From Verrucomicrobiota bacterium (GTDB taxonomy: Bacteria; Verrucomicrobiota; Verrucomicrobiia; Chthoniobacterales; Terrimicrobiaceae): a DNA stretch of 50,660 bases. Positions within the stretch are counted from its first letter, which is position 1. Each line of letters opens with the position of its first letter. A program made the position numbers and the translations under genes. The stretch lies in contig JAPLTG010000030.1 in assembly GCA_026398255.1 (NCBI GenBank), forward strand, positions 1-50,660. Direction: 5' to 3'. A model generated the notes under the pieces. It had not been told where the DNA came from. It saw nothing but the letters and a program-made list of their open reading frames with translations, and ran no database searches. Shown piece after piece: positions 1 to 50,660 of the stretch.

Positions 1-53
1 AGGGCCACCCGCGCCTTGAAGGCGCTATCGTGTCTTCTGCGTTTGGCTTTCAT
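1..53 (-). CDS. Transposase OrfA, N-terminal fragment cut by the window edge
   Basis: The ATG at 53-51 opens a frame reading MKAKRRRHDSAFKARVA before the window ends. A basic start followed by S/A-x-F-K-A-(K/R)-V-A is the N-terminus of the helix-turn-helix OrfA (Tnp_1) proteins of IS3-family elements, which bind the terminal repeats; a second frame (OrfB) normally supplies the DDE catalytic domain after a programmed frameshift. Only 17 complete codons are visible, so the call rests on this N-terminus together with the adjoining terminal-repeat-like sequence. Confidence 0.7.
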   Translation of the reverse strand, partial: MKAKRRRHDSAFKARVA

Positions 54-140
54 TTCAATGGTTGGTTTTAGGTTTTTTGACCTCCTCCAACCACCGCTTT
101 TATCTCTTAACTACTGGTCCGATTTTCGGGGTCCACCTCA
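1..140 (-). mobile_element. Left end of an IS3-family-type insertion sequence (continues beyond the window)
   Basis: On the minus strand the element begins at base 140 with TGAGGTGGACCCCGAAAATC, which fits the TGA..TG..CCCC..AA..GGAC pattern of IS3-family terminal inverted repeats. About 85 bases further in lies the start of a transposase-like reading frame (53 down to 1). The leader between them holds GGTTGG and CCAACC arms around a purine-rich GGAGGAGG, so a hairpin could hold the ribosome-binding region. Such structures are known in IS elements to damp read-through expression. The other end, the target duplication and the rest of the transposase lie outside the window, so the subgroup cannot be named. 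Confidence 0.75.
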
Positions 141-230
141 AACTTCGAACAAGTGGCGGTGTTCGTGCATTCGGCGGGCCTCGCGAACAGCGAGTTCATG
201 CAACTCAAGCAGATGATCGTAATTTGTCAT
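138..230 (-). pseudogene. 5' fragment of an unknown small gene interrupted by the IS element
   Basis: From the ATG at 230-228 a frame of 30 codons reads MTNYDHLLELHELAVREARR and on to ..HLFEV, then stops at TGA (140-138). That TGA is formed by the first three bases of the IS end, so the stop is supplied by the insertion and not by the gene. The peptide is charged and looks like an amphipathic helix, as expected of real coding sequence. A promoter-like sequence with a palindrome sits just upstream (243-273). The rest of the gene would lie on the far side of the IS. I cannot assign a family; a regulator or antitoxin would fit the promoter type but is only a guess. Confidence 0.5.
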
Positions 231-242
231 TTTTGGTTAGAT

Positions 243-273
243 ATTTGACAAGATACATGCGATTATGTCAAAT
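243..273 (-). promoter_or_regulatory. Promoter with overlapping palindromic operator for the interrupted gene
   Basis: On the minus strand TTGACA (271-266) is followed after 17 bases by TCAAAT (248-243), a sigma-70-like pair. The same bases form a perfect 8-base inverted repeat: ATTTGACA at 243-250 and TGTCAAAT at 266-273, 15 bases apart. The ATG of the interrupted gene is 12 bases past the -10 box, leaving a very short leader. A further TTTGTCA lies at 223-229. The arrangement resembles the promoter-operator of the Phd/PIN pair at 37390-37418. Confidence 0.45.
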
Positions 274-490
274 GCCTTTTCAGAAAAGCAAACAAGAGTT
301 TATGGGACTCGGAATTTGCATGGAGGCGGTTTGAATCGATGGCGCCCGCTGCTTTTGGACTTCTGGAAGGGAGTGCGGGAGTCTTGCGTGTAAGCGTCAG
401 TTCTTTGATGTCAGGCGAGAGACCTAACCTACATAAGCGCCCTTGTAAGTGCGCCCAGATTTCGGCTTCCCTGTTTTTACGAAACCTCTT
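274..490. other. Intergenic stretch with no recognisable gene
   Basis: No frame in this stretch has protein-like composition, and the short open frames here are random. I see no tRNA arm, no terminator with a T-run and no clear promoter apart from the palindrome next to it. It separates the IS-interrupted gene from the dispersed repeat at 491-596. Confidence 0.5.
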
Positions 491-596
491 CGCCCTCTGT
501 GTCCTTTGACTCGCTCGCTCCCGCTCGCATCGCCCCTTCTGGGCCAACTTTCGGTTGCTCTTACTCCAAGGCTCCCGCCTTTCCGGTTGTGGTTAA
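491..596 (+). repeat. Dispersed intergenic repeat, copy A
   Basis: This stretch matches the reverse complement of 42556-42658. Both copies contain GTGTCCTTTGACTCGCTCGC, then CCCGCTCG, GGGCCAAC, TTCGGTTGCTC and a CGCCTTTTC/TTCCGGTTGTGGT end, differing by scattered substitutions and small indels. Both lie at the 3' side of a minus-strand gene. It does not code for a protein in either orientation. Confidence 0.75.
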
Positions 597-620
597 ATGT
601 ATTTTAATGAAATTTTAACG

Positions 621-3017
621 CTACTGGGCAGCTTGCAAAACGGCATCGGCTTGGGCGGTGGCGCCGAATTGGCGGAGGGCTTGGGCGAAGTTTTGCAGGT
701 TTTGGCTCCGGACTTCGGGGGGGGCGTCCTTCATGGCTTCGAGCGCTTGGTTTTTGGCGTCATCAAAGCGTTTTTGGTCCAAATAAAGCGTGGCGAGTTC
801 CATTCGGACGATGGCGGCTCCGGGCGAGCGGTCGAGGATGCTCTTGAGGCGAATCTCGGCAGCGACGGGGTTGCCTTCGGCGAGCCTTTGATAGCGGGCG
901 AAGTGGAATTCCGCCTCGTCGGGGCTTTGGTCCGGGACGATTTCGAGCAAGAGGACATCCTGCTGGAGCGCATTGGAGAGGAAGTTTCTCGGATACGGGA
1001 TCGGGCGTGCCCAGCGGGGGAGTTCTTTTTTGAAGAGAGCTTTGTAGCCAAAGGAATTCTCAACGGATTTCCCAGAGGTTGGATTGGGGTAGATGAGTTT
1101 GAAATACGGTTCGATGAAGTTTTCCCAAGTCATTAACGAGACATGGGTGATACCCCGTTCTTGGAGCATTTTGAGCGCCTCGTCGTCGGACTGCGCGTTA
1201 AGCATCTGAGCGGCAGTTTTTAGGCCTTCCACATTTTCCCAGTAAAGAGTTCCCATGGTCTGGAATCCTCCCATAGTCGCGAGTAGACATGAGCTGTTCG
1301 GGCTGCTGAGGACGGTGACCGGCTTGCCGTTCGCATTCTGCAAAATCGCCTTGGCCATGTCCCGGTGCAGGAGGGCGAGGAGTTGGCCAGAGCCGACCTC
1401 GATGTTTTTCTCGCTCGAGTATTGCCTCCAGAATGGCAACATCATTCCACGCACGGTGTCCGCGGCAAAAAGGTAAGCCATGGCCAGCAAGAGAATGCCG
1501 CCTGTGAATCGCCATGCGGCCCGGTGAGGCACTAATGACCAAAGTTGGGGAATAACGATTCCTGCCAAGGCAATGTAGGTCGGACCGTTGAGCATTCCCC
1601 AGCGCACTTGAAAAATCTGGAGGGTGGTAACCAGAAGAATAGGAAAAATCAGTAAAATCAGTGTGCCTTTTGTCCCGGCATTCACCCGCCTCACAAACAT
1701 CAGGATCACAGCAACAAGAATGAAAAGAGGGAAGTATCCAAAGGCCACCTTCCAAGTGATGGCGCCCATTTGGATACGGGTGAGGAGCGGCAGTCCCTCG
1801 GCGATGTTTTTCATCAAGCCAAGCATGAAGTCCTGCTTGAGGAGGTAGTATTTATCACCCCCGAGAAACACAAATGCAGGCAGGAGCGAGCAAGCCAGCA
1901 AAGGAAAAATCAATTTCTTCCATGGAAATTTGGTCGCCTCGGTCTGGCGGCTCCTAATCCACCGGGTTACCTCAAAAATGACCCATCCACCCCCAAGCCA
2001 CGCTAAAGCATACAAGGGATGGTTGACCTCCAATCGCATGCCGAAATGGGTCGGGAAATATTCCAGAAAATAAAAAAACAGACTGCCCGCCGCAGTGGCC
2101 ATCGCCCAGTAGCGCCAGAGCTCGGGATGGTATTCCGTGTCTTCGGCCTCGGCTTTTTTCCCGAAGCACCAGACCGAAACAATGGCCCCGACTCCAATTC
2201 CCGCAGCAATGATAGCAGCTGAAAAACCGCTGATCCAAAGCCCTGCTGCCGCACTCACTGCCGAAAAGAGTATTCCATGACGCGCCTGCTTCAAGGAATG
2301 CGGCAGGATGGAGCCCGGCGTTGGATTTTTTTGGACCCACCCGGCGCCAGCCCACGCGATACCAAAAATAATTCCCATCAATGCAAAGGCCGTAATGCCA
2401 TGGTGGTCCGGGTAGGCGGGAAGGAATCCTTCGTAGAACGAGGCGGTGGTGACCATGCCAATGGCAAGGACTGAGCCGCAGAGTGGGCCGAATCGGCGGG
2501 CGGAGAGCGTGGCAAAAAGACCAAGCGCAACAATCAGAAGAATCGGATTCGCCCAGATCGACATTCGGAAAATGCTATTGCGAAGCGTATCACCAGTATA
2601 GTGGCGGTAGATTTCTCCGAGCCCTCGAAGATACCATGCAAAAGCGGAGCCCCAATGCAGTTCGCGGCCGTGGGGAGCATTGTCAAAATAGACATAGCGG
2701 GTCCTCCAATCTCCATCCGCCTCGCCAAGGTTCTCCGCATGGCGGTTCCACACATAGCCGTCGAAGGCGATCTCGAGGAGCGGGACAGGGAGGACTTCGG
2801 CGGGCTTGGCGTTCGGCCCGTCCATTTCGCGGCAGAGGCGCACGGTGACGCGGTCGATCAGGAAGGCATGGAAAAGCACATACCCCATGCAGGCGATCAG
2901 GATAGCCGTGAAGCCACACCAGGAGAGGATTTCGCCAGTCGAGGCGCCGGGACGTGTGGAAACGACGGGCTCGGTTGGCGAGGGCGGCGTTTTGGATTTT
3001 TTCTTAGAGGAGGCCAC
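621..3017 (-). CDS. STT3-like (GT-C fold) membrane glycosyltransferase with C-terminal TPRs
   Basis: This 798-residue polytopic membrane protein has a lysine-rich cytoplasmic start, a first membrane segment near residues 28-50, then an external loop with FDGYVWNRHAEN (85-96) and DNAPHGRELHW (112-122). About ten further hydrophobic segments follow. The loop and the later YPDHH (202-206) match the layout of STT3/AglB/PglB-type oligosaccharyltransferases, whose loop acidic residues and DHH-like motif bind metal and lipid-linked sugar. Residues about 690-798 are helical TPR-like repeats, which classical STT3 lacks. The WWDYG-type acceptor motif is not obvious, so it may be a lipid-sugar-dependent glycosyltransferase other than an N-glycosylation enzyme. 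The start is GTG at 3017; no ATG precedes the first membrane segment. The family call is moderate and the substrate unknown. Confidence 0.6.
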   Translation of the reverse strand: MASSKKKSKTPPSPTEPVVSTRPGASTGEILSWCGFTAILIACMGYVLFHAFLIDRVTVRLCREMDGPNAKPAEVLPVPLLEIAFDGYVWNRHAENLGEADGDWRTRYVYFDNAPHGRELHWGSAFAWYLRGLGEIYRHYTGDTLRNSIFRMSIWANPILLIVALGLFATLSARRFGPLCGSVLAIGMVTTASFYEGFLPAYPDHHGITAFALMGIIFGIAWAGAGWVQKNPTPGSILPHSLKQARHGILFSAVSAAAGLWISGFSAAIIAAGIGVGAIVSVWCFGKKAEAEDTEYHPELWRYWAMATAAGSLFFYFLEYFPTHFGMRLEVNHPLYALAWLGGGWVIFEVTRWIRSRQTEATKFPWKKLIFPLLACSLLPAFVFLGGDKYYLLKQDFMLGLMKNIAEGLPLLTRIQMGAITWKVAFGYFPLFILVAVILMFVRRVNAGTKGTLILLIFPILLVTTLQIFQVRWGMLNGPTYIALAGIVIPQLWSLVPHRAAWRFTGGILLLAMAYLFAADTVRGMMLPFWRQYSSEKNIEVGSGQLLALLHRDMAKAILQNANGKPVTVLSSPNSSCLLATMGGFQTMGTLYWENVEGLKTAAQMLNAQSDDEALKMLQERGITHVSLMTWENFIEPYFKLIYPNPTSGKSVENSFGYKALFKKELPRWARPIPYPRNFLSNALQQDVLLLEIVPDQSPDEAEFHFARYQRLAEGNPVAAEIRLKSILDRSPGAAIVRMELATLYLDQKRFDDAKNQALEAMKDAPPEVRSQNLQNFAQALRQFGATAQADAVLQAAQ

Positions 3018-3107
3018 AGTGAGAGAACCGCCTACTTAGATTTCTTTCCTTCAAAACAAAAGGGCAAAAAACCCGAGCGCCCGCTGAGGAGTTGCAATCA
3101 GGGCGCC

Positions 3108-3617
3108 TTAGCTCCCGGTGCCGATGTAGCGGGCGTGGTAGCCGGCGAAGTCGCCCATCTCGCCGACGGGCGGCACGGAGTGCATGTCGTAAACGGCATT
3201 GCCGACGATCATGCCGGAGTGGATGTCGTAAATCATGACTTGTGCTTTGCCTTGGGCGCGGCCGCCGTCCTCGGTGCGAACGGCGATGTAGCGGGTCGAG
3301 CGTTTGGAAAATTCGCCGGTGCGGGATGCGTAATTTCTGGCTCGGTCCTCGGCGACTTGGCGTTGGCGGGCGGAGGCTTGGTTTTTTGAAATCAAATAAG
3401 AGCCACCACCCGCGAGCAAGGCGGCTCCGGCGGTGACGGGGATGGTGACGGCGGGGTTGACCCCCGTGAGCGCAAGGGGGAGGCCGACTGCCAGGCCTGC
3501 GGCTCCAGCGGCGAGGGCGGCATTTTCACCGGGGGTGAGGTTCGAGCATCCAGCCATGGCCACGCAGGCGGCGAGAGGAAGAGCCGTGGAACGAATCAGT
3601 ATCGATGGGTTTTTCAT
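3108..3617 (-). CDS. Glycine-zipper lipoprotein of unknown function
   Basis: This 169-residue protein starts at the ATG at 3617-3615; a longer frame exists upstream, but this start gives a proper lipoprotein signal. The N-terminus is basic-hydrophobic and ends in the lipobox AMAGC (Cys31 region), so the mature protein is lipid-anchored. A glycine/alanine-rich stretch (about residues 38-78) with GxxxG spacing resembles glycine-zipper outer-membrane lipoproteins. The C-terminal half (about 100-169) is a charged soluble domain ending YHARYIGTGS. It lies in a minus-strand run between the ATP-grasp-like gene and the STT3-like gene. No function can be assigned. Confidence 0.75.
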   Translation of the reverse strand: MKNPSILIRSTALPLAACVAMAGCSNLTPGENAALAAGAAGLAVGLPLALTGVNPAVTIPVTAGAALLAGGGSYLISKNQASARQRQVAEDRARNYASRTGEFSKRSTRYIAVRTEDGGRAQGKAQVMIYDIHSGMIVGNAVYDMHSVPPVGEMGDFAGYHARYIGTGS

Positions 3618-3661
3618 GCGAGGTAAAATGAACTGCGTGCCCAAAAAAACAAGATGGGGCG

Positions 3662-4969
3662 TTACTCCAAGGCCGGAGAGCAGGGGGCGAGGATGGCGTC
3701 GCCCATGCCGTGGAGGAGTTTTTTGTCGTCCGGGCATATTGTGGCGAGTGCGCCGCCGAGGGTGGTGGATTTTTCGCCGACGAAAAAATACGGACAGAGC
3801 CGCACGCGGCCGCGCATCGGTTGCAGGTGGTCCGTGCCGGGGAGCCAATACTCGGTGTCGAAGAGTCTGCCGTGGTGGAAGACTTGGAGGATGTGAGGGT
3901 GGGAGGGGAATTCGGCGAGAGCTTTTTCGAGGGCGGCCTTCCATTCGCCCTGCGGCATATCAGAGCCGATCTTCACACCGCGCGAGCCCCAGGCGCGCTC
4001 GGAGAAGCCACTGATTTTTAGCACAAAGTCCCGGCGCTTTTGGCTGAACCCGGCGACCTCGCTCCACGAATGCGCCTCGAGTTTTGGCAGCACGGCGTGG
4101 CGTGGCAGGGGAGTCGGATCGACGAGCCAGGTGTAGGGAATCGATTTTTGCAGGGCCAAAAAGGCGCGCTCGCCCATTTCCCGGCGCCAGAACTCCTCGA
4201 GCGGCTTGAGCCAGAAAAGCGCAAACCAGAGCTTTTCCTCCAACGCGGGTTTGAAGGGTGGAGTGACTTGGAGTGATTTCGAGCGAAGCCGCTGCATCAA
4301 GCTAGGCGCGGCGGGGACATTGGCCAGATCGAAGAGTTCAAAAAACCGGTAGACCCTCGCGGGCCACTCCGAGCGGGCCTCGGCGTCGGTGGCTCTCCAC
4401 GGGCCCTGATCGGGGAAAGCCGCATTCAGCCGGGCTGCGAGCCAATCCATTTCGGGCCGATAGGTCTCGGCTTCCTGGGAAACCACGATGTCTCCGCCAG
4501 GAAAAATCTCGGCGAATCCGCGGAGCATCCCGTCTGCACCACCCAAAACCTCGGAGCCTAGGTCTGCATAGGTTTTGTTGAGCCAATCGGTGAGGCCAAT
4601 GCCGCCGGGCACGCTGTCGATTTCGGCGATGGTGAATCCGTCGTTGGTGAGAACGAGGTCGGGGCGGATGACTTTGGGAATATCCCCTGCGAGGCCGTGC
4701 TCGCGCTGGAAAGCGACAAGCTCGGCGGGCTTGCCGGAGTCCAGCAGATCGGCCACCCAAGCGGGTTGGCGACCTTTCACGCTTTGGCGGTAGAGTTGGT
4801 CGCAGGCGCGGAGGAAGAGGGTGAGGCGGTATCCGAGTTTCTCGAGTTCGTCCGTCAACCCGTCTGGCAGACGAAACGGTGCTGGCGCGATGCGCCATTC
4901 CTTTTCATGAAAAAGCCCGCCTGCGGGCATGGCGGCGTGGACGGCGCGGGCCGTTTCCAAAGGACTCAT
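3662..4969 (-). CDS. Conserved protein resembling circularly permuted ATP-grasp enzymes
   Basis: The 435-residue product starts at ATG 4969-4967, which overlaps the ruvA stop as ATGA; the longer open frame upstream is ruvA read in another frame. Residues 102-125 (RPDLVLTNDGFTIAEIDSVP) resemble the start of circularly permuted ATP-grasp proteins of the glutathionylspermidine-synthase type. FVLKISG...GSRGVKIG (315-335) resembles the nucleotide-binding Lys and glycine loop, and ILQVFHHGRLFDTEYW (360-375) the later acidic metal-binding strand. No signal peptide or membrane segment is visible, so it should be cytosolic. The reaction would be an ATP-dependent carboxylate-amine ligation, but the substrate is unknown. 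Coupling to ruvA is probably only translational. Confidence 0.5.
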   Translation of the reverse strand: MSPLETARAVHAAMPAGGLFHEKEWRIAPAPFRLPDGLTDELEKLGYRLTLFLRACDQLYRQSVKGRQPAWVADLLDSGKPAELVAFQREHGLAGDIPKVIRPDLVLTNDGFTIAEIDSVPGGIGLTDWLNKTYADLGSEVLGGADGMLRGFAEIFPGGDIVVSQEAETYRPEMDWLAARLNAAFPDQGPWRATDAEARSEWPARVYRFFELFDLANVPAAPSLMQRLRSKSLQVTPPFKPALEEKLWFALFWLKPLEEFWRREMGERAFLALQKSIPYTWLVDPTPLPRHAVLPKLEAHSWSEVAGFSQKRRDFVLKISGFSERAWGSRGVKIGSDMPQGEWKAALEKALAEFPSHPHILQVFHHGRLFDTEYWLPGTDHLQPMRGRVRLCPYFFVGEKSTTLGGALATICPDDKKLLHGMGDAILAPCSPALE

Positions 4970-5571
4970 GAAAGCACCTTGAGAGCCTGGCGGATGAGTT
5001 CCTCGGAGGTGGGAGTTCCATCGCCGGTCTTCAGCACGGCGCGGATCGCCTTGTGTGCATCGACTTGTTTGTAGCCAAGGGAGATCAAAGCCAGCACGGC
5101 GTCGTGGAGTCGGATGTCGTCCTCGCTCGGAGCGTTCTTGGAGCTGGAAGCCTCCCACTCCGCGGCGACGCCCACCTTGTCTTTCAACTCCAGCACGATT
5201 CGCTCGGCGGTTTTTTTCCCCAACCCACTGATCTTGGAAATCGTCCCCGTGTCGCCCGCCACGACAGCGGATTTGAACATTTCCACCGACAGTCCGCTCA
5301 GCACAGCCAGAGCGATTTTCGGGCCGACTCCGGTGACATGATTTAGCAAAAGCTTAAAAAGGTCGCGCTCGCCCGCCGTGCAAAATCCGTAAAGCACATG
5401 GGCATCTTCGCGCACGGAGAGGTGGGTGAGGATTTTTACGGATGCCCCGATCTGCGGCAGGCGCTCGAAACTTGATATCGGGATGAGCACTTGATACCCG
5501 ACGCCGTGGACATTCACCACAATCTGGGTCGGCAGCGACTCGGCCAGGATTCCTTCGAGAAATGCGATCAT
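4966..5571 (-). CDS. ruvA: Holliday junction DNA helicase subunit RuvA
   Basis: RuvA binds four-way junctions as a tetramer and loads the RuvB motor for branch migration in recombinational repair. The 201-residue length is typical. Order of domains: N-terminal OB fold (MIAFLEGILAE..., 1-62), two helix-hairpin-helix motifs (HVTGVGPKIAL about 78-88 and ISGLGKKTAERI about 114-125), an acidic linker (143-153) and the small C-terminal RuvB-binding domain (154-201). The start at ATG 5571 is the family start. It overlaps the start of the divergent gene at 5570, so the ruvA promoter must lie inside that gene. AAAGGTG about nine bases upstream can serve as the ribosome-binding site. ruvB and ruvC are not adjacent. 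Confidence 0.97.
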   Translation of the reverse strand: MIAFLEGILAESLPTQIVVNVHGVGYQVLIPISSFERLPQIGASVKILTHLSVREDAHVLYGFCTAGERDLFKLLLNHVTGVGPKIALAVLSGLSVEMFKSAVVAGDTGTISKISGLGKKTAERIVLELKDKVGVAAEWEASSSKNAPSEDDIRLHDAVLALISLGYKQVDAHKAIRAVLKTGDGTPTSEELIRQALKVLS

Positions 5572-6187
5572 GATGGCAGACACCTTTAGCAGAGCTTTTG
5601 CAAAAACCCCAAGCGCGTTGTGCATTTGGGCGGTTTTGCTTCTGGGCTGGCCTGCTGCCTGGGCCGACCAGTGGATTCTCGCGGTCGAGCCGTCCTTCAT
5701 GGATCACAAGATGCGGCGGCCCATCGAAGGCTCGCAGCGGACCACTCTCGCCATCGCCCGGGTGGTGAATGGTGAGATCGAACCTCTCACGCGCGAACAG
5801 AAGAAATCGGTTCACATGACCTATGACCAAATCCGCGCCGAGGCTTTGAAGACGGCCTCCGCCACGCTGGCGCAGATGAAGCCGAAGTTCCTTCGCGACA
5901 AAAACGGCGTGATCCGCCACGCGGCGATCGAGTCGCCCGACCCGCTCACCGCCTCCTGCGTGCTCGCGCCGGAGTTCGGCGAGAAATTCCGCGACATGCT
6001 CGGCCCCGACCTCCTGGTGGCGATGCCGACGCGCAACCAAGTCCTCGTTTTTTCGCGGCAGGACGACACGCACCTGCGCCTCGCCGAGACGATCATTGGA
6101 AATTACCTCAACTCGAACCACCCGGTCAGCCGCGAGATTTTCGCATGGGAGGGCGGGCGGTTGCGTTCACTCGGCGCGCTTCAATAA
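5570..6187 (+). CDS. Secreted protein, possibly DUF1444-like
   Basis: The product (205 residues from ATG 5570, or 204 from the next ATG at 5573) has a signal peptide ending near AAWA-DQ (residue about 33), so it is exported. The mature domain contains SPDPLTASCVLAPEFGEKFR followed by a hydrophobic-basic strand GPDLLVAMPTRNQVLVFSRQ, an arrangement reminiscent of DUF1444 proteins. That match is by eye only. The start codon is head-to-head with ruvA, with a two-base overlap if ATG 5570 is used. There is no partner gene on the same strand within 90 bases. Confidence 0.7.
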   Translation: MMADTFSRAFAKTPSALCIWAVLLLGWPAAWADQWILAVEPSFMDHKMRRPIEGSQRTTLAIARVVNGEIEPLTREQKKSVHMTYDQIRAEALKTASATLAQMKPKFLRDKNGVIRHAAIESPDPLTASCVLAPEFGEKFRDMLGPDLLVAMPTRNQVLVFSRQDDTHLRLAETIIGNYLNSNHPVSREIFAWEGGRLRSLGALQ

Positions 6188-6281
6188 AGTCCATTCGTTT
6201 GCGGGTTCTCGGACTCGAGTGGAGCTAAATTTTTCAAATCCTATGCTGGTCGTTTCGTCAGGTGGGTGGTAATCGGGCAAG

Positions 6282-8300
6282 ATGGCTTTTTTGATTCAGG
6301 TAAATGAGGGGGTGAAATCTGTGATTCTGCCTTTGGGCAAGGCGGTGATTTTGATCGGTCGGGATGTGGATTCGAATCTTTATCTGGACGATTCGGGTAT
6401 TTCTAAAAACCACGCCTCGATCGTGTTTTCTAACGAAACTTACACGCTCAAGGACAATGGCTCATCGAGCGGAAGTATCGTGAATGGCGTCCGGGTTACC
6501 GAACACAAGCTCTCCCACGACGACATCATTCAGTTCGGCTCCTACACATTTAAGGTCGATCTGAAAAATCCGATTCCGGTGACGACATCGACCACCGAGG
6601 ACGATGTGGCGCTCCAGCGCTCCGGGCATTCCTACACGCGCAAGGTGGAACTCGAGGAAATCGCCGGGCGCGAAAGCACTGGCACGCTGCATGTGGTGAT
6701 GACGGATACTCCCAAGACCCTGCCGCTCCCATTGCCGCCGACTGGATTTTTGGCAAACTTGAGCCTGCAGTCTAGGCAAGATCTCTCCCTTCGAGGTATC
6801 TACCGATACGCTAGGGACGGGGAAGTTTTGATCCACGAGGGGCAAAATCCCGGGCGGCTTTTTCTTTTGATTTCTGGAAAATGGGAGGCCCGCAAATTGG
6901 CAACCCAGACCGTCCTCGGCCAGATTCAGCCTGGCGAGTGGGTGGGGGAGGTAAATATTTTCGACCCCTCAGGAGCGATGTGTTCGGTGGTTGCCGTGGA
7001 GCCCTCGGAGTATTGGGAAATTACGCGCGAAGCGTTCGAGAAATTTATCAACGAGTCTCGCTCCACCGGGAGTGCGATCCTGATCGCCCTCGCGGCAACC
7101 TTGGGCCGACGAATCCGCCAGACCAACGAGGGGCTGGAGCAGGCGATCGCAGCCCGTCCCGAGCCGCCACCAGCGCGGCGTTCGCGGTTCACGCCCGTTT
7201 TTGCCGCCATCGCCGTCTTGGCGATCCTCGCAGCGGCTGCGTTTTTCCTGATGGGGAATGTGGATAAAAGTCGTTTGCAGGCGGAAAAGGAGCAAATCGT
7301 GCATGAGCGCGCCGAGACCTTGGAAGAAGCCCGCCATCAACTGGACGCGCTCCAAGATAGGATGGCGAAGACCAATCAAGAGTTGCAAAAAGCCAGATCG
7401 GAAAACGAGAATTTGACCAAGCGACTGACAGCAACCCAACAGATGCTCGATCGGCTGAATGAGACGAAAAGCTCGATCGCGTCGGTTGCCGCCCCGGTGG
7501 CCACCAAGATTGCACCATCCGCCACCAAGATTGCACCATCCGCCACCGAGATTGCGCACAACGAGATTTTGGCCAAGGCAGAGAAACTGTCGGGCCACCC
7601 CTCACAAGTCAACATCACCAAAAAAACGAATGTCTCCCTGCTCGTGGATGGCCAGGTGTCAGGCAGCGCGGTTTTGCCCGAGGGCCTGGAATTACCTGTC
7701 TTTGGAGTCGAGGGAGAGTTCGTGATTGTGGAGTTTGGCAATGCCCACCAGAAGATTCCCAAGGACCACACGAATTTCGCCGAGGCGCTTGTGGCCGAGT
7801 CGGAGGCGGCTAAAAACCGGCCAGCCCCCGAGTCGGCCAAAGCTCCTATGGTCCCTAGCGACCCCAAGCCGCTGGTGCCAATGCCCAAGGTGGAGCCCTC
7901 GAAACTTCATTCCGATTCCGGAAAAAAATCGGAGGAGTTGAGCTTCGAAAAACTCACTTCCGTTCTCGATGATGTGAAGCTTTTGCCGACCATTGAGGAG
8001 TTCGGTGGCATGAAAACAGCCTCGGCTTCGGATTTTGGCCGGTTTGTGCGCACGCTCGAACCCCGTTGGAAGAGGGCTGCCAAGGAGTCTGCTTCCTTAC
8101 TTTCGCTCAGCGGAGGCCGTGCGGAATATCGCGAGATTCTCAAAAAAATTATCGAAGCCTCCGAGATCCTAGACCCAGCCCGTGGTCAAATGTTCGAAGC
8201 CAAACTCCGAGAGATCGATGCGGCTTGGCTGAAGCTGAAAACCGAGGAAAAAATCCAAAACCTCACCGAGGGGCAGCCTGGCGAATCAGCGGACCGCTGA
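6282..8300 (+). CDS. FHA - cyclic-nucleotide-binding - transmembrane - coiled-coil protein
   Basis: The 672-residue protein has an FHA phosphothreonine-binding domain at about 1-92 (GRD at 26-28, NHASI at 43-47, NGSSSGSIVNG at 59-69). A cyclic-nucleotide-binding-like beta-roll follows at about 158-285 (EVLIHEGQNPGRLFLLISG, then LGQIQPGEWVGEVN). One membrane span lies at about 304-324, a coiled coil at about 328-398, a short A/T/S/I/P tandem repeat (402-424), a beta-rich segment (about 440-500) and a helical C-terminus. The two sensory domains precede the span and should be cytoplasmic; the coiled coil and C-terminus would be periplasmic if it is a single-pass protein. The second domain shows GEWVGEVN rather than the full cNMP phosphate-binding GExxxL..R, so nucleotide binding is uncertain. 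It probably links phosphorylation signalling to the envelope; no kinase gene is nearby. Confidence 0.8.
   Translation: MAFLIQVNEGVKSVILPLGKAVILIGRDVDSNLYLDDSGISKNHASIVFSNETYTLKDNGSSSGSIVNGVRVTEHKLSHDDIIQFGSYTFKVDLKNPIPVTTSTTEDDVALQRSGHSYTRKVELEEIAGRESTGTLHVVMTDTPKTLPLPLPPTGFLANLSLQSRQDLSLRGIYRYARDGEVLIHEGQNPGRLFLLISGKWEARKLATQTVLGQIQPGEWVGEVNIFDPSGAMCSVVAVEPSEYWEITREAFEKFINESRSTGSAILIALAATLGRRIRQTNEGLEQAIAARPEPPPARRSRFTPVFAAIAVLAILAAAAFFLMGNVDKSRLQAEKEQIVHERAETLEEARHQLDALQDRMAKTNQELQKARSENENLTKRLTATQQMLDRLNETKSSIASVAAPVATKIAPSATKIAPSATEIAHNEILAKAEKLSGHPSQVNITKKTNVSLLVDGQVSGSAVLPEGLELPVFGVEGEFVIVEFGNAHQKIPKDHTNFAEALVAESEAAKNRPAPESAKAPMVPSDPKPLVPMPKVEPSKLHSDSGKKSEELSFEKLTSVLDDVKLLPTIEEFGGMKTASASDFGRFVRTLEPRWKRAAKESASLLSLSGGRAEYREILKKIIEASEILDPARGQMFEAKLREIDAAWLKLKTEEKIQNLTEGQPGESADR
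7501..7557 (+). repeat. 21-base in-frame tandem repeat inside the FHA gene
   Basis: Two identical 21-base units (each encoding a permutation of ATKIAPS) are followed by a third, diverged unit ending in GAGATTGCG. The array codes for a flexible linker between the coiled coil and the next domain. Identical adjacent units suggest recent slippage, so unit number may vary between strains. Confidence 0.9.
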
Positions 8301-8395
8301 CCGACCGGAACCCGCAAAAAACACGCTTCGCCCAAGATTTCAACTCGCCAAGACCCGCAAGGCTTGGCTAGCTTTCGCCCTCTTTACACCGCCTT

Positions 8396-10171
8396 ATGAA
8401 GACCAAAAAATCCACATCCAAAAAAACCGACGCCTCACCCGACCGCGGGAAGGTCATGAATGGCGCGGAAATTCTCGTCGAGTGCCTGGAGCGCGAGGGT
8501 GTGGATGTCGTTTTCGCCTATCCCGGTGGTTGCTCGATGCCGATCCACCAGGCGCTCACCAAAACGAAAAAAATCCGCACTATCCTCCCTCGCCACGAGC
8601 AGGGCGGGGTTTTTGCCGCCGAGGGTTACGCCCGCGTCTCGGGAAAAGCCGGTGTGTGCATGGCCACCTCCGGTCCTGGTGCCACAAATCTCGTTACCGG
8701 CATCGCCGATGCGTTCATGGATTCCATCCCGCTCGTCGCCATCACCGGACAGGTGCCACAGGAAATGATCGGCCGCGGTGCGTTCCAAGAGACCGATGTT
8801 TTTGGAATGACTCTTCCGATGGTGAAACACAGCTACCTCGTGTGGGACATCGCCGAGTTGCCGCGCATTGTGAAGGAGGCCTTTTACATCGCGCAGTCCG
8901 GACGCCCGGGTCCGGTGCTGATTGATATTCCCAAGAATATCCAGAACCAGACGATGCAGCCGATTTTCCCAAAGACTGTCGAACTCCGCGGCTACAAGCC
9001 CGAGCGCAAGGCAGACGATGTGGCGCTGAATGAAATCATCGGAATGCTCAAGACCGCGAAGGCCCCGATGATCTATTGCGGCGGCGGCGTGATTTCCGGA
9101 TCAGCTTCGAAGGAACTCCTCGAGTTCGCCGAGCGCACCCAAGTGCCCGTGGCCACCACGCTCATGGGCATCGGATGTTTCCCTGAGTCTCATCCGCTCT
9201 CGCTGAAATGGCTCGGCATGCACGGCACGGTTTACGCCAATAATGCCGTGAACGAAGCCGACCTTTTGCTCGCCATCGGCGTGCGTTTCGACGACCGCGT
9301 GACCGGCAAGGTCGAAAAATTCTGCGAGCACGGAACCATCGTTCACATCGACATCGACAATTCCGAGATCAACAAAAACAAGGCCGTGCGCCTGCCGATC
9401 CTCAGCGATCTCAAATACGCCCTCGGCCGCCTTAATAAAATCTTGGATCAAGCCGGCCAAAAGCGCGTAGCCAAAAACTACACGCGCTATCCGAATTGGT
9501 ATGCCCAGATCGATGGCTGGAAAAAGAAACACCCGCTCAGTTTCAAGGACACCGAGGATGCCATTCAGCCACAGCATGTCATCCGACTCCTGCATGAGAT
9601 GACCAAAGGCGAGGCGATCATCACCACTGGCGTGGGTCAGCACCAGATGTGGGCCGGGCAGTTTTATGATTTCGACAAGCCCCGCACCTTCATCACCTCA
9701 GCCGGGTTGGGATCCATGGGATTCGGCTACCCCGCAGCGATGGGCGCGAAAGTCGCCATGCCTGACAAACAGGTGGTCGATATCGATGGCGACGGATCGT
9801 TTTTGATGAATGTCCAAGAGCTCGCCACCGCCCACATCGAGGGTATCGCAGCGAAAGCAATCATTCTTAACAACCAGCACCTCGGCATGGTCGTGCAGTG
9901 GGAGGACCGCTTCCACGGCGGCAATCGCGGGCACACCTTCCTCGGCGATCCGAAGAACTTGAAGCGCATCTACCCGGACTATGTGGAGCTTTGCAAAGGC
10001 TTCGGAGTCCCCTGCGAGCGGGTCCATCACAAAAAAGACCTGCCCGCGGCGATCAAGCGCATGCTCGAATCCAAGGAAGCCTATGTGCTCGATGTCATGA
10101 CTCCTTACACCGAGCATGTGTTGCCGATGATCCCATCGGGCAAAACTTACAAAGACATCATCACCGAGTAG
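8396..10171 (+). CDS. ilvB: Acetolactate synthase large (catalytic) subunit
   Basis: This thiamine-diphosphate enzyme condenses two pyruvates, or pyruvate and 2-oxobutyrate, in the first common step of valine, leucine and isoleucine synthesis. The 591-residue protein shows the catalytic glutamate in RHEQG (Glu68), the quinone-like FAD-fold middle domain (about 205-350) and the thiamine-diphosphate motif GDGS (465-468) ending at NN (492-493). [12 protein letters not shown] (495-506) also matches acetohydroxyacid synthases rather than other pyruvate-dependent relatives. A lysine-rich extension of about 20 residues precedes the usual start MNGAEILVE. The regulatory subunit gene ilvN, often immediately downstream, is absent here; the next gene is on the other strand. 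The 95-base leader shows no obvious attenuator. Confidence 0.96.
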
Positions 10172-10238
10172 TTCGCTGTGGTGGCTGAGTGCCACTAATG
10201 TCTCCAGCCATCTTATCCCGCCCTCTTCTGGCATCCGA

Positions 10239-10253
10239 GCCTGCCCCGCAGGC
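10239..10253. repeat. Short hairpin after ilvB
   Basis: GCCTGC-CCC-GCAGGC forms a perfect six-base-pair stem between the convergent ends of ilvB and the SecD-like gene. No T-run follows on either strand, so it is at best a weak or factor-dependent transcription end. Confidence 0.3.
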
Positions 10254-10272
10254 ACGGGATTAGGTGGACTCG

Positions 10273-10722
10273 TTAGCCATTTTTGTTTTTGTCGAATACT
10301 GCTTTGATCTCTTCCGCTTCCGCTTTGGAGAGTTTTCCAGAAATCTCAAAGGGACCGCTCGGAATATAATCCATCATCATGGGAGCGAAAACGAGAACGC
10401 CGCGAACGACAATCGCGATCCTTCGGCCTGTCTGATCCCTGGTGAGATTGCCAAAACGTCGGTTACCTTCTTCGGTCAAATGAACTCTGAGGACAATCCC
10501 ACCTCGCTCCACTATCTCCACGGATGAAATCTGGTCATCAGAAATCTCGGCCGCTCGCTGCACCAATAACACCTGATCTGACTGTGCATTGGTAAGGTGA
10601 AGCAACTCCGTTTCAGCTGAAGGCTCGTCCGACACCTTTGACAATCTGATCGTCTCAGAAGCATTCAGTAGAGGCTGAATCACGACGATGAAGACGGCTG
10701 ACAGGGCTGAAATTGTTCTCAT
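10273..10722 (-). CDS. Secreted stand-alone SecD-P1-head-like domain protein
   Basis: The 149-residue product starts at ATG 10722-10720 and has a signal peptide (about 1-22). The rest resembles the periplasmic P1 'head' of SecD: LRVHLTEEGNRRFGNLTRDQ (78-97), then RRIAIVVRGVLVFAPMMMD (100-118) and GPFEISGKLSKAEAEEI (123-139). These correspond to the SecD pattern of a L-T-x-E-G strand, (G/R)-x-x-A-I-V-x-x-G-x-V-x-x-A-P and I-x-G-x-(F/L)-x-x-x-E-A. The real SecD continues into a membrane channel; here there is none. It is probably a periplasmic paralogue of the domain with a borrowed fold; function unknown. It lies 35 bases downstream of GT9 on the same strand. Confidence 0.65.
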   Translation of the reverse strand: MRTISALSAVFIVVIQPLLNASETIRLSKVSDEPSAETELLHLTNAQSDQVLLVQRAAEISDDQISSVEIVERGGIVLRVHLTEEGNRRFGNLTRDQTGRRIAIVVRGVLVFAPMMMDYIPSGPFEISGKLSKAEAEEIKAVFDKNKNG

Positions 10723-10757
10723 AAACAAAATGGATCGTTGCAGGGTATTGTTCTTGG

Positions 10758-11801
10758 CTAAGGGGCGAGGATTTGGCGGACAGCGTTGGCGAGGATTTCC
10801 GGAGTGGTGTGTTCGCGCCATTCCCCTTTGCGGAGTTTCGGTGGCGGCATGATCCAATGCTGAAGGCCGTTCGGCGAGTAGGGGGCGTAGACTCCGGGGT
10901 GGTGGCCGGCCGAGGCGATGACGGCGGGCGATCCCAGCGCACAGGCCATGTGTGCGGCGGCGGTGTCCACGGTGAGGACCAATCGCGCGGCGGCGATCGA
11001 TTTTAAAAAATCGGAGAGAGGTTTTGGGGGATCGATGACGAGGTTTTGGATTCCGGCCTCGCGGAGGATTTGGGCGAAGGCGGCGAGTTGTTCCTGTTGG
11101 CTGGGGCCGGCAGCGAGATGGAGAGGGGAGTCGCCGCACTCTGGAGCGAGGATTTGGAGGGCGGCGGCCCATTTTTCCGCCGGGTAGTCTTTGTTCAGGC
11201 TGGAACTGAAGGGGCAGAGGAGCCAGCGGTCCGAGCGGGGAACGGGTTCCGGCAGGATCAACGAGGGGAGGATTTCGGCGTCGGAGATTTCGCGGCCGAG
11301 GAATTCGGAGGCCACGGAGCGGTTGGCCTCGATGTCGGTGGGGAGTTTTCCCGGAGCCGGGTAGGGAAGGAGAGTGGGTTGGAAAAAGCGGGTGACGAAA
11401 TTTTCGACGGCAGGACGGCGGACGCGCGGGCGGGCAAGGAGGAGGTTTTGGCAGGCGATGCGGCGTTTGGCGCGAGGGGTGTAGAACCAGATCGTGTGGA
11501 GGTAAGCGCGCATGCTTCGCAGGCAGAGCGCGGCATCAACCCGCAGACCGAGCATTTTCAGCCAGGAGGGGAGGCTGTGGAGGATATTGACGGTCGTGAC
11601 ATTGAGGATTCGGCGTTTCTCGCGCAGCGTGAGCGGCAGGACGAGCGCCTTGGGAAACTGGCTTCTGGCCAACTGGGCGACATCCGATCGCACGGCGAGG
11701 ACGAGGTTTTCCTCCCCGGCCTCGCGGGCAATAAAGCGGATGCAACCCGATGCGAGGATGAAATCGCCGATCGCGTCGGGTTTGAGAATGAAGACGCGCA
11801 A
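10758..11801 (-). CDS. Glycosyltransferase family 9 (heptosyltransferase-like)
   Basis: The 347-residue protein begins MRVFILKPDAIGDFILASG, the K-x-D-x-I-G-D start of GT9 enzymes that transfer heptose or related sugars to lipopolysaccharide core from nucleotide sugars. The second Rossmann half has the nucleotide-sugar-binding segment LTVDTAAAHMACALGSPAV (about 284-302). It has no signal peptide and would act at the cytoplasmic face of the inner membrane. It starts seven bases after the stop of gnd and is probably co-transcribed with it. Sugar specificity cannot be read from the sequence. Confidence 0.9.
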   Translation of the reverse strand: MRVFILKPDAIGDFILASGCIRFIAREAGEENLVLAVRSDVAQLARSQFPKALVLPLTLREKRRILNVTTVNILHSLPSWLKMLGLRVDAALCLRSMRAYLHTIWFYTPRAKRRIACQNLLLARPRVRRPAVENFVTRFFQPTLLPYPAPGKLPTDIEANRSVASEFLGREISDAEILPSLILPEPVPRSDRWLLCPFSSSLNKDYPAEKWAAALQILAPECGDSPLHLAAGPSQQEQLAAFAQILREAGIQNLVIDPPKPLSDFLKSIAAARLVLTVDTAAAHMACALGSPAVIASAGHHPGVYAPYSPNGLQHWIMPPPKLRKGEWREHTTPEILANAVRQILAP

Positions 11802-11807
11802 CGGCGT

Positions 11808-13286
11808 TTACACCGAATAGGTGGTGGAGGAGGTGTTGCCGCCGTGGCCGGTCCAGTTCGTGTGGAAAAATTCGCCTCGGGGTTTGTCCACCCGCTCGTA
11901 GGTGTGGGCGCCGAAGAAGTCTCGCTGGGCCTGGAGGAGGTTTGCGGGCAGGACGGCAGAGCGGAAGCTGTCGAAGAAGGCGAGGGCGGTGGAAAACGCC
12001 GGCGCGGGGATGCCGCGCTTGGCGGCGATGGCAACGATGTTGCGCCAGCCTTTTTGGGACTTTTTGATTTCGCCTTTGAAGTAGTCGTCAAAGAGGAGAT
12101 TCGCGAGTTTCGGTTTTTTGTCGAAGGCCTCTTTGATTTTTCCGAGGAAGCGGGAGCGAATGATGCAACCGCCGCGCCACATGAGAGCGATGCCGCCCCA
12201 GTTCAGCTTCCAGCCGTATTCCTTGGCGGCGGCTTGCATGAGCATGTAGCCCTGCGCGTAGCTGATGATCTTGGAGGCGTAGAGCGCGTCGCGGACTTCC
12301 TGCACGAGCGCGGCGCGTTTTTTGGCGTTGCGGGCGGTGGGGATGGCGGGTTTCGGGCCTTTGAGTTTGCGGGCGGCGCGAACTCGGTCGTCCTTCATCG
12401 CCGAAACGCAGCGGGCGTAGACGGCCTCGGCCATGAGGGTGATCGGCGTGCCGAGGTCGAGCGAGTTGATGACTGTCCATTTGCCGGTTCCTTTTTGACC
12501 GGCGGTATCGAGGATTTTGTTCACGAGCGGAGAGCCGTCGGCGTCTTTCTTGGCGAAAATATCGCGGGTGATCTCGATGAGGTAGCTGTCGAGTTCGCCT
12601 TTGTTCCACTCGGCGAAGGTGTCGTGGAGTTCCTGCTCGGTCATGCCGAGGCCGTTTTTCAGGATGTTGTAGGCCTCACAGATGAGCTGCATGTCACCGT
12701 ATTCGATGCCGTTGTGGACCATCTTCACATAATGGCCGGCTCCCTCCTCGCCGACCCAATCGCAGCAAGGCGAGCCGTCCTCGACCTTGGCGGAGATGGA
12801 TTGGAAAATTTCTTTCACATGCGGCCATGCGGCAGGTGAGCCACCGGGCATGATGCTCGGTCCGCGTCGAGCGCCTTCCTCGCCGCCGGAGACTCCGGTG
12901 CCGATGAAGAGCAGACCTTTTGCCTCCAACTCGCGCTGGCGGCGGTTGGTGTCATCGAAAAGGGAATTGCCGCCGTCGATGATGATGTCGCCGGGTTCAA
13001 GGTGCGGGGTGATTTGCGCGATGAAGTCGTCCACGGGCTTGCCGGCCTTCACGAGCATCATGATCCGGCGCGGGCGCTTGAGTTTGGCGACGAGTTCCTC
13101 GATCGAGTGCGCGCCTTGGACTTTCGTGCCCTTCGCCTCATTGGCGAGGAAGTCATCCACCTTCGAGGTGGTGCGGTTGTAGACGACGACGGTGTAGCCG
13201 TGGTCGTTCATGTTGAGGACGAGATTTTGGCCCATGACGGCCAATCCGATGAGACCGATGTCTCCTTGAGGCGTGGTGTTTTGCAT
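11808..13286 (-). CDS. gnd: 6-phosphogluconate dehydrogenase, decarboxylating
   Basis: The enzyme oxidises 6-phosphogluconate to ribulose 5-phosphate with NADP in the pentose phosphate pathway. The 492-residue length fits the long form. The N-terminal Rossmann domain has GLAVMGQNL and YNRTTSK (the NADP-phosphate site). The substrate site has GVSGGEEGARRGPSIMPGG and HYVKMVHNGIEYGDMQLI, whose lysine is the catalytic base. The C-terminal helical domain contains WRGGCIIRSRFL and ends near GHGGNTSSTTYSV. The gene precedes GT9 with almost no spacing. Confidence 0.97.
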   Translation of the reverse strand: MQNTTPQGDIGLIGLAVMGQNLVLNMNDHGYTVVVYNRTTSKVDDFLANEAKGTKVQGAHSIEELVAKLKRPRRIMMLVKAGKPVDDFIAQITPHLEPGDIIIDGGNSLFDDTNRRQRELEAKGLLFIGTGVSGGEEGARRGPSIMPGGSPAAWPHVKEIFQSISAKVEDGSPCCDWVGEEGAGHYVKMVHNGIEYGDMQLICEAYNILKNGLGMTEQELHDTFAEWNKGELDSYLIEITRDIFAKKDADGSPLVNKILDTAGQKGTGKWTVINSLDLGTPITLMAEAVYARCVSAMKDDRVRAARKLKGPKPAIPTARNAKKRAALVQEVRDALYASKIISYAQGYMLMQAAAKEYGWKLNWGGIALMWRGGCIIRSRFLGKIKEAFDKKPKLANLLFDDYFKGEIKKSQKGWRNIVAIAAKRGIPAPAFSTALAFFDSFRSAVLPANLLQAQRDFFGAHTYERVDKPRGEFFHTNWTGHGGNTSSTTYSV

Positions 13287-13319
13287 GATCGAAACAGCAA
13301 GAGCTACTGGGATCTGAGC

Positions 13320-13333
13320 GGGCTGTTAAGCCC
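13320..13333. terminator. Hairpin without T-run between vapC and gnd
   Basis: GGGCT-GTTA-AGCCC forms a five-base-pair stem just past the vapC stop and upstream of gnd. No T-tract follows on the minus strand, so it is only a candidate for partial termination. Confidence 0.25.
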
Positions 13334-13337
13334 AAAG

Positions 13338-13760
13338 TCAGACATTTTCGGGCTGGAACGACCCGCCGTAGCCGGGGCGGTAGAGCATGAGGCCGGCGAT
13401 TTGCTCGATTTTTTCAAAGTGCGCGTCGATCGAGTAAAGCCTCACGCCATCATGAATCGCGAGCGAGGCAATCAGCACATCGAGCCAAGGCACCGTTAGC
13501 CCGAGATCGCGCAACCGCCACGAGAGGCTGATGGCGCGTTCCCAATCCTCCGGGCTGACGGGGCGGTAGGGGATGATCGAAAAATACGAGCCGATGACCC
13601 GGCGTTCCTCTTTGCGCGAGCCGCCCATGACCTCGAGGCGAACCGGCGCGCAGAGTTGCGCTTCATAGGCCTCGAGGAGGGCTTCCAGGGCGACCTTCAC
13701 TTCGAGCCGCCCCTGACGCCGCAGGGCCTCGATCCAAATGGAGGAATCGATCAGAACCAT
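13338..13760 (-). CDS. vapC: VapC-type PIN-domain toxin ribonuclease
   Basis: The 140-residue PIN protein keeps the four acidic residues of the Mg-dependent nuclease centre: Asp5 (LIDSS), Glu43 (RLEVM), Asp94 (WLDVLIA) and Asp112 (SIDAHF). VapC toxins cleave tRNA or rRNA and are silenced by the partner antitoxin. It starts one base after the stop of the antitoxin gene, as usual in vapBC operons. The target RNA cannot be predicted. Confidence 0.93.
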   Translation of the reverse strand: MVLIDSSIWIEALRRQGRLEVKVALEALLEAYEAQLCAPVRLEVMGGSRKEERRVIGSYFSIIPYRPVSPEDWERAISLSWRLRDLGLTVPWLDVLIASLAIHDGVRLYSIDAHFEKIEQIAGLMLYRPGYGGSFQPENV

Positions 13761-13761
13761 G

Positions 13762-13986
13762 CTACTCGGCAGCGAGGGGAGGGATGGGATTGGTGAGGGA
13801 TTCAGATGTCGCCTCCGTCGGATAATCGAATGCGCCCTCCCGCATCAACCGGCCGAATTCCTTCGCCCGTTTCCGCCGAACAAATTCGGTTACGGCCTTG
13901 GAAAGCGAGGCGCTTTTGCTTTTTTCACCGGTCAACTCCATGACCTCACTCAAGATTTCTTCGGAAATATCTACGCTGATTCTCAT
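13762..13986 (-). CDS. vapB: VapB-type antitoxin (DUF2191-like ribbon-helix-helix)
   Basis: The 74-residue product begins MRISVDISEEILSEVMELTG, the ribbon-helix-helix start of VapB antitoxins. The FVRRKRAKEFGRLMREGAFD segment that binds VapC follows, then a disordered tail. It binds and inhibits VapC and represses its own operon. The start at ATG 13986 is preferred to a longer frame because the VapB motif begins there and a promoter ends seven bases upstream. Confidence 0.92.
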   Translation of the reverse strand: MRISVDISEEILSEVMELTGEKSKSASLSKAVTEFVRRKRAKEFGRLMREGAFDYPTEATSESLTNPIPPLAAE

Positions 13987-13993
13987 GGATTGG

Positions 13994-14037
13994 AAAATAG
14001 CGTCGATATGCGTCAATGCAATAATTAATTTGATGCA
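13994..14037 (-). promoter_or_regulatory. vapBC promoter with overlapping inverted-repeat operator
   Basis: On the minus strand TTGCAT (14021-14016), a 16-base spacer and TATTTT (13999-13994) form a sigma-70-like promoter. TGCGTCAA (14009-14016) and TTGATGCA (14030-14037) form an inverted repeat matching at seven of eight positions across an AT-rich centre, a likely VapB operator. The vapB ATG is seven bases past the -10 box, so the transcript would be leaderless or nearly so. Confidence 0.5.
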
Positions 14038-14040
14038 ATC

Positions 14041-14685
14041 TTATGAAAAGAGAGTCTTGTTACGCTGCAAGAGGATGGATTGGATTTCGGTGGAGAGTGT
14101 TTCGACGGATCGGGAGGCGTCCAAAAGAACGACCCGAGCGGGATTTTTTTTCGCCAGATCGAGGTAGCCCACGCGGACGGCGGCGAAGAATTCCTCGCTT
14201 TCACGCTCGATGCGATCGAGTTCGCGTTTGCAGGCGCGCATGCGGGCCAGTGAGGTCTCGCGGTCGAGGTCCAGCACGAAGGTCACATCCGGCAGGCAAT
14301 CGCCGACAGCGAAGGCGTTGATGCGCGCGGTGTCGTCCGCGGGAATGCGGCGGGCGACGCCTTGATAAACGGTGGTCGAATCGAAAAACCGGTCACTGAT
14401 CACGATGCGGCCGGCCTCGAGGGCGGGGAGGATTTTTTCGCGAACGAGTTGGGCGCGGCTGGCGGCGAAGAGGAGGAGTTCGGCCTCGGGAACGAGGTTT
14501 TCGCCCTCTGGCGCGTGTTGGAGGAGATGGCGGATCGACTCTCCGGCGGGGGTTCCACCGGGCTCGCGGATGAGAAGCGGCTCGCGGCCGACTTGGCGAA
14601 ACTGATCGGCGAGGAGGGAAATCTGAGTGGATTTCCCGCAGCCTTCCGAGCCTTCGAATGTGATGAAAAAACCGGGACGCGACAT
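14041..14685 (-). CDS. tmk: Thymidylate kinase
   Basis: It phosphorylates dTMP to dTDP with ATP, needed for DNA synthesis. The 214-residue length is usual. Visible motifs are the P-loop FEGSEGCGKST (10-20), the substrate arginine in REPGGTPAGE, the D-R-(F/Y/H) motif in SDRFFDSTTVYQG and the arginine-bearing lid region near DRIERESEEFF. The start is ATG 14685; earlier in-frame ATGs lie in the divergent EVE gene. It is divergent from the EVE gene with about 50 bases between the starts. Confidence 0.95.
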   Translation of the reverse strand: MSRPGFFITFEGSEGCGKSTQISLLADQFRQVGREPLLIREPGGTPAGESIRHLLQHAPEGENLVPEAELLLFAASRAQLVREKILPALEAGRIVISDRFFDSTTVYQGVARRIPADDTARINAFAVGDCLPDVTFVLDLDRETSLARMRACKRELDRIERESEEFFAAVRVGYLDLAKKNPARVVLLDASRSVETLSTEIQSILLQRNKTLFS

Positions 14686-14736
14686 TTTGATCGATCGGCT
14701 TTGATATTCGGCGGGATTCGTTTTAGCAAAGCCCGA

Positions 14737-15144
14737 ATGAACTACTGGCTCGTGAAACAGGAACCGACGACTTACCCGTGGGAACAATTCGTGTGCGACG
14801 GCAAGACCGCATGGACCGGGGTGCGAAATTTTCAGGCGCGCAATCATCTGCGTGCGATGGCGCCCGGTGACCGCGTGCTCTACTACCACAGCGTCGTCGG
14901 CAAGGCGGTAGTCGGCGTGGCCGAGGTGTTGCGCTCCGCGTATCCGGATCCCACGGCGGAGGAGGGCGATTGGTCATGTGTGGACTTGAAGCCTCTCGAG
15001 GCATTGCGTCGACCTGTGGAGCTGGAGGAAATCAAGGCCGAGCCTGCGCTGGCGGAGATCGGCCTGCTTCGCCAATCACGCCTGAGCGTGATGCCACTAA
15101 AAAAAGCTGAGTTCGACGCCATCTCGCGTCTTTCGAAAAAATAA
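14737..15144 (+). CDS. EVE (PUA-like) domain protein
   Basis: The 135-residue protein is a complete EVE domain: MNYWLVKQEP at the start, then TAWTGVRNFQARNHLRAM (26-43), GDRVLYYHS (45-53), VVGVAEV and a final NPxx-like SVMPLKKAEFD. EVE domains are PUA relatives (human THYN1 type) proposed to read modified bases in DNA or RNA. The start at ATG 14737 is the family start; longer upstream reading is antisense to tmk. It may be co-transcribed with the universal stress gene 46 bases downstream. Confidence 0.92.
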   Translation: MNYWLVKQEPTTYPWEQFVCDGKTAWTGVRNFQARNHLRAMAPGDRVLYYHSVVGKAVVGVAEVLRSAYPDPTAEEGDWSCVDLKPLEALRRPVELEEIKAEPALAEIGLLRQSRLSVMPLKKAEFDAISRLSKK

Positions 15145-15190
15145 AGATTTCCTCTCGCTCCGCAGGCCGGATCGGTGGAGTTTCACTTCC

Positions 15191-16012
15191 ATGACATCGG
15201 AACCCCACTTCGCGGTCGCCTCGACTTTTTCGCCGCGTTTTAACGCCGTCCTCGTGGAAGCGGACCGCGTGGCGAGGTTGTTTGGGGCCAGACTTTCCGT
15301 GCTCCACGCTGGCGAGCGTTCGGATGATAAAGTGAATTTGTTTCGCGAGTCGTTTGCGGGACTAGGTCGGGAGGAGATTGATATTTACTGGTGCGAGGGA
15401 GCTACACCCGCCGAGGCTCTGGTTGATGCGGCGGCGAGCGAGTATTTCGATTTGTTTATCGCTGGCACGATTGGGCGCCCGGAGGATTTGAGGAATTTCA
15501 CCGGCGCGATTGTTCGCGAGCTTTTCACCCGCACGCCTTGCGATTTGCTTTTGATTCCGAATCCCGAGGAGAAGCCGATCGAAAACCTCAACGCCTGTTT
15601 GCTTGTCGAGGCCTACTCGCCCCGGTGGCGCGCGGCGAAGGATACCCTCCGTGCGCTGAAGCCTGCCAAAATCTCGATCCTCGCGGCTGATAGTCCATTC
15701 GCTCAAGCCCGGCACTCGGGCACTGGAAAGCCCGATGTCGATGGAACGCTCGACGAAATTTGCGAAGACCTCGCTGAGATCACCGAGGAGATCGATGTCC
15801 GTCGTGTGCGATCGAATACCGGATTTATCCTGTGCGACATCATTCAGGAAACGGCGCCCGATTTTTTGCTGGTCGAGTCCGAGTGGAAAAACCGCCAACG
15901 CGTCGTGCCCTCGCACCTCGGTTGGCTGGAGCAGGTCATTCCGAGCCGCTTGTTTCTTTTCGGGAAACCCCCGCGCGGTGTTAAAGAAACGACGACACTG
16001 ATTCAGACTTGA
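15191..16012 (+). CDS. Universal stress protein family, tandem-domain form
   Basis: The 273-residue protein has the UspA alpha/beta fold: AVASTFSPRFNAVLVEADRVARLFGARLSVLHAGE (about 8-43) and the strand-helix DLFIAGTIGRPEDL...RELFTRTPCDLLLIPNP (about 85-125). A second, weaker copy covers about 130-273 (DFLLVESEWKN). The classical ATP loop G-x2-G-x9-G-(S/T) is not clear: the segment reads TIGRPEDLRNFTGAI, so nucleotide binding is doubtful. It is cytosolic and its role is unknown. Confidence 0.85.
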   Translation: MTSEPHFAVASTFSPRFNAVLVEADRVARLFGARLSVLHAGERSDDKVNLFRESFAGLGREEIDIYWCEGATPAEALVDAAASEYFDLFIAGTIGRPEDLRNFTGAIVRELFTRTPCDLLLIPNPEEKPIENLNACLLVEAYSPRWRAAKDTLRALKPAKISILAADSPFAQARHSGTGKPDVDGTLDEICEDLAEITEEIDVRRVRSNTGFILCDIIQETAPDFLLVESEWKNRQRVVPSHLGWLEQVIPSRLFLFGKPPRGVKETTTLIQT

Positions 16013-16021
16013 GCAGGTCGC

Positions 16022-16312
16022 TCACCATTCCACGCCCACGACCGTGAGGCTGCTGGCTTGGTAGGGCGTGCCGCCGGCGATGTCCTTCGATACATTTTTT
16101 TCACCTGTTCCGTAGGAGGCTGGAGCCGCAGGATTCACTGCTTGCCAAGGTTTATCGGTGAAGATTTGAAGCACGATCCCATCAATCGTGGGCTTGAGTT
16201 CCGGAGCCTCCGTGGTGATTTCGCGTTGTGCCCCAACCGGAGCGAGAAATTCCTCGGCGAAGCTGGAGCTTATTGTGAGAGCCAGTGCCAAATGGAAAAA
16301 GAGAGTTTTCAT
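16022..16312 (-). CDS. Small exported protein of unknown function
   Basis: The 96-residue product begins MKTLFFHLALALTISSSFAE, a clear signal peptide cleaved near SFA-EE. The mature 77 residues contain PELKPTIDGIVLQIFTDKPW and end in SLTVVGVEW. It carries no family motif I recognise. The start at ATG 16312 is chosen for the signal peptide. It is convergent with the universal stress gene and divergent from the BamD-like gene. Confidence 0.6.
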   Translation of the reverse strand: MKTLFFHLALALTISSSFAEEFLAPVGAQREITTEAPELKPTIDGIVLQIFTDKPWQAVNPAAPASYGTGEKNVSKDIAGGTPYQASSLTVVGVEW

Positions 16313-16409
16313 GGTTTCAATTAACAGCCGCGCCTCGTTAATGGCAAGCCGACCTAGGGCGTCCTTCTTGACGACTCCCAGCCTACTCCCTAGTTTCCAC
16401 GCCCGAATC

Positions 16410-17597
16410 ATGTCGTTGCGTTTCTTTTTCTCCTGTCTGGTTTTGGGGCTTGCTTTGACCCTGCCAGTCCATTCCCGAAACCCCGAGCCTGCCGAGGAGC
16501 AGACGCCGCGTCGTCCTCAGATGAATTTGAATGCCACGCCGCAGGAGCAGGCGGCCTTTGACGAAGCGGCGGCTTCGGATGACGGCGGATCTGTGACTCG
16601 CCCGATTTCTGCCTACCGCCGCTTCATTAAAAACAACCCCGCCTCCCCGCTCGCGTCCAAAGCGCAGTTCCGCATCGCTGAGATTTATGAGTCCACCGGC
16701 AATGCCTCCAAGGCCTTCGACGCCTACCAGACGCTCGTCACTCAATACCCCGACACGCAGGATTTCGAAAAAGCCGTGGGTCGCCAAGTGGTCATCGCCA
16801 ACGAATACCTCGCCGGAAAAAAACTCACCTTTCTGTGGTTGCCCATCGTTCCCGGGACCGACCGCGCCGAGGAGATGTTCGCCTCCATCGTTAAAAACGC
16901 ACCTTTCAGCAAAAACGCCCCGATCGCGCAGTTCAATCTGGGTGTCACCTACGAGCGCCAAGGCAAATTGAAAGAGGCCTCGAGCGCCTACCAGACCGTT
17001 CTCGACCGGTATCCGAATAGCTCTATCGCCGACGATGCCCTCTACCAGATCGGCTACATTTACATGCGAGTCGGTGAGACGGGGCGTTCGCAGGATCTCT
17101 CGGCACTGGTCTCATCAAAAAACACCTTTGAGGATTTTGTCCTTCAATATCCGGGCAGCGAAAAAACTCCGCAGGCCGAGGACAACATCAAAAAAATCTC
17201 CGGCAAGGAAACCGGCGACCTCATGGACATCGCCAAATTCTACGATCGCTTTAAAAACTACCGTGCGGCCTCGATCTACTACAACGACATCATTCGGCGG
17301 GCGCCGGATTCCGAGAACGCCAAACTCGCCCGCGACCGAGTGCAAGTCCTCCGCAGCGAGGTGGGAGATGACGCGCTGCGCACCGGGCCGGAGCAGTTGC
17401 AAACCGGCGAAACCGCCGCGCTCCGCCGCCGCCTGCAAGCCCAAGTGGAAACCTCTGCCCTCGCTGACTTCAACGGCCCGCCCACCCGCGACATCGTTCC
17501 TGACGAATTGCCCATGGTGAGCAAGCCGCACCTCCGCACGGAATCGCGCGATGTCGCTCCCATGCCGTCCGTCGAACCCTCTCTTCCCGTCGAATGA
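16410..17597 (+). CDS. BamD/YbgF-like exported TPR protein
   Basis: The 395-residue product has a signal peptide (MSLRFFFSCLVLGLALTLPVHS) without a lipobox cysteine, so unlike true BamD it is probably soluble or attached through partners. TPR-like repeats follow from about residue 68 to 325 with the BamD pattern: PISAYRRFIKNNPASPLASK, AYQTLVTQYPDT, AYQTVLDRYPNSSIADDALY, FVLQYPGSE and YYNDIIRRAPDSENA. BamD helps fold outer-membrane beta-barrels. The gene overlaps lptE by ATGA, which supports an outer-membrane assembly role. The proline-rich tail (about 345-395) has no known motif. Confidence 0.75.
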   Translation: MSLRFFFSCLVLGLALTLPVHSRNPEPAEEQTPRRPQMNLNATPQEQAAFDEAAASDDGGSVTRPISAYRRFIKNNPASPLASKAQFRIAEIYESTGNASKAFDAYQTLVTQYPDTQDFEKAVGRQVVIANEYLAGKKLTFLWLPIVPGTDRAEEMFASIVKNAPFSKNAPIAQFNLGVTYERQGKLKEASSAYQTVLDRYPNSSIADDALYQIGYIYMRVGETGRSQDLSALVSSKNTFEDFVLQYPGSEKTPQAEDNIKKISGKETGDLMDIAKFYDRFKNYRAASIYYNDIIRRAPDSENAKLARDRVQVLRSEVGDDALRTGPEQLQTGETAALRRRLQAQVETSALADFNGPPTRDIVPDELPMVSKPHLRTESRDVAPMPSVEPSLPVE

Positions 17598-18100
17598 AAA
17601 CCCGTCTCGCCTTTCTCCTCGCGATCTCGATCACTCTAGCCGGCTGCGGTTACAAGCTCGGCGAAGTGCGGCCCACGCCCATGCGCTCCGTTCGCAGCCT
17701 AGCGGTGCCGAATTTCAAGAACAACACCTTCGAGTCCCGCATCGAGGTGCTTTTTGCCGATACGCTCGTCAAAAAACTCCAACAGGACGGCACCTACCGC
17801 GTCGTCAATACGAAGCAAGCCGACGCCGTGTTGTATTGCACGATCGAGAAAATCGAACGAGGCGCTCTTCGCTCGGTTCAGAACAATGTTCTTGCGACCA
17901 GTGAATACAGTCTGATTGTTACCGCTCGCTTTGAAGTCGTCGATGAAGGCACGGGTCGCGTGCTCATGCAGGGCCAAGCCATCGGCCGGACTTCCTTCTT
18001 CAGCGGAAACGACCTCCAAACGCTCGAGCGCCAAGGCCTCTCGAACGCCGCAATCGACCTAGCCGAAAACCTCACCACCCGCCTTTCGGAAGGCTGGTGA
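17594..18100 (+). CDS. lptE: LPS-assembly lipoprotein LptE
   Basis: LptE plugs the LptD barrel and helps insert lipopolysaccharide into the outer membrane. The 168-residue product starts with a lipoprotein signal ending in LAGC (Cys18). GYKLGEVRP follows, then the LptE-like strand SVRSLAVPNFKNNTFESRIE and the C-terminal helix around GLSNAAIDLAENLTTRL. This matches the LptE/RlpB-like family seen outside Proteobacteria. It is coupled to the upstream BamD-like gene by a four-base overlap. Confidence 0.85.
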   Translation: MKTRLAFLLAISITLAGCGYKLGEVRPTPMRSVRSLAVPNFKNNTFESRIEVLFADTLVKKLQQDGTYRVVNTKQADAVLYCTIEKIERGALRSVQNNVLATSEYSLIVTARFEVVDEGTGRVLMQGQAIGRTSFFSGNDLQTLERQGLSNAAIDLAENLTTRLSEGW

Positions 18101-18116
18101 TTGCTCGCCGCTCCTT

Positions 18117-18812
18117 GTGCTGAGCGTTGTTCCAACCCCCATCGGCAACCGGCAGGATATCACTCTCCGCGCCATAGAGACGCTCCAATCCGCAGATCTC
18201 GTCGCTGCGGAAGACACCCGCCACAGCGGGCTGCTCCTCCAGCATCTCGGCATCAAAAAGCCATTCGTCAGCCTCCACGGGCACAACGAAGCCTCGCGTT
18301 GCAGCGAGCTGGCGGACCTCATGGCTAATGGCACCCATGTGGCTTTGATTACCGATGCGGGCATGCCAGGAATTTCCGACCCCGGACACCGCCTGATCAG
18401 GACCTGCATCGAGCGTGGATTGCCCGTCTCTGTTTTACCCGGCCCCTCGGCCGTTCTAACCGCGCTTGTCGGTTCCGGGTTTCCCTGCGATCGGTTTTTC
18501 TTCGGTGGATTCCTACCCGTCAAAAGCGGTCGCCGCGCTCGCGAACTCACCGAAGCCTCGGCGCGCGATGAAACCGCCATCTTTTTTGAGTCACCCCACC
18601 GGTTGGAAAAAACCCTCGCGGCTCTTGTGGAAATCATTCCCAACCGCTCCGTGTGTGTGGCTCGCGAGTTGACAAAAACCTTCGAAGAATTTCGTCGCGG
18701 AACTCCGGTCGAGCTTCTCGCTCATTTTCAAAAACACCCGCCCAAGGGCGAGATCACGCTTCTCATCGCTCCAGAGCCAAAGAAGCGTCGCCCCGCTGCT
18801 GAGGAGGAATGA
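18117..18812 (+). CDS. rsmI: 16S rRNA (cytidine(1402)-2'-O)-methyltransferase RsmI
   Basis: RsmI methylates the ribose of C1402 in the ribosomal P site. The 231-residue product has the SAM-binding signatures of the family: VVPTPIGNRQDITLRA (4-19), AAEDTRHSGLLL (29-40), LITDAGMPGISDPG (76-89) and VLPGPSAVLTAL (103-114). The C-terminal EFRRGTPVEL region is also typical. It starts with GTG at 18117; no ATG lies before the first motif and no clear ribosome-binding site is visible. It overlaps the next gene by ATGA. Confidence 0.95.
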   Translation: MLSVVPTPIGNRQDITLRAIETLQSADLVAAEDTRHSGLLLQHLGIKKPFVSLHGHNEASRCSELADLMANGTHVALITDAGMPGISDPGHRLIRTCIERGLPVSVLPGPSAVLTALVGSGFPCDRFFFGGFLPVKSGRRARELTEASARDETAIFFESPHRLEKTLAALVEIIPNRSVCVARELTKTFEEFRRGTPVELLAHFQKHPPKGEITLLIAPEPKKRRPAAEEE

Positions 18813-19288
18813 AAAATCTTCTTCCGCCCCTGCTCCCGCACGAACGATGGCTGCGGGTCGGATGTGCGGCGCTGGTGGGATTGGCTTTTGTTTTTTTGGC
18901 GGTTCACACCGCGCTTCCGGCCTTGCCGTGCGGGTTTCGCAGCTTGACGGGATTGCCGTGTGCGATGTGTGGCGGCACGCGATCAGCCTCTGCTCTCCTC
19001 TCTGGCGATTGGCGGCAGGCTCTTTATCTCAATGCTCTTTCGATCCCGGTTTTGAGCGGAGCGTTGTTGGTTGCCGGAGTTGCCCTATTAGAAAGCATGA
19101 GAGGCCGTGCGTTTACCGATTGGAACCCATGGAAACGACGGCTGGGAAAATTTATCCCCGTGACTCTTTTGGTCCTCGTCGGCTGGTGGATTCCCCATTT
19201 GATCGTCGCTCTGAAAACTCCGAAGCACGAATTAATCGACCTCCGAAACCCCATCGCCGCGAAGGCTGCGGCTTGGTTACGCCAATAG
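18809..19288 (+). CDS. DUF2752 membrane protein
   Basis: The 159-residue protein has three membrane segments (about 16-38, 70-92, 112-130) and the DUF2752 hallmark PCGFRSLTGLPCAMCGGTRS (40-59) with cysteines 41, 51 and 54. The role of the family is unknown; the cysteines suggest metal binding or a disulfide at the membrane. It follows rsmI with a four-base overlap, and its 3' end overlaps the convergent methyltransferase gene by 12 bases. Confidence 0.88.
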   Translation: MKNLLPPLLPHERWLRVGCAALVGLAFVFLAVHTALPALPCGFRSLTGLPCAMCGGTRSASALLSGDWRQALYLNALSIPVLSGALLVAGVALLESMRGRAFTDWNPWKRRLGKFIPVTLLVLVGWWIPHLIVALKTPKHELIDLRNPIAAKAAAWLRQ

Positions 19289-20350
19289 AAACAACGCCGC
19301 CAACTCGATCTCGGCGGTTTGTGGGAACATGTCGATCGGTTGAACGCGGGAGAGCGTGTAGCGTTCGAGAAACTTGGCGGCGTCTCGTGAGAAGGTCGCG
19401 GGATCACAGGAGACATAGACGATTCTCGCCGGGGGATTTTCCAAAATAGTCCGCGCCACATCGGGCGAGAGCCCCTCGGCAGGCGGGTCTAAGAGAAGCG
19501 TGGTTTCACCCAGAGGGGCCTCCGCAAGAATTCCGGCCAACGAGTTTTCCACCGCGCCGGGAAGGTAGGTTTCCTTCTCGGTCGCCGTTCGCCGCGCTTC
19601 GGCTACGGCGCCTTGGCTCCATTCGAGTCCGGTGATTTTTTGAAAAGGAACAATCAATCGTTTCGCAAAAAAACCTGAGCCGCAGTAGGCGTCGATGAGG
19701 AAATCCCCGGTGCCGGCCATTGCGACCACAGTCTCGGCGAGGAGTTCTGCCGCCGCCGTATTGACCTGTGAGAAGCCGCGCGGGGCTTCGGGTTCGCGGA
19801 GAGTGAGGCGATTCTCGCCGCGCGGGGGATTTTTTCGGAGATCGGCAAGCTGGGCATTCACTGCATCCGTGGCGAGCGGGCATTCGGCGACATCGACGAG
19901 TTGGTGGGATTTGCGGTGGTAAAACCCGATCCGCTGTTGATCGAGGTGGATCGAGATGCGGTTTCGGTAGGCCCACTGGCTGGGCGAGGGGAGCATGGAA
20001 TCCACGGGGGCATCGGGAATTTTTGCCATGCGGCGAAGGAGATCGCGGACTTGGGAGGTTTTGACTTCGAGCTGAAGATCGTAAGTGGCGTGCTGTAGGG
20101 CGCAGCCGCCGCACTCGCCATAAACCGGGCACTTTGGTGTCACCCGGCGGGGCGAGGCTTCGAGAATCCGGACGACCTCGGCCTCGGCGTGGTTTTTCTT
20201 TTCCTTTGTGATCCGCGTGAGAACGCGTTCGCCCGGGAGTGTTCCATGCACAAAACAAACCCGTCCATCGGGAAGTCGGCCCACGCCAGCACCTCCATAG
20301 CCGAGGCTTTCGATCGTGAGGGTGGCTTCGGATGGAGTTGATGAATTCAT
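19277..20350 (-). CDS. RlmD/TrmA-family RNA (uracil-5)-methyltransferase
   Basis: The 357-residue enzyme has an N-terminal TRAM-like RNA-binding domain (about 8-65) and iron-sulfur cysteines C74, C80, C83 (CPVYGECGGC) with C157 as the likely fourth ligand. The SAM domain has DAYCGSGFFAK (220-230). The uracil nucleophile is C315 in VYVSCDPATFSRD. It would make 5-methyluridine in 23S rRNA or tRNA. It is shorter than E. coli RlmD (433), so the exact target is uncertain. The start at ATG 20350 overlaps the GT4 stop as ATGA; longer frames upstream are antisense readings. Confidence 0.9.
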   Translation of the reverse strand: MNSSTPSEATLTIESLGYGGAGVGRLPDGRVCFVHGTLPGERVLTRITKEKKNHAEAEVVRILEASPRRVTPKCPVYGECGGCALQHATYDLQLEVKTSQVRDLLRRMAKIPDAPVDSMLPSPSQWAYRNRISIHLDQQRIGFYHRKSHQLVDVAECPLATDAVNAQLADLRKNPPRGENRLTLREPEAPRGFSQVNTAAAELLAETVVAMAGTGDFLIDAYCGSGFFAKRLIVPFQKITGLEWSQGAVAEARRTATEKETYLPGAVENSLAGILAEAPLGETTLLLDPPAEGLSPDVARTILENPPARIVYVSCDPATFSRDAAKFLERYTLSRVQPIDMFPQTAEIELAALFLLA

Positions 20351-21543
20351 GGCGAGTAGTGGTTCACGACCTCGGTGTAGATGTTGAATAGTCGACTGAA
20401 GGCGCTCTTCCAGGAATAGCGTTCGCGGGCCTCCATGCTGGCGGCGAGGCCGGCAGCGGGGAGGTTTTGGGTGAACTTTCGCTCGATCGCTCCAGCCAAG
20501 GCGGCGGGGGAGTTTTCCGTGGCCCAATGTTTCTGGTCGGTGAAAATGATGCGGTCCATGTAGCTGCCTTTGATTCCCACAACAGGAGTTCCGCTGGCTT
20601 GGCTCTCGAGTGCGACAAGACCGAAAGTCTCTTGCACGCCGGGATGAACGAAGAGGTCCGCCGCGCGATAGAGCGAGGCGAGTTCGTGGGGGTCTGGGCA
20701 AAACGAGAGCCAATGAACGGCGTGGGTTTCCTCGCGGAGGCTTTGAACCAAGGCCCGCTGGGTTCCATCGCCCACGCAGAGGAGAAAATATTTCCCGGGC
20801 TCGCGGGCATGAAGCAGCGAGAATGCCTCAAAAAGAGTCCGCACATTTTTTTCCGAGGCGAGCCGGCCGACATAAAGTAGGAGCCGCGCTTCGGGGGGGA
20901 TTTCCAGTTTCGCTCGGGTGGCGGCGCGATCAGGGATGTCCGGGACGAAAACCTCGGCGTCCACTCCGAGATCGACGGTGTGGATTTGCTCAACACCCCA
21001 GCCGGAGAGCACCTTGGCCAGCACCGGGCTGGGAACGAGGGTGCATTCGAAGCGGTTGTAGAGCGTGGTGACATACTTTCGGCAAATCTCGTCGGTTATC
21101 GAAACGGCGAGCGGGCCGAAATATTTGGCGATGGTGCGAAAGTAGGCTTCCGGAAAGTGGGAGTGGTAAAAGCCGACCACGGGAATATCCAAGCCGCGCC
21201 CCGAGGCGATGGCTTTCCAGGCGACTTGGTAGGGGTCACCGGACTCGATGATGTCTGGGAGTTCCTTTTCCAAAACCTCCTCGATGAGGTGGAGTTTGGT
21301 GAGTGCCCGGTAGCGGGAGGTGCGAGAGAGGAGAGGGGAGGCAATCGTGTAGGTGCGAATGAGGTCGTCGCCGAAGGATTCCGTTTTTTCTCCCGGAACG
21401 ATGATGATGTGTCGGCAGTCAGGCCGGTGCTTTCGCAGATACGCGCCCTTTTGCTCAATGTAGCGCCGCACCCCACCGCTCACGGGGGAGTAGAACTGCG
21501 TGAGATCGCAGATCTTGAGCGGTCGCTTTTGGGGTGAAATCAC
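20347..21543 (-). CDS. Glycosyltransferase family 4 (GT-B)
   Basis: The 398-residue protein has the GT-B layout: N-terminal acceptor domain with a glycine loop (FYSPVSGGVRRYIE, 17-30), then VGRLASEKNVRTLFEAF and the nucleotide-sugar site FVHPGVQETFGLVALESQA with its E-x7-E pair. These are retaining group 1 glycosyltransferases acting on lipids, polysaccharides or small molecules; the substrate cannot be read here. It is translationally coupled to the downstream methyltransferase, and its start is near the stop of trxB (9 bases). Confidence 0.9.
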   Translation of the reverse strand: MISPQKRPLKICDLTQFYSPVSGGVRRYIEQKGAYLRKHRPDCRHIIIVPGEKTESFGDDLIRTYTIASPLLSRTSRYRALTKLHLIEEVLEKELPDIIESGDPYQVAWKAIASGRGLDIPVVGFYHSHFPEAYFRTIAKYFGPLAVSITDEICRKYVTTLYNRFECTLVPSPVLAKVLSGWGVEQIHTVDLGVDAEVFVPDIPDRAATRAKLEIPPEARLLLYVGRLASEKNVRTLFEAFSLLHAREPGKYFLLCVGDGTQRALVQSLREETHAVHWLSFCPDPHELASLYRAADLFVHPGVQETFGLVALESQASGTPVVGIKGSYMDRIIFTDQKHWATENSPAALAGAIERKFTQNLPAAGLAASMEARERYSWKSAFSRLFNIYTEVVNHYSP

Positions 21544-21552
21544 TCGTTGGGT

Positions 21553-22470
21553 TTACTCCGAGTCGGCCAGCCAACGCTCGGCGTCGATAGCGGCGGCGCA
21601 GCCTTGGCCGGCTGCCGTGATCGCTTGGCGATAGACATGGTCGGCGACATCGCCGGCCGCAAAGACCCCATCAACTCCTGTCTGGGTGCCTTGTTTTTGG
21701 ATGAGGTAGCCGTTTTCATCGACGGGTAGGGCATGGCGGAACGGAGCGGTATTTGGCTCGTGGCCGATCGCGACAAAAACACATTTCAAGGCCAACTCGG
21801 AGACCGAGCCGTCTTGGAGATTCTTGAGCTTGACCCCGCGCACTTCGCCGGCTTCGTCCGTGAGATAGCCTGTGACGGTGCTGTTCCAGACCGGTTTGAT
21901 TTTCGGATTCGCGAGGGCTCGGTCGGCCATGATTTTCGAGGCGCGTAGCGAGTCGCGGCGGTGGATCAGATAAACCTCCGAGGCGAAGCGTGTGAGGAAT
22001 GTGGCTTCCTCGCAGGCCGAGTCGCCGCCGCCGACCACGCAGACCGGAACATTACGGTAAAATGCCCCGTCGCATGTGGCACAGGAGGTGAGGCCGTGGC
22101 CGATGAGGGTCTTCTCGCCCTCGATGTCGAGATATCGGGGGGAGGCGCCGCTGGCGATTATGAGGGCCTTGGTTTCGATCCATTGGCCGTCAATTTTCAA
22201 ACGGTGAGGCTTCCCGGGCTGGAATTCCTCGACTACGCCGTATTGAAAGCGGGATCCGAATTTTTCCGCCTGCTTCTTCATTCGCATGATGAGATCAGGG
22301 CCGTCCACGCCGTCGGGGAAGCCTGGAAAATTCTCCACCGCGGTCGTCGTTGTCAACTGGCCCCCGGGAAGTCGTCCCTCAAGAACAAGAGGGGTGAGGT
22401 TAGCGCGGGCGGTGTAAATGGCGGCGGTGAGTCCGGCACAGCCGGTGCCGACGATGATGACATTCTCCAT
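21553..22470 (-). CDS. trxB: Thioredoxin reductase
   Basis: The flavoenzyme passes electrons from NADPH to thioredoxin. The 305-residue product has the redox pair Cys130/Cys133 in SCATCDG, the FAD motif GTGCAGLTAAIYTARA (8-23), the NADPH motif VVGGGDSACEEA, HRRDSLRAS and the C-terminal FAD motif GVFAAGDVAD. The usual GxGPAG is GTGCAG here, putting a cysteine (Cys11) beside the FAD; this is uncommon but does not remove a catalytic residue. It precedes GT4. Confidence 0.96.
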   Translation of the reverse strand: MENVIIVGTGCAGLTAAIYTARANLTPLVLEGRLPGGQLTTTTAVENFPGFPDGVDGPDLIMRMKKQAEKFGSRFQYGVVEEFQPGKPHRLKIDGQWIETKALIIASGASPRYLDIEGEKTLIGHGLTSCATCDGAFYRNVPVCVVGGGDSACEEATFLTRFASEVYLIHRRDSLRASKIMADRALANPKIKPVWNSTVTGYLTDEAGEVRGVKLKNLQDGSVSELALKCVFVAIGHEPNTAPFRHALPVDENGYLIQKQGTQTGVDGVFAAGDVADHVYRQAITAAGQGCAAAIDAERWLADSE

Positions 22471-22518
22471 AGGGCCGCGAAGTAAACACGATCCCTGCGG
22501 CTCTGCGAAACCAATAAT

Positions 22519-22947
22519 TCAGAGTCCGAGCGAGAGACTGGCGGGGAATCCGGCAGGGAGGCGGACGGGTTTGCCTGTGGATACCTGAACGAGTGCCAGA
22601 GCCTGACGGGAGGAGGCGAGAACGGCATTGTCGGAGGCGCGGAGAACCTCGAATTCCACCCAAAACCGGATGCCGCTCCACTCGGTCACCCGACCCTCGA
22701 CTCGAAGGATTTCGCCGAGCTTTGCGGGGCGTTTGTAATCAATCTCGGTGCGGGTGACGACCGCATGGATGCCGGTGCGCTGGATTTCCTCAAAGTTCAT
22801 GCCCATCTGGATCGCGAGCATCGTGCGGGCCGTCTCGATGAAGCGCAGGTAAACGATGTTGTGCACCACGCCGCCGGCATCGGTGTCGAAATACATCACG
22901 CGAACCTCGGTGGAGATGCGGCAGTTTTCAGGAATCGTCTGGCTCAT
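22519..22947 (-). CDS. ybgC: YbgC-type acyl-CoA thioesterase (hotdog fold)
   Basis: The 142-residue protein carries the YbgC signature YFDTDAGGVVHNIVYLRF (19-36) with the catalytic Asp23, then ETAR and the hotdog core strand HAVVTRTEIDYKRPAKLGEIL. Such enzymes hydrolyse acyl-CoA or acyl-ACP and in Proteobacteria sit by the tol-pal genes, which are not here. It lies about 50 bases upstream of trxB on the same strand. Confidence 0.92.
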   Translation of the reverse strand: MSQTIPENCRISTEVRVMYFDTDAGGVVHNIVYLRFIETARTMLAIQMGMNFEEIQRTGIHAVVTRTEIDYKRPAKLGEILRVEGRVTEWSGIRFWVEFEVLRASDNAVLASSRQALALVQVSTGKPVRLPAGFPASLSLGL

Positions 22948-22993
22948 GGCGCGAAGGGAATCACAAGCTTCGCAAGCCCGCGACGGATTTTTG

Positions 22994-24097
22994 TCACAGG
23001 TTCAAATAGCTGGTGCCGACCCACCGAGATACGAGGGCCTCCCATTCATTTGAGGAGGTGAGATCAAGCAGGCTCTGGTTGATTTTTTCAAAGTCCGGAT
23101 GATTGCTTCGCACCGGAATCGCCATGAGCGAATTACGGATGGTAATTTCAGGAATCACAAATTTCTGTGCCGGGGAGGCCTTTGCGAATTGGCGTTGAAG
23201 ATACTGTAGCGAAATTTTATCCGCCACAGTTGCATCTACTTCCTTTCGCATCATGGCCTCGAGTGCTTCTTCAATAGTTTCAAAGGGAACGACATTAACC
23301 CCGAAGCGGGTAGCCAGTTTTTCCAATTCGGAGCCCTTCAAAACCCCGCAGGTCATGTTATGAAAATCCGAAAGTCTGCTGAACGAGTTGTTCAGCCGAG
23401 AGGCGGCCATGCTGGAGGCGACAGTGGCGGTGAATGCAGAAACCAGAAGCACGCCGACAAACATCCAGCAAATGGCGATGAATCGTCCCAATAAAGTCCT
23501 CGGTGTTTTATCTCCGTAGCCGACCGTGGTCATCGTGACGGCGGAAAACCACAATGCGGCACCGATGCCATGGATGCCGCCTTGGAAATGTCCCGCATGG
23601 TGGCGCCTTTCGACAAGCCAGATCAGAAGGCTCACCACCAGCATCAATACCAAAATGCCAATGACAAATTGCCCGACAGTCCAATTCAAAAAATCATCGA
23701 TCGCCTCACTCCAAAGAAACTTCCAGGGACGCTCTCGCACGGCAATGGCGACAGGTGAAATCAAGAAAGGCTGAGTAAAATCCATGACCTTCTCGTCATC
23801 GGCTGTGACGCTGATCTCGCCGATGGCTGCATCAAGCGATCCGTTGGCCACTCCTTTGCGGATCATTTCAAAAGGAACCTCGACCAACTCGTATTCCAGC
23901 CCGGCTCGCTCGGCGACTTCCTTCCAGACTTCCACCGACAGGCCGGTCCAAGAACCGTTGGGATTTTTAAAACAGAACGGAGGTTTATCGTGGGCTCCGA
24001 CTTTCAGCGGGGCGCTGTGAAGAGTTGTGGTGATGAAGAACAAAAACCACGCGAGGCGCAGGAGTGATCGTGCTTTGGCAGGGAGTGTTGAGATCAT
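22994..24097 (-). CDS. GluR0-like ligand-gated potassium channel (bacterial ionotropic glutamate receptor)
   Basis: The 367-residue protein has a signal peptide (about 1-28) and a periplasmic solute-binding domain of the family-3 amino-acid type. That domain is split into S1 (about 30-125, with FCFKNPNGSWTGLSVEVWKE) and S2 (about 240-367, ending SRWVGTSYLNL). Between them lie a first span (about 140-162), a pore helix and the potassium filter TTVGYGD (190-196), and a second span (about 203-226). This is the layout of Synechocystis GluR0: ligand binding outside, a potassium-selective tetrameric pore in the membrane. It is divergent from the CYTH-Nudix gene with 145 bases between. Confidence 0.9.
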   Translation of the reverse strand: MISTLPAKARSLLRLAWFLFFITTTLHSAPLKVGAHDKPPFCFKNPNGSWTGLSVEVWKEVAERAGLEYELVEVPFEMIRKGVANGSLDAAIGEISVTADDEKVMDFTQPFLISPVAIAVRERPWKFLWSEAIDDFLNWTVGQFVIGILVLMLVVSLLIWLVERRHHAGHFQGGIHGIGAALWFSAVTMTTVGYGDKTPRTLLGRFIAICWMFVGVLLVSAFTATVASSMAASRLNNSFSRLSDFHNMTCGVLKGSELEKLATRFGVNVVPFETIEEALEAMMRKEVDATVADKISLQYLQRQFAKASPAQKFVIPEITIRNSLMAIPVRSNHPDFEKINQSLLDLTSSNEWEALVSRWVGTSYLNL

Positions 24098-24242
24098 GGA
24101 TGCTTAGGAAATTAGTCGTGCCTAATTCGCTTCGCCATCCTGATTTCGATTTTGCTTCGGATCGGGGCGCGGGCTTGCCTAGGACATCGACGCGGGAAGT
24201 TTGAGATGGCATGTTTCGTCTCGAGATTGAGCAACCTTCCAA

Positions 24243-25109
24243 GTGAAAGAATCATCGGCCATCGAACGAAAATACATCCTGAGCGAAACGGTCCCGGTGC
24301 TTGCGGAGCCGAAGTCCAAGCCGCTCCAGATGGGGTGTCTCAGCGCGCATGGGAACCGCGAGGTTTTCATTTGTCGGGTTGGCTCCTCCTTTTTTCTTAG
24401 GACCCGCGAGGGCCGACAACGCTTCCGGCGCGAAGTCGATATTCCGTTGGGGAAATCCCATTTTGAAGCTCTCTGGAGGCAGACCGAAGGCGCTCGGCTT
24501 GCGAAAACAACACGGCAGTCTCACCGAGAGGGGTTGAGTTTTACGGTCGAAACCGTGCACGGCGGAAAGTTTACACTCATCATCGCGGTCGTCCGTTTCG
24601 CAAAACCTCGGCTCGCGAAGTCCTTCAAGCCTCCCGGATTTTTTGGTCAGGAGATCACGAATCTTTCCGAATACTCGGAGGCCCATCTCGCGATGCACGG
24701 AATCCCTCCGCTCCATAACGGGAAATCACAGGCCGGCGCGTTGCCGTTTCTTTTTAAAAATGGCGTCCTGTACATCGTTCTTGTCACGAGTTCCTCGGGC
24801 ACGCGCTGGATTGTTCCAAAAGGGGGATTGGAAAAACACATGACCCGCCAAGAGGTCGCCTTGATGGAAGCCGCGGAAGAAGCCGGGGCGATCGGAACCA
24901 TCGAGCCGGGATTGAAGGCCGAATTTCGGATGGCGGACCAACGCGTCTTGCACCTTTACCCCTTGCGTGTCTCGGTTCTGCTCCCTTTCTGGCCGGAACG
25001 CCTGACTCGTCGGCGGGTGGTCTTGCCGATCTACCGGGCCATTCTGCGGATTCGCGATGTCGGTCTGGCACAGGCCATCCGACGAATGGCGCGAGAACTC
25101 GAGCCATAG
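24243..25109 (+). CDS. CYTH-like domain fused to a Nudix hydrolase
   Basis: The 288-residue protein begins AIERKYILSE, the E-x-K start of CYTH/triphosphate-tunnel enzymes. The rest of a diverged CYTH-like domain follows to about 155 (FFLRTREG, FRREVDIPL, ending GQEITNLSEYSEAHLAMHG). The C-terminal Nudix domain (about 163-288) has PKGGLEKHMTRQEVALMEAA and EEAGAIG (192-218), the DIPP-like form of the Nudix box. Met208 replaces the usual arginine of RE, but the metal-binding EAAEE glutamates remain. Several CYTH tunnel charges are also changed. It may hydrolyse inositol or nucleoside polyphosphates. The start is GTG 24243, right before the first conserved motif. Confidence 0.75.
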   Translation: MKESSAIERKYILSETVPVLAEPKSKPLQMGCLSAHGNREVFICRVGSSFFLRTREGRQRFRREVDIPLGKSHFEALWRQTEGARLAKTTRQSHREGLSFTVETVHGGKFTLIIAVVRFAKPRLAKSFKPPGFFGQEITNLSEYSEAHLAMHGIPPLHNGKSQAGALPFLFKNGVLYIVLVTSSSGTRWIVPKGGLEKHMTRQEVALMEAAEEAGAIGTIEPGLKAEFRMADQRVLHLYPLRVSVLLPFWPERLTRRRVVLPIYRAILRIRDVGLAQAIRRMARELEP

Positions 25110-25292
25110 AAGAAAGCTGGAGCCGAGCAGTTCCTGAGCAAATCAGGCCCAGAAAAACACAGTCCAACTGAACTGAGCCCAAGTGGGTTTGGATAAAAAA
25201 CTCGATCGGGAGAATTTCGACCGAGCCAAGTTGGAAAAGAAGGGGCGGTGTGTTGACTTGGAAACCCAAGAAAACCACAACGCCCCATCCCG

Positions 25293-25309
25293 TGGCGCTT
25301 GAAGCGCCA
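25293..25309. repeat. Perfect short palindrome next to the small ribosomal gene
   Basis: TGGCGCTT and AAGCGCCA are perfect inverted arms around a single G, just past the stop of the 34-residue ribosomal gene and about 180 bases beyond the convergent CYTH-Nudix gene. No T-run follows on either strand. It may be a bidirectional 3'-end structure. The remaining bases 25110-25292 show no gene. Confidence 0.4.
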
Positions 25310-25311
25310 GC

Positions 25312-25416
25312 TTACGACTTGTAGCGCAACCGCTTTTTGTGGCGGTTTTCTTTCATACGCTTGCGGCGTTTGTGTTTCGCGATTTTTGACTTTCTCTTCT
25401 TTTTAATGGAACCCAT
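25312..25416 (-). CDS. AURKAIP1/COX24-domain small ribosomal protein (bS22/mS38-like)
   Basis: A 34-residue, extremely basic peptide reads MGSIKKKRKSKIAKHKRRKR, then MKENRHKKRLRYKS, and stops. It matches the AURKAIP1/COX24 domain found in mitochondrial mS38 and in very short bacterial small-subunit proteins such as mycobacterial bS22 (which also starts MGS followed by K/R-rich sequence). Such proteins lie in rRNA near the decoding site. The gene is easily missed because of its length. It lies 32 bases upstream of the hisG 3' end on the same strand and has no clear Shine-Dalgarno. Confidence 0.85.
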   Translation of the reverse strand: MGSIKKKRKSKIAKHKRRKRMKENRHKKRLRYKS

Positions 25417-25448
25417 GGGTTTTCGGAACTGCGGTGGAAACTAGTAAA

Positions 25449-26327
25449 CTAGTAGACAACTTTGTTGAGTGGATACTCGATGATTCCTTCTGCACCGAGA
25501 ATTTTCAGGCTCGGAATCATCTCGCGGACGATTTTCTCTTCGATCACCGTTTCGATGGCGACCCATCCGGGTTGGGCCAAAGGCGAAACGGTAGGATTTC
25601 GGAGAGCGGGCAGAGCCTCAAGCAATTTTTTCAAATTCGGCTCGGGCATGTTCATTTTGAGGCCGACGAGATCGCGGGCGGCAAGGGCTCCGCGGAGGAG
25701 CAGGGAGATGCGCTCGATCTTGCCGCGCTTCCATTCATCGCCCCAAGCCGAGTGGTTCGAATAGAGCGCCGGGTAGGACTCCATGAGCGTATCCACGATG
25801 CGGAGCTTGTTCGCGCGGAGCGAGGATCCGGTCTCGGTGATGTCCACAATGGCATCGACGAGGTCAGGGACTTTAACCTCTGTAGCACCCCAGGAAAATT
25901 CGACCTCGGCGTTGACCCCGGCCTTTTCAAAAAATCGTTTCGTGATGCCGACCGCCTCGGTAGCGACGCGTTTGCCTTCGAGGTCGCGGGTGGTTTGGAT
26001 CGGGGAATTCTCGGGAACCACGAGCACCCAGCGGGTGGGATTCGAGGTTGCTTTGCTGTAGGGCAGCTTGACGATCTCGCGAATATCGGAGGCATTTTCC
26101 TGCACCCAGTCGTAACCGGTGATGCCGCAATCGAGGTAACCATGTTCGATGTAGCGGCTGATCTCCTGGGCGCGAAGAAGGCGAATGCGGAGTTCGGGAT
26201 CGTCCACGGAGGGACGGTAGGAGCGGCTTGAACCGGAAATGGAATAGCCCGCCTTCGCGAAGAGAGCGATGGTCGGCTCCATGAGGCTTCCGGAGGGAAG
26301 GCCGATGGTGAGAAATTTCGAATCCAT
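25449..26327 (-). CDS. hisG: ATP phosphoribosyltransferase, long form
   Basis: HisG joins ATP and PRPP in the first step of histidine synthesis. From ATG 26327 it has 292 residues; an in-frame GTG at 26342 would add MSLAH. Motifs: LTIGLPSGSLMEPTIALFAKAG at the start, LDCGITGYDWVQEN, and the PRPP loop in DAIVDITETGSSLRANKL. Residues about 215-292 are the ACT-like C-terminal domain (NMPEPNLKKLLEALPALRNP...) that mediates histidine feedback in the long form, so a HisZ partner is not needed. No other his genes are in the window. Confidence 0.95.
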   Translation of the reverse strand: MDSKFLTIGLPSGSLMEPTIALFAKAGYSISGSSRSYRPSVDDPELRIRLLRAQEISRYIEHGYLDCGITGYDWVQENASDIREIVKLPYSKATSNPTRWVLVVPENSPIQTTRDLEGKRVATEAVGITKRFFEKAGVNAEVEFSWGATEVKVPDLVDAIVDITETGSSLRANKLRIVDTLMESYPALYSNHSAWGDEWKRGKIERISLLLRGALAARDLVGLKMNMPEPNLKKLLEALPALRNPTVSPLAQPGWVAIETVIEEKIVREMIPSLKILGAEGIIEYPLNKVVY

Positions 26328-26380
26328 GTGAGCGAGGGACACTAATCAAAAGCGCTCGGGCGCCGGCATAAAAAAATTAC

Positions 26381-27598
26381 TTAACGGCGACGGGAATTTC
26401 GGCCCCCTCGGAAACTTGGGCGTCCGTCCATTCTCGGCTCGGTCTTGGGCTGCTTCGGTGCCGTGACCGCATCACCGTTTTTTGGGATTTGAAATCCTTC
26501 GAGTGTGAGGCGTTCGATCCGCTGGCCAATGAAGCGCTCGATGGCGGCGAGTTTTTTCATGTCCTCGTGGGTGACGAGCGTGAAGGCATCCCCTGTCTGA
26601 TTCGCGCGGCCGGTGCGGCCGATGCGGTGGACATAATCCTCGGGGTGCTGCGGAATGTCGTAGTTGATGACATGGCTGACCCCCGCGATGTCAATGCCGC
26701 GAGCGGCGATGTCGGTGGCGACCATGACCTCGTATTTGCCGGACTTGAAGCCGTGCAATGCTTCGATGCGCTGATTCTGGGAGCGGTTCGCGTGGAGGAC
26801 GGCGACGGCGTGATTATTGGCGCGGAGCTTCTTCGCGATCTTGTCAGCACCGTGCTTGGTGCGGCTGAAAATAATGGCGCTTTGGAAGTCGACGCTATTG
26901 AGGAGCGCAAGGAGGAAGTCGAACTTCCGGGCGGGATCGACCGTGTAAACGGCATGCTTCACGATCGAGGCGACCGAGCGCGCGGCGCCGATTTCGATCC
27001 TCACGGGATCGCGCAGGGCCCAGTTTGCCAACTCAGAGATTTCGGGCGGCAGGGTGGCGGAAAAGAAAAGGGTCTGCCGGTTTTTGGAAATCTTGGAAAT
27101 GATTCGACGCATCGGCGGCAGGAAGCCGACATCGAGCATGCGGTCCACCTCATCCAGAACGAGGATTTGGATGTCATCGAGGCGGACGGTTCCCTGCTGC
27201 ATGTGATCCTCCAAGCGGCCTGGCGTGGCAACGAGGATATCGACGCCCTCTTTGAGCATCGTTCGCTGGGCTCCGTAGCCGACCCCGCCAAAGACGCAAC
27301 CGACGCGGAGATTGGTAAAGCGGGCGAAGTCCCGGAAGGCCGTCTCGACTTGCATCGCGAGTTCCCGGGTTGGCTCCAGAATGAGGCAGCGGCAACGCCC
27401 GCGCGCGTCGAGCTTTTGGAGAATGGGCAGGGCGAAAGCGGCCGTCTTGCCGGTGCCGGTCTGGGCCGAGGCAATGAGGTCGCGCCCTTCGAGCGCAGGT
27501 GGAATCGACCGGAGTTGGATCGGAGTGGGATCCGTGTAACCCATGGCCTCAACGCCCTGCAAAAGTGGCTTGGAAATCCCAAGCTTGGAAAATGGCAT
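26381..27598 (-). CDS. DEAD-box RNA helicase (RhlE-like)
   Basis: The 405-residue helicase has all core motifs: Q motif near TPIQLRS (25-31), AQTGTGKT (45-52), PTREL (76-80), TPGR (125-128), DEVD (149-152) in place of DEAD, SAT (180-182), and DIAARGID with HRIGRTGR in the second RecA domain. The short basic glycine/arginine tail (PSFRGGRNSRRR) should bind RNA. RhlE-like enzymes act in ribosome assembly and RNA decay. It is divergent from the NlpC/P60 gene. Confidence 0.95.
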   Translation of the reverse strand: MPFSKLGISKPLLQGVEAMGYTDPTPIQLRSIPPALEGRDLIASAQTGTGKTAAFALPILQKLDARGRCRCLILEPTRELAMQVETAFRDFARFTNLRVGCVFGGVGYGAQRTMLKEGVDILVATPGRLEDHMQQGTVRLDDIQILVLDEVDRMLDVGFLPPMRRIISKISKNRQTLFFSATLPPEISELANWALRDPVRIEIGAARSVASIVKHAVYTVDPARKFDFLLALLNSVDFQSAIIFSRTKHGADKIAKKLRANNHAVAVLHANRSQNQRIEALHGFKSGKYEVMVATDIAARGIDIAGVSHVINYDIPQHPEDYVHRIGRTGRANQTGDAFTLVTHEDMKKLAAIERFIGQRIERLTLEGFQIPKNGDAVTAPKQPKTEPRMDGRPSFRGGRNSRRR

Positions 27599-27685
27599 AG
27601 GCGCGCAAGCTGGGGCCGGGCTTGCCGGGTGTCAATGCGGCGGATTTTTTCTGCAAGCTCTTGCCGGGCTTGCTAAGATTTGCGT

Positions 27686-28225
27686 GTGAAAAACCTCGGT
27701 TTTCTGGTCGTTGCGCTGGTGGCTTTTTTCCCTCTCGCTGCTCGTGGGGATTTGGAAACCCATGCCCGCTGGCTGGCTGCTCAAGGAATTGGTTATTCCC
27801 GCCCTTGGCTACCACCGGGTGAGACGAAACCTTGGTCGATGGATTGCTCGAATGCGGTTCGTTGGCTCTACCGTGAGCATTGCGGCGAAATGCTGCCCCG
27901 GACGAGTTCGGATCAGTATTTGCACTTCCGCGAAAAGGGAAAATTCCAGAAAGCGAAGCCCGATGCGAATCGGTTGATGAAAACCCTGCGTCGGGGTGAT
28001 CTGCTTTTCTGGGAGCACACCTATCGTCCCGTCCGTAAGCCGCCGATCACCCATGTGATGGTCTATCTCGGCCGCGATCCGCAGGGGAGGATGTGGATGG
28101 CGGGTTCGCAGGGTTCTCGCGGAGTGGGGGTCTATGAATTTCGCCCGAAGATGAAAATGGGCAGCTACCCGTGGTTCCTTTGGTTTCGCCGCGAGGGGAA
28201 ATTTATCGGCTACGCGAGACCTTGA
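27686..28225 (+). CDS. Exported NlpC/P60-family peptidase
   Basis: The 179-residue protein (from GTG 27686; a TTG at 27680 is an alternative) has a signal peptide MKNLGFLVVALVAFFPLAAR. The NlpC/P60 core shows the nucleophile Cys54 in MDCSNAVRWLY and His123 in PITHVMVYLG, preceded by the usual RRGDLLFW strand. These are cysteine endopeptidases that cut stem peptides of peptidoglycan in the periplasm. The usual Trp/Tyr- and Gly-rich mature pattern fits, though the third catalytic residue is not obvious. Its end overlaps the convergent HscB-like gene by 16 bases. Confidence 0.88.
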   Translation: MKNLGFLVVALVAFFPLAARGDLETHARWLAAQGIGYSRPWLPPGETKPWSMDCSNAVRWLYREHCGEMLPRTSSDQYLHFREKGKFQKAKPDANRLMKTLRRGDLLFWEHTYRPVRKPPITHVMVYLGRDPQGRMWMAGSQGSRGVGVYEFRPKMKMGSYPWFLWFRREGKFIGYARP

Positions 28226-28743
28226 TCGAAGGTCAGCAAGGCTTCGCGAACGGCGTTCTGGTTTTTCTGAAGGAATGCAAATTCCTCGGCGAGCGACTGC
28301 AAAACTTCGGGATTTTTTTCAAAGGCCTGAAGTCGTTCATCAGCGGCGGTGAGGCGCTTTTCGATTTCATCTTTGAGGACAATTAAGGCGGCTCTTTGAT
28401 TGAGGATTTCCTTTTGCAAGGCCGCGCGGGCGAGGGGATGCGAGAGGGAGGATTTTCTGGCGGCGAGTTCGGTGGCTTGGCGAGTGGCTTGGCCGATTTT
28501 CAGGAAAAACTCCCAGTCTTGATGGGGCTGGTTGGTTGGCTGATGATCTGGAAATTCCAGCGCGAGAAAGTGGCGGATGCGAAGAGCCGGGTTTTGCAGG
28601 GTGCGGCGCGCCTCGTTCAGAATCGCGGGGGAGGAATTGGCTGAGGCTTCAGCGGCCATCAAGGCGTGGTGGCGTTGTTTTAATTCTTCGGCATCCAGCC
28701 ACGGAGAGCGGGGAAGGCCGAGAACGGCGAATAGATCGGTCAC
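28210..28743 (-). CDS. HscB-like co-chaperone with degenerate J domain
   Basis: The 177-residue protein begins MTDLFAVLGLPRSPWLDAEE as HscB does (FELFGLP...D). It has a J-like helical region with LNEARRTLQNPALRIRHFLA (42-61) and a C-terminal helical domain (about 80-177). HscB brings the IscU scaffold to the HscA chaperone. The essential HPD tripeptide of J domains is missing: after the KQRHHALMAAE helix the sequence runs ASANSSPAI. So ATPase stimulation of Hsp70 is doubtful. It overlaps the IscA-like gene by ATGA, which supports an iron-sulfur context. Confidence 0.65.
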   Translation of the reverse strand: MTDLFAVLGLPRSPWLDAEELKQRHHALMAAEASANSSPAILNEARRTLQNPALRIRHFLALEFPDHQPTNQPHQDWEFFLKIGQATRQATELAARKSSLSHPLARAALQKEILNQRAALIVLKDEIEKRLTAADERLQAFEKNPEVLQSLAEEFAFLQKNQNAVREALLTFDQGLA

Positions 28744-29099
28744 GCCGCAAAGCTCTCCCCGCAGGAGCAGTGCGCCACGGCGTTTGGATTCGTGACTTTG
28801 AAGCCCCCTTTTTGGAGGTCCTCGCTGTAGTCGAGTTCCGAGCCGCTGACAAAAAGCGCGCTCTTGGGATCGACCACCACGCGGACCTGATTCGACTCAA
28901 CCATGATGTCACGGTTGGCGGGGCCATCGACGAGATCCATTTTGTATTGGAGGCCCGAGCAACCGCCGCCGATGACGGCCACACGCAATGCGCCTTGAGG
29001 TCTTCCTTGTTTGGTCAGGAGCGAGCGGAGGCGCTGGCTAGCGCCGTCCAGAACACGAATGAGTTTTTCGTTTCCGATCCGGTATTGGACTCCATCCAT
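28740..29099 (-). CDS. IscA/ErpA-type iron-sulfur insertion protein
   Basis: The 119-residue A-type carrier protein keeps the three cluster cysteines: Cys47 in GGGCSGLQY and Cys111/Cys113 in CSCGESF, with the family strand VVVDPKSALFVSGSELDY between. Such proteins carry [Fe-S] clusters to apoproteins. The start is ATG 29099. It is followed with a four-base overlap by the HscB-like gene. Confidence 0.95.
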   Translation of the reverse strand: MDGVQYRIGNEKLIRVLDGASQRLRSLLTKQGRPQGALRVAVIGGGCSGLQYKMDLVDGPANRDIMVESNQVRVVVDPKSALFVSGSELDYSEDLQKGGFKVTNPNAVAHCSCGESFAA

Positions 29100-29100
29100 G

Positions 29101-29586
29101 TCAGAATGGGCCGAATAAAAAGCCGGGGTAACCCCACTCGCCGGGGAATCCGTAGTCGAACGGCGGCGCGCCCCAAAAGAGAGGGTCGTTGAAATACGGA
29201 TTGTTCTCCCACTTCGGCCCGCCGAGTTGGTTGCGCTTGGTGGCTTCGTAGTAGCCGATCGACTGGCCGAGGTAGTTCACGAGAGTCGAGCCGCAGCCGG
29301 CGTCACTGAGTTGCTCGAGCTGTGCGGTGGTGAAGCGGTAAGGGGCATGGGTGCTCTTGAGATAGGCGACAACGGCCTTGTCCGAGACATTGACTTTCAC
29401 CAGGGCGAGGATGTCGTCGAAATCCAGCACGCGACCGTGTTGGATGCGCTTGACCGTGGCTGTGGGCACTCCGCGCTGGAGGAGTTGAGAGAGGGCGGAT
29501 GCTGGCGGGTTCGCTTGGAAAGGAGCCGTGGCGCAGGAGGAGAGGAAAAGGAGCGGGAGAATGGCGAGTGAGAGAAGTCGTTTCAT
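29101..29586 (-). CDS. Lipoprotein of unknown function
   Basis: The 161-residue product starts at ATG 29586 with a lipoprotein signal (MKRLLSLAILPLLFLSSCA) and so should be lipid-anchored. The middle has repeated helical pattern (VPTATVKRIQHGRVLDFDDI; KSTHAPYRFTTAQLEQLSDA) and the C-terminus is rich in proline, glycine and aromatics (NNPYFNDPLFWGAPPFDYGF). No family is recognised. The ATG lies 10 bases beyond the stop of trpD and the stop is one base from the IscA-like start, so the three genes look co-transcribed. Confidence 0.75.
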   Translation of the reverse strand: MKRLLSLAILPLLFLSSCATAPFQANPPASALSQLLQRGVPTATVKRIQHGRVLDFDDILALVKVNVSDKAVVAYLKSTHAPYRFTTAQLEQLSDAGCGSTLVNYLGQSIGYYEATKRNQLGGPKWENNPYFNDPLFWGAPPFDYGFPGEWGYPGFLFGPF

Positions 29587-29596
29587 GACGGCGGGT

Positions 29597-30631
29597 TTAT
29601 TGGGTGCAGGCGCGGAGTTGTTCAAGGGAATTCATGGCGCGCCCGGAGTCAATCGAGTCTCCGGCGAGAGCCCAGGCTTCGGTTAACGAGGGCGTGAGGC
29701 CGGCAACGGTGAGTGCGGCGGCGGCGTTGAGTTGGACGGTCTGACGCTTTGGACCGCGATCGGAGGAGTCGAGAATCGCCAAGAGAATCCGGGCATTGGT
29801 CGTGGCATCGCCGCCGAGAAGGTCGGATGCGGAAATGTTGGATAATCCGAAATCCGCAGGATCGATCTCGAATTCCCTCATGCCGGCGGCATCCACGGAA
29901 TGGACTTTGGTTTTTCCAAGTGGCGAAACCTCGTCAACACGCAGCCCATCGGGACCTGTTCCGTGAACGGCCCAAGCCCGATGGCGTCCGAGTTTTTGGA
30001 AGACCCCGGCGTAGGTCGCGAGCAAGGAGGGATCGAAGACCCCGGAAAGTTGGAACTCTGGTCGGGTGGGATTGAGAAGTGGGCCAATGATGTTGAAAAC
30101 ACTGGCCTGGCCTTGTTGTGCGAGGAATTGGCGGACGGGCACGACGGCCTTGAAAGCGGGATGGCAGGCGGGCGCGAAAAGGAAACAGCATCCGGCTCTC
30201 TCGAGCGGGATTGCGGCGCGATCGGGCGGGAGATTGATGTTCACGCCGAGGGCTTCCAGCACATCGGCTCCGCCAGATTTGGAAGTGATGCCTCGGTTGC
30301 CATGTTTCACGACCGAGGCTCCGGCGCCTGCGGCGACAAACATGACAGCGGTCGAGATATTGAAAAATCCGGCCCGGTCCCCGCCTGTGCCGCAGACATC
30401 GAGTCGGGCTTTTCCGGAGAACGGAAGCTGCACAGCGTGGCCAAGCAAAACCTCGACGAAGTGGGCAATCTCCGCCGGTGTTTCCCCTCGGCGGTGGAGG
30501 GCTGAAAGAAAAGCCGCGCGATCCTCAACGGGGCTGGCGCCATCGAGCAAAAGCGCACAGGCGATTTCGATGTCCGGTTGGTTTAACTCCGCACCGTCCG
30601 CTACTTTTTGAAGGAGTCCAGGGAGGTTCAT
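29597..30631 (-). CDS. trpD: Anthranilate phosphoribosyltransferase
   Basis: TrpD transfers phosphoribose from PRPP to anthranilate in tryptophan synthesis. The 344-residue product shows DVCGTGGDRAGFFNISTA (PRPP loop), KHGNRGITSKSGGADVLEALG and NIIGPLLNPTRPEFQLSGV, all family hallmarks, with the N-terminal helical dimer domain intact. It starts at ATG 30631, two bases after the lepB stop. No other trp gene is in the window. Confidence 0.97.
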   Translation of the reverse strand: MNLPGLLQKVADGAELNQPDIEIACALLLDGASPVEDRAAFLSALHRRGETPAEIAHFVEVLLGHAVQLPFSGKARLDVCGTGGDRAGFFNISTAVMFVAAGAGASVVKHGNRGITSKSGGADVLEALGVNINLPPDRAAIPLERAGCCFLFAPACHPAFKAVVPVRQFLAQQGQASVFNIIGPLLNPTRPEFQLSGVFDPSLLATYAGVFQKLGRHRAWAVHGTGPDGLRVDEVSPLGKTKVHSVDAAGMREFEIDPADFGLSNISASDLLGGDATTNARILLAILDSSDRGPKRQTVQLNAAAALTVAGLTPSLTEAWALAGDSIDSGRAMNSLEQLRACTQ

Positions 30632-30633
30632 TT

Positions 30634-31755
30634 TCAACGAATGAGTCCCCAGCGACTGCTGAAGGGCCAATAGACCAGGAATCCCTTGCCGGCGACATTG
30701 CGCTCCGGAACGACACCCCAATCGCGGCTGTCGCGGGAGTGGTAGCTATTATCACCAAGGGCGAAGTAGCTGCGTGGTGGAAGAGTAAAGGTCGCCGTGG
30801 GCGTGCCGAGATAGCGGAAGGGCGGGCCGCTCTGGCCGCCATTCGAGTAGCCTTGATAGCCGTCCTTCATCGACATCACGCGTTGGAGCATGATTTGCGC
30901 TGGAGTTTTTCCATCGATAAAAAGATTTGGCGGATCGATGCGGAGCGTGTCGCCCGGCATGCCAGTGAGGCGCTTGATGTAATGCTGGGAGCCCATTTCG
31001 GGATCGAGCCCGGCCTCGATTTCCCGGATGCCTGTGGTTTTAAATACGAACACATCGCCGAGGCTAGGCTTGATGAAATTGTAGACGACCTTGTTCACGA
31101 AAATCTGGTCTCCGGTATTGATATGACCGCGAGCGATGACTTCCCCGGCGGCATATTCGCGGCCGGGCAGGATTCGGAAATACCGGATCAGCGGATCGCG
31201 CGGCGCAAAAACGGTGTAGCTGTGACGCCGGCCGATGATTTTCGTGAAGGTGAAAAAATTCAGGTAGGTTTTTTCTTCCAGGTTCACGACGACATCTTCC
31301 TCTTTCGCGCGCAGGTCGAGGTGGTGACGGCCGCGGACGACCAGATCGAAGGCGCGAACGAGCAAATTGGGCGGCGAGGTTTCGGTGGGCACTCCGACGA
31401 TGCCGTAGAGCGTCGGTTGCATGGAGCCGGTGGGAATCCGGAAGGGTTGGAGGAAATAGGCTTTCACGCCTGCGGCAAAAACAATCGCCACGACGAGGAC
31501 TTCGATGTTTTCGCGGAGGCCGGCGTTTTTAACAGGTGGCACGCTTTTGCCGATCAAGTCATCGAGATGGCGCATGCTCTTCGAGACTTCCTCGCAGTCG
31601 CGGCGTCGCATGGCGGAGCGGAGTTCCTCGATGCCCTTTTCGATCTCGGAAACGCGGGATGGCGCCAGGATGTCGCGCTTGTAAGCGAGAAATTTTTTCG
31701 CACCTTGGAGGTAAAGTTTTGCCTCTTTGAGGTAGCGCGGGGTGAAGAAAAACAT
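30634..31755 (-). CDS. lepB: Signal peptidase I
   Basis: LepB removes signal peptides at the inner membrane. The 373-residue product has the catalytic Ser111 in PTGSMQPTL and Lys261 in YIKRLTGMPGD, and the later box GDNSYHSRDSRDWG. A single span precedes the serine (about 83-101) and a cytoplasmic alpha-helical region of about 80 residues comes first. Serine and lysine are 150 residues apart, against 55 in E. coli, because of an insert (about 125-205) with a charged beta-rich composition. It follows lepA by 11 bases, the classic lepA-lepB pairing. Confidence 0.95.
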   Translation of the reverse strand: MFFFTPRYLKEAKLYLQGAKKFLAYKRDILAPSRVSEIEKGIEELRSAMRRRDCEEVSKSMRHLDDLIGKSVPPVKNAGLRENIEVLVVAIVFAAGVKAYFLQPFRIPTGSMQPTLYGIVGVPTETSPPNLLVRAFDLVVRGRHHLDLRAKEEDVVVNLEEKTYLNFFTFTKIIGRRHSYTVFAPRDPLIRYFRILPGREYAAGEVIARGHINTGDQIFVNKVVYNFIKPSLGDVFVFKTTGIREIEAGLDPEMGSQHYIKRLTGMPGDTLRIDPPNLFIDGKTPAQIMLQRVMSMKDGYQGYSNGGQSGPPFRYLGTPTATFTLPPRSYFALGDNSYHSRDSRDWGVVPERNVAGKGFLVYWPFSSRWGLIR

Positions 31756-31766
31756 GACGGGCTTAA

Positions 31767-33572
31767 TTAGCTGGTTCGGAGGACTTGGATGAAGGCCTCT
31801 TGGGGGATGTTCACACTGCCCACGGCCTTCATGCGCTTTTTGCCTTCCTTCTGTTTCTCGAGGAGTTTGCGTTTGCGGCTGATGTCGCCGCCGTAGCATT
31901 TCGCGGTCACATTTTTTCGGAGGGCGCTCACGCTCTCGCGGGCAATGATCTTGCCGCCGATGGCCGCCTGAATGGCGACTTGGTAAAGCTGTTGAGGAAT
32001 GACTTCCTTGAGCTTTGAGGCGAGGGCGCGGCCTCGAGATTCGGCTTTTTCGCGATGGACGATGCAGGAGAAAGCATCCACGGACTCGTTGTTCACGAGC
32101 ATCTCAAGCTTCACAAGTTTCGCGGGTTTGTAGCCGGCCTGCTCGTAGTCCATCGAGCCGTAGCCTCGGGTGATGGATTTTAATTTGTCCACGAAATCCA
32201 CGAGGATTTCGTTCAGAGGAACCTCGGTCCTGAGCATGACTCGCTTGGTATCGATCGACTCGGTGTGGGAAACCTCGCCGCGCTTTTCCATGATGAGCTG
32301 CATGACCGGCGAGATGTATTCGTTCGGGATCATGACGAAGCAGCGGACCATCGGCTCGCGGATTTCCTCAATCACACTGGGGTCGGGAAGTTGGTCCGGA
32401 TTGTCGATGCGGAGGACTTCCCCGTTCGTGCGCTCCACCTCGTAGATAACCGAGGGGTAGGTGGCGATGATGTCCATGTCGAACTCGCGGCGAAGGCGCT
32501 CGAGGATGATCTCCATGTGGAGCAGGCCGAGGAATCCACAACGGAAGCCGAAGCCGAGGGCGATGCTGGACTCGGCCATGAATTGGAACGCGGCATCGTT
32601 GAGTTGAAGTTTGGCGATGGCGGCCTTGAGGCGCTCGAAGTCGGCGGTGTTGATCGGGTAGATGCCGCTGAAGACCATCGGTTGAACGAGCTGAAAGCCG
32701 GGGAGCGGCTTTTCGGCGGGTTGGCGCGCGCTGGTGAGTGTGTCGCCGACCTTCACCTCGGCAGAGGTTTTGATGTTCGCAATGACATAGCCGATGTCTC
32801 CGGCGACGAGTTTTTCGCGGGCAAAAAATTTGGGCTGCTGGGGCTTGAAGACGCCGACCTCCTTGACCTCGTAGTTGGCGTTGGTGGACATGAGCTTCAC
32901 GGGGTCGCCTGCTTTGATGGAACCCTCAAAGACACGAGTGTAAATCACCACGCCTCGGTAAGCATCGAAGTGTGAGTCGAAGGTGAGCGCCTGCAGGCGA
33001 TTTTCTGTTTTTCCGGAGGGGTGGGGGATGCGCGCAACGACGGCTTCTAGGATTTCCTCAATGCCGATGCCCGCCTTGGCACTGGCAAGAATCGCTTCAT
33101 CGGCCGGGATGGCGAGAATGTCCTCGAGTTGCTTCTTCGCCATTTCGACATCGGCGTTTGGCAGGTCGATTTTGTTGATGACCGGAATGAGTTTGAGGCC
33201 CTGCTTCTCCGCGAGATGGACATTGGCGACAGTCTGGGCCTCCACGCCTTGGGCGGCATCGATGATCAACAGCGCCCCTTCGCAGGCTGCGAGCGAGCGG
33301 GACACCTCGTAGGAAAAGTCCACATGGCCCGGGGTGTCCGAGAGGTTGAGTTTATAGTTAGTCCCGTTTTTGGCCGTGTATTCCATCGCGATCGGGTGGG
33401 CTTTGATCGTGATGCCGCGCTCGCGTTCGAGGTCCATGGCGTCGAGGAGTTGTTCCTGAGACTCTCGTTTTTGGATAGTTCCCGTGGCCTCCAGCAAACG
33501 GTCGGAAAGGGTCGTCTTGCCGTGATCAATGTGGGCGATGATGCAGAAATTGCGCGTGTTCTCGATGGCCAT
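31767..33572 (-). CDS. lepA: Elongation factor 4 (LepA)
   Basis: The 601-residue translational GTPase acts on stalled or initiating ribosomes. It has AHIDHGKT (13-20), RERGITIKA, DTPGHVDF, NKIDLP and the LepA-specific C-terminal domain ending near KKRMKAVGSVNIPQEAF. The length is normal. It is divergent from the small membrane gene at 33665. Confidence 0.98.
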   Translation of the reverse strand: MAIENTRNFCIIAHIDHGKTTLSDRLLEATGTIQKRESQEQLLDAMDLERERGITIKAHPIAMEYTAKNGTNYKLNLSDTPGHVDFSYEVSRSLAACEGALLIIDAAQGVEAQTVANVHLAEKQGLKLIPVINKIDLPNADVEMAKKQLEDILAIPADEAILASAKAGIGIEEILEAVVARIPHPSGKTENRLQALTFDSHFDAYRGVVIYTRVFEGSIKAGDPVKLMSTNANYEVKEVGVFKPQQPKFFAREKLVAGDIGYVIANIKTSAEVKVGDTLTSARQPAEKPLPGFQLVQPMVFSGIYPINTADFERLKAAIAKLQLNDAAFQFMAESSIALGFGFRCGFLGLLHMEIILERLRREFDMDIIATYPSVIYEVERTNGEVLRIDNPDQLPDPSVIEEIREPMVRCFVMIPNEYISPVMQLIMEKRGEVSHTESIDTKRVMLRTEVPLNEILVDFVDKLKSITRGYGSMDYEQAGYKPAKLVKLEMLVNNESVDAFSCIVHREKAESRGRALASKLKEVIPQQLYQVAIQAAIGGKIIARESVSALRKNVTAKCYGGDISRKRKLLEKQKEGKKRMKAVGSVNIPQEAFIQVLRTS

Positions 33573-33664
33573 GAAAAGTCGGGAAATATCCGCGAGCCGT
33601 CGAGAAGGGTCAATCTCCGCGTTCGGAGCGAGGATTTGCGCTGACGGCGGACGGCGTGGTTTCT

Positions 33665-34192
33665 ATGCTTTCAGCCGATCCAATGAGCGAAAAACCGAAT
33701 CCTGATTTCGAAGAAACACCCCAGCCGCCTTTTCGCTGGAATGGCAAGGTGCTTCAGATGGTGAGCCTCGTGATGGTGGCTCTGGCCTTGCCGATGACGA
33801 TTGCCATTTATGGCATTCGCGACATTCGAAAAGCCTCCGAACCGATTCCCGATGCGGTGGGGTTGCGGTCGATTTTGGAAAATGTCGTGGATGAGCAATG
33901 GCAGGCTCCGATTCTGGAAGGCGCGGCCCGGATTTCCGTGCGGGAGGTTCCCGATGGTGAGGCGTGTTTGAAGGCCGGCGAGACGATCCAAAACCTCGTG
34001 CGAAATTGTGGAGGAGTGGTTCTGACTCCCGAGAAAATCGAATCAGGCGGCACGCGGTGGTTGGTTCAAATTCCCGGAGATCGGGTGGCTTCCTTTGAGA
34101 CGGAGCTGGCAGAGGCGGGTTTTTCCTCCCCCAAGGGTGGTCGTGTTGGCGAGTCGGTTTTTTTCTCCATTGAAATCCCGATTTCCCGTTGA
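33665..34192 (+). CDS. Single-pass membrane protein of unknown function
   Basis: The product (175 residues from ATG 33665; alternatives are GTG 33656 and ATG 33683) has a short acidic-proline N-terminus and one membrane span (about 31-52: LQMVSLVMVALALPMTIAIYG). A C-terminal domain of about 115 residues follows with a repeated ferredoxin-like pattern (RWLVQIPGDRVASFETELAE). That domain would be outside the cytoplasm. No family is recognised. Confidence 0.6.
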   Translation: MLSADPMSEKPNPDFEETPQPPFRWNGKVLQMVSLVMVALALPMTIAIYGIRDIRKASEPIPDAVGLRSILENVVDEQWQAPILEGAARISVREVPDGEACLKAGETIQNLVRNCGGVVLTPEKIESGGTRWLVQIPGDRVASFETELAEAGFSSPKGGRVGESVFFSIEIPISR

Positions 34193-34223
34193 GGATTTTT
34201 CAATAACCAAGTCACCGCTTGCA

Positions 34224-35093
34224 ATGGGGGCAAACCCGCCTTTATTGGACACCAATATGGTAGCCAACGAGCAAGCCTTGGCAAAATTGCTGAGCGATGA
34301 TGACCCGACAACCGTCCTGCTCGTGAAAGAACAACTCGCCGCGATGGCTGTGGACAATCCGAGACTCGTCGAGGATTTGGCAAACGGTGAGTGTCCGGCC
34401 ACCCAGCGCCACGCCAGAGAAATTCTCCACGAACTTCAAGCCCGCGACGCCAGTGACGACTTTTTGCTTTTATGTCATCTCGGAGGGGACCGCTTCGATA
34501 TTGAACAAGCCGCCTGGCTCCTCTCCCGCGCCCTTTTGCCGGAGGTGCCGACCGCGCCGTCCGAGGAATTGGTCAACGAGTGCGGGATCGAGTTTCTCTC
34601 ACGCATCCACGGAGCCGTGACGAATGAAGACCGGGTTCGCTTGCTCGGCGAACTCCTCTCCAGCGAACTCCAATTCACCGGCAATGCCGACTGTTACTAC
34701 TGCGAAGAAAATTCCCTCCTCCCCCGGTTGATTTCCACCCGGAGGGGAATCCCCATCAGCCTGTCGCTTCTCTACATGATGATCGGTGCGCGGGCGGGGA
34801 TGAAAATCGATGGCATCAACCTCCCTGGCCACTTCATCGCGCGGCACGGGGATCTTTTTTTCGATCCCTTCCACGGCGGGCGAATTCTTGAGAGGGAGGA
34901 TTTGCGCAGCATTCTTTCCCGGCAGGGAATCGAGTTAAAGGATAGCCATCTGCAGCCTGCCTCTCCGCGCCAATTTCTCATGCGCATCCTCGCCAATCTT
35001 CTTTATGTTTACGATCTGGACGGGGACACCGAGCGTCACGGCATGGTGAGAAGTTGGATGGATGCCTTGGCTTGCGGGCTCGTGGTGAAATGA
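34224..35093 (+). CDS. SirB1/transglutaminase-like protein
   Basis: The 289-residue protein (from ATG 34224; ATG 34257 is an alternative) has an N-terminal helical region, then the SirB1 hallmark GIPISLSLLYMMIGARAGMK, followed by GINLPGHFIAR and FDPFHGGRIL. In this fold a Cys-His-Asp triad is often degenerate; here NADCYYCEENSLL offers cysteines and GHF the histidine. Function of the family in most bacteria is unknown. It overlaps cinA by ATGA. Confidence 0.82.
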   Translation: MGANPPLLDTNMVANEQALAKLLSDDDPTTVLLVKEQLAAMAVDNPRLVEDLANGECPATQRHAREILHELQARDASDDFLLLCHLGGDRFDIEQAAWLLSRALLPEVPTAPSEELVNECGIEFLSRIHGAVTNEDRVRLLGELLSSELQFTGNADCYYCEENSLLPRLISTRRGIPISLSLLYMMIGARAGMKIDGINLPGHFIARHGDLFFDPFHGGRILEREDLRSILSRQGIELKDSHLQPASPRQFLMRILANLLYVYDLDGDTERHGMVRSWMDALACGLVVK

Positions 35094-36328
35094 CCGTCGA
35101 GGTTCTGAACATCGGCACGGAACTGCTTCTTGGTAGTGTTCAAAACACCCACGCGGCTTGGATCGCGCGCCAAATTTTTCCACTCGGTCTTCGCTTGGCG
35201 CGCCAAACGACGGTTCCCGACGGGCCGGCCATTCGCGATGGAGTGTTGGAAGCCTGTGGCCGCGCGGAGGTGCTTTTCGTTACAGGCGGTCTGGGGCCCA
35301 CGACGGATGACATCACTCGCGAGGTGATTGCGGAACTTCTCGGTAGAAAACTTCAGCCTGACCCCGCGATCCGCGCTCACATTGAGTCCCGACTTGCCGC
35401 GCGCGGGTATCAACTCGTCGAGCGCATGCTCCGCCAAACTATGGTTCCCGAGGGCGCCGAGGTTTTGCCGAACCCGAATGGCACCGCGCCGGGACTTTAC
35501 ATTCCCTCCGTTTCGCAACCCTCCTGGGCGACGCCGCATTTTTTCCTGATGCCCGGCCCGCCGCGCGAGTTGCAACCGATGTTTTCCGACTTCGTGCTTC
35601 CTCGATTGAGCACACTTGCTGCTGGGATCGAGGCCAAGGAATGCCGGATTTATCGAGTGGTCGGCCTTGGCGAAAGTGCGGTCGAAAAACTCATCGGTCT
35701 CGAACTTACTGAAAATCCTGCTCTGGAGGTCGGGTATTGCGCACGGCCGAATGAGGTCGATTTCCGGCTGATTGGCGCGAGGGAGACTCTCGATGCCGTC
35801 GAGCCGCGTGTGATCCAAATCCTCGGATCGAATCTTGTTTCTGCCCAAGGCGAGGGGATCGAGGAATGGATCGTGGGCGAACTGAAGCGGCGTGGCCTCA
35901 CGCTCACCACCGCGGAATCCTGCACGGGCGGTCTTTTGGCGGATCGCGTGACGGATGTTCCGGGAGCGTCGGAGGTTTTCCACGAGGGATTCGTCACTTA
36001 CTCGAACAAGGCCAAGAGCGAACTCCTCGGCGTTTCGGCGGATTTGATCGAGCGCCATGGTGCCGTCAGCGCGGAAGTCGCTATGGCCATGGCCGAAGGG
36101 GCGAAACATGGAGCCCAAGCCAATTTCGCTCTCTCCCTCACCGGCATCGCTGGCCCCGGCGGGGGAAGCGCGGAGAAACCTGTGGGGCTTGTCCACATCG
36201 CCCTAGCCCGCCCAGCCGCTGAAACGCTCCTGCTCGAACGCTGCTATCCCGCAGACCGGGCGACTTTCAAGCAACTCGCCACCCAAGCCGCCTTGGACCT
36301 CCTCCGCCGCGAATTGCTCGGATTTTGA
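35090..36328 (+). CDS. cinA: CinA: MoCF-like domain fused to nicotinamide-nucleotide amidase
   Basis: The 412-residue product begins MTVEVLNIGTELLLGSVQNT with the molybdopterin-binding-like fold of CinA (FVTGGLGPTTDDITREVIAE, ADP-ribose pyrophosphatase in characterised members). The C-terminal PncC-type domain has AESCTGGLLADRVTDVPGAS and the SLTGIAGPGGG motif; it deamidates NMN for NAD recycling. Start at ATG 35090, overlapping the SirB1-like stop. It is the last gene before the accessory region. Confidence 0.94.
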   Translation: MTVEVLNIGTELLLGSVQNTHAAWIARQIFPLGLRLARQTTVPDGPAIRDGVLEACGRAEVLFVTGGLGPTTDDITREVIAELLGRKLQPDPAIRAHIESRLAARGYQLVERMLRQTMVPEGAEVLPNPNGTAPGLYIPSVSQPSWATPHFFLMPGPPRELQPMFSDFVLPRLSTLAAGIEAKECRIYRVVGLGESAVEKLIGLELTENPALEVGYCARPNEVDFRLIGARETLDAVEPRVIQILGSNLVSAQGEGIEEWIVGELKRRGLTLTTAESCTGGLLADRVTDVPGASEVFHEGFVTYSNKAKSELLGVSADLIERHGAVSAEVAMAMAEGAKHGAQANFALSLTGIAGPGGGSAEKPVGLVHIALARPAAETLLLERCYPADRATFKQLATQAALDLLRRELLGF

Positions 36329-36339
36329 CTGATAAGCTC

Positions 36340-36554
36340 TCACAAAGGCGCTGAGCCACGAAGGAAGAAGGCACCAAATCGAAAACTTGGAGAGCTGACC
36401 TCCGTGTCGGCCCAAACTTCAGGCGCGAAGCGCCGTTCCACAAAAAGGCAGCCTCACACGAAGCCGCAAAGGCACGAAGGGCAGATGGCCCCCAATCGAA
36501 AACCCAAGGTAGGGGCGGCTCGCCGAGCGGACCCAAGATTCAGGCGCGCAGCGC
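36340..36554 (+). repeat. Two degenerate copies of an intergenic repeat after cinA
   Basis: Two copies (about 36340-36434 and 36452-36554) share CACGAAGG, CCAAATCGAAAAC or CCCAATCGAAAAC, and a palindromic end GGCGCGAAGCGCCGTTCC / GGCGCGCAGCGCCGTTCC. Reverse-complement copies of that end occur at 41010-41041 and 41337-41371. The region does not code. Confidence 0.75.
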
Positions 36555-36574
36555 CGTTCCTCTTCCGCCAAAAG

Positions 36575-36677
36575 CTCCCGCAGAGCCGCCGAGGCGCTGA
36601 GAAAAGAGAAAAAGGGGCATGACCGTCTCGGCCGTGAAAGACACTCGCCCGCGAATGTAGCGAATCCGCACAAATCC
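36575..36677 (+). repeat. Left inverted arm flanking the TA/helicase genes
   Basis: Bases 36575-36604 match the reverse complement of 41094-41123 at 27 of 30 positions. Bases 36637-36677 match that of 41059-41096 less well. About 30 extra bases lie between the blocks on this side. Together the arms enclose the PIN, Phd and helicase genes. The stretch from cinA to the PIN gene holds nothing else I can recognise. Confidence 0.7.
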
Positions 36678-36679
36678 GA

Positions 36680-37120
36680 TCAGCCGAGACCTTCTTTTTC
36701 GAGAATCGGGAGCACCACCGAGTCGAAGTCGCCCAGTTTGACGATACGAATACCCCGCCAGGGATCGAGCACCAGCAGATCCGGATCTCCGGTCACAATC
36801 ACAGACGCCCTGCTCGCTAAGGCCAACTCCAGAAACTTGTCGTCATCCGGGTCACGGCAGTCGCGCACGACCTCATGGAGCGCCGCATCAGGAAAGAAGA
36901 CGGCGGCGTTTTCCCATGCTTCCAGCAAACCCAGGCGAGCCGCCTTGGACGCATACCGGTCCAGCTTGGAGCGCAGGAGCACATCGCTGAGTTCCTCAAA
37001 AGTTGCCTTGGAAAAAATAAGCGGGTGCTGGCGTTCAAGCACTGCCCGGACACAACGATCGGCGCGACTGCCCTGGATCAAGGCTGCGCTGACGAGGACA
37101 TTGGTATCGAAAATGACCAC
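36680..37120 (-). CDS. PIN-domain toxin (COG1569-like)
   Basis: The 146-residue PIN protein has the acidic centre Asp5 (FDTNVLVSA), Glu43 (FEELSDV), Asp94 (RDPDDDKFLELA) and Asp112 (TGDPDLL). The RDPDDDKFLELALAS block is typical of the putative-toxin PIN subfamily distinct from VapC at 13338. It would be an RNase inhibited by the Phd-type protein encoded three bases upstream. Confidence 0.92.
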   Translation of the reverse strand: MVIFDTNVLVSAALIQGSRADRCVRAVLERQHPLIFSKATFEELSDVLLRSKLDRYASKAARLGLLEAWENAAVFFPDAALHEVVRDCRDPDDDKFLELALASRASVIVTGDPDLLVLDPWRGIRIVKLGDFDSVVLPILEKEGLG

Positions 37121-37123
37121 CCG

Positions 37124-37381
37124 TCAGCTGGGATTCTCTTCGGAAAGCACTTTCTCCAACGCCTCTTCGGTCAAGCCCGCCCTCCCAGCCTCGGCTTGGA
37201 GTTCATCCATCGCCCCGGTGATCTTGCGGTTTTGCCCGGAAACCAAACTCCGGTAGAGCGCCATGGGAAGAAAGACGCCAAGATCGCGTTGATGCCGTTT
37301 GATGACCACAGGCTCTTGGATCGCATAATCAAGGAATTGCCCGAAATTCTGACGGGCTTCGGAGGCAGTCATGGCTCTCAT
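37124..37381 (-). CDS. Phd/YefM-type antitoxin
   Basis: The 85-residue product has the Phd/YefM N-terminal DNA-binding fold (MTASEARQNFGQFLDYAIQE, then PVVIKRHQRDLGVFLP) and an acidic toxin-binding tail ending EEALEKVLSEENPS. Two starts are possible: ATG 37381, eight bases past a -10 box, and ATG 37372, which begins the usual Phd sequence. It should repress the operon by binding the palindrome at 37396-37417. Confidence 0.92.
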   Translation of the reverse strand: MRAMTASEARQNFGQFLDYAIQEPVVIKRHQRDLGVFLPMALYRSLVSGQNRKITGAMDELQAEAGRAGLTEEALEKVLSEENPS

Positions 37382-37389
37382 GGAGAGTA

Positions 37390-37418
37390 AAAATATGACA
37401 ATTTGTGCAATTTGTCAA
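37390..37418 (-). promoter_or_regulatory. Phd/PIN promoter overlapped by a palindromic operator
   Basis: On the minus strand a perfect -35 TTGACA (37418-37413), a 17-base spacer and TATTTT (37395-37390) form a strong sigma-70-type promoter. The spacer and -35 lie in a 22-base palindrome (37396-37417, 18 of 22 positions symmetric, TGACAA...TTGTCA), which also contains the direct repeat CAATTTGTGCAATTTGT. A protein bound here would block the promoter. The ATG follows the -10 by eight bases. Confidence 0.65.
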
Positions 37419-37436
37419 AAATGCTTTTTTAGAGGC

Positions 37437-40400
37437 TTATTTTTTTCCAAGCCAGTCATTGAAGCTAATCCAGCCATTGTTTTTAAATGGGCTGCATGGA
37501 TTTGCAGGTATGTCAGCAGGTAGTTTCCCTTTTTCTAGTAGTTTCCCTTTGCAAAACAAGCGCCATTCATTAGCAGACTTTAATTTCAAAGCATGTGCGA
37601 ATTTTCGAGCTTCAGTAAAGGAGCGATATTTTCGGCGACTAGGTGATATAGATCCTGTGCCAAGCCAATCACCGTAACCTTTCCACCCTTGACTTTTATA
37701 CGGTCTTTCAGGCCCAACAGGGATATCATTAGGAAGTTCTCCTTTTTCCGGCATTTCACCCCTACAGAATCGACGCCATTCGTTTACTGACTTTAGATTT
37801 AGCAAGTGAACATAAGAACGCGCATCTTTAAAAAACCGATATTTTCTCTTGGATGCAGCTATGATTCCAGTTCCAAGCCAATCACCCATGCCTTTCCATC
37901 CTGTATCTTTGTAACATCTTTCTGGAGCGGTTGGTATGTCGAAAGGAATTGTGCCTTTACTCTGCATTCTGCCTGAGTAGAAATCTATCCATTCTTTTGT
38001 TGATTTGAGATTTAGTGATCGAACAAAATTGCGAGCGTCTTCGAATGGACGAAAAAATCGCTCGGAATTTGAGACCCTTCCATTTCCAAGCCAATCACCA
38101 CTACCGCACCACCCTTGGTTTTTATATGTTCTGCTTGGATTAACAGGTATATCGGGCGGTAATGAGCCTTTCTCTGGTAGTTGGCCTTTACAGAACTTAA
38201 ACCATTCCTCTAAAGTCTTTATATTTAACTCGTGAACGAATGCACGAGCTTCAGAAAAAGGTCTAAATCCTCTACGAAAATTAGCAACATTCCCAGTCCC
38301 AAGCCAATCACCGTAGCCATTCCAGCCATGTTTTTTGTAAGTTATTTCAGGAAAATTAGGTATATCTAGAGGCGGCGTGCCTTTTGCGGGATTTTTCCCT
38401 CTGCAAAATTGATTCCATTCTGCTACCGAATTTAAATTTAAAGATCGAACAAAATTACGAGCTTCTTCAAATGGACGGTAACGCCGTTTTGAATTGGCAA
38501 CTCTCCCGGTTCCAAGCCAATCACCAACTCCTCGCCATCCTTGATTCCTATAAATTTTAGCGGGGTTAATAGGTATATCAGAAGGCAAAATGCCTTTTGC
38601 AGCGAGGTTCCCTCTGCAAAACTGAATCCATTCATTTCCTGTTTTAAGATTAATCGAATGCACGAACTTGCGGGCCTCAATAAATGAACGAAAAGCCCGC
38701 CTCGCATTCGCAACTCTCACGGTTCCAAGCCAATCACCTAAGCTAACCCATCCATTGTATTTATAGGTTCTTTCAGGTGTAACAGGTATATCCGCTGGTA
38801 ATGTGCCTTTTTGAGTGAGCTCACCCTTTGTGAATCTCAACCATTCAGTGTTTGATTTGAGATTTAACGATCGCACGAACGCCCGCGCCTCCTCAAACGG
38901 TCTCCAAGACAGATTCGCCAGTCGATCCCAGCATTTGAGGTCAATCTCACGGGCGAAGTCTTCGAGGTTGATTCGCTTGGCGAGTTTTTCGTCGATGTCG
39001 AAGACGACGCTGCCGCCGCCGTGGCGTTGTTTTCCCTGCGAGACGCTGCGGAAGTATTCGATGATCCGTTCGTCGTTGGCGGCCAGGGCGCGGAGGGTGG
39101 TGAGGATTTCCTTGAATTCCCCTGAGGCGAAGATGTCCTCCGGTTTGGCCTCGGCATCGTGGAGGATTGGGACGATGACATAGCCCATCTTTTTGCCTTT
39201 GGCGGGTCGCAGGGCTCGGCCGACGGCTTGCACGATATCCACGGCGCTGCGGCGCGGGTCGGCGAACATCACACAATCGATGCCCGGCACATCGACGCCT
39301 TCGGTGAGGCAGCGGGCGTTGGTGATCAGGGCACGCTCAGTGGAGGCAAATTCACTGACGATGCGGGCGCGCGGGCCGGTGGGAGTTTTTCCCGAGACAT
39401 GGAACGACTCGACCGGCGCGTGGCTTTCGAAGGAGCGGTTGTAGGCGTCGTTGTGGTCTTTGAAAATCTCTGCGCGCTGGATGCTGCTGTGGAAGGAAAC
39501 AGCATGGCGGATCGGGTATTTCCGCATCGCTTTGCGCAAGGCCACGAGCGAGGCGAGCATTTCGGCTTCGACTTCTTTGTCCCAGCGTCCTTTGTCCGGG
39601 CGCAGGAAGACATTTTTACGGACCATGTCGGTGATCTCGTCGCGGGAGACGAGGATCGTGACGATGCGGTAGTCGCTGAGAATCGGCGGCGTGGCCTCGA
39701 GCGCGCGCTTGAAGCTGAGGAGGTGGAAGGTGTCGCCGTAGATGGCGGCGTTGTCCATGCTCAGGATTTTGTCGCCCTTTCCCCGATAGCGGCGCTCGGT
39801 GGCGGTCATGAAAATGCGGCGACGGACGGGGAGGTTTTCGTCGTGGAGCAGGTGGGAGAAAAGTTTGTCGCCGTCGCCCACGGTCTTGTGCGCCTCGTCC
39901 ATGATGCCGAGGTCGAACGAGAACTTCGCCGCGCGGGCGGCCTTACCCAAAGCCTCGCCGCTCTGGTAGGTGGTGAAGACGACGGTGAGGCCGGGCTTTT
40001 TCCGCCGGAGCCATGCGGCGATCTCCTGAGGGTCGGTGAGGCACGGAGCACCGAGGTCTTGGCGTAACACGGCGGTATCGTCCTGCTCCACGCGCCCGGC
40101 GGATTCGTCGCTGCACACGCAAATCCACTCCACCTTGTCGCCATGGGCGAGCGATTCGCGGAGCCAGACTTTCAGCGTCTGCCGGATGAGCGAAAGGCTC
40201 GGAACGGCTACGAGGATTTTCTTCGCGCCGAGGTCACGGGCGATCCAGTAGGCCGTGAGGCTTTTGCCCGAGCCGCAGGGGCTGATGAGTTTCCCACGTT
40301 TTTGCTTCTTCGCGACGAAATGCTCCCGCGCATCGGCGATGGCGGATTTCTGGTGGGGCCGAGGTTTTAGTGGAACGAGCTTGGCGGGCTTGCGGCCGAG

Positions 40401-40913
40401 GAATTGGCGCAAGCGGGAGAAAAACTCGGCATCCAGCCCCTGCCAGACATCCAGTGCGCAAAAGCCGATGCGGTCTTGTTCCTTGAGAACGCGGGTGATC
40501 CTCTCCGTGGTCGAGCAGACGAGGCCGAACGAAATGTGCCGGCACACGCCGAACGCAAGGCCGGTGAATGTGGAAATCTCGCGCCAAGGCACCGGGCGCG
40601 CCGTGTCCTCGCGGTATTTGCACTGGATAGCCCAAAACTCGGCGCTGTTGGTTTCTGCGATGAGGTCGATGCCTTGGTCATCGGCCGTCAGGCGGAGTTT
40701 TTTCCGAAGTGCAGACGGAACATCCCTCAGAAGCCAGACCGAGCGCAGCTTGGTCGCGTATTCCGGATCGAGCAGAAGGTAGGCGCGAACGAGATGCTCG
40801 AACACATCGCCCTTTTCCTTTTCGGACAACCGACTGAGGTGCCCGACGAAATCCTCCCACGACGAACAACGCCCGACAGCTTTATGCAAAGCGGGGTGGT
40901 ATATGCCTTTCAT
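37437..40913 (-). CDS. PD-(D/E)xK nuclease - SF2 helicase with seven INT_rpt-like repeats
   Basis: The 1158-residue protein has three parts. Residues about 30-165 resemble an Mrr-type restriction fold with DQGIDLIA (79-86) and WAIQCKYRE (95-102), i.e. D...QxK. Residues about 185-640 are an SF2 helicase: SPCGSGKS (211-218), DEAH (339-342), MTATERR (369-375), CLTEGVDVPGIDC (535-547) and QAVGRALRP (562-570). Residues 669-1158 are seven tandem 71-residue repeats, the last being 64, with consensus FxEARxFVxxLNLKSxxEW, then KGxLPxDIP and GWxGxGDWLGTG. The repeat type resembles the phage-integrase repeat unit (Pfam INT_rpt). Composition drops sharply where the repeats start. It probably acts on foreign or damaged DNA; that role is inferred. 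Confidence 0.85.
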   Translation of the reverse strand: MKGIYHPALHKAVGRCSSWEDFVGHLSRLSEKEKGDVFEHLVRAYLLLDPEYATKLRSVWLLRDVPSALRKKLRLTADDQGIDLIAETNSAEFWAIQCKYREDTARPVPWREISTFTGLAFGVCRHISFGLVCSTTERITRVLKEQDRIGFCALDVWQGLDAEFFSRLRQFLGRKPAKLVPLKPRPHQKSAIADAREHFVAKKQKRGKLISPCGSGKSLTAYWIARDLGAKKILVAVPSLSLIRQTLKVWLRESLAHGDKVEWICVCSDESAGRVEQDDTAVLRQDLGAPCLTDPQEIAAWLRRKKPGLTVVFTTYQSGEALGKAARAAKFSFDLGIMDEAHKTVGDGDKLFSHLLHDENLPVRRRIFMTATERRYRGKGDKILSMDNAAIYGDTFHLLSFKRALEATPPILSDYRIVTILVSRDEITDMVRKNVFLRPDKGRWDKEVEAEMLASLVALRKAMRKYPIRHAVSFHSSIQRAEIFKDHNDAYNRSFESHAPVESFHVSGKTPTGPRARIVSEFASTERALITNARCLTEGVDVPGIDCVMFADPRRSAVDIVQAVGRALRPAKGKKMGYVIVPILHDAEAKPEDIFASGEFKEILTTLRALAANDERIIEYFRSVSQGKQRHGGGSVVFDIDEKLAKRINLEDFAREIDLKCWDRLANLSWRPFEEARAFVRSLNLKSNTEWLRFTKGELTQKGTLPADIPVTPERTYKYNGWVSLGDWLGTVRVANARRAFRSFIEARKFVHSINLKTGNEWIQFCRGNLAAKGILPSDIPINPAKIYRNQGWRGVGDWLGTGRVANSKRRYRPFEEARNFVRSLNLNSVAEWNQFCRGKNPAKGTPPLDIPNFPEITYKKHGWNGYGDWLGTGNVANFRRGFRPFSEARAFVHELNIKTLEEWFKFCKGQLPEKGSLPPDIPVNPSRTYKNQGWCGSGDWLGNGRVSNSERFFRPFEDARNFVRSLNLKSTKEWIDFYSGRMQSKGTIPFDIPTAPERCYKDTGWKGMGDWLGTGIIAASKRKYRFFKDARSYVHLLNLKSVNEWRRFCRGEMPEKGELPNDIPVGPERPYKSQGWKGYGDWLGTGSISPSRRKYRSFTEARKFAHALKLKSANEWRLFCKGKLLEKGKLPADIPANPCSPFKNNGWISFNDWLGKK
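37440..38909 (-). repeat. Coding array of seven 213-base repeats in the helicase gene
   Basis: The seven units start at residues 669, 740, 811, 882, 953, 1024 and 1095 and keep an exact 71-codon period with no insertions or deletions; the last stops after 64 codons. Units differ at many positions yet all keep W-x-x-F/Y, D-I-P, G-W and D-W-L-G, so they are selected for structure and not merely recent copies. Confidence 0.95.
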
Positions 40914-41009
40914 AGCGCTGTGAAATCAGAAGCCAGAGCGAGAAGGTTTCCAAAAAGCCAGTTGGCCTTCCAGAGGATTCGCTGGGAAGAGGTGTAGGCT
41001 CTCCAGGGC

Positions 41010-41123
41010 GGCGCGTTCGCGCCTGAGGCTTGGGCACTGACGAAGCATCGCCCTCCAAGGATTCGCGGGGATTCGGTTTATTCGCGGGCAGTCTTTCTCT
41101 GCGCCTCGGTGTCTCTGCGGGAG
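41010..41123 (-). repeat. Right inverted arm and a copy of the intergenic repeat
   Basis: Bases 41059-41123 pair with 36575-36677 in inverted orientation (27 of 30 in the best block). Bases 41010-41041 are a reverse copy of the GGCGC..GCGCC repeat end seen at 36402-36435. It lies upstream of the helicase start. Confidence 0.7.
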
Positions 41124-41659
41124 GAATTGGATGAATTTAGTGATCATTGCGGGGGGCATCCTAAAACGGCTGGTAGGACAAATACGGGGGGACCAGTTTT
41201 TTTTCTGTGAGAATCAGGGAAGGCTCTCACGGAGGCACCAAGGCACGGAGGTGGAGATGCAGAAAAACCGGAGAGCTGAGACCTGAAATTTGAAGATTTC
41301 TCTGCGCCCTTCGTAGCTTCGTGTGAGGTTTTCTGTAACGGCGCATTCGCGCTTGAGGTTTGGGCGCTGACAACCGAGACATCGGGCGGCGGCGGGAGTT
41401 GCTGAATGGCTCGATCAAAGTCGGACTCCAGCGTGTGGCTTCCGTAACGCCCTCAACTACCGGCCAGAATCCTTTTCTATTGCGGCAGACTCGATCTCTT
41501 TACCTCTACTCATCAAATTCCGTAAAGAACCTGCATGAGAGCGTTCACCGCGTGCATGTGGCGCTTTCCTCGGCTTTCCCTTTGTAGGATGTTTTTCGAC
41601 TGGCGGTCTCGTGCTTGCAAACCTGCGCGCCGCCGGAAACCTCCTTTCTTCGCTGGGAT
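41124..41659. other. Gene-free stretch between helicase and rfbA
   Basis: Apart from the repeat pieces described separately, 41124-41222 and 41372-41659 contain no convincing gene. A 19-codon frame on the minus strand (41513-41457) begins MSRGKEIESAA and may be a remnant of an addiction-type gene, but it is too short to call. A run of eight T's (about 41199) follows no stable stem that I can see. Confidence 0.5.
41223..41371. repeat. Inverted pair of intergenic repeat pieces
   Basis: CTCACGGAGGCACCAAGGCACGG (from 41226) reads like the plus-strand copies after cinA, while 41306-41332 (CGCCCTTCGTAGCTTCGTGT...) and 41337-41371 read as reverse copies. The two halves could pair into a long imperfect hairpin. 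Nothing coding is visible. Confidence 0.55.
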
Positions 41660-42541
41660 TTATTTCAGCAGGCGGCGGAGATAGGCGCCGTAGCTGGATT
41701 TGCCGAGGTGGGCAATTTGGGTTTCCAGATCGGCGAGGGTGATCCATTGATTTCGCAGGGCGATTTCTTCGAGGCAGGCGATTTTGAGACCTTGGCGGCG
41801 TTCGATGACGCTGACGAATTCCGCGGCTTCCATGAGCGATTCGTGCGTGCCAGTGTCGAGCCAAGCGGTGCCTCGGCCGAGTTGTTCGACATGGAGGGTC
41901 CCGGTTTCGAGATAGCGGCGGTTGAGATCGGTGATTTCGAGTTCGCCACGGGCGGAGGGCTGGAGGTTGGCCGCGATCTCGACAGCGCGGTGGTCGTAGA
42001 AATAGAGGCCGGGAATGGCGAAATTCGACTTTGGATTGTTTGGTTTTTCCTCCAGGGAGAGGACTCGACCGTCGGGTGCAAACTCGACGACGCCGTAGGC
42101 GCTGGGCTCGGCGACATGGTAGCCGAAGATGGTGGCGCCTTCCTGGCGGCGGTCGGCATTTTCCACGGCTTCGGAAAAATACTGGCCGTAGAAAATATTG
42201 TCGCCGAGGACGAGAGCGGAGGGTTTGTCGCCGATGAATTCGGCGCCGATGTGGTAGGCTTGGGCGAGGCCCTCGGGGCGGGGCTGCTCGGCGTATTGGA
42301 GAGAAATTCCAAATTGCGAGCCGTCTCCGAGGAGTCTCTGGAAGAGGGGCAAATCCTCGGGTGTGGAGATCAGCAAAATTTCCCGGATGCCGGAGAGCAT
42401 GAGCACCGACAGCGGGTAGTAAACCATCGGCTTGTCGTAGACCGGCATGAGTTGCTTGCTGACGGCGATGGTGAGCGGGTAGAGGCGGGTGCCGGAGCCT
42501 CCGGCGAGGATGATGCCGCGGCGCTGGGTGTTGTGTTGCAT
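41660..42541 (-). CDS. rfbA: Glucose-1-phosphate thymidylyltransferase
   Basis: RfbA makes dTDP-glucose from dTTP and glucose 1-phosphate, the first step to dTDP-rhamnose and related sugars. The 293-residue product has the nucleotidyltransferase signature [16 protein letters not shown] (9-24), [21 protein letters not shown] and the catalytic-metal region [17 protein letters not shown]. It lies downstream of rfbB with a dispersed repeat between. rfbC and rfbD are not in the window. Confidence 0.97.
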
Positions 42542-42555
42542 GTCAGGTGAGAATT

Positions 42556-42658
42556 TTTACCACAATCGAAAAGGCGGGGCCTTTGAGATGGAGCAACCGA
42601 AGGTTGGCCCGTAGGGCGAGCCGAGCGGGAGCGAGCGAGTCAAAGGACACGGAGGGCA
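42556..42658 (-). repeat. Dispersed intergenic repeat, copy B
   Basis: This is the reverse-oriented partner of 491-596, placed between rfbA and rfbB, just past the rfbB stop. It carries the same AGCGAGCGAGTCAAAGGACAC core and CACAATCGAAAAGGCGGGGC end. Transcription from rfbB into rfbA would pass through it. Confidence 0.75.
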
Positions 42659-42678
42659 CGGAGGAAAAGGCCGAGGGA

Positions 42679-43746
42679 TTATTTGGATGATCCGAGGCGC
42701 TCGCGGCTGTAGCGGTTTTTGGTGATGTCGTCGGTCCAACCACGGTTGGCGAGATACCAATCGACTGTCTTGGCGAGGCCGGTTTCGAACGACTCACGGG
42801 GCGACCAGCCGAGTTCGCTTTGGATTTTTGCGCAATCGATGGCGTAGCGGCGGTCGTGGCCGGGACGGTCGGCGACATAGGTGATCTGTGCGGAGTAGGA
42901 GGCGCCGTCGGGGCGGGGGGATTTGGCGTCCAGGAGCTCGCAGAGGGTTTTCACCACATCGAGATTCGCGCGTTCGTTGAGTCCACCGACATTGTAGGTC
43001 TCGCCGAGGCGGCCTTTTTGCAGGACGAGCCAGATGGCGGAAGCGTGATCTTCGACAAAAAGCCAATCGCGGATTTGCTGGCCGTCGCCATACACGGGGA
43101 GGGGCTTTCCATCGAGCGCGTTCAGAATCATCAAGGGGATGAGCTTTTCAGGAAAATGGTAGGGGCCGTAGTTGTTCGAGCAATTCGTCGTGAGGGTGGG
43201 GAAGCCGTAAGTGTGCTGGAAGGCCCGGACGAGGTGGTCGCTGGCGGCCTTGGAGGCGGCGTAGGGGCTGTTCGGCGCGAAGGGCGTGGTTTCCGAAAAA
43301 GCAGGGTCGTTCGGCCCGAGTGTTCCGTAAACTTCATCGGTCGAGACATGGAGGAAACGAAACCCGGCGCGGCGGGGCTCGGGGAGCGATTTCCAATAAT
43401 GGCGCGAGGCATTCAGGAGACGGAGCGTGCCGGTGACATTCGTTTGCACGAAGGGCTCGGGCGAATCGATCGAGCGGTCCACATGTGACTCGGCGGCGAA
43501 ATTCAGCACGGCGTCGATTTGATGCTCGGTGAGCAATCTCGAAACCAATGCCGCATCCCCGATATCACCCTGTTGAAAAACATAGCGCGGATCGGCGGCG
43601 AGGTCCGCGAGGTTGGCGGGGTTGCCCGCGTAGGTGAGAAGGTCGAGATTGACCAGCTTTTGTAGTGGCGAGCCCGATTCGGCGAGCCTCTGCCGGATGA
43701 AATTGCTGCCGATGAATCCGCAGCCACCTGTGACTAAAATATTCAT
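42679..43746 (-). CDS. rfbB: dTDP-glucose 4,6-dehydratase
   Basis: RfbB converts dTDP-glucose to the 4-keto-6-deoxy sugar. The 355-residue short-chain dehydrogenase relative has the NAD motif [12 protein letters not shown] (5-16), [11 protein letters not shown], the catalytic region [10 protein letters not shown] and the YAASKAASD motif with Tyr-x3-Lys. It starts at ATG 43746 and stops just before repeat copy B. Confidence 0.97.
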
Positions 43747-43777
43747 GCCCTTCCCTCGCTCCTCTGCCTGATTGTTT

Positions 43778-43984
43778 TTATTCCGTGTCTTCGCCCTCGC
43801 TCAAGACCTCATCGAGTTTGTCCTCAAACTCATCCAGTCCGGTGCTCGGAATGATCACCGAATTGCGCCGCCCGTGGGCCGCTTCGGTAATCTTGAGAAA
43901 CCGTCCGCGTTCATTTTCACGCAGTTCGATAATAAAGTGCTTCCGCTCGATCGTGAGCTCGCGGGATGAGATTGTGTCTTCCAT
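43778..43984 (-). CDS. PUR-alpha-like nucleic-acid-binding protein (single PUR repeat)
   Basis: The 68-residue product starts at ATG 43984 (longer frame upstream rejected) and reads like one PUR repeat: [19 protein letters not shown], then [31 protein letters not shown]. Eukaryotic PUR-alpha has the same Y/F-x-(L/I)-D/E-x-K/R-E/Q-N-x-(K/R)-G-R-F-L-K-I-x-E pattern, and bacterial one-repeat proteins such as Borrelia BpuR dimerise and bind single-stranded DNA or RNA. It ends in an acidic tail. It lies 31 bases upstream of the rfbB start on the same strand. Confidence 0.82.
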
Positions 43985-44068
43985 TAAAAACTTGGGGTAG
44001 CCGGGATAACTACCCGATCCCCATCCTCGCCCGCAACAGCAAAAGGGCGCCCGATTTTCTATCCGCAA

Positions 44069-45190
44069 TCACCGCGCCTTGCCGAGGAGTTGGTCGGGAT
44101 TGAGTTTTTTCAAAGCGGGGAGGGTGAAAAGGCCGTCTTTGCGGATGAGTTTGCCGTCGAACCACACCTCGCCGCCGCCGTAATCGGGGCGCTGGATGCA
44201 GACCATGTCCCAGTGGATGCGGCTCGTGTTGCCGTTGCCGGCGGTCTTGTAGGCCTGGCCGGGCGTGAAGTGGAAGGAGCCGGCGATTTTTTCGTCGAAC
44301 AAAATGTCGCGCATCGGATGCAGGATGTGCGGGTTGAAGCCGAGCGAGAATTCGCCGATGTAGCGCGCGCCGGCGTCGCTGTCCAAGATGCGGTTGAGCG
44401 CGGCGGTGTTGTTGGCGGTGGCCTTCTTGATGCGGCCTTCGGAAAATTCGAGCCGCACATTATCGAACGCGTGGCCTTGATAAATGCTCGGGACATTGAA
44501 GGTGACATGGCCCTCGACGCTTTTTTTCACTGGGCAGGAAAAAACCTCGCCGTCGGGGATGTTGCGGTCACCGCCGCAGGCCACGGCGCCGATGTTTTTA
44601 ATGGAGAAGCGGAGGTCCGTGCCGGGGCCTTTGAGGTGAACCTTGTCGGTGCGGTCCATGAGCGCCTTGAGCGCGGCCATGCCGGGGGCCATGCGGCCGT
44701 AGTCGAGCGTGCAGACTTTGAAGAAGAAATCCTCGAACGCGGGCGTGCTCATCTGCGCCTGCTGGGCCATGGCGGGAGTGGGCCAGCGGAGGACGACCCA
44801 CTTGGTTTTGTTGATGCGCCAATCCATGACGGGCCGCATCTTGCCCGCGATAAGTTGCATTTTCGCATCGGGCACATCGCTCATCTCGGTGATGTTGTGG
44901 CTTCCGCGGACAGCGATGTAGGCATCCATCTTTTTCATGCGGGCGAGTTCCACGGCGGCGCCGATCTCGAGTCCGGCTTCCTCCGCGCCAAGAGCCATCT
45001 CGCGCGAGAGGCGGGCGTGGTGGTTTTGGACGAACGGAAGGGCTTTGCAGGCACGGACGGCGCGGATGAGGGCGACTCCAATCGAGTCGGGCACATCGAA
45101 GAGGTCGATGAGGACCTTTTCGCCCGGGATGAGTTTCGTGGAGTGTTTGGTGAGGACGGCGGCGAGGCTGTCGCAGCGTGGATCTTGCAT
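44069..45190 (-). CDS. Aminopeptidase, peptidase family M29
   Basis: The 373-residue protein shows the M29 (AmpS/thermophilic aminopeptidase T) features: the N-terminal domain with [19 protein letters not shown], and metal-binding residues in [41 protein letters not shown] and SRIHWDMVC. Such enzymes release N-terminal residues with a two-metal centre in the cytosol. It lies next to the YqjD-type cluster on the same strand. Confidence 0.9.
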
Positions 45191-45196
45191 GGTGGA

Positions 45197-45571
45197 TTAG
45201 CGGGAAAATTTTTCGGCAAACTCGCCAACGCGGCGTGCGGCGTAAGCGGAGAGCGCGGGGCGGGCGAGGGGATAGGCGATTTTGAAAAGGGCGAGCAGAA
45301 TGCTCCAAAGGCCCGCCGCACCGGAGAGGCGAGATTTTTTCGCGGGCTCGAGGGATTTGCCTTTGAGGGTTTTCGTGACGACTCGGGTTTTCGGTCCCGC
45401 AAGAATCCAACCGAGGGCCGCCGCGCCGCCGAGCCAAGCGAGGGGCTGGTTGCGAACGGATTTTTTGAATTTCGAAACGAGGTTCACTTCCTCCACGAGG
45501 GCGTTGGCATCCCGCGCAATCGCAGCGCGGCTGCGGCGCAGATCCTCGAGGATTTTCTCCTTTGCGGTCAT
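45197..45571 (-). CDS. YqjK-like/unknown membrane-associated protein
   Basis: The 124-residue product (start ATG 45571, overlapping the YqjE-like stop as ATGA) has a basic amphipathic start (TAKEKILEDLRRSRAAIARD) and a hydrophobic stretch QPLAWLGGAAALGWILAG. A second stretch is LWSILLALFKIAYPLARPAL. The position downstream of YqjD- and YqjE-like genes matches the yqjDEK cluster, although the sequence match to YqjK is only by position. Confidence 0.6.
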   Translation of the reverse strand: MTAKEKILEDLRRSRAAIARDANALVEEVNLVSKFKKSVRNQPLAWLGGAAALGWILAGPKTRVVTKTLKGKSLEPAKKSRLSGAAGLWSILLALFKIAYPLARPALSAYAARRVGEFAEKFSR

Positions 45572-46005
45572 GGTCGCTTCTCCTTGCGGAGGGCGTCGAT
45601 GTCCGCCGTGATCTCGCGGCGCGTCGTCTCGAAGAGTTTCGTGCGGCAGAGGGCCTTGATGCGATTCACACACACGGCGGCGATCAGTAAATGGAGCGTG
45701 GTGAATCCTGCAAGAATCCAGAACCAGGAAACTCCGAGGAAGTGGGCGGCGAAAAACGCCACGGCGATGACGAGTAGCGCATAGCCGAAGCCGGCGAAAA
45801 ACAGCGCGACCAGCAAGAGCAGGCCCATTCGCAAACCGAGCGCGAGCGCTTCTTTCGATTCCTCGCCAGCGAGGACGGCGAGGTTTTGGAAATACGAAGC
45901 GACAGACCCGAGGAGGCTGAGGATTTCCTCAAAAAGCCCTCGGGGTTCCTCCCGCAACGCCGGCTTGGCGGAGTTGGCGGGATCGACCGGTCCGTTCAGA
46001 GCCAA
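45568..46005 (-). CDS. YqjE/phage-holin-superfamily membrane protein
   Basis: The 145-residue protein has two adjacent membrane segments (about 58-84: LRMGLLLLVALFFAGFGYAL; about 88-112: FLGVSWFWILAGFTTLHLLI) and basic helices at both ends, the layout of YqjE (holin superfamily III). It probably associates with YqjD-like protein in stationary-phase or stress membranes. Coupled to the next gene by ATGA; the upstream gene ends six bases away. Confidence 0.82.
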   Translation of the reverse strand: MALNGPVDPANSAKPALREEPRGLFEEILSLLGSVASYFQNLAVLAGEESKEALALGLRMGLLLLVALFFAGFGYALLVIAVAFFAAHFLGVSWFWILAGFTTLHLLIAAVCVNRIKALCRTKLFETTRREITADIDALRKEKRP

Positions 46006-46011
46006 AGTAGG

Positions 46012-46413
46012 TCAGCGGCGGAGGATGAGGCCGAAAAGGAAGCCCACCCCGAGCGCAATGCCAACGGATTGGAGCGGGTTCGCGCGAATGTAGGCTTCGG
46101 CTTCGCTTTGGTAATCCTGAGCGTAGGCGGAGGCGTCGCTGTAAACCGACTGCGCGCGTCCACGGAACTCGTCGGCTTTTGTGCGGGCTTGGTCACGGAT
46201 GTCTCCGTAGGAAGCGCTGGCCGCTTCGCCGAGGTCCTTGGCGGCGGCACCCAAATGCTCGCGTCCAGCTTCGTAGGCGGACTTGGCGTGTTTTTTTACG
46301 GTTTCTCCGACGGCGCGACCGGCTTCGGTGGCGGCATCGAGGGCTTTTTTGGCGTGCTCGGAACTGCTTTCCAGCTTCTTGGCGGCAATGTTGTTGTCGT
46401 TGGTATCGCTCAT
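46012..46413 (-). CDS. YqjD/ElaB-like (DUF883) membrane-anchored protein
   Basis: The 133-residue product starts at ATG 46413 and is mostly a long charged helix rich in Ala, Glu and Lys (SSSEHAKKALDAATEAGRAV...). The C-terminal anchor YIRANPLQSVGIALGVGFLF (about 108-127), then GLILRR, is the DUF883 hallmark. In E. coli YqjD binds ribosomes at the membrane in stationary phase. It is the first gene of the three-gene cluster and is divergent from galK. Confidence 0.9.
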   Translation of the reverse strand: MSDTNDNNIAAKKLESSSEHAKKALDAATEAGRAVGETVKKHAKSAYEAGREHLGAAAKDLGEAASASYGDIRDQARTKADEFRGRAQSVYSDASAYAQDYQSEAEAYIRANPLQSVGIALGVGFLFGLILRR

Positions 46414-46493
46414 AAGTTTTTTTCCTTCGCCCGAATCCTGCCACACAAAAGCCGCTTGGCAAGCCGCAAGCCCCCCGCAATCATCACGCTCGT

Positions 46494-47585
46494 ATGTCCA
46501 TCAGCACCTTTGCTCCAGGCCGCGTCGAGATCCTCGGAAATCACACCGATTACAACGGAGGTGTTGTCCTCTCCGCCGCGCTCCATCTGGGCATTACGGC
46601 CACCGGTGAAAAATTGCCCGACGGTCTCGTGGAGTTGGCCAGCGGTGATATGGGGAACGTGGAAAAATTCGACCGCACCAAGGGATTGCAGCGCACCGGA
46701 CAATGGACCGATTACCCGCTGGGTGTCGCGGAAATGCTCGCCCGAGCCGGCGCCGAGGCAGGAGGTTTTGCCATTCGCTACGAATCAACCCTGCCGACTG
46801 GTGCGGGGCTTTCGAGTTCGGCCGCGTTGGAGGTCGCCACGGCCGCGCTGCTCATGAAGCTCTATCCATTTTCGCTCTCGCGCATGGAGGTCGCGAAACT
46901 CTGCCGCCGCGCCGAGAATGAATTCGTCGGCGTGAATTGCGGCCTCCTCGATCAGGCTTCATCAGTTTTCGGTCTCAAAGACCACCTCGTGTTTCTCGAT
47001 TGCCGCGCCGAGTCGGTGAAAAACATCCCGCTGCCCTCGCACTTCGGCCTGCTCATCATCAACTCGGGCGTCAAACACGCCCTCGTCGGCGGCGAATACA
47101 ATGAACGCCGCGAGCAATGCTTCGAAGCCGCCCGGCACATGGGAGTCGAGGCCTTGCGGAATGTCACAATGGCGCAACTCGAAGCCGCCGAAATGCCCGA
47201 CTTGGCCAAACGCCGCGCCCGCCATGTTGTGGGTGAGAACGAGAGGGTGTTCCAAGCCATTGAGGCTCTTAATTCTGGAGACGGTGAACTTCTCGGAACG
47301 CTCATGACGGCTTCGCACCGGAGTTCGATGGATAATTTCCAAAACAGCACGCCGGAACTCGATCTCCTCGTTGAGCTTGCAATTAAACAAAAGGGTTGCC
47401 TAGGCGCGCGCTTGAGCGGGGGAGGATTTGGCGGGGCGATTGTTGCCCTAGTCGAAATGCAAGACGCTGATCGTGTATTGTTTGAGGTGAAAAAAACCTA
47501 CGAGGCCCAAACGCACCACGAAGCCGCCGGCTATCTCTGCCGTGCAGGCGACGGCGCATTGCCTCCCGACGGCTCCGGAGCCTGA
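46494..47585 (+). CDS. galK: Galactokinase-like GHMP kinase
   Basis: The 363-residue protein has the galactokinase signature start APGRVEILGNHTDYNGG (7-23), the ATP motif PTGAGLSSSAAL (101-112), the catalytic Asp153 in NCGLLDQASS and the C-terminal GARLSGGGFGGAIVAL. The sugar-binding Glu of the usual GEHTDY is Asn16 here (in human GalK1 the equivalent Glu43 contacts the sugar), so the preferred sugar may differ from galactose. It lies alone between the YqjD cluster and the cysteine genes. Confidence 0.9.
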   Translation: MSISTFAPGRVEILGNHTDYNGGVVLSAALHLGITATGEKLPDGLVELASGDMGNVEKFDRTKGLQRTGQWTDYPLGVAEMLARAGAEAGGFAIRYESTLPTGAGLSSSAALEVATAALLMKLYPFSLSRMEVAKLCRRAENEFVGVNCGLLDQASSVFGLKDHLVFLDCRAESVKNIPLPSHFGLLIINSGVKHALVGGEYNERREQCFEAARHMGVEALRNVTMAQLEAAEMPDLAKRRARHVVGENERVFQAIEALNSGDGELLGTLMTASHRSSMDNFQNSTPELDLLVELAIKQKGCLGARLSGGGFGGAIVALVEMQDADRVLFEVKKTYEAQTHHEAAGYLCRAGDGALPPDGSGA

Positions 47586-47636
47586 TTCCAAGCCGATTCT
47601 CGACAAATCCACGCGCGGGCCGGTAGTCTTGCCCGC

Positions 47637-48548
47637 ATGCCAAGCCGCCTCGCCGGGATTTCCGAAAAAATTCTCACCTCCTACGAGGCAGTGGGCGGGT
47701 TGAATCATACCGATCGCCACAACCTCCCTTCCAAACGCGCCGTCGATTCGCTGTGCGAGCAGTTGTTGCAGGTGTTGTTTCCCGGTTTCCACGACGAGCA
47801 TCCGATCCACAAAAACGAACTCGCCGAAACCACCCGCATCCGCCTCGAGGCCCTTGCCGAGCGGCTCGGAGCGCAGATCGCACGGAGTATTCGCTTGAAC
47901 GATCCGAAGGCGACCGATGAAAACGCCGCCGAGGTTTTGCTCCGTTTTCTCGATCAAATCCCCGCCATCCGCGAACTCCTCCGCACTGACATCCAAGCTG
48001 CCTTCGAGGGCGATCCCGCGGCGACGAGCGACGAGGAAATTATTCTTTCGTATCCGTGCCTCGAGGCGATTGCGGTCCAGCGTTCGGCGCACCTTCTTTA
48101 CAAGGAAGGCATCAAACTCCTGCCCCGCATGATGACCGAGTGGGCACATTCCCGCACGGGGATCGACATCCATCCGGGCGCCAAAATCGGGCCCTACTTT
48201 TTTATCGACCACGGCACGGGGGTCGTGATCGGCGAGACCTGCGTGATTGGAAGTCATGTAAAGCTTTACCATGGAGTCACTCTCGGCGCTCGGAGTTTTG
48301 CCAAGGACGATCGCGGCCAGATCGTTAAAGGCGGCCAACGCCACCCTGCAGTGGGAGATTTTGTCACGATTTACCCGAATTCCACGATTTTGGGTGGGGA
48401 AACTCTCATTGGCAACGGTAGCACCATTGGCGCCAATGTTTTCCTCATGCACAGCGTCCCTGTCGGATCACTCGTGGTTTACGAGGAGAAACAACTGCGT
48501 ATTTTGGAGAAGTCCAAACCCGCCACCGAACTCGAATGGAGTATCTAG
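47637..48548 (+). CDS. cysE: Serine O-acetyltransferase
   Basis: The enzyme acetylates serine for cysteine synthesis. The 303-residue product has an N-terminal helical domain (to about 165) and a left-handed beta-helix of hexapeptide repeats: GIDIHPGAKIGPYFFIDHGT, GVVIGETCVIGSHVKLYHGV and later TIGANVFLMHSVPVGSLV. The catalytic His is in IDHGTG. The N-terminal length fits the EpsC/SrpH-like type. It overlaps the cysteine desulfurase gene by 13 bases. Confidence 0.95.
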   Translation: MPSRLAGISEKILTSYEAVGGLNHTDRHNLPSKRAVDSLCEQLLQVLFPGFHDEHPIHKNELAETTRIRLEALAERLGAQIARSIRLNDPKATDENAAEVLLRFLDQIPAIRELLRTDIQAAFEGDPAATSDEEIILSYPCLEAIAVQRSAHLLYKEGIKLLPRMMTEWAHSRTGIDIHPGAKIGPYFFIDHGTGVVIGETCVIGSHVKLYHGVTLGARSFAKDDRGQIVKGGQRHPAVGDFVTIYPNSTILGGETLIGNGSTIGANVFLMHSVPVGSLVVYEEKQLRILEKSKPATELEWSI

Positions 48549-49681
48549 ACCATAACGCCACGACCCCGCTCGCACCCGAAGCGCGTGAGGCGATGTTGCC
48601 GTTTCTCGAAGGGGAATTCGGCAATCCTTCGTCGATCCATGCGGCCGGTCGTCGCGCCCGTGCGGCGGTGGATGACTCCCGCGACCGTCTCGCGGCGATC
48701 CTCGGGGCGCGACCGCACGAGATCATTTTCACCGGTGGTGGCACCGAATCCTGCAACCTCGCCGTGATGGGCCTCGCCCGGTCCCAGTCAGCGAAGGGAA
48801 AACATCTCATCATCTCGGCGGTCGAGCATCACGCCGTTCTCCACGCCGCCGAGCATTTGGCGAAACACGAGGGTTTCGAGGTTTCGATCCTCCCCGTCGA
48901 TCCCGCTGGGATCGTCGATCCCCAAAACCTCGCTGCCTTGCTCCGCCCGGACACCGTTTTGGTTTCGGCGATGCACGCCAACAACGAAACCGGCGCGATC
49001 CAGCCAATCGAGCGCCTCGCCGAAATCTGCGCCGCGCACGGCGTCTTTTTCCACACCGATGCGATCCAGTCGTTCGGCAAACTTCCGCTCTCGGTGAAAA
49101 TGCCCGGCCTCACCGCGCTCTCGATCACCGCCCACAAATTCTACGGCCCGAAAGGCGTCGGGGCGCTTTGGCTCTCAGCAGGAATTTCCATCGAGCCAAA
49201 CGCCTTCGGGGGAGCGCACGAGAATTCCCGCCGTCCCGGCACCGAAAATGTCGCCGCCATCGCGGGTCTTGCCGCCGCCGCTGAATACGCCACCGTGCAG
49301 GCCGCCTTCCAATCCGCGCGTCTCGAACCGCTCCGCGAGCGGCTCTGGAACTCGATCCACGCATCCTGCCCGAATGCCATTCGCAATGGCGATCCCACCC
49401 GCTCCTTGGCGAACACACTCAATGTCAGCTTCCCCGGTGCGGACGGCGAATCGCTTTTGATGGGGCTCGATCTCGAGGGTGTGTGCGTTTCCAGCGGATC
49501 GGCCTGCATGGTTGGGTCGATCCTGCCCTCGCATGTCCTCCTCGCCATGGGAGTCGAGACCGCCACCGCACTGGCGACGGTTCGTTTTTCCATGGGCCAC
49601 AGCACTACGGAGGCGGACATCGATCGCGCCGCCGCTGCCGTGACCCGCGTCCTGCAACTCCAGCCCGCCTTGGCCGCATGA
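48536..49681 (+). CDS. Cysteine desulfurase (NifS/IscS type)
   Basis: The PLP enzyme strips sulfur from cysteine for iron-sulfur clusters and thiolation. The 381-residue product has LDHNATTPL (4-12), EHHAVLHAAEHLAK, HANNETGAIQPIE, PLP lysine Lys201 in ITAHKFYGPKG and the persulfide Cys324 in SSGSACMVGSILPSHVL. The GTEN loop is present (RRPGTENV). ATG 48536 lies inside the end of cysE, so both proteins should be made together: one makes cysteine, the other uses it. Confidence 0.95.
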   Translation: MEYLDHNATTPLAPEAREAMLPFLEGEFGNPSSIHAAGRRARAAVDDSRDRLAAILGARPHEIIFTGGGTESCNLAVMGLARSQSAKGKHLIISAVEHHAVLHAAEHLAKHEGFEVSILPVDPAGIVDPQNLAALLRPDTVLVSAMHANNETGAIQPIERLAEICAAHGVFFHTDAIQSFGKLPLSVKMPGLTALSITAHKFYGPKGVGALWLSAGISIEPNAFGGAHENSRRPGTENVAAIAGLAAAAEYATVQAAFQSARLEPLRERLWNSIHASCPNAIRNGDPTRSLANTLNVSFPGADGESLLMGLDLEGVCVSSGSACMVGSILPSHVLLAMGVETATALATVRFSMGHSTTEADIDRAAAAVTRVLQLQPALAA

Positions 49682-50292
49682 AATACCAGCAACTTCTCAT
49701 GGATTTCGGTCGGTCCGTCATGCGACGCGTTCGCGCCACGCCGGATGATCTCGCCAAACCCCGACGCAACTCGCGCCTGCGCCACGATCCGTTGCTCGAG
49801 GATTTCGCGAACCAACTACTCAAGGCCGCGGGCTGCCGTCATTTGAAAGTCCGTGTTTTTTGGAACCCCTCCCTCCGCACCACAGCCGGCATGGCCATGT
49901 GGTCTGATCGAATGGTGGTGCTGAATCCCAAGCTCGTCGAGGTTTCTGCCGCCGAGGTTCAGCGCACGCTCCGCCATGAACTTGCCCACCTTCTCGCCCA
50001 TCACCGTGCCGGCCGTCGTCGGATCGAGGCCCATGGCGAGGAATGGCGCAAAGCCTGTTCGGATCTGGGAATTCCGCATGAGTCCCGCTGCCACGAGCTT
50101 CCCTTCAAGCGCCGCCGAGTCGCCCGGAAATTCTTCTACGCCTGCCCGGCTTGCTCCACGATTCTGGCCCGAGTGAAGCCGCTCCGCCACACGGCTGCTT
50201 GCATCAAGTGTTGCCGAAAACATCATGGGGGAAAATACCACGCTAGCTTCCGCTTCCGTCCCGTTGAGAGACCGGACAAGATCGCGGCGTGA
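49678..50292 (+). CDS. SprT-like zinc metalloprotease
   Basis: The 204-residue product starts at ATG 49678 (overlapping the desulfurase stop). It has the metalloprotease motif RHELAHLLAHH (99-109: HExxH at 100-104) and a third ligand His119 in EAHGEEWRKA. A C-terminal zinc ribbon has cysteines 156, 159, 175 and 178. This is the SprT/Spartan-like layout, whose relatives cut DNA-protein crosslinks. The N-terminal 30 residues are basic. It overlaps the next gene by GTGA. Confidence 0.88.
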   Translation: MKYQQLLMDFGRSVMRRVRATPDDLAKPRRNSRLRHDPLLEDFANQLLKAAGCRHLKVRVFWNPSLRTTAGMAMWSDRMVVLNPKLVEVSAAEVQRTLRHELAHLLAHHRAGRRRIEAHGEEWRKACSDLGIPHESRCHELPFKRRRVARKFFYACPACSTILARVKPLRHTAACIKCCRKHHGGKYHASFRFRPVERPDKIAA

Positions 50293-50660
50293 AATTTTTC
50301 CGCGCCGTTCTTTTTTCGCTCGTCGCCCTCGTCGGCGCATCCTGTGAAAAATCCGACCCCTCTCTTGTCCAGGGCTACATCGAGGGCGAGTTCGTTCATG
50401 TCGCCTCACCCTTCGGCGGGCGCATGGAAAACCTTGCCGTCGAGCGGGGTCAGGAAATCGAAAAAGGCGCCCTCCTTTTTGAATTGGAGGAAACCTCGGA
50501 ACTTGCCGCGCGCGACGAGGCGTTGCGACGGGTGGATCAGGCCCGTGCTGAATTAGAGGATGCCAAGGCCGGCCAGCGCCCGAGCGAAATCCAAACTCTC
50601 GAAGCCCAACTCGGCGAAATGCGCGCCGCGCTCTCCCTGGCCGAGATCGAACTCGAGCGC
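50289..50660 (+). CDS. HlyD-type membrane-fusion lipoprotein, 5' part
   Basis: From GTG 50289 a frame of 124 codons runs to the window end. It starts with a lipoprotein signal ending GASC (Cys19) and continues with the biotinyl-lipoyl-like strand QGYIEGEFVHVASPFGGRME and ERGQEIEKGALLFELEETSE. The coiled-coil hairpin EALRRVDQARAELEDAKAGQ...ALSLAEIELER then begins. This is the YbhG/EmrA layout of periplasmic adaptors of efflux or secretion pumps. The GTG is chosen because the signal begins there and overlaps the SprT stop. The pump genes would lie downstream. Confidence 0.88.
   Translation, partial: MKFFRAVLFSLVALVGASCEKSDPSLVQGYIEGEFVHVASPFGGRMENLAVERGQEIEKGALLFELEETSELAARDEALRRVDQARAELEDAKAGQRPSEIQTLEAQLGEMRAALSLAEIELER

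Follow-up and report, generated by a model that had tools for sequence, protein, structure and literature searches.

A CYTH-Nudix fusion protein of Verrucomicrobiota with a suggested origin in a polyphosphate gene cluster

NeuTTM (NE1496; structures 2fbl and 3typ) of Nitrosomonas europaea is a CYTH inorganic triphosphatase. In ygiF and AtTTM3, the first glutamate of the ExE motif provides metal site 1, and the second ExE glutamate together with the first glutamate of the ExExK motif provides metal site 2 (PMC4641920). Moreover, mutation of the ExExK glutamates, the first ExE glutamate or Arg52/Arg56 in AtTTM3 or ygiF strongly reduces or impairs activity (PMC4641920). Proteins of the YgiF type join a catalytically active CYTH domain to CHAD (PMC4641920, PMC6537752), a polyphosphate-binding module (PMC6537752). 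Among Nudix enzymes, yeast DDP1 hydrolyzes polyphosphate, binds phosphate through a serine loop, and is inactive or very weak when Glu80 or Glu83 is mutated (PMC8064635).

Several gene neighborhoods connect these domains to polyphosphate. Streptomyces carries a ppk-pptA(CHAD)-Nudix operon controlled by PhoP, and the available text of that report describes no CYTH, ParA or CYTH-Nudix fusion (PMC8003754). Acidithiobacillus carries a folD-ppk-parA-CHAD cluster in which parA lies near a CYTH-CHAD gene; ParA was taken there as a plasmid or chromosome partitioning protein, and the accessible portions of the two papers describe no Nudix (PMC10892726, PMC6416229). Earlier work has already described the fusion of CYTH to CHAD, an operon that combines ppk, CHAD and Nudix, and a parA gene close to CHAD. 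Among the matches listed in open-licence PMC, however, no paper described a CYTH-Nudix fusion, and none described CHAD and ParA as a granule-positioning pair. According to a recent review, whether cells must spend energy on localizing polyphosphate (and PHB) granules remains to be seen (PMC13052382).

Here, we describe a protein of a Verrucomicrobiota bacterium (Terrimicrobiaceae; contig JAPLTG010000030.1) in which CYTH and Nudix domains are joined (Table 1). As in the YgiF-type proteins, CYTH is attached to a polyphosphate-related second domain, with Nudix as the partner in place of CHAD. With moderate confidence, we read the protein as the fused survivor of a CHAD, ParA-like ATPase, CYTH and Nudix cluster, in which a Nudix hydrolase for polyphosphate or dinucleoside polyphosphate is combined with a noncatalytic, basic CYTH domain that has a binding or structural role.

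The fusion gene and its surroundings

Table 1. Coordinates of the fusion gene and its parts in the window
Feature	Position	Strand	Basis
CYTH-Nudix fusion gene	24243..25109	+	ORF, GTG start, 288 aa
CYTH half, residues 6-151	24258..24695	+	2fbl/3typ match, residue mapping
Linker, residues 152-162	24696..24728	+	gap between two homologous stretches; borders approximate
Nudix half, residues 163-267, DIPP/DDP1-like	24729..25043	+	DDP1/DIPP1 matches
Nudix box, residues 194-216: G194, M200, M208, E209, E212, E213	24822..24890	+	alignment
C-terminal tail, residues 268-288	25044..25106	+	alignment

In the window, by which we mean the whole 50,660-nucleotide stretch of DNA that was analyzed, the fusion gene stands alone, divergent from a gene at 22994-24097 (- strand) and convergent with hisG at 25449-26342 (- strand). 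No further ATG, GTG or TTG lies upstream of its start codon in the open frame, and inspection by eye revealed no clear ribosome-binding site. The divergent neighbor encodes a bacterial glutamate-receptor-like ion channel of the ligand-gated type (SBP_bac_3, Lig_chan and Ion_trans_2), the solute-binding domain of which is split by a pore carrying the filter sequence TVGYGD.

An HMM search of the window found no CHAD, no ParA, and no second CYTH of the cluster families. The window's genome (G000) lacks CHAD, as do G015 and G003, and at E <= 1e-30 nothing in G000 matches the cluster's ParA. The genome encodes PPK1, which turned up in 25 of 28 genomes searched (all but G002, G005 and G006), and a second, separate CYTH protein (G000:C13) that scores above the Pfam cut-off. 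The link to polyphosphate, which the earlier note had also drawn, comes from the neighbor genes of relatives and from what has been published on CHAD, DDP1 and the Streptomyces operon; the window's own neighbors do not contribute to it. The link is much strengthened by the CHAD and ParA-like ATPase genes found beside relatives.

A contig search returned one true relative, L031, which is evidently the same locus as G015; the other match, L032, was 38% identical over 48 residues. In other members of the genus (L088, L089 and L092), CHAD and the fusion adjoin homologs of the window's ruvA region (3.6 to 6.2 kb). The gene has therefore moved relative to the ruvA region.

Residues, charge and selection in the CYTH half

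A single-sequence Pfam search of the window protein gave no CYTH (PF01928) match at E <= 1, let alone one at the gathering score, and a plain Pfam run would thus miss the CYTH half. The N-terminal half matched NeuTTM over residues 6-151 with an E value of 3.5e-13 by phmmer, and a profile of 19 family members gave a CYTH match of 3.7e-27. The earlier note had placed CYTH and Nudix in one chain and had made that reading depend on a CYTH match in the N-terminal half. With the match found, and with the C-terminal half matching yeast DDP1 by profile at 1.3e-14, the fusion is confirmed.

Tunnel residues were counted at 17 charged NeuTTM positions picked by motif (8 acidic and 9 basic), with K/R and D/E exchanges scored as kept and with the CYTH of G258, the frame of which is broken, excluded. 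The window protein retains nine (E8, K10, R55, R62, E64, D66, R85, K88 and E103), and the losses are E to A6, R to F42, R to C44, R to T90, E to T101, E to V116, E to R118 and K to S145. Indeed, a loss of several charged tunnel residues had been read correctly in the earlier note. Unlike NeuTTM, the window protein lacks the first ExExK glutamate (A6-I-E8-R-K10), both RxR arginines (F42/C44) and both ExE glutamates (V116/R118), and it is fused to Nudix and strongly basic. When the AtTTM3 and ygiF sites are transferred by motif spacing, a mapping of our own, the CYTH half is probably unable to assemble the pair of metal sites found in triphosphate tunnel enzymes. Judged by its lost catalytic residues, the fused CYTH is very probably not a triphosphatase. 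Moreover, only five of the nine basic tunnel positions are retained, and with several basic residues gone, the old tunnel would make no clean polyphosphate clamp.

CYTH domains outside the fusion are better preserved. Nine unfused neighboring CYTHs retain 14 to 17 of the charged positions, and six paralogs from the genus retain 14. G000:C13 retains 14 of the 17, including the ExExK and ExE glutamates and the RxR arginines that are gone from the fusion. Among fusions, G392 keeps 17, G026 keeps 15, G107 keeps 13, and the others, besides the window protein, keep 5 to 10. The fusions form a natural series, at one end of which CYTH looks like a working enzyme (G392) and at the other like an inactive, basic module. 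An AlphaFold model made from two sequences (the window protein and L031), in which the eight-stranded barrel of CYTH enzymes was sought, had a mean pLDDT of 35.5, too low to serve as a structure.

The CYTH half of the window protein has a net charge of +10 and a pI of 10.2, whereas the net charge is -4 to -11 in the proteins compared with it (NeuTTM, the nine unfused neighbors and the six genus paralogs). A basic protein is unremarkable by itself, as the window's eleven other proteins have pI values of 5.5 to 10.4; it is the contrast with the genome's other CYTH (pI 5.1) that is remarkable. Over 23 fusions, the CYTH net charge runs from -10 (G026) to +15 (G069), with 20 positive and 2 at zero. 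The CYTH half has probably been kept as a basic domain, either one that binds a polyphosphate chain or granule and would thereby bring the Nudix site to its substrate, or one that holds the protein together.

The charge was also compared with the presence of CHAD next door. In the raw contrast, 13 fusions without an adjacent CHAD had a mean of +9.2 and 9 with CHAD had a mean of +0.6 (G002 excluded). For G085 and G069, adjacency to CHAD is hidden by a contig end directly upstream of the fusion, and both genomes lack a CHAD match. A tree-based test of all 23 rows left only three independent pairs, of which one agreed, none opposed and two were equal, too few to reach 0.05. The tree gives no support to the idea that CYTH turned basic to make up for a lost CHAD.

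Both halves of the fusion are under purifying selection. Between the window and G015, omega was 0.23 (0.12 to 0.46) for CYTH and 0.07 (0.03 to 0.17) for Nudix. We think it somewhat unlikely that the CYTH half is decaying baggage, such that Nudix does the work and CYTH stays because removal would destabilize the chain. Decay would fit the lower mean pairwise identity of CYTH (0.36, versus 0.59 for Nudix; 210 pairs from 21 fusions, with G005 and G548 left out here and for dN/dS), the higher omega of CYTH in all nine pairs estimated for both halves, and the scattered, lineage-specific losses of residues. Relaxed decay would also fit the 91% identity of the fusion to that of G015, where nearly all recognizable neighbor genes reach 94 to 99.8% and one unassigned ORF reaches 88%. 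CYTH omega, however, was below 1 wherever a finite value was obtained (nine pairs, 0.02 to 0.35; the window-G003 pair was saturated), and undirected decay need not give so general a shift to positive charge.

As a separate observation, dS differed between the halves in some pairs. Window positions 24258-25043 compared with L085 gave 0.21 for CYTH and 0.59 for Nudix, and G013 compared with G002 gave 0.14 and 0.87. The gap is perhaps due to recombination within the gene.

How the CYTH half might influence its partner is the subject of another alternative. The earlier note supposed that CYTH may sense a polyphosphate and control the hydrolase. In this view, CYTH would be a true sensor, the ligand of which is triphosphate, polyphosphate or some other phosphorylated compound and would turn the Nudix half on or off; we consider this improbable. 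A CYTH that lacks key catalytic residues, and yet is basic and under selection, would suit a sensor, as would the occurrence of the fusion in six families. A conserved ligand pocket, however, is expected to be conserved, and the tunnel residues diverge among the fusions from 5 to 17 of 17. Across 19 fusions, moreover, the CYTH half has only three invariant residues (F74, W78 and L112), and nothing shows communication between the halves. A passive binding or structural role, as in the reading that we prefer, fits equally well as ligand sensing.

The Nudix half and Met208

Searched as a single sequence, the window protein scores 16.9 bits against Pfam NUDIX, below the cut-off of 21.1, and NCBIfam yields nothing beyond 13.4 bits for a Nudix model whose cut-off is 200. 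The best solved relatives of the C-terminal half are yeast DDP1 (1.4e-7 by phmmer) and human DIPP1, which comes next by profile. TSSS at residues 182-185 aligns with TSSA of DDP1, its phosphate-binding serine loop, and the equivalents of E80, E83 and E84 are kept. Unlike DDP1, the window protein is bacterial, carries an attached CYTH, has Met for the box Arg, and has SGTR in place of the AHKKR polyphosphate motif.

The strict box GX5EX7REUXEEXGU is not matched. The earlier note pointed to Met208 in place of the box Arg, which is correct, and Met200 additionally replaces the Gx5E glutamate. The note also took Met208 as a sign of altered activity, and here the relatives speak against it. Position 208 is Met in all 23 fusions, including G392 with its full set of CYTH charges, and in 18 unfused relatives it varies (K in six, R in three, L in three, Q in two, and M, E, N and A in one each). 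Since the residue is fixed in the fusions and the site is variable in unfused relatives, Met208 is not decay, and a derived loss of Nudix activity is ruled out as its meaning. Position 200 is likewise Met in 21 fusions, Leu in 2, and never Glu in the family. E209, E212 and E213, finally, are invariant in all 41 proteins (23 fusions and 18 unfused).

Could the Nudix half also be nonenzymatic and the whole protein a polyphosphate-binding scaffold? We regard this as very improbable. The replacement of both the Gx5E glutamate and the box Arg by Met points in that direction, but the metal-binding glutamates are invariant, and neither replaced residue is a rule among the unfused relatives, in which Glu never occupies the Gx5E position and Arg is found in so few. 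Moreover, the residues corresponding to Glu80 and Glu83, which DDP1 needs for activity, are both kept (PMC8064635). We conclude that the Nudix half most likely works as a Mg-dependent pyrophosphohydrolase like DIPP and DDP1, the predicted substrate of which is inorganic polyphosphate or a dinucleoside polyphosphate.

Spread of the fusion and the cluster in relatives

The fusion occurs in 20 of 97 relatives, with the window's own genome included; 19 are in one piece and that of G005 is cut by a contig end. It is found in 10 of 16 members of the window's genus and in none of 10 from other genera of its family, and by label it spans six families (f1, f2, f13, f6, f59 and f66). The 20 carriers and a dN/dS below 1 in both halves indicate that the fusion is real beyond chance. 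With the Nudix half alone as query, 23 of the 97 matched. Two matches were weak (G024 and G061), and the remaining 21 were 18 checked fusions and three (G099, G102 and G105) called fusions by frame length alone (290 to 297 aa).

Wider searches gave sparser results. A class-wide draw yielded 10 of 188 at E <= 1e-20, all from the same order. A phylum-wide profile search found some match in 48 of 387 genomes at E <= 1e-15, with both halves in one frame in six (G000, G049, G057, G064, G392 and G548); the other matches had one half per frame, and some of these were neighbors. No phage relatives of the fusion were found.

In a Nudix tree (built without G005, G075 and G090), 19 of 20 fusions formed one clade (support 98/99). 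G548 was a long branch outside it, and the fusion label therefore needs two changes on that tree. In a CYTH tree, a modestly supported branch (80/63) has the 23 fusions on one side. A single fusion event would be the simplest reading of these trees, not a proved one. CYTH has also met another partner: in L064 16-1968 (G275), it lies at the C terminus of a much longer frame, of which 650 aa fall in the fetched locus and 1113 aa are open in the genome.

The neighbors of relatives suggest that the fusion gene derives from a polyphosphate gene cluster. In G371 and G327, genes for CHAD, a ParA-like ATPase, CYTH and Nudix follow in this order with overlapping ends, and Pfam confirms every part in G371 and G392. 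A phylum-wide search gave 26 places with an unfused Nudix, 18 of which were fetched. CHAD was present at nine of these loci, CYTH at seven, the ATPase at seven, and all four at five (G371, G327, G258, G554 and G459); G365 has all four besides. Counting the window and 22 fetched loci, CHAD adjoins nine of 23 fusions, and the ATPase is present as well at two of these (G005 and G392), both in the order CHAD, ParA, fusion. With the G392 ATPase as query, 16 of 387 genomes matched at E <= 1e-30, and CHAD lay next door in 13 of the 16, in several gene orders. The three without an adjacent CHAD were G567, with Nudix beside the ATPase, G407 and G217.

The cluster extends to plasmids. A tblastn search of plasmids with the window protein matched seven records, six of them from Paracoccus. 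In each of five Paracoccus loci inspected, annotations of CHAD, an AAA ATPase and CYTH follow one another. An annotated NUDIX gene comes next in three, and a fourth has an unannotated Nudix ORF.

Why these four genes would travel together invites speculation. The pairing of CHAD with ParA resembles McdAB, which positions carboxysomes with a ParA-type ATPase and a cargo-binding protein (PMC13052382). Perhaps CHAD, ParA, CYTH and Nudix make up an unrecognized system of the ParA type by which polyphosphate granules are tethered, spaced and trimmed; CHAD would then serve as cargo adaptor, and the hydrolases would control chain length. Such a system would have collapsed, in the window's lineage, to one protein, with a dead, basic CYTH replacing CHAD as the polymer holder for Nudix. 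We offer this broader idea only tentatively and think it rather unlikely. Unlike in McdAB, the cargo would be polyphosphate, the positioning role is a prediction, and no ParA lies beside the window gene. Nevertheless, a compact cluster of a polyphosphate-binding CHAD, a ParA-like ATPase and two phosphohydrolases makes the question of granule localization testable in culturable Paracoccus.

Two further features of the cluster proteins were seen. The cluster CHAD proteins (L107 9594-11114) have an N-terminal 200 aa without a Pfam match and with a conserved DTFDW-like motif, a region that may resemble a divergent CYTH domain. On Paracoccus marcusii pKGP1 (L166 4233-5495), a single annotated frame (420 aa) holds both the ParA-like ATPase and CYTH, which makes a second fusion in this cluster.

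Follow-up and report, generated by a model that had tools for sequence, protein, structure and literature searches.

A nuclease-translocase gene related to Type ISP restriction enzymes, with an exchangeable tandem-repeat array in place of the methyltransferase half

Restriction enzymes normally cut DNA in partnership with a methyltransferase, which protects the host. In Type ISP enzymes, such as LlaBIII and LlaGI, a single chain contains an Mrr nuclease, an SF2 ATPase, a coupler, a methyltransferase and a DNA-recognition domain (TRD), and the enzyme translocates and cuts, as described in PMC4666363 and PMC7049714. A further group of relatives is present in the databases as 'DEAD/DEAH box helicase' proteins of actinobacterial plasmids and Verrucomicrobia, in which Mrr_cat_2 and ResIII domains are followed by HA repeats; no described function for this fusion was found. 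The stretch of DNA analysed here (50,660 nt from a Verrucomicrobiota bacterium, termed the window) encodes a protein with the same core and layout as this group. With Type ISP enzymes it has in common an N-terminal Mrr nuclease carrying the D...QxK motif and an SF2 translocase on a single chain. However, where Type ISP enzymes have the coupler-methyltransferase-TRD half the window protein has a tandem-repeat array, and whereas their methyltransferase is in-chain, it has neither one of its own nor a conserved methyltransferase gene adjoining.

An earlier note on this DNA had proposed a single open reading frame of 1158 aa at 37437–40913, which was borne out; the features of the locus are collected in the table. 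Pfam searches placed Mrr_cat_2 at residues 48–144 (E 3e-16), ResIII at residues 182–372 (E 1.5e-14) and Helicase_C at residues 469–569 (E 4e-10), with no methyltransferase family among the matches to the 1158-aa protein and no match to HA (PF03457). The Mrr-like nuclease that the note had seen in GID (81–83) and QCK (97–99) was correctly positioned, matched Mrr_cat_2 and contained invariant residues, and the SF2 DEAH helicase core, with Walker A at P212–S218 and D339-E340-A341-H342, was likewise found as placed, with ResIII and Helicase_C matches. Residues D83, Q97, K99, G214, G216, K217, D339, E340 and H342 are unchanged across 33 homologues. The linker that follows the motor is kept up to a CWDRL motif in the INT_rpt-type family, and its end is the point of array exchange described below. 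Missing from the note were the Type ISP identity of the first 626 residues, the HA-repeat precedent and the exchangeable array.

Table. Features of the nuclease-translocase gene and its locus in the window.
Feature	Residues	Position	Strand	Evidence or remark
Whole ORF, 1158 aa: Mrr nuclease, SF2 translocase and seven 71-aa repeats		37437..40913	(-)	
Mrr-family nuclease domain	20-160	40434..40856	(-)	Mrr_cat_2, LlaBIII alignment, invariance, modelled fold
Nuclease active-site stretch GID...QCK	81-83, 97-99	40617..40667	(-)	LlaBIII alignment, invariance
SF2 ATPase/translocase	179-585	39159..40379	(-)	ResIII, Helicase_C, invariance, LlaBIII Z 28.6
SF2 motifs	212-218 (Walker A PCGSGKS), 339-342 (DEAH), 370-372 (TAT), 562-569 (QAVGRAxR)			
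Post-RecA2 linker	586-660	38934..39158	(-)	
Repeat 1	661-730	38724..38933	(-)	
Repeat 2	731-801	38511..38723	(-)	
Repeat 3	802-872	38298..38510	(-)	Different in G402/L056 orthologue
Repeat 4	873-943	38085..38297	(-)	Different in G402/L056 orthologue
Repeat 5	944-1014	37872..38084	(-)	
Repeat 6	1015-1085	37659..37871	(-)	
Repeat 7	1086-1156	37446..37658	(-)	Followed by KK-stop
Phd/YefM-type antitoxin, 85 aa		37124..37381	(-)	Directly downstream of nuclease gene
PIN-domain toxin, 146 aa		36680..37120	(-)	PIN_3, TIGR00305
4.6-kb segment, gene and toxin-antitoxin pair		36522..41154	(.)	Missing from G402 contig C108

To the end of the motor the protein resembles a Type ISP enzyme. A sequence search of the PDB aligned residues 20–626 with residues 16–657 of LlaBIII (E 1.8e-58), with D83, Q97 and K99 lining up with their LlaBIII counterparts, and the PADLOC model REase_MTase_IIG matched residues 28–646 (E 2.9e-93). 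When modelled with AlphaFold2 (mean pLDDT 80.7), the full-length protein superposed on LlaBIII with a Z score of 28.6 over 600 residues at 3.1 Å. The N-terminus of this model showed the strand and helix order expected for a restriction-endonuclease fold, so that the nuclease assignment of the earlier note withstood the structural check it had named. The LlaBIII alignment ends at residue 626 with repeats beyond, and the Type ISP target-recognition domain is absent. Because the methyltransferase and target-recognition domains, which define the class, were both looked for and found absent, the window protein is not a Type ISP restriction-modification enzyme by membership. Its motor and nuclease nevertheless probably work like those of one.

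The C-terminal part consists of seven units in gapless register, the first at residues 661–730 and the other six of exactly 71 aa. Pairwise identities of 31–44 of 71 positions are far beyond chance and uphold the count of seven given earlier. Their description as INT_rpt-like stood only indirectly. PF14882 (INT_rpt; gathering cut-off 26.5 bits) had no match at E<=1 in the window protein, but the cut-off is exceeded by homologous repeats in two relatives, L097 at 36.6 bits and L114 at 34.0 bits, which make the connection by transitivity. The proposed HMM check of the three segments thus returned Mrr_cat_2 and ResIII/Helicase_C, but not PF14882. Searching PF14882 against the genome of the window gave no match and was uninformative, as no control gave one either. 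Low-scoring matches of the repeats to Exonuc_X-T_C and GIDA_C_1st arose by adding up weak stretches, each below threshold, and were dismissed as chance.

A model of three repeats (pLDDT 91.4) showed four helices per unit, with a pTM of 0.54 that leaves the orientation of the units to each other unsure. Foldseek and VIA-align searches of the PDB with this model gave no credible fold match, which left the repeats without an assignable DNA-binding fold. Similar structures were present among predicted viral proteins, namely the SF2 helicases of Klosneuvirus and Bodo saltans virus and a 309-aa protein taken, from its length and a sequence search, to be that of Xanthomonas phage XacN1. The repeats are found in the company of nuclease-translocase cores and of giant-virus SF2 helicases. 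Within the unit, W32, P47, G62-W63 and W69-L70-G71 are near-constant, and positions 29, 15, 48, 55, 56 and 33 are the most variable. Variable positions 29, 30, 33 and 34 lie on the second helix of the model, where they would suit a contact surface. Among relatives, arrays contain about 3 to 12 repeats. Arrays were basic in 33 of 33 cases, with a mean pI of 9.9, and carry +7.7 charges per 100 residues where the cores carry +1.0.

The main new result is that the array acts as a cassette open to exchange. Compared with locus L057 of a genome in the same genus (G390), the window core has nucleotide identities of 0.89–0.97, except for 0.78 over the first 300 nt, and identity is 92.9% across the toxin-antitoxin pair downstream; repeats 2–7 of the window reach 0.52–0.62 against any L057 repeat, the level of paralogous repeats. 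In a second pair, L059 and L108, the cores align gaplessly over 1970 nt at 92.1% DNA identity, up to the CWDRL codons where the repeats start. Past this point L059 contains window-type repeats and L108 an unrelated 'WADAH...GLPGGSSLA' repeat, and downstream of the arrays 314 nt are again 86% identical. On a smaller scale, repeats 3 and 4 of the window are replaced in L056 of genome G402 (0.67 and 0.71 nucleotide identity), with neighbouring repeats at 0.94–0.99. WADAH repeats are present on the same kind of core in L141 as well as L108, and Pfam HA repeats in L113, L145 and a Rhodococcus plasmid protein (L116). Repeats of L142–L144 look HA-like by eye. One genome, G732, contains both INT_rpt-type and HA-type genes. 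In total, at least three unrelated repeat families have been exchanged whole at one position behind the core. Core and array also appear to have different compositional histories in the window, L056, L073 and L057, because GC3 drops from 0.78 in the window core to 0.33 in its array and the other three show comparable gaps.

Given its basic charge, its position at the recognition half of Type ISP enzymes and its TRD-like exchange, the array is predicted to bind DNA. As the repeats have no match in the PDB, this assignment draws on charge, company and cassette behaviour.

A single contig scan recovered 58 loci, about 40 of which have both core and array. By their submitters' titles these are mostly metagenome-assembled genomes (MAGs) of Verrucomicrobia, Lentisphaerae, Bacteroidetes, Proteobacteria, Neomarinimicrobiota and others. 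A tree of the cores groups partially by phylum with few misplacements, suggesting some transfer of the gene between phyla. The helicase was matched in 2 of 15 congeners, with one further remnant, and in 12 of 387 genomes of one order at E<=1e-100, approximately seven of these being of the close type (80% or more). Interrupted copies were present in L108 and L060. The gene is therefore accessory, patchy and probably horizontally spread, as expected of an anti-phage system, and its homologues lie in unrelated, mobile contexts, consistent with the non-housekeeping nature proposed earlier.

The window copy is a 4.6-kb insertion adjoining cinA, with no recombinase gene there. In the congener G402 a clean empty allele joins window positions 36521 and 41155. 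The gene-bearing and empty contigs of G402 both open with the 55 bp found at the end of the cinA contig, and the two alleles probably stem from a mixed-strain MAG. The gene had been described as lying between repeated sequences. Dispersed genomic repeats do occur in both flanks, but no direct or inverted repeat pair of 25 bp or more that frames the gene matched between them, and matching repeats as element ends were rejected. A single 30-bp inverted match of 90% was seen.

The adjoining toxin-antitoxin pair was confirmed as Phd/PIN and accompanies the gene in G390 too. Toxin-antitoxin genes recur beside the gene (Phd/PIN in the window, L056 and L057, ParE at L108, AbiEii near L058 and L069, and a zeta-like gene near L078), and clustering of neighbours across loci gave no constant partner gene. 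In the survey for neighbouring defence genes suggested by the note, a raw count of PADLOC matches among 125 near neighbours gave few and scattered ones, comprising two AbiEii, one Type II methyltransferase and a few candidate families. This methyltransferase lies ~1.7 kb from the gene in G390/L057. Since a search of the window's genome gave no homologue and the near neighbours at the other loci include no recurring methyltransferase, it was not taken as a partner. No conserved self-protection gene was found near the nuclease gene across loci.

On balance, the gene probably encodes a nuclease-translocase that is ATP-dependent, contained in one polypeptide, accessory and spread horizontally. It would be a relative of the Type ISP enzymes LlaBIII and LlaGI that lacks their methyltransferase and has an interchangeable array. 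The homology, the intact catalytic motifs, the absence of a methyltransferase domain, the array exchange, the patchiness and the empty site were computed directly; sequence specificity, cleavage and a role against phages or plasmids are predicted for such an enzyme. The basic array would bind double-stranded DNA and supply the choice of target, the SF2 motor would translocate as Type ISP enzymes do, and the Mrr nuclease would cut upon motor stalling or meeting, destroying foreign DNA. The latter two steps are proposed because of the homology to Type ISP enzymes. Restriction of foreign DNA is probably the role of the enzyme, and the earlier label of a single-gene defence system would fit the window gene. 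The absence of a methyltransferase raises the question of self-protection, for which a long target absent from the host, specificity for modified DNA or a structural trigger would each suffice. A more daring version, offered tentatively and with rather low confidence, is that the repeats read DNA modularly, in which case an array of five to twelve units would specify a sequence so long that the host chromosome lacks it, no methyltransferase would be needed for self-protection, and re-targeting would proceed by exchanging, adding or dropping repeats. If true, this would amount to a restriction system guided by sequence, coded in protein and able to evolve. Against the preferred explanation, tandem arrays can turn over their repeats fast without selection for new targets.

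The strongest competitor keeps the enzyme family but treats the array as a clamp on DNA, either non-specific or structure-specific, suited for example to forks, single/double-strand junctions or modified DNA, with specificity residing elsewhere, as in a Type IV-like or damage-directed nuclease. The general basicity of the arrays and the exchange of very unlike repeat types on one core would suit a clamp, as would the lack of a methyltransferase in the protein or conserved nearby, which Type IV enzymes would share. However, such wide variation in sequence and copy number, and wholesale replacement between genes otherwise 92–93% identical, would be surprising for a mere clamp, and about one chance in four is allotted to it here.

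Two further explanations move the protein away from restriction. As a DNA-processing helicase it would help mobile elements (plasmids, integrative elements or prophages) to be transferred, maintained or replicated. Tyrosine recombinases lie nearby at several loci, HA-type relatives with the same core architecture are on actinobacterial plasmids, L068 of G162 sits amid genes that are phage-like by eye, and toxin-antitoxin pairs are common on mobile elements. Yet the contexts contain no constant relaxase, replicase or single type of integrase, the insertion at cinA has no recombinase gene, and the Type ISP nuclease motif is strictly conserved, making such a role improbable. A chromosomal, housekeeping repair helicase-nuclease akin to RadD or XPB is more improbable still. 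The SF2 core does match both in sequence and structure, with structural Z scores of 16–17 against the same model, but these are well below that of LlaBIII, and for RadD (Z ~16) the sequence match is E 5e-8 against E 2e-58. Because of this match to LlaBIII and because the gene is patchy even within the genus, with an empty allele and broken copies, the repair function is disfavoured.

The preferred reading, a Type ISP relative with an interchangeable array, can be set against other proteins in which similar parts occur. The earlier note knew of no described system with this layout. This was only partly upheld, as the combination of core and HA repeats is already in the databases as unnamed DEAD/DEAH helicases and the layout is not categorically new; for the INT_rpt-type version and for cassette exchange, no description was found in a limited set of papers, and searches of the same set gave nothing on what INT_rpt does or on defence proteins of the Mrr-helicase-repeat kind. 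The HA-type proteins L116, L113 and L145 have 5–8 C-terminal tandem repeats, but these belong to a Pfam family that the window repeats do not match. INT_rpt/PHINT_rpt units span about 55 positions whereas those of the window have 71 aa, and the latter are fused to a nuclease-translocase rather than to an integrase. In L093, L097 and the viral contig L114, homologous repeats are joined to an SF2 ATPase as in the window; however, the helicase differs, the repeats are N-terminal, an Rrp8-like methyltransferase domain (Methyltransf_8) is C-terminal, and no Mrr nuclease was found. The MOON family from a screen of DNA-binding tandem repeats (PMC11417379) is a different repeat. TALE-like repeat proteins and the swappable TRDs of Type I HsdS subunits are comparable by analogy only, as modular, length-variable or exchangeable recognition units, with no relation of sequence or fold to the window repeats found. 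If the arrays do choose the target, the enzyme would be a naturally reprogrammable restriction enzyme and a possible new source of modular DNA-binding repeats, and a role would be found for HA and INT_rpt-like repeats, two families about which little is understood. Compared with Type ISP enzymes, the cutter has been kept here, the methyltransferase is gone, and repeat arrays stand in its place.

Dispersed repeats lie in both flanks of the island that carries the repeat gene, with 90% copies on two other contigs of the same genome (C13 and C10), and insertion or loss of the island may have been aided by them. Another dispersed repeat, of ~110 bp, separates two sugar-nucleotide genes and has numerous copies at 80–96% in the same genome and in congeners. 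In congener G398, a 167-aa ORF is a leftover of the helicase domain of the repeat gene. Elsewhere in the window lies a second ORF that looks PIN-like by eye; it is 140 aa long, and no obvious antitoxin adjoins it. In two Akkermansia-titled MAGs, a 407-aa ORF with a weak RWP-RK-like match begins 18–19 bp 3' of the repeat gene.

Coordinates of the features described
Feature	Locus	Position
Island-flank repeats	window	36382-36547; 41127-41288
Sugar-nucleotide repeat	window	42556-42665
Helicase leftover	L051	9889-10392
PIN-like ORF	window	13338-13760
RWP-RK-like ORF	L103	9358-10581
RWP-RK-like ORF	L067	1822-3045
Different SF2 helicase, N-terminal homologous repeats	L114	7983-12212
Same	L093	9019-12543
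Same	L097	6703-10866
Repeat-built ORFs	L090	1245-5462; 8998-10555
BBA65486.1	L122	3779-4708

Each of the three SF2 helicases listed ends in a C-terminal Methyltransf_8 (Rrp8-like) domain, and the L114 copy sits on a 379-kb viral contig. Six ORFs made of these repeats, five of them consecutive, were observed without the nuclease-translocase core on a contig titled Nitrosopumilus. Two of the repeats are present in BBA65486.1 of Xanthomonas phage XacN1, whose gene lies in a stretch that also encodes DNA polymerase and RNase H.
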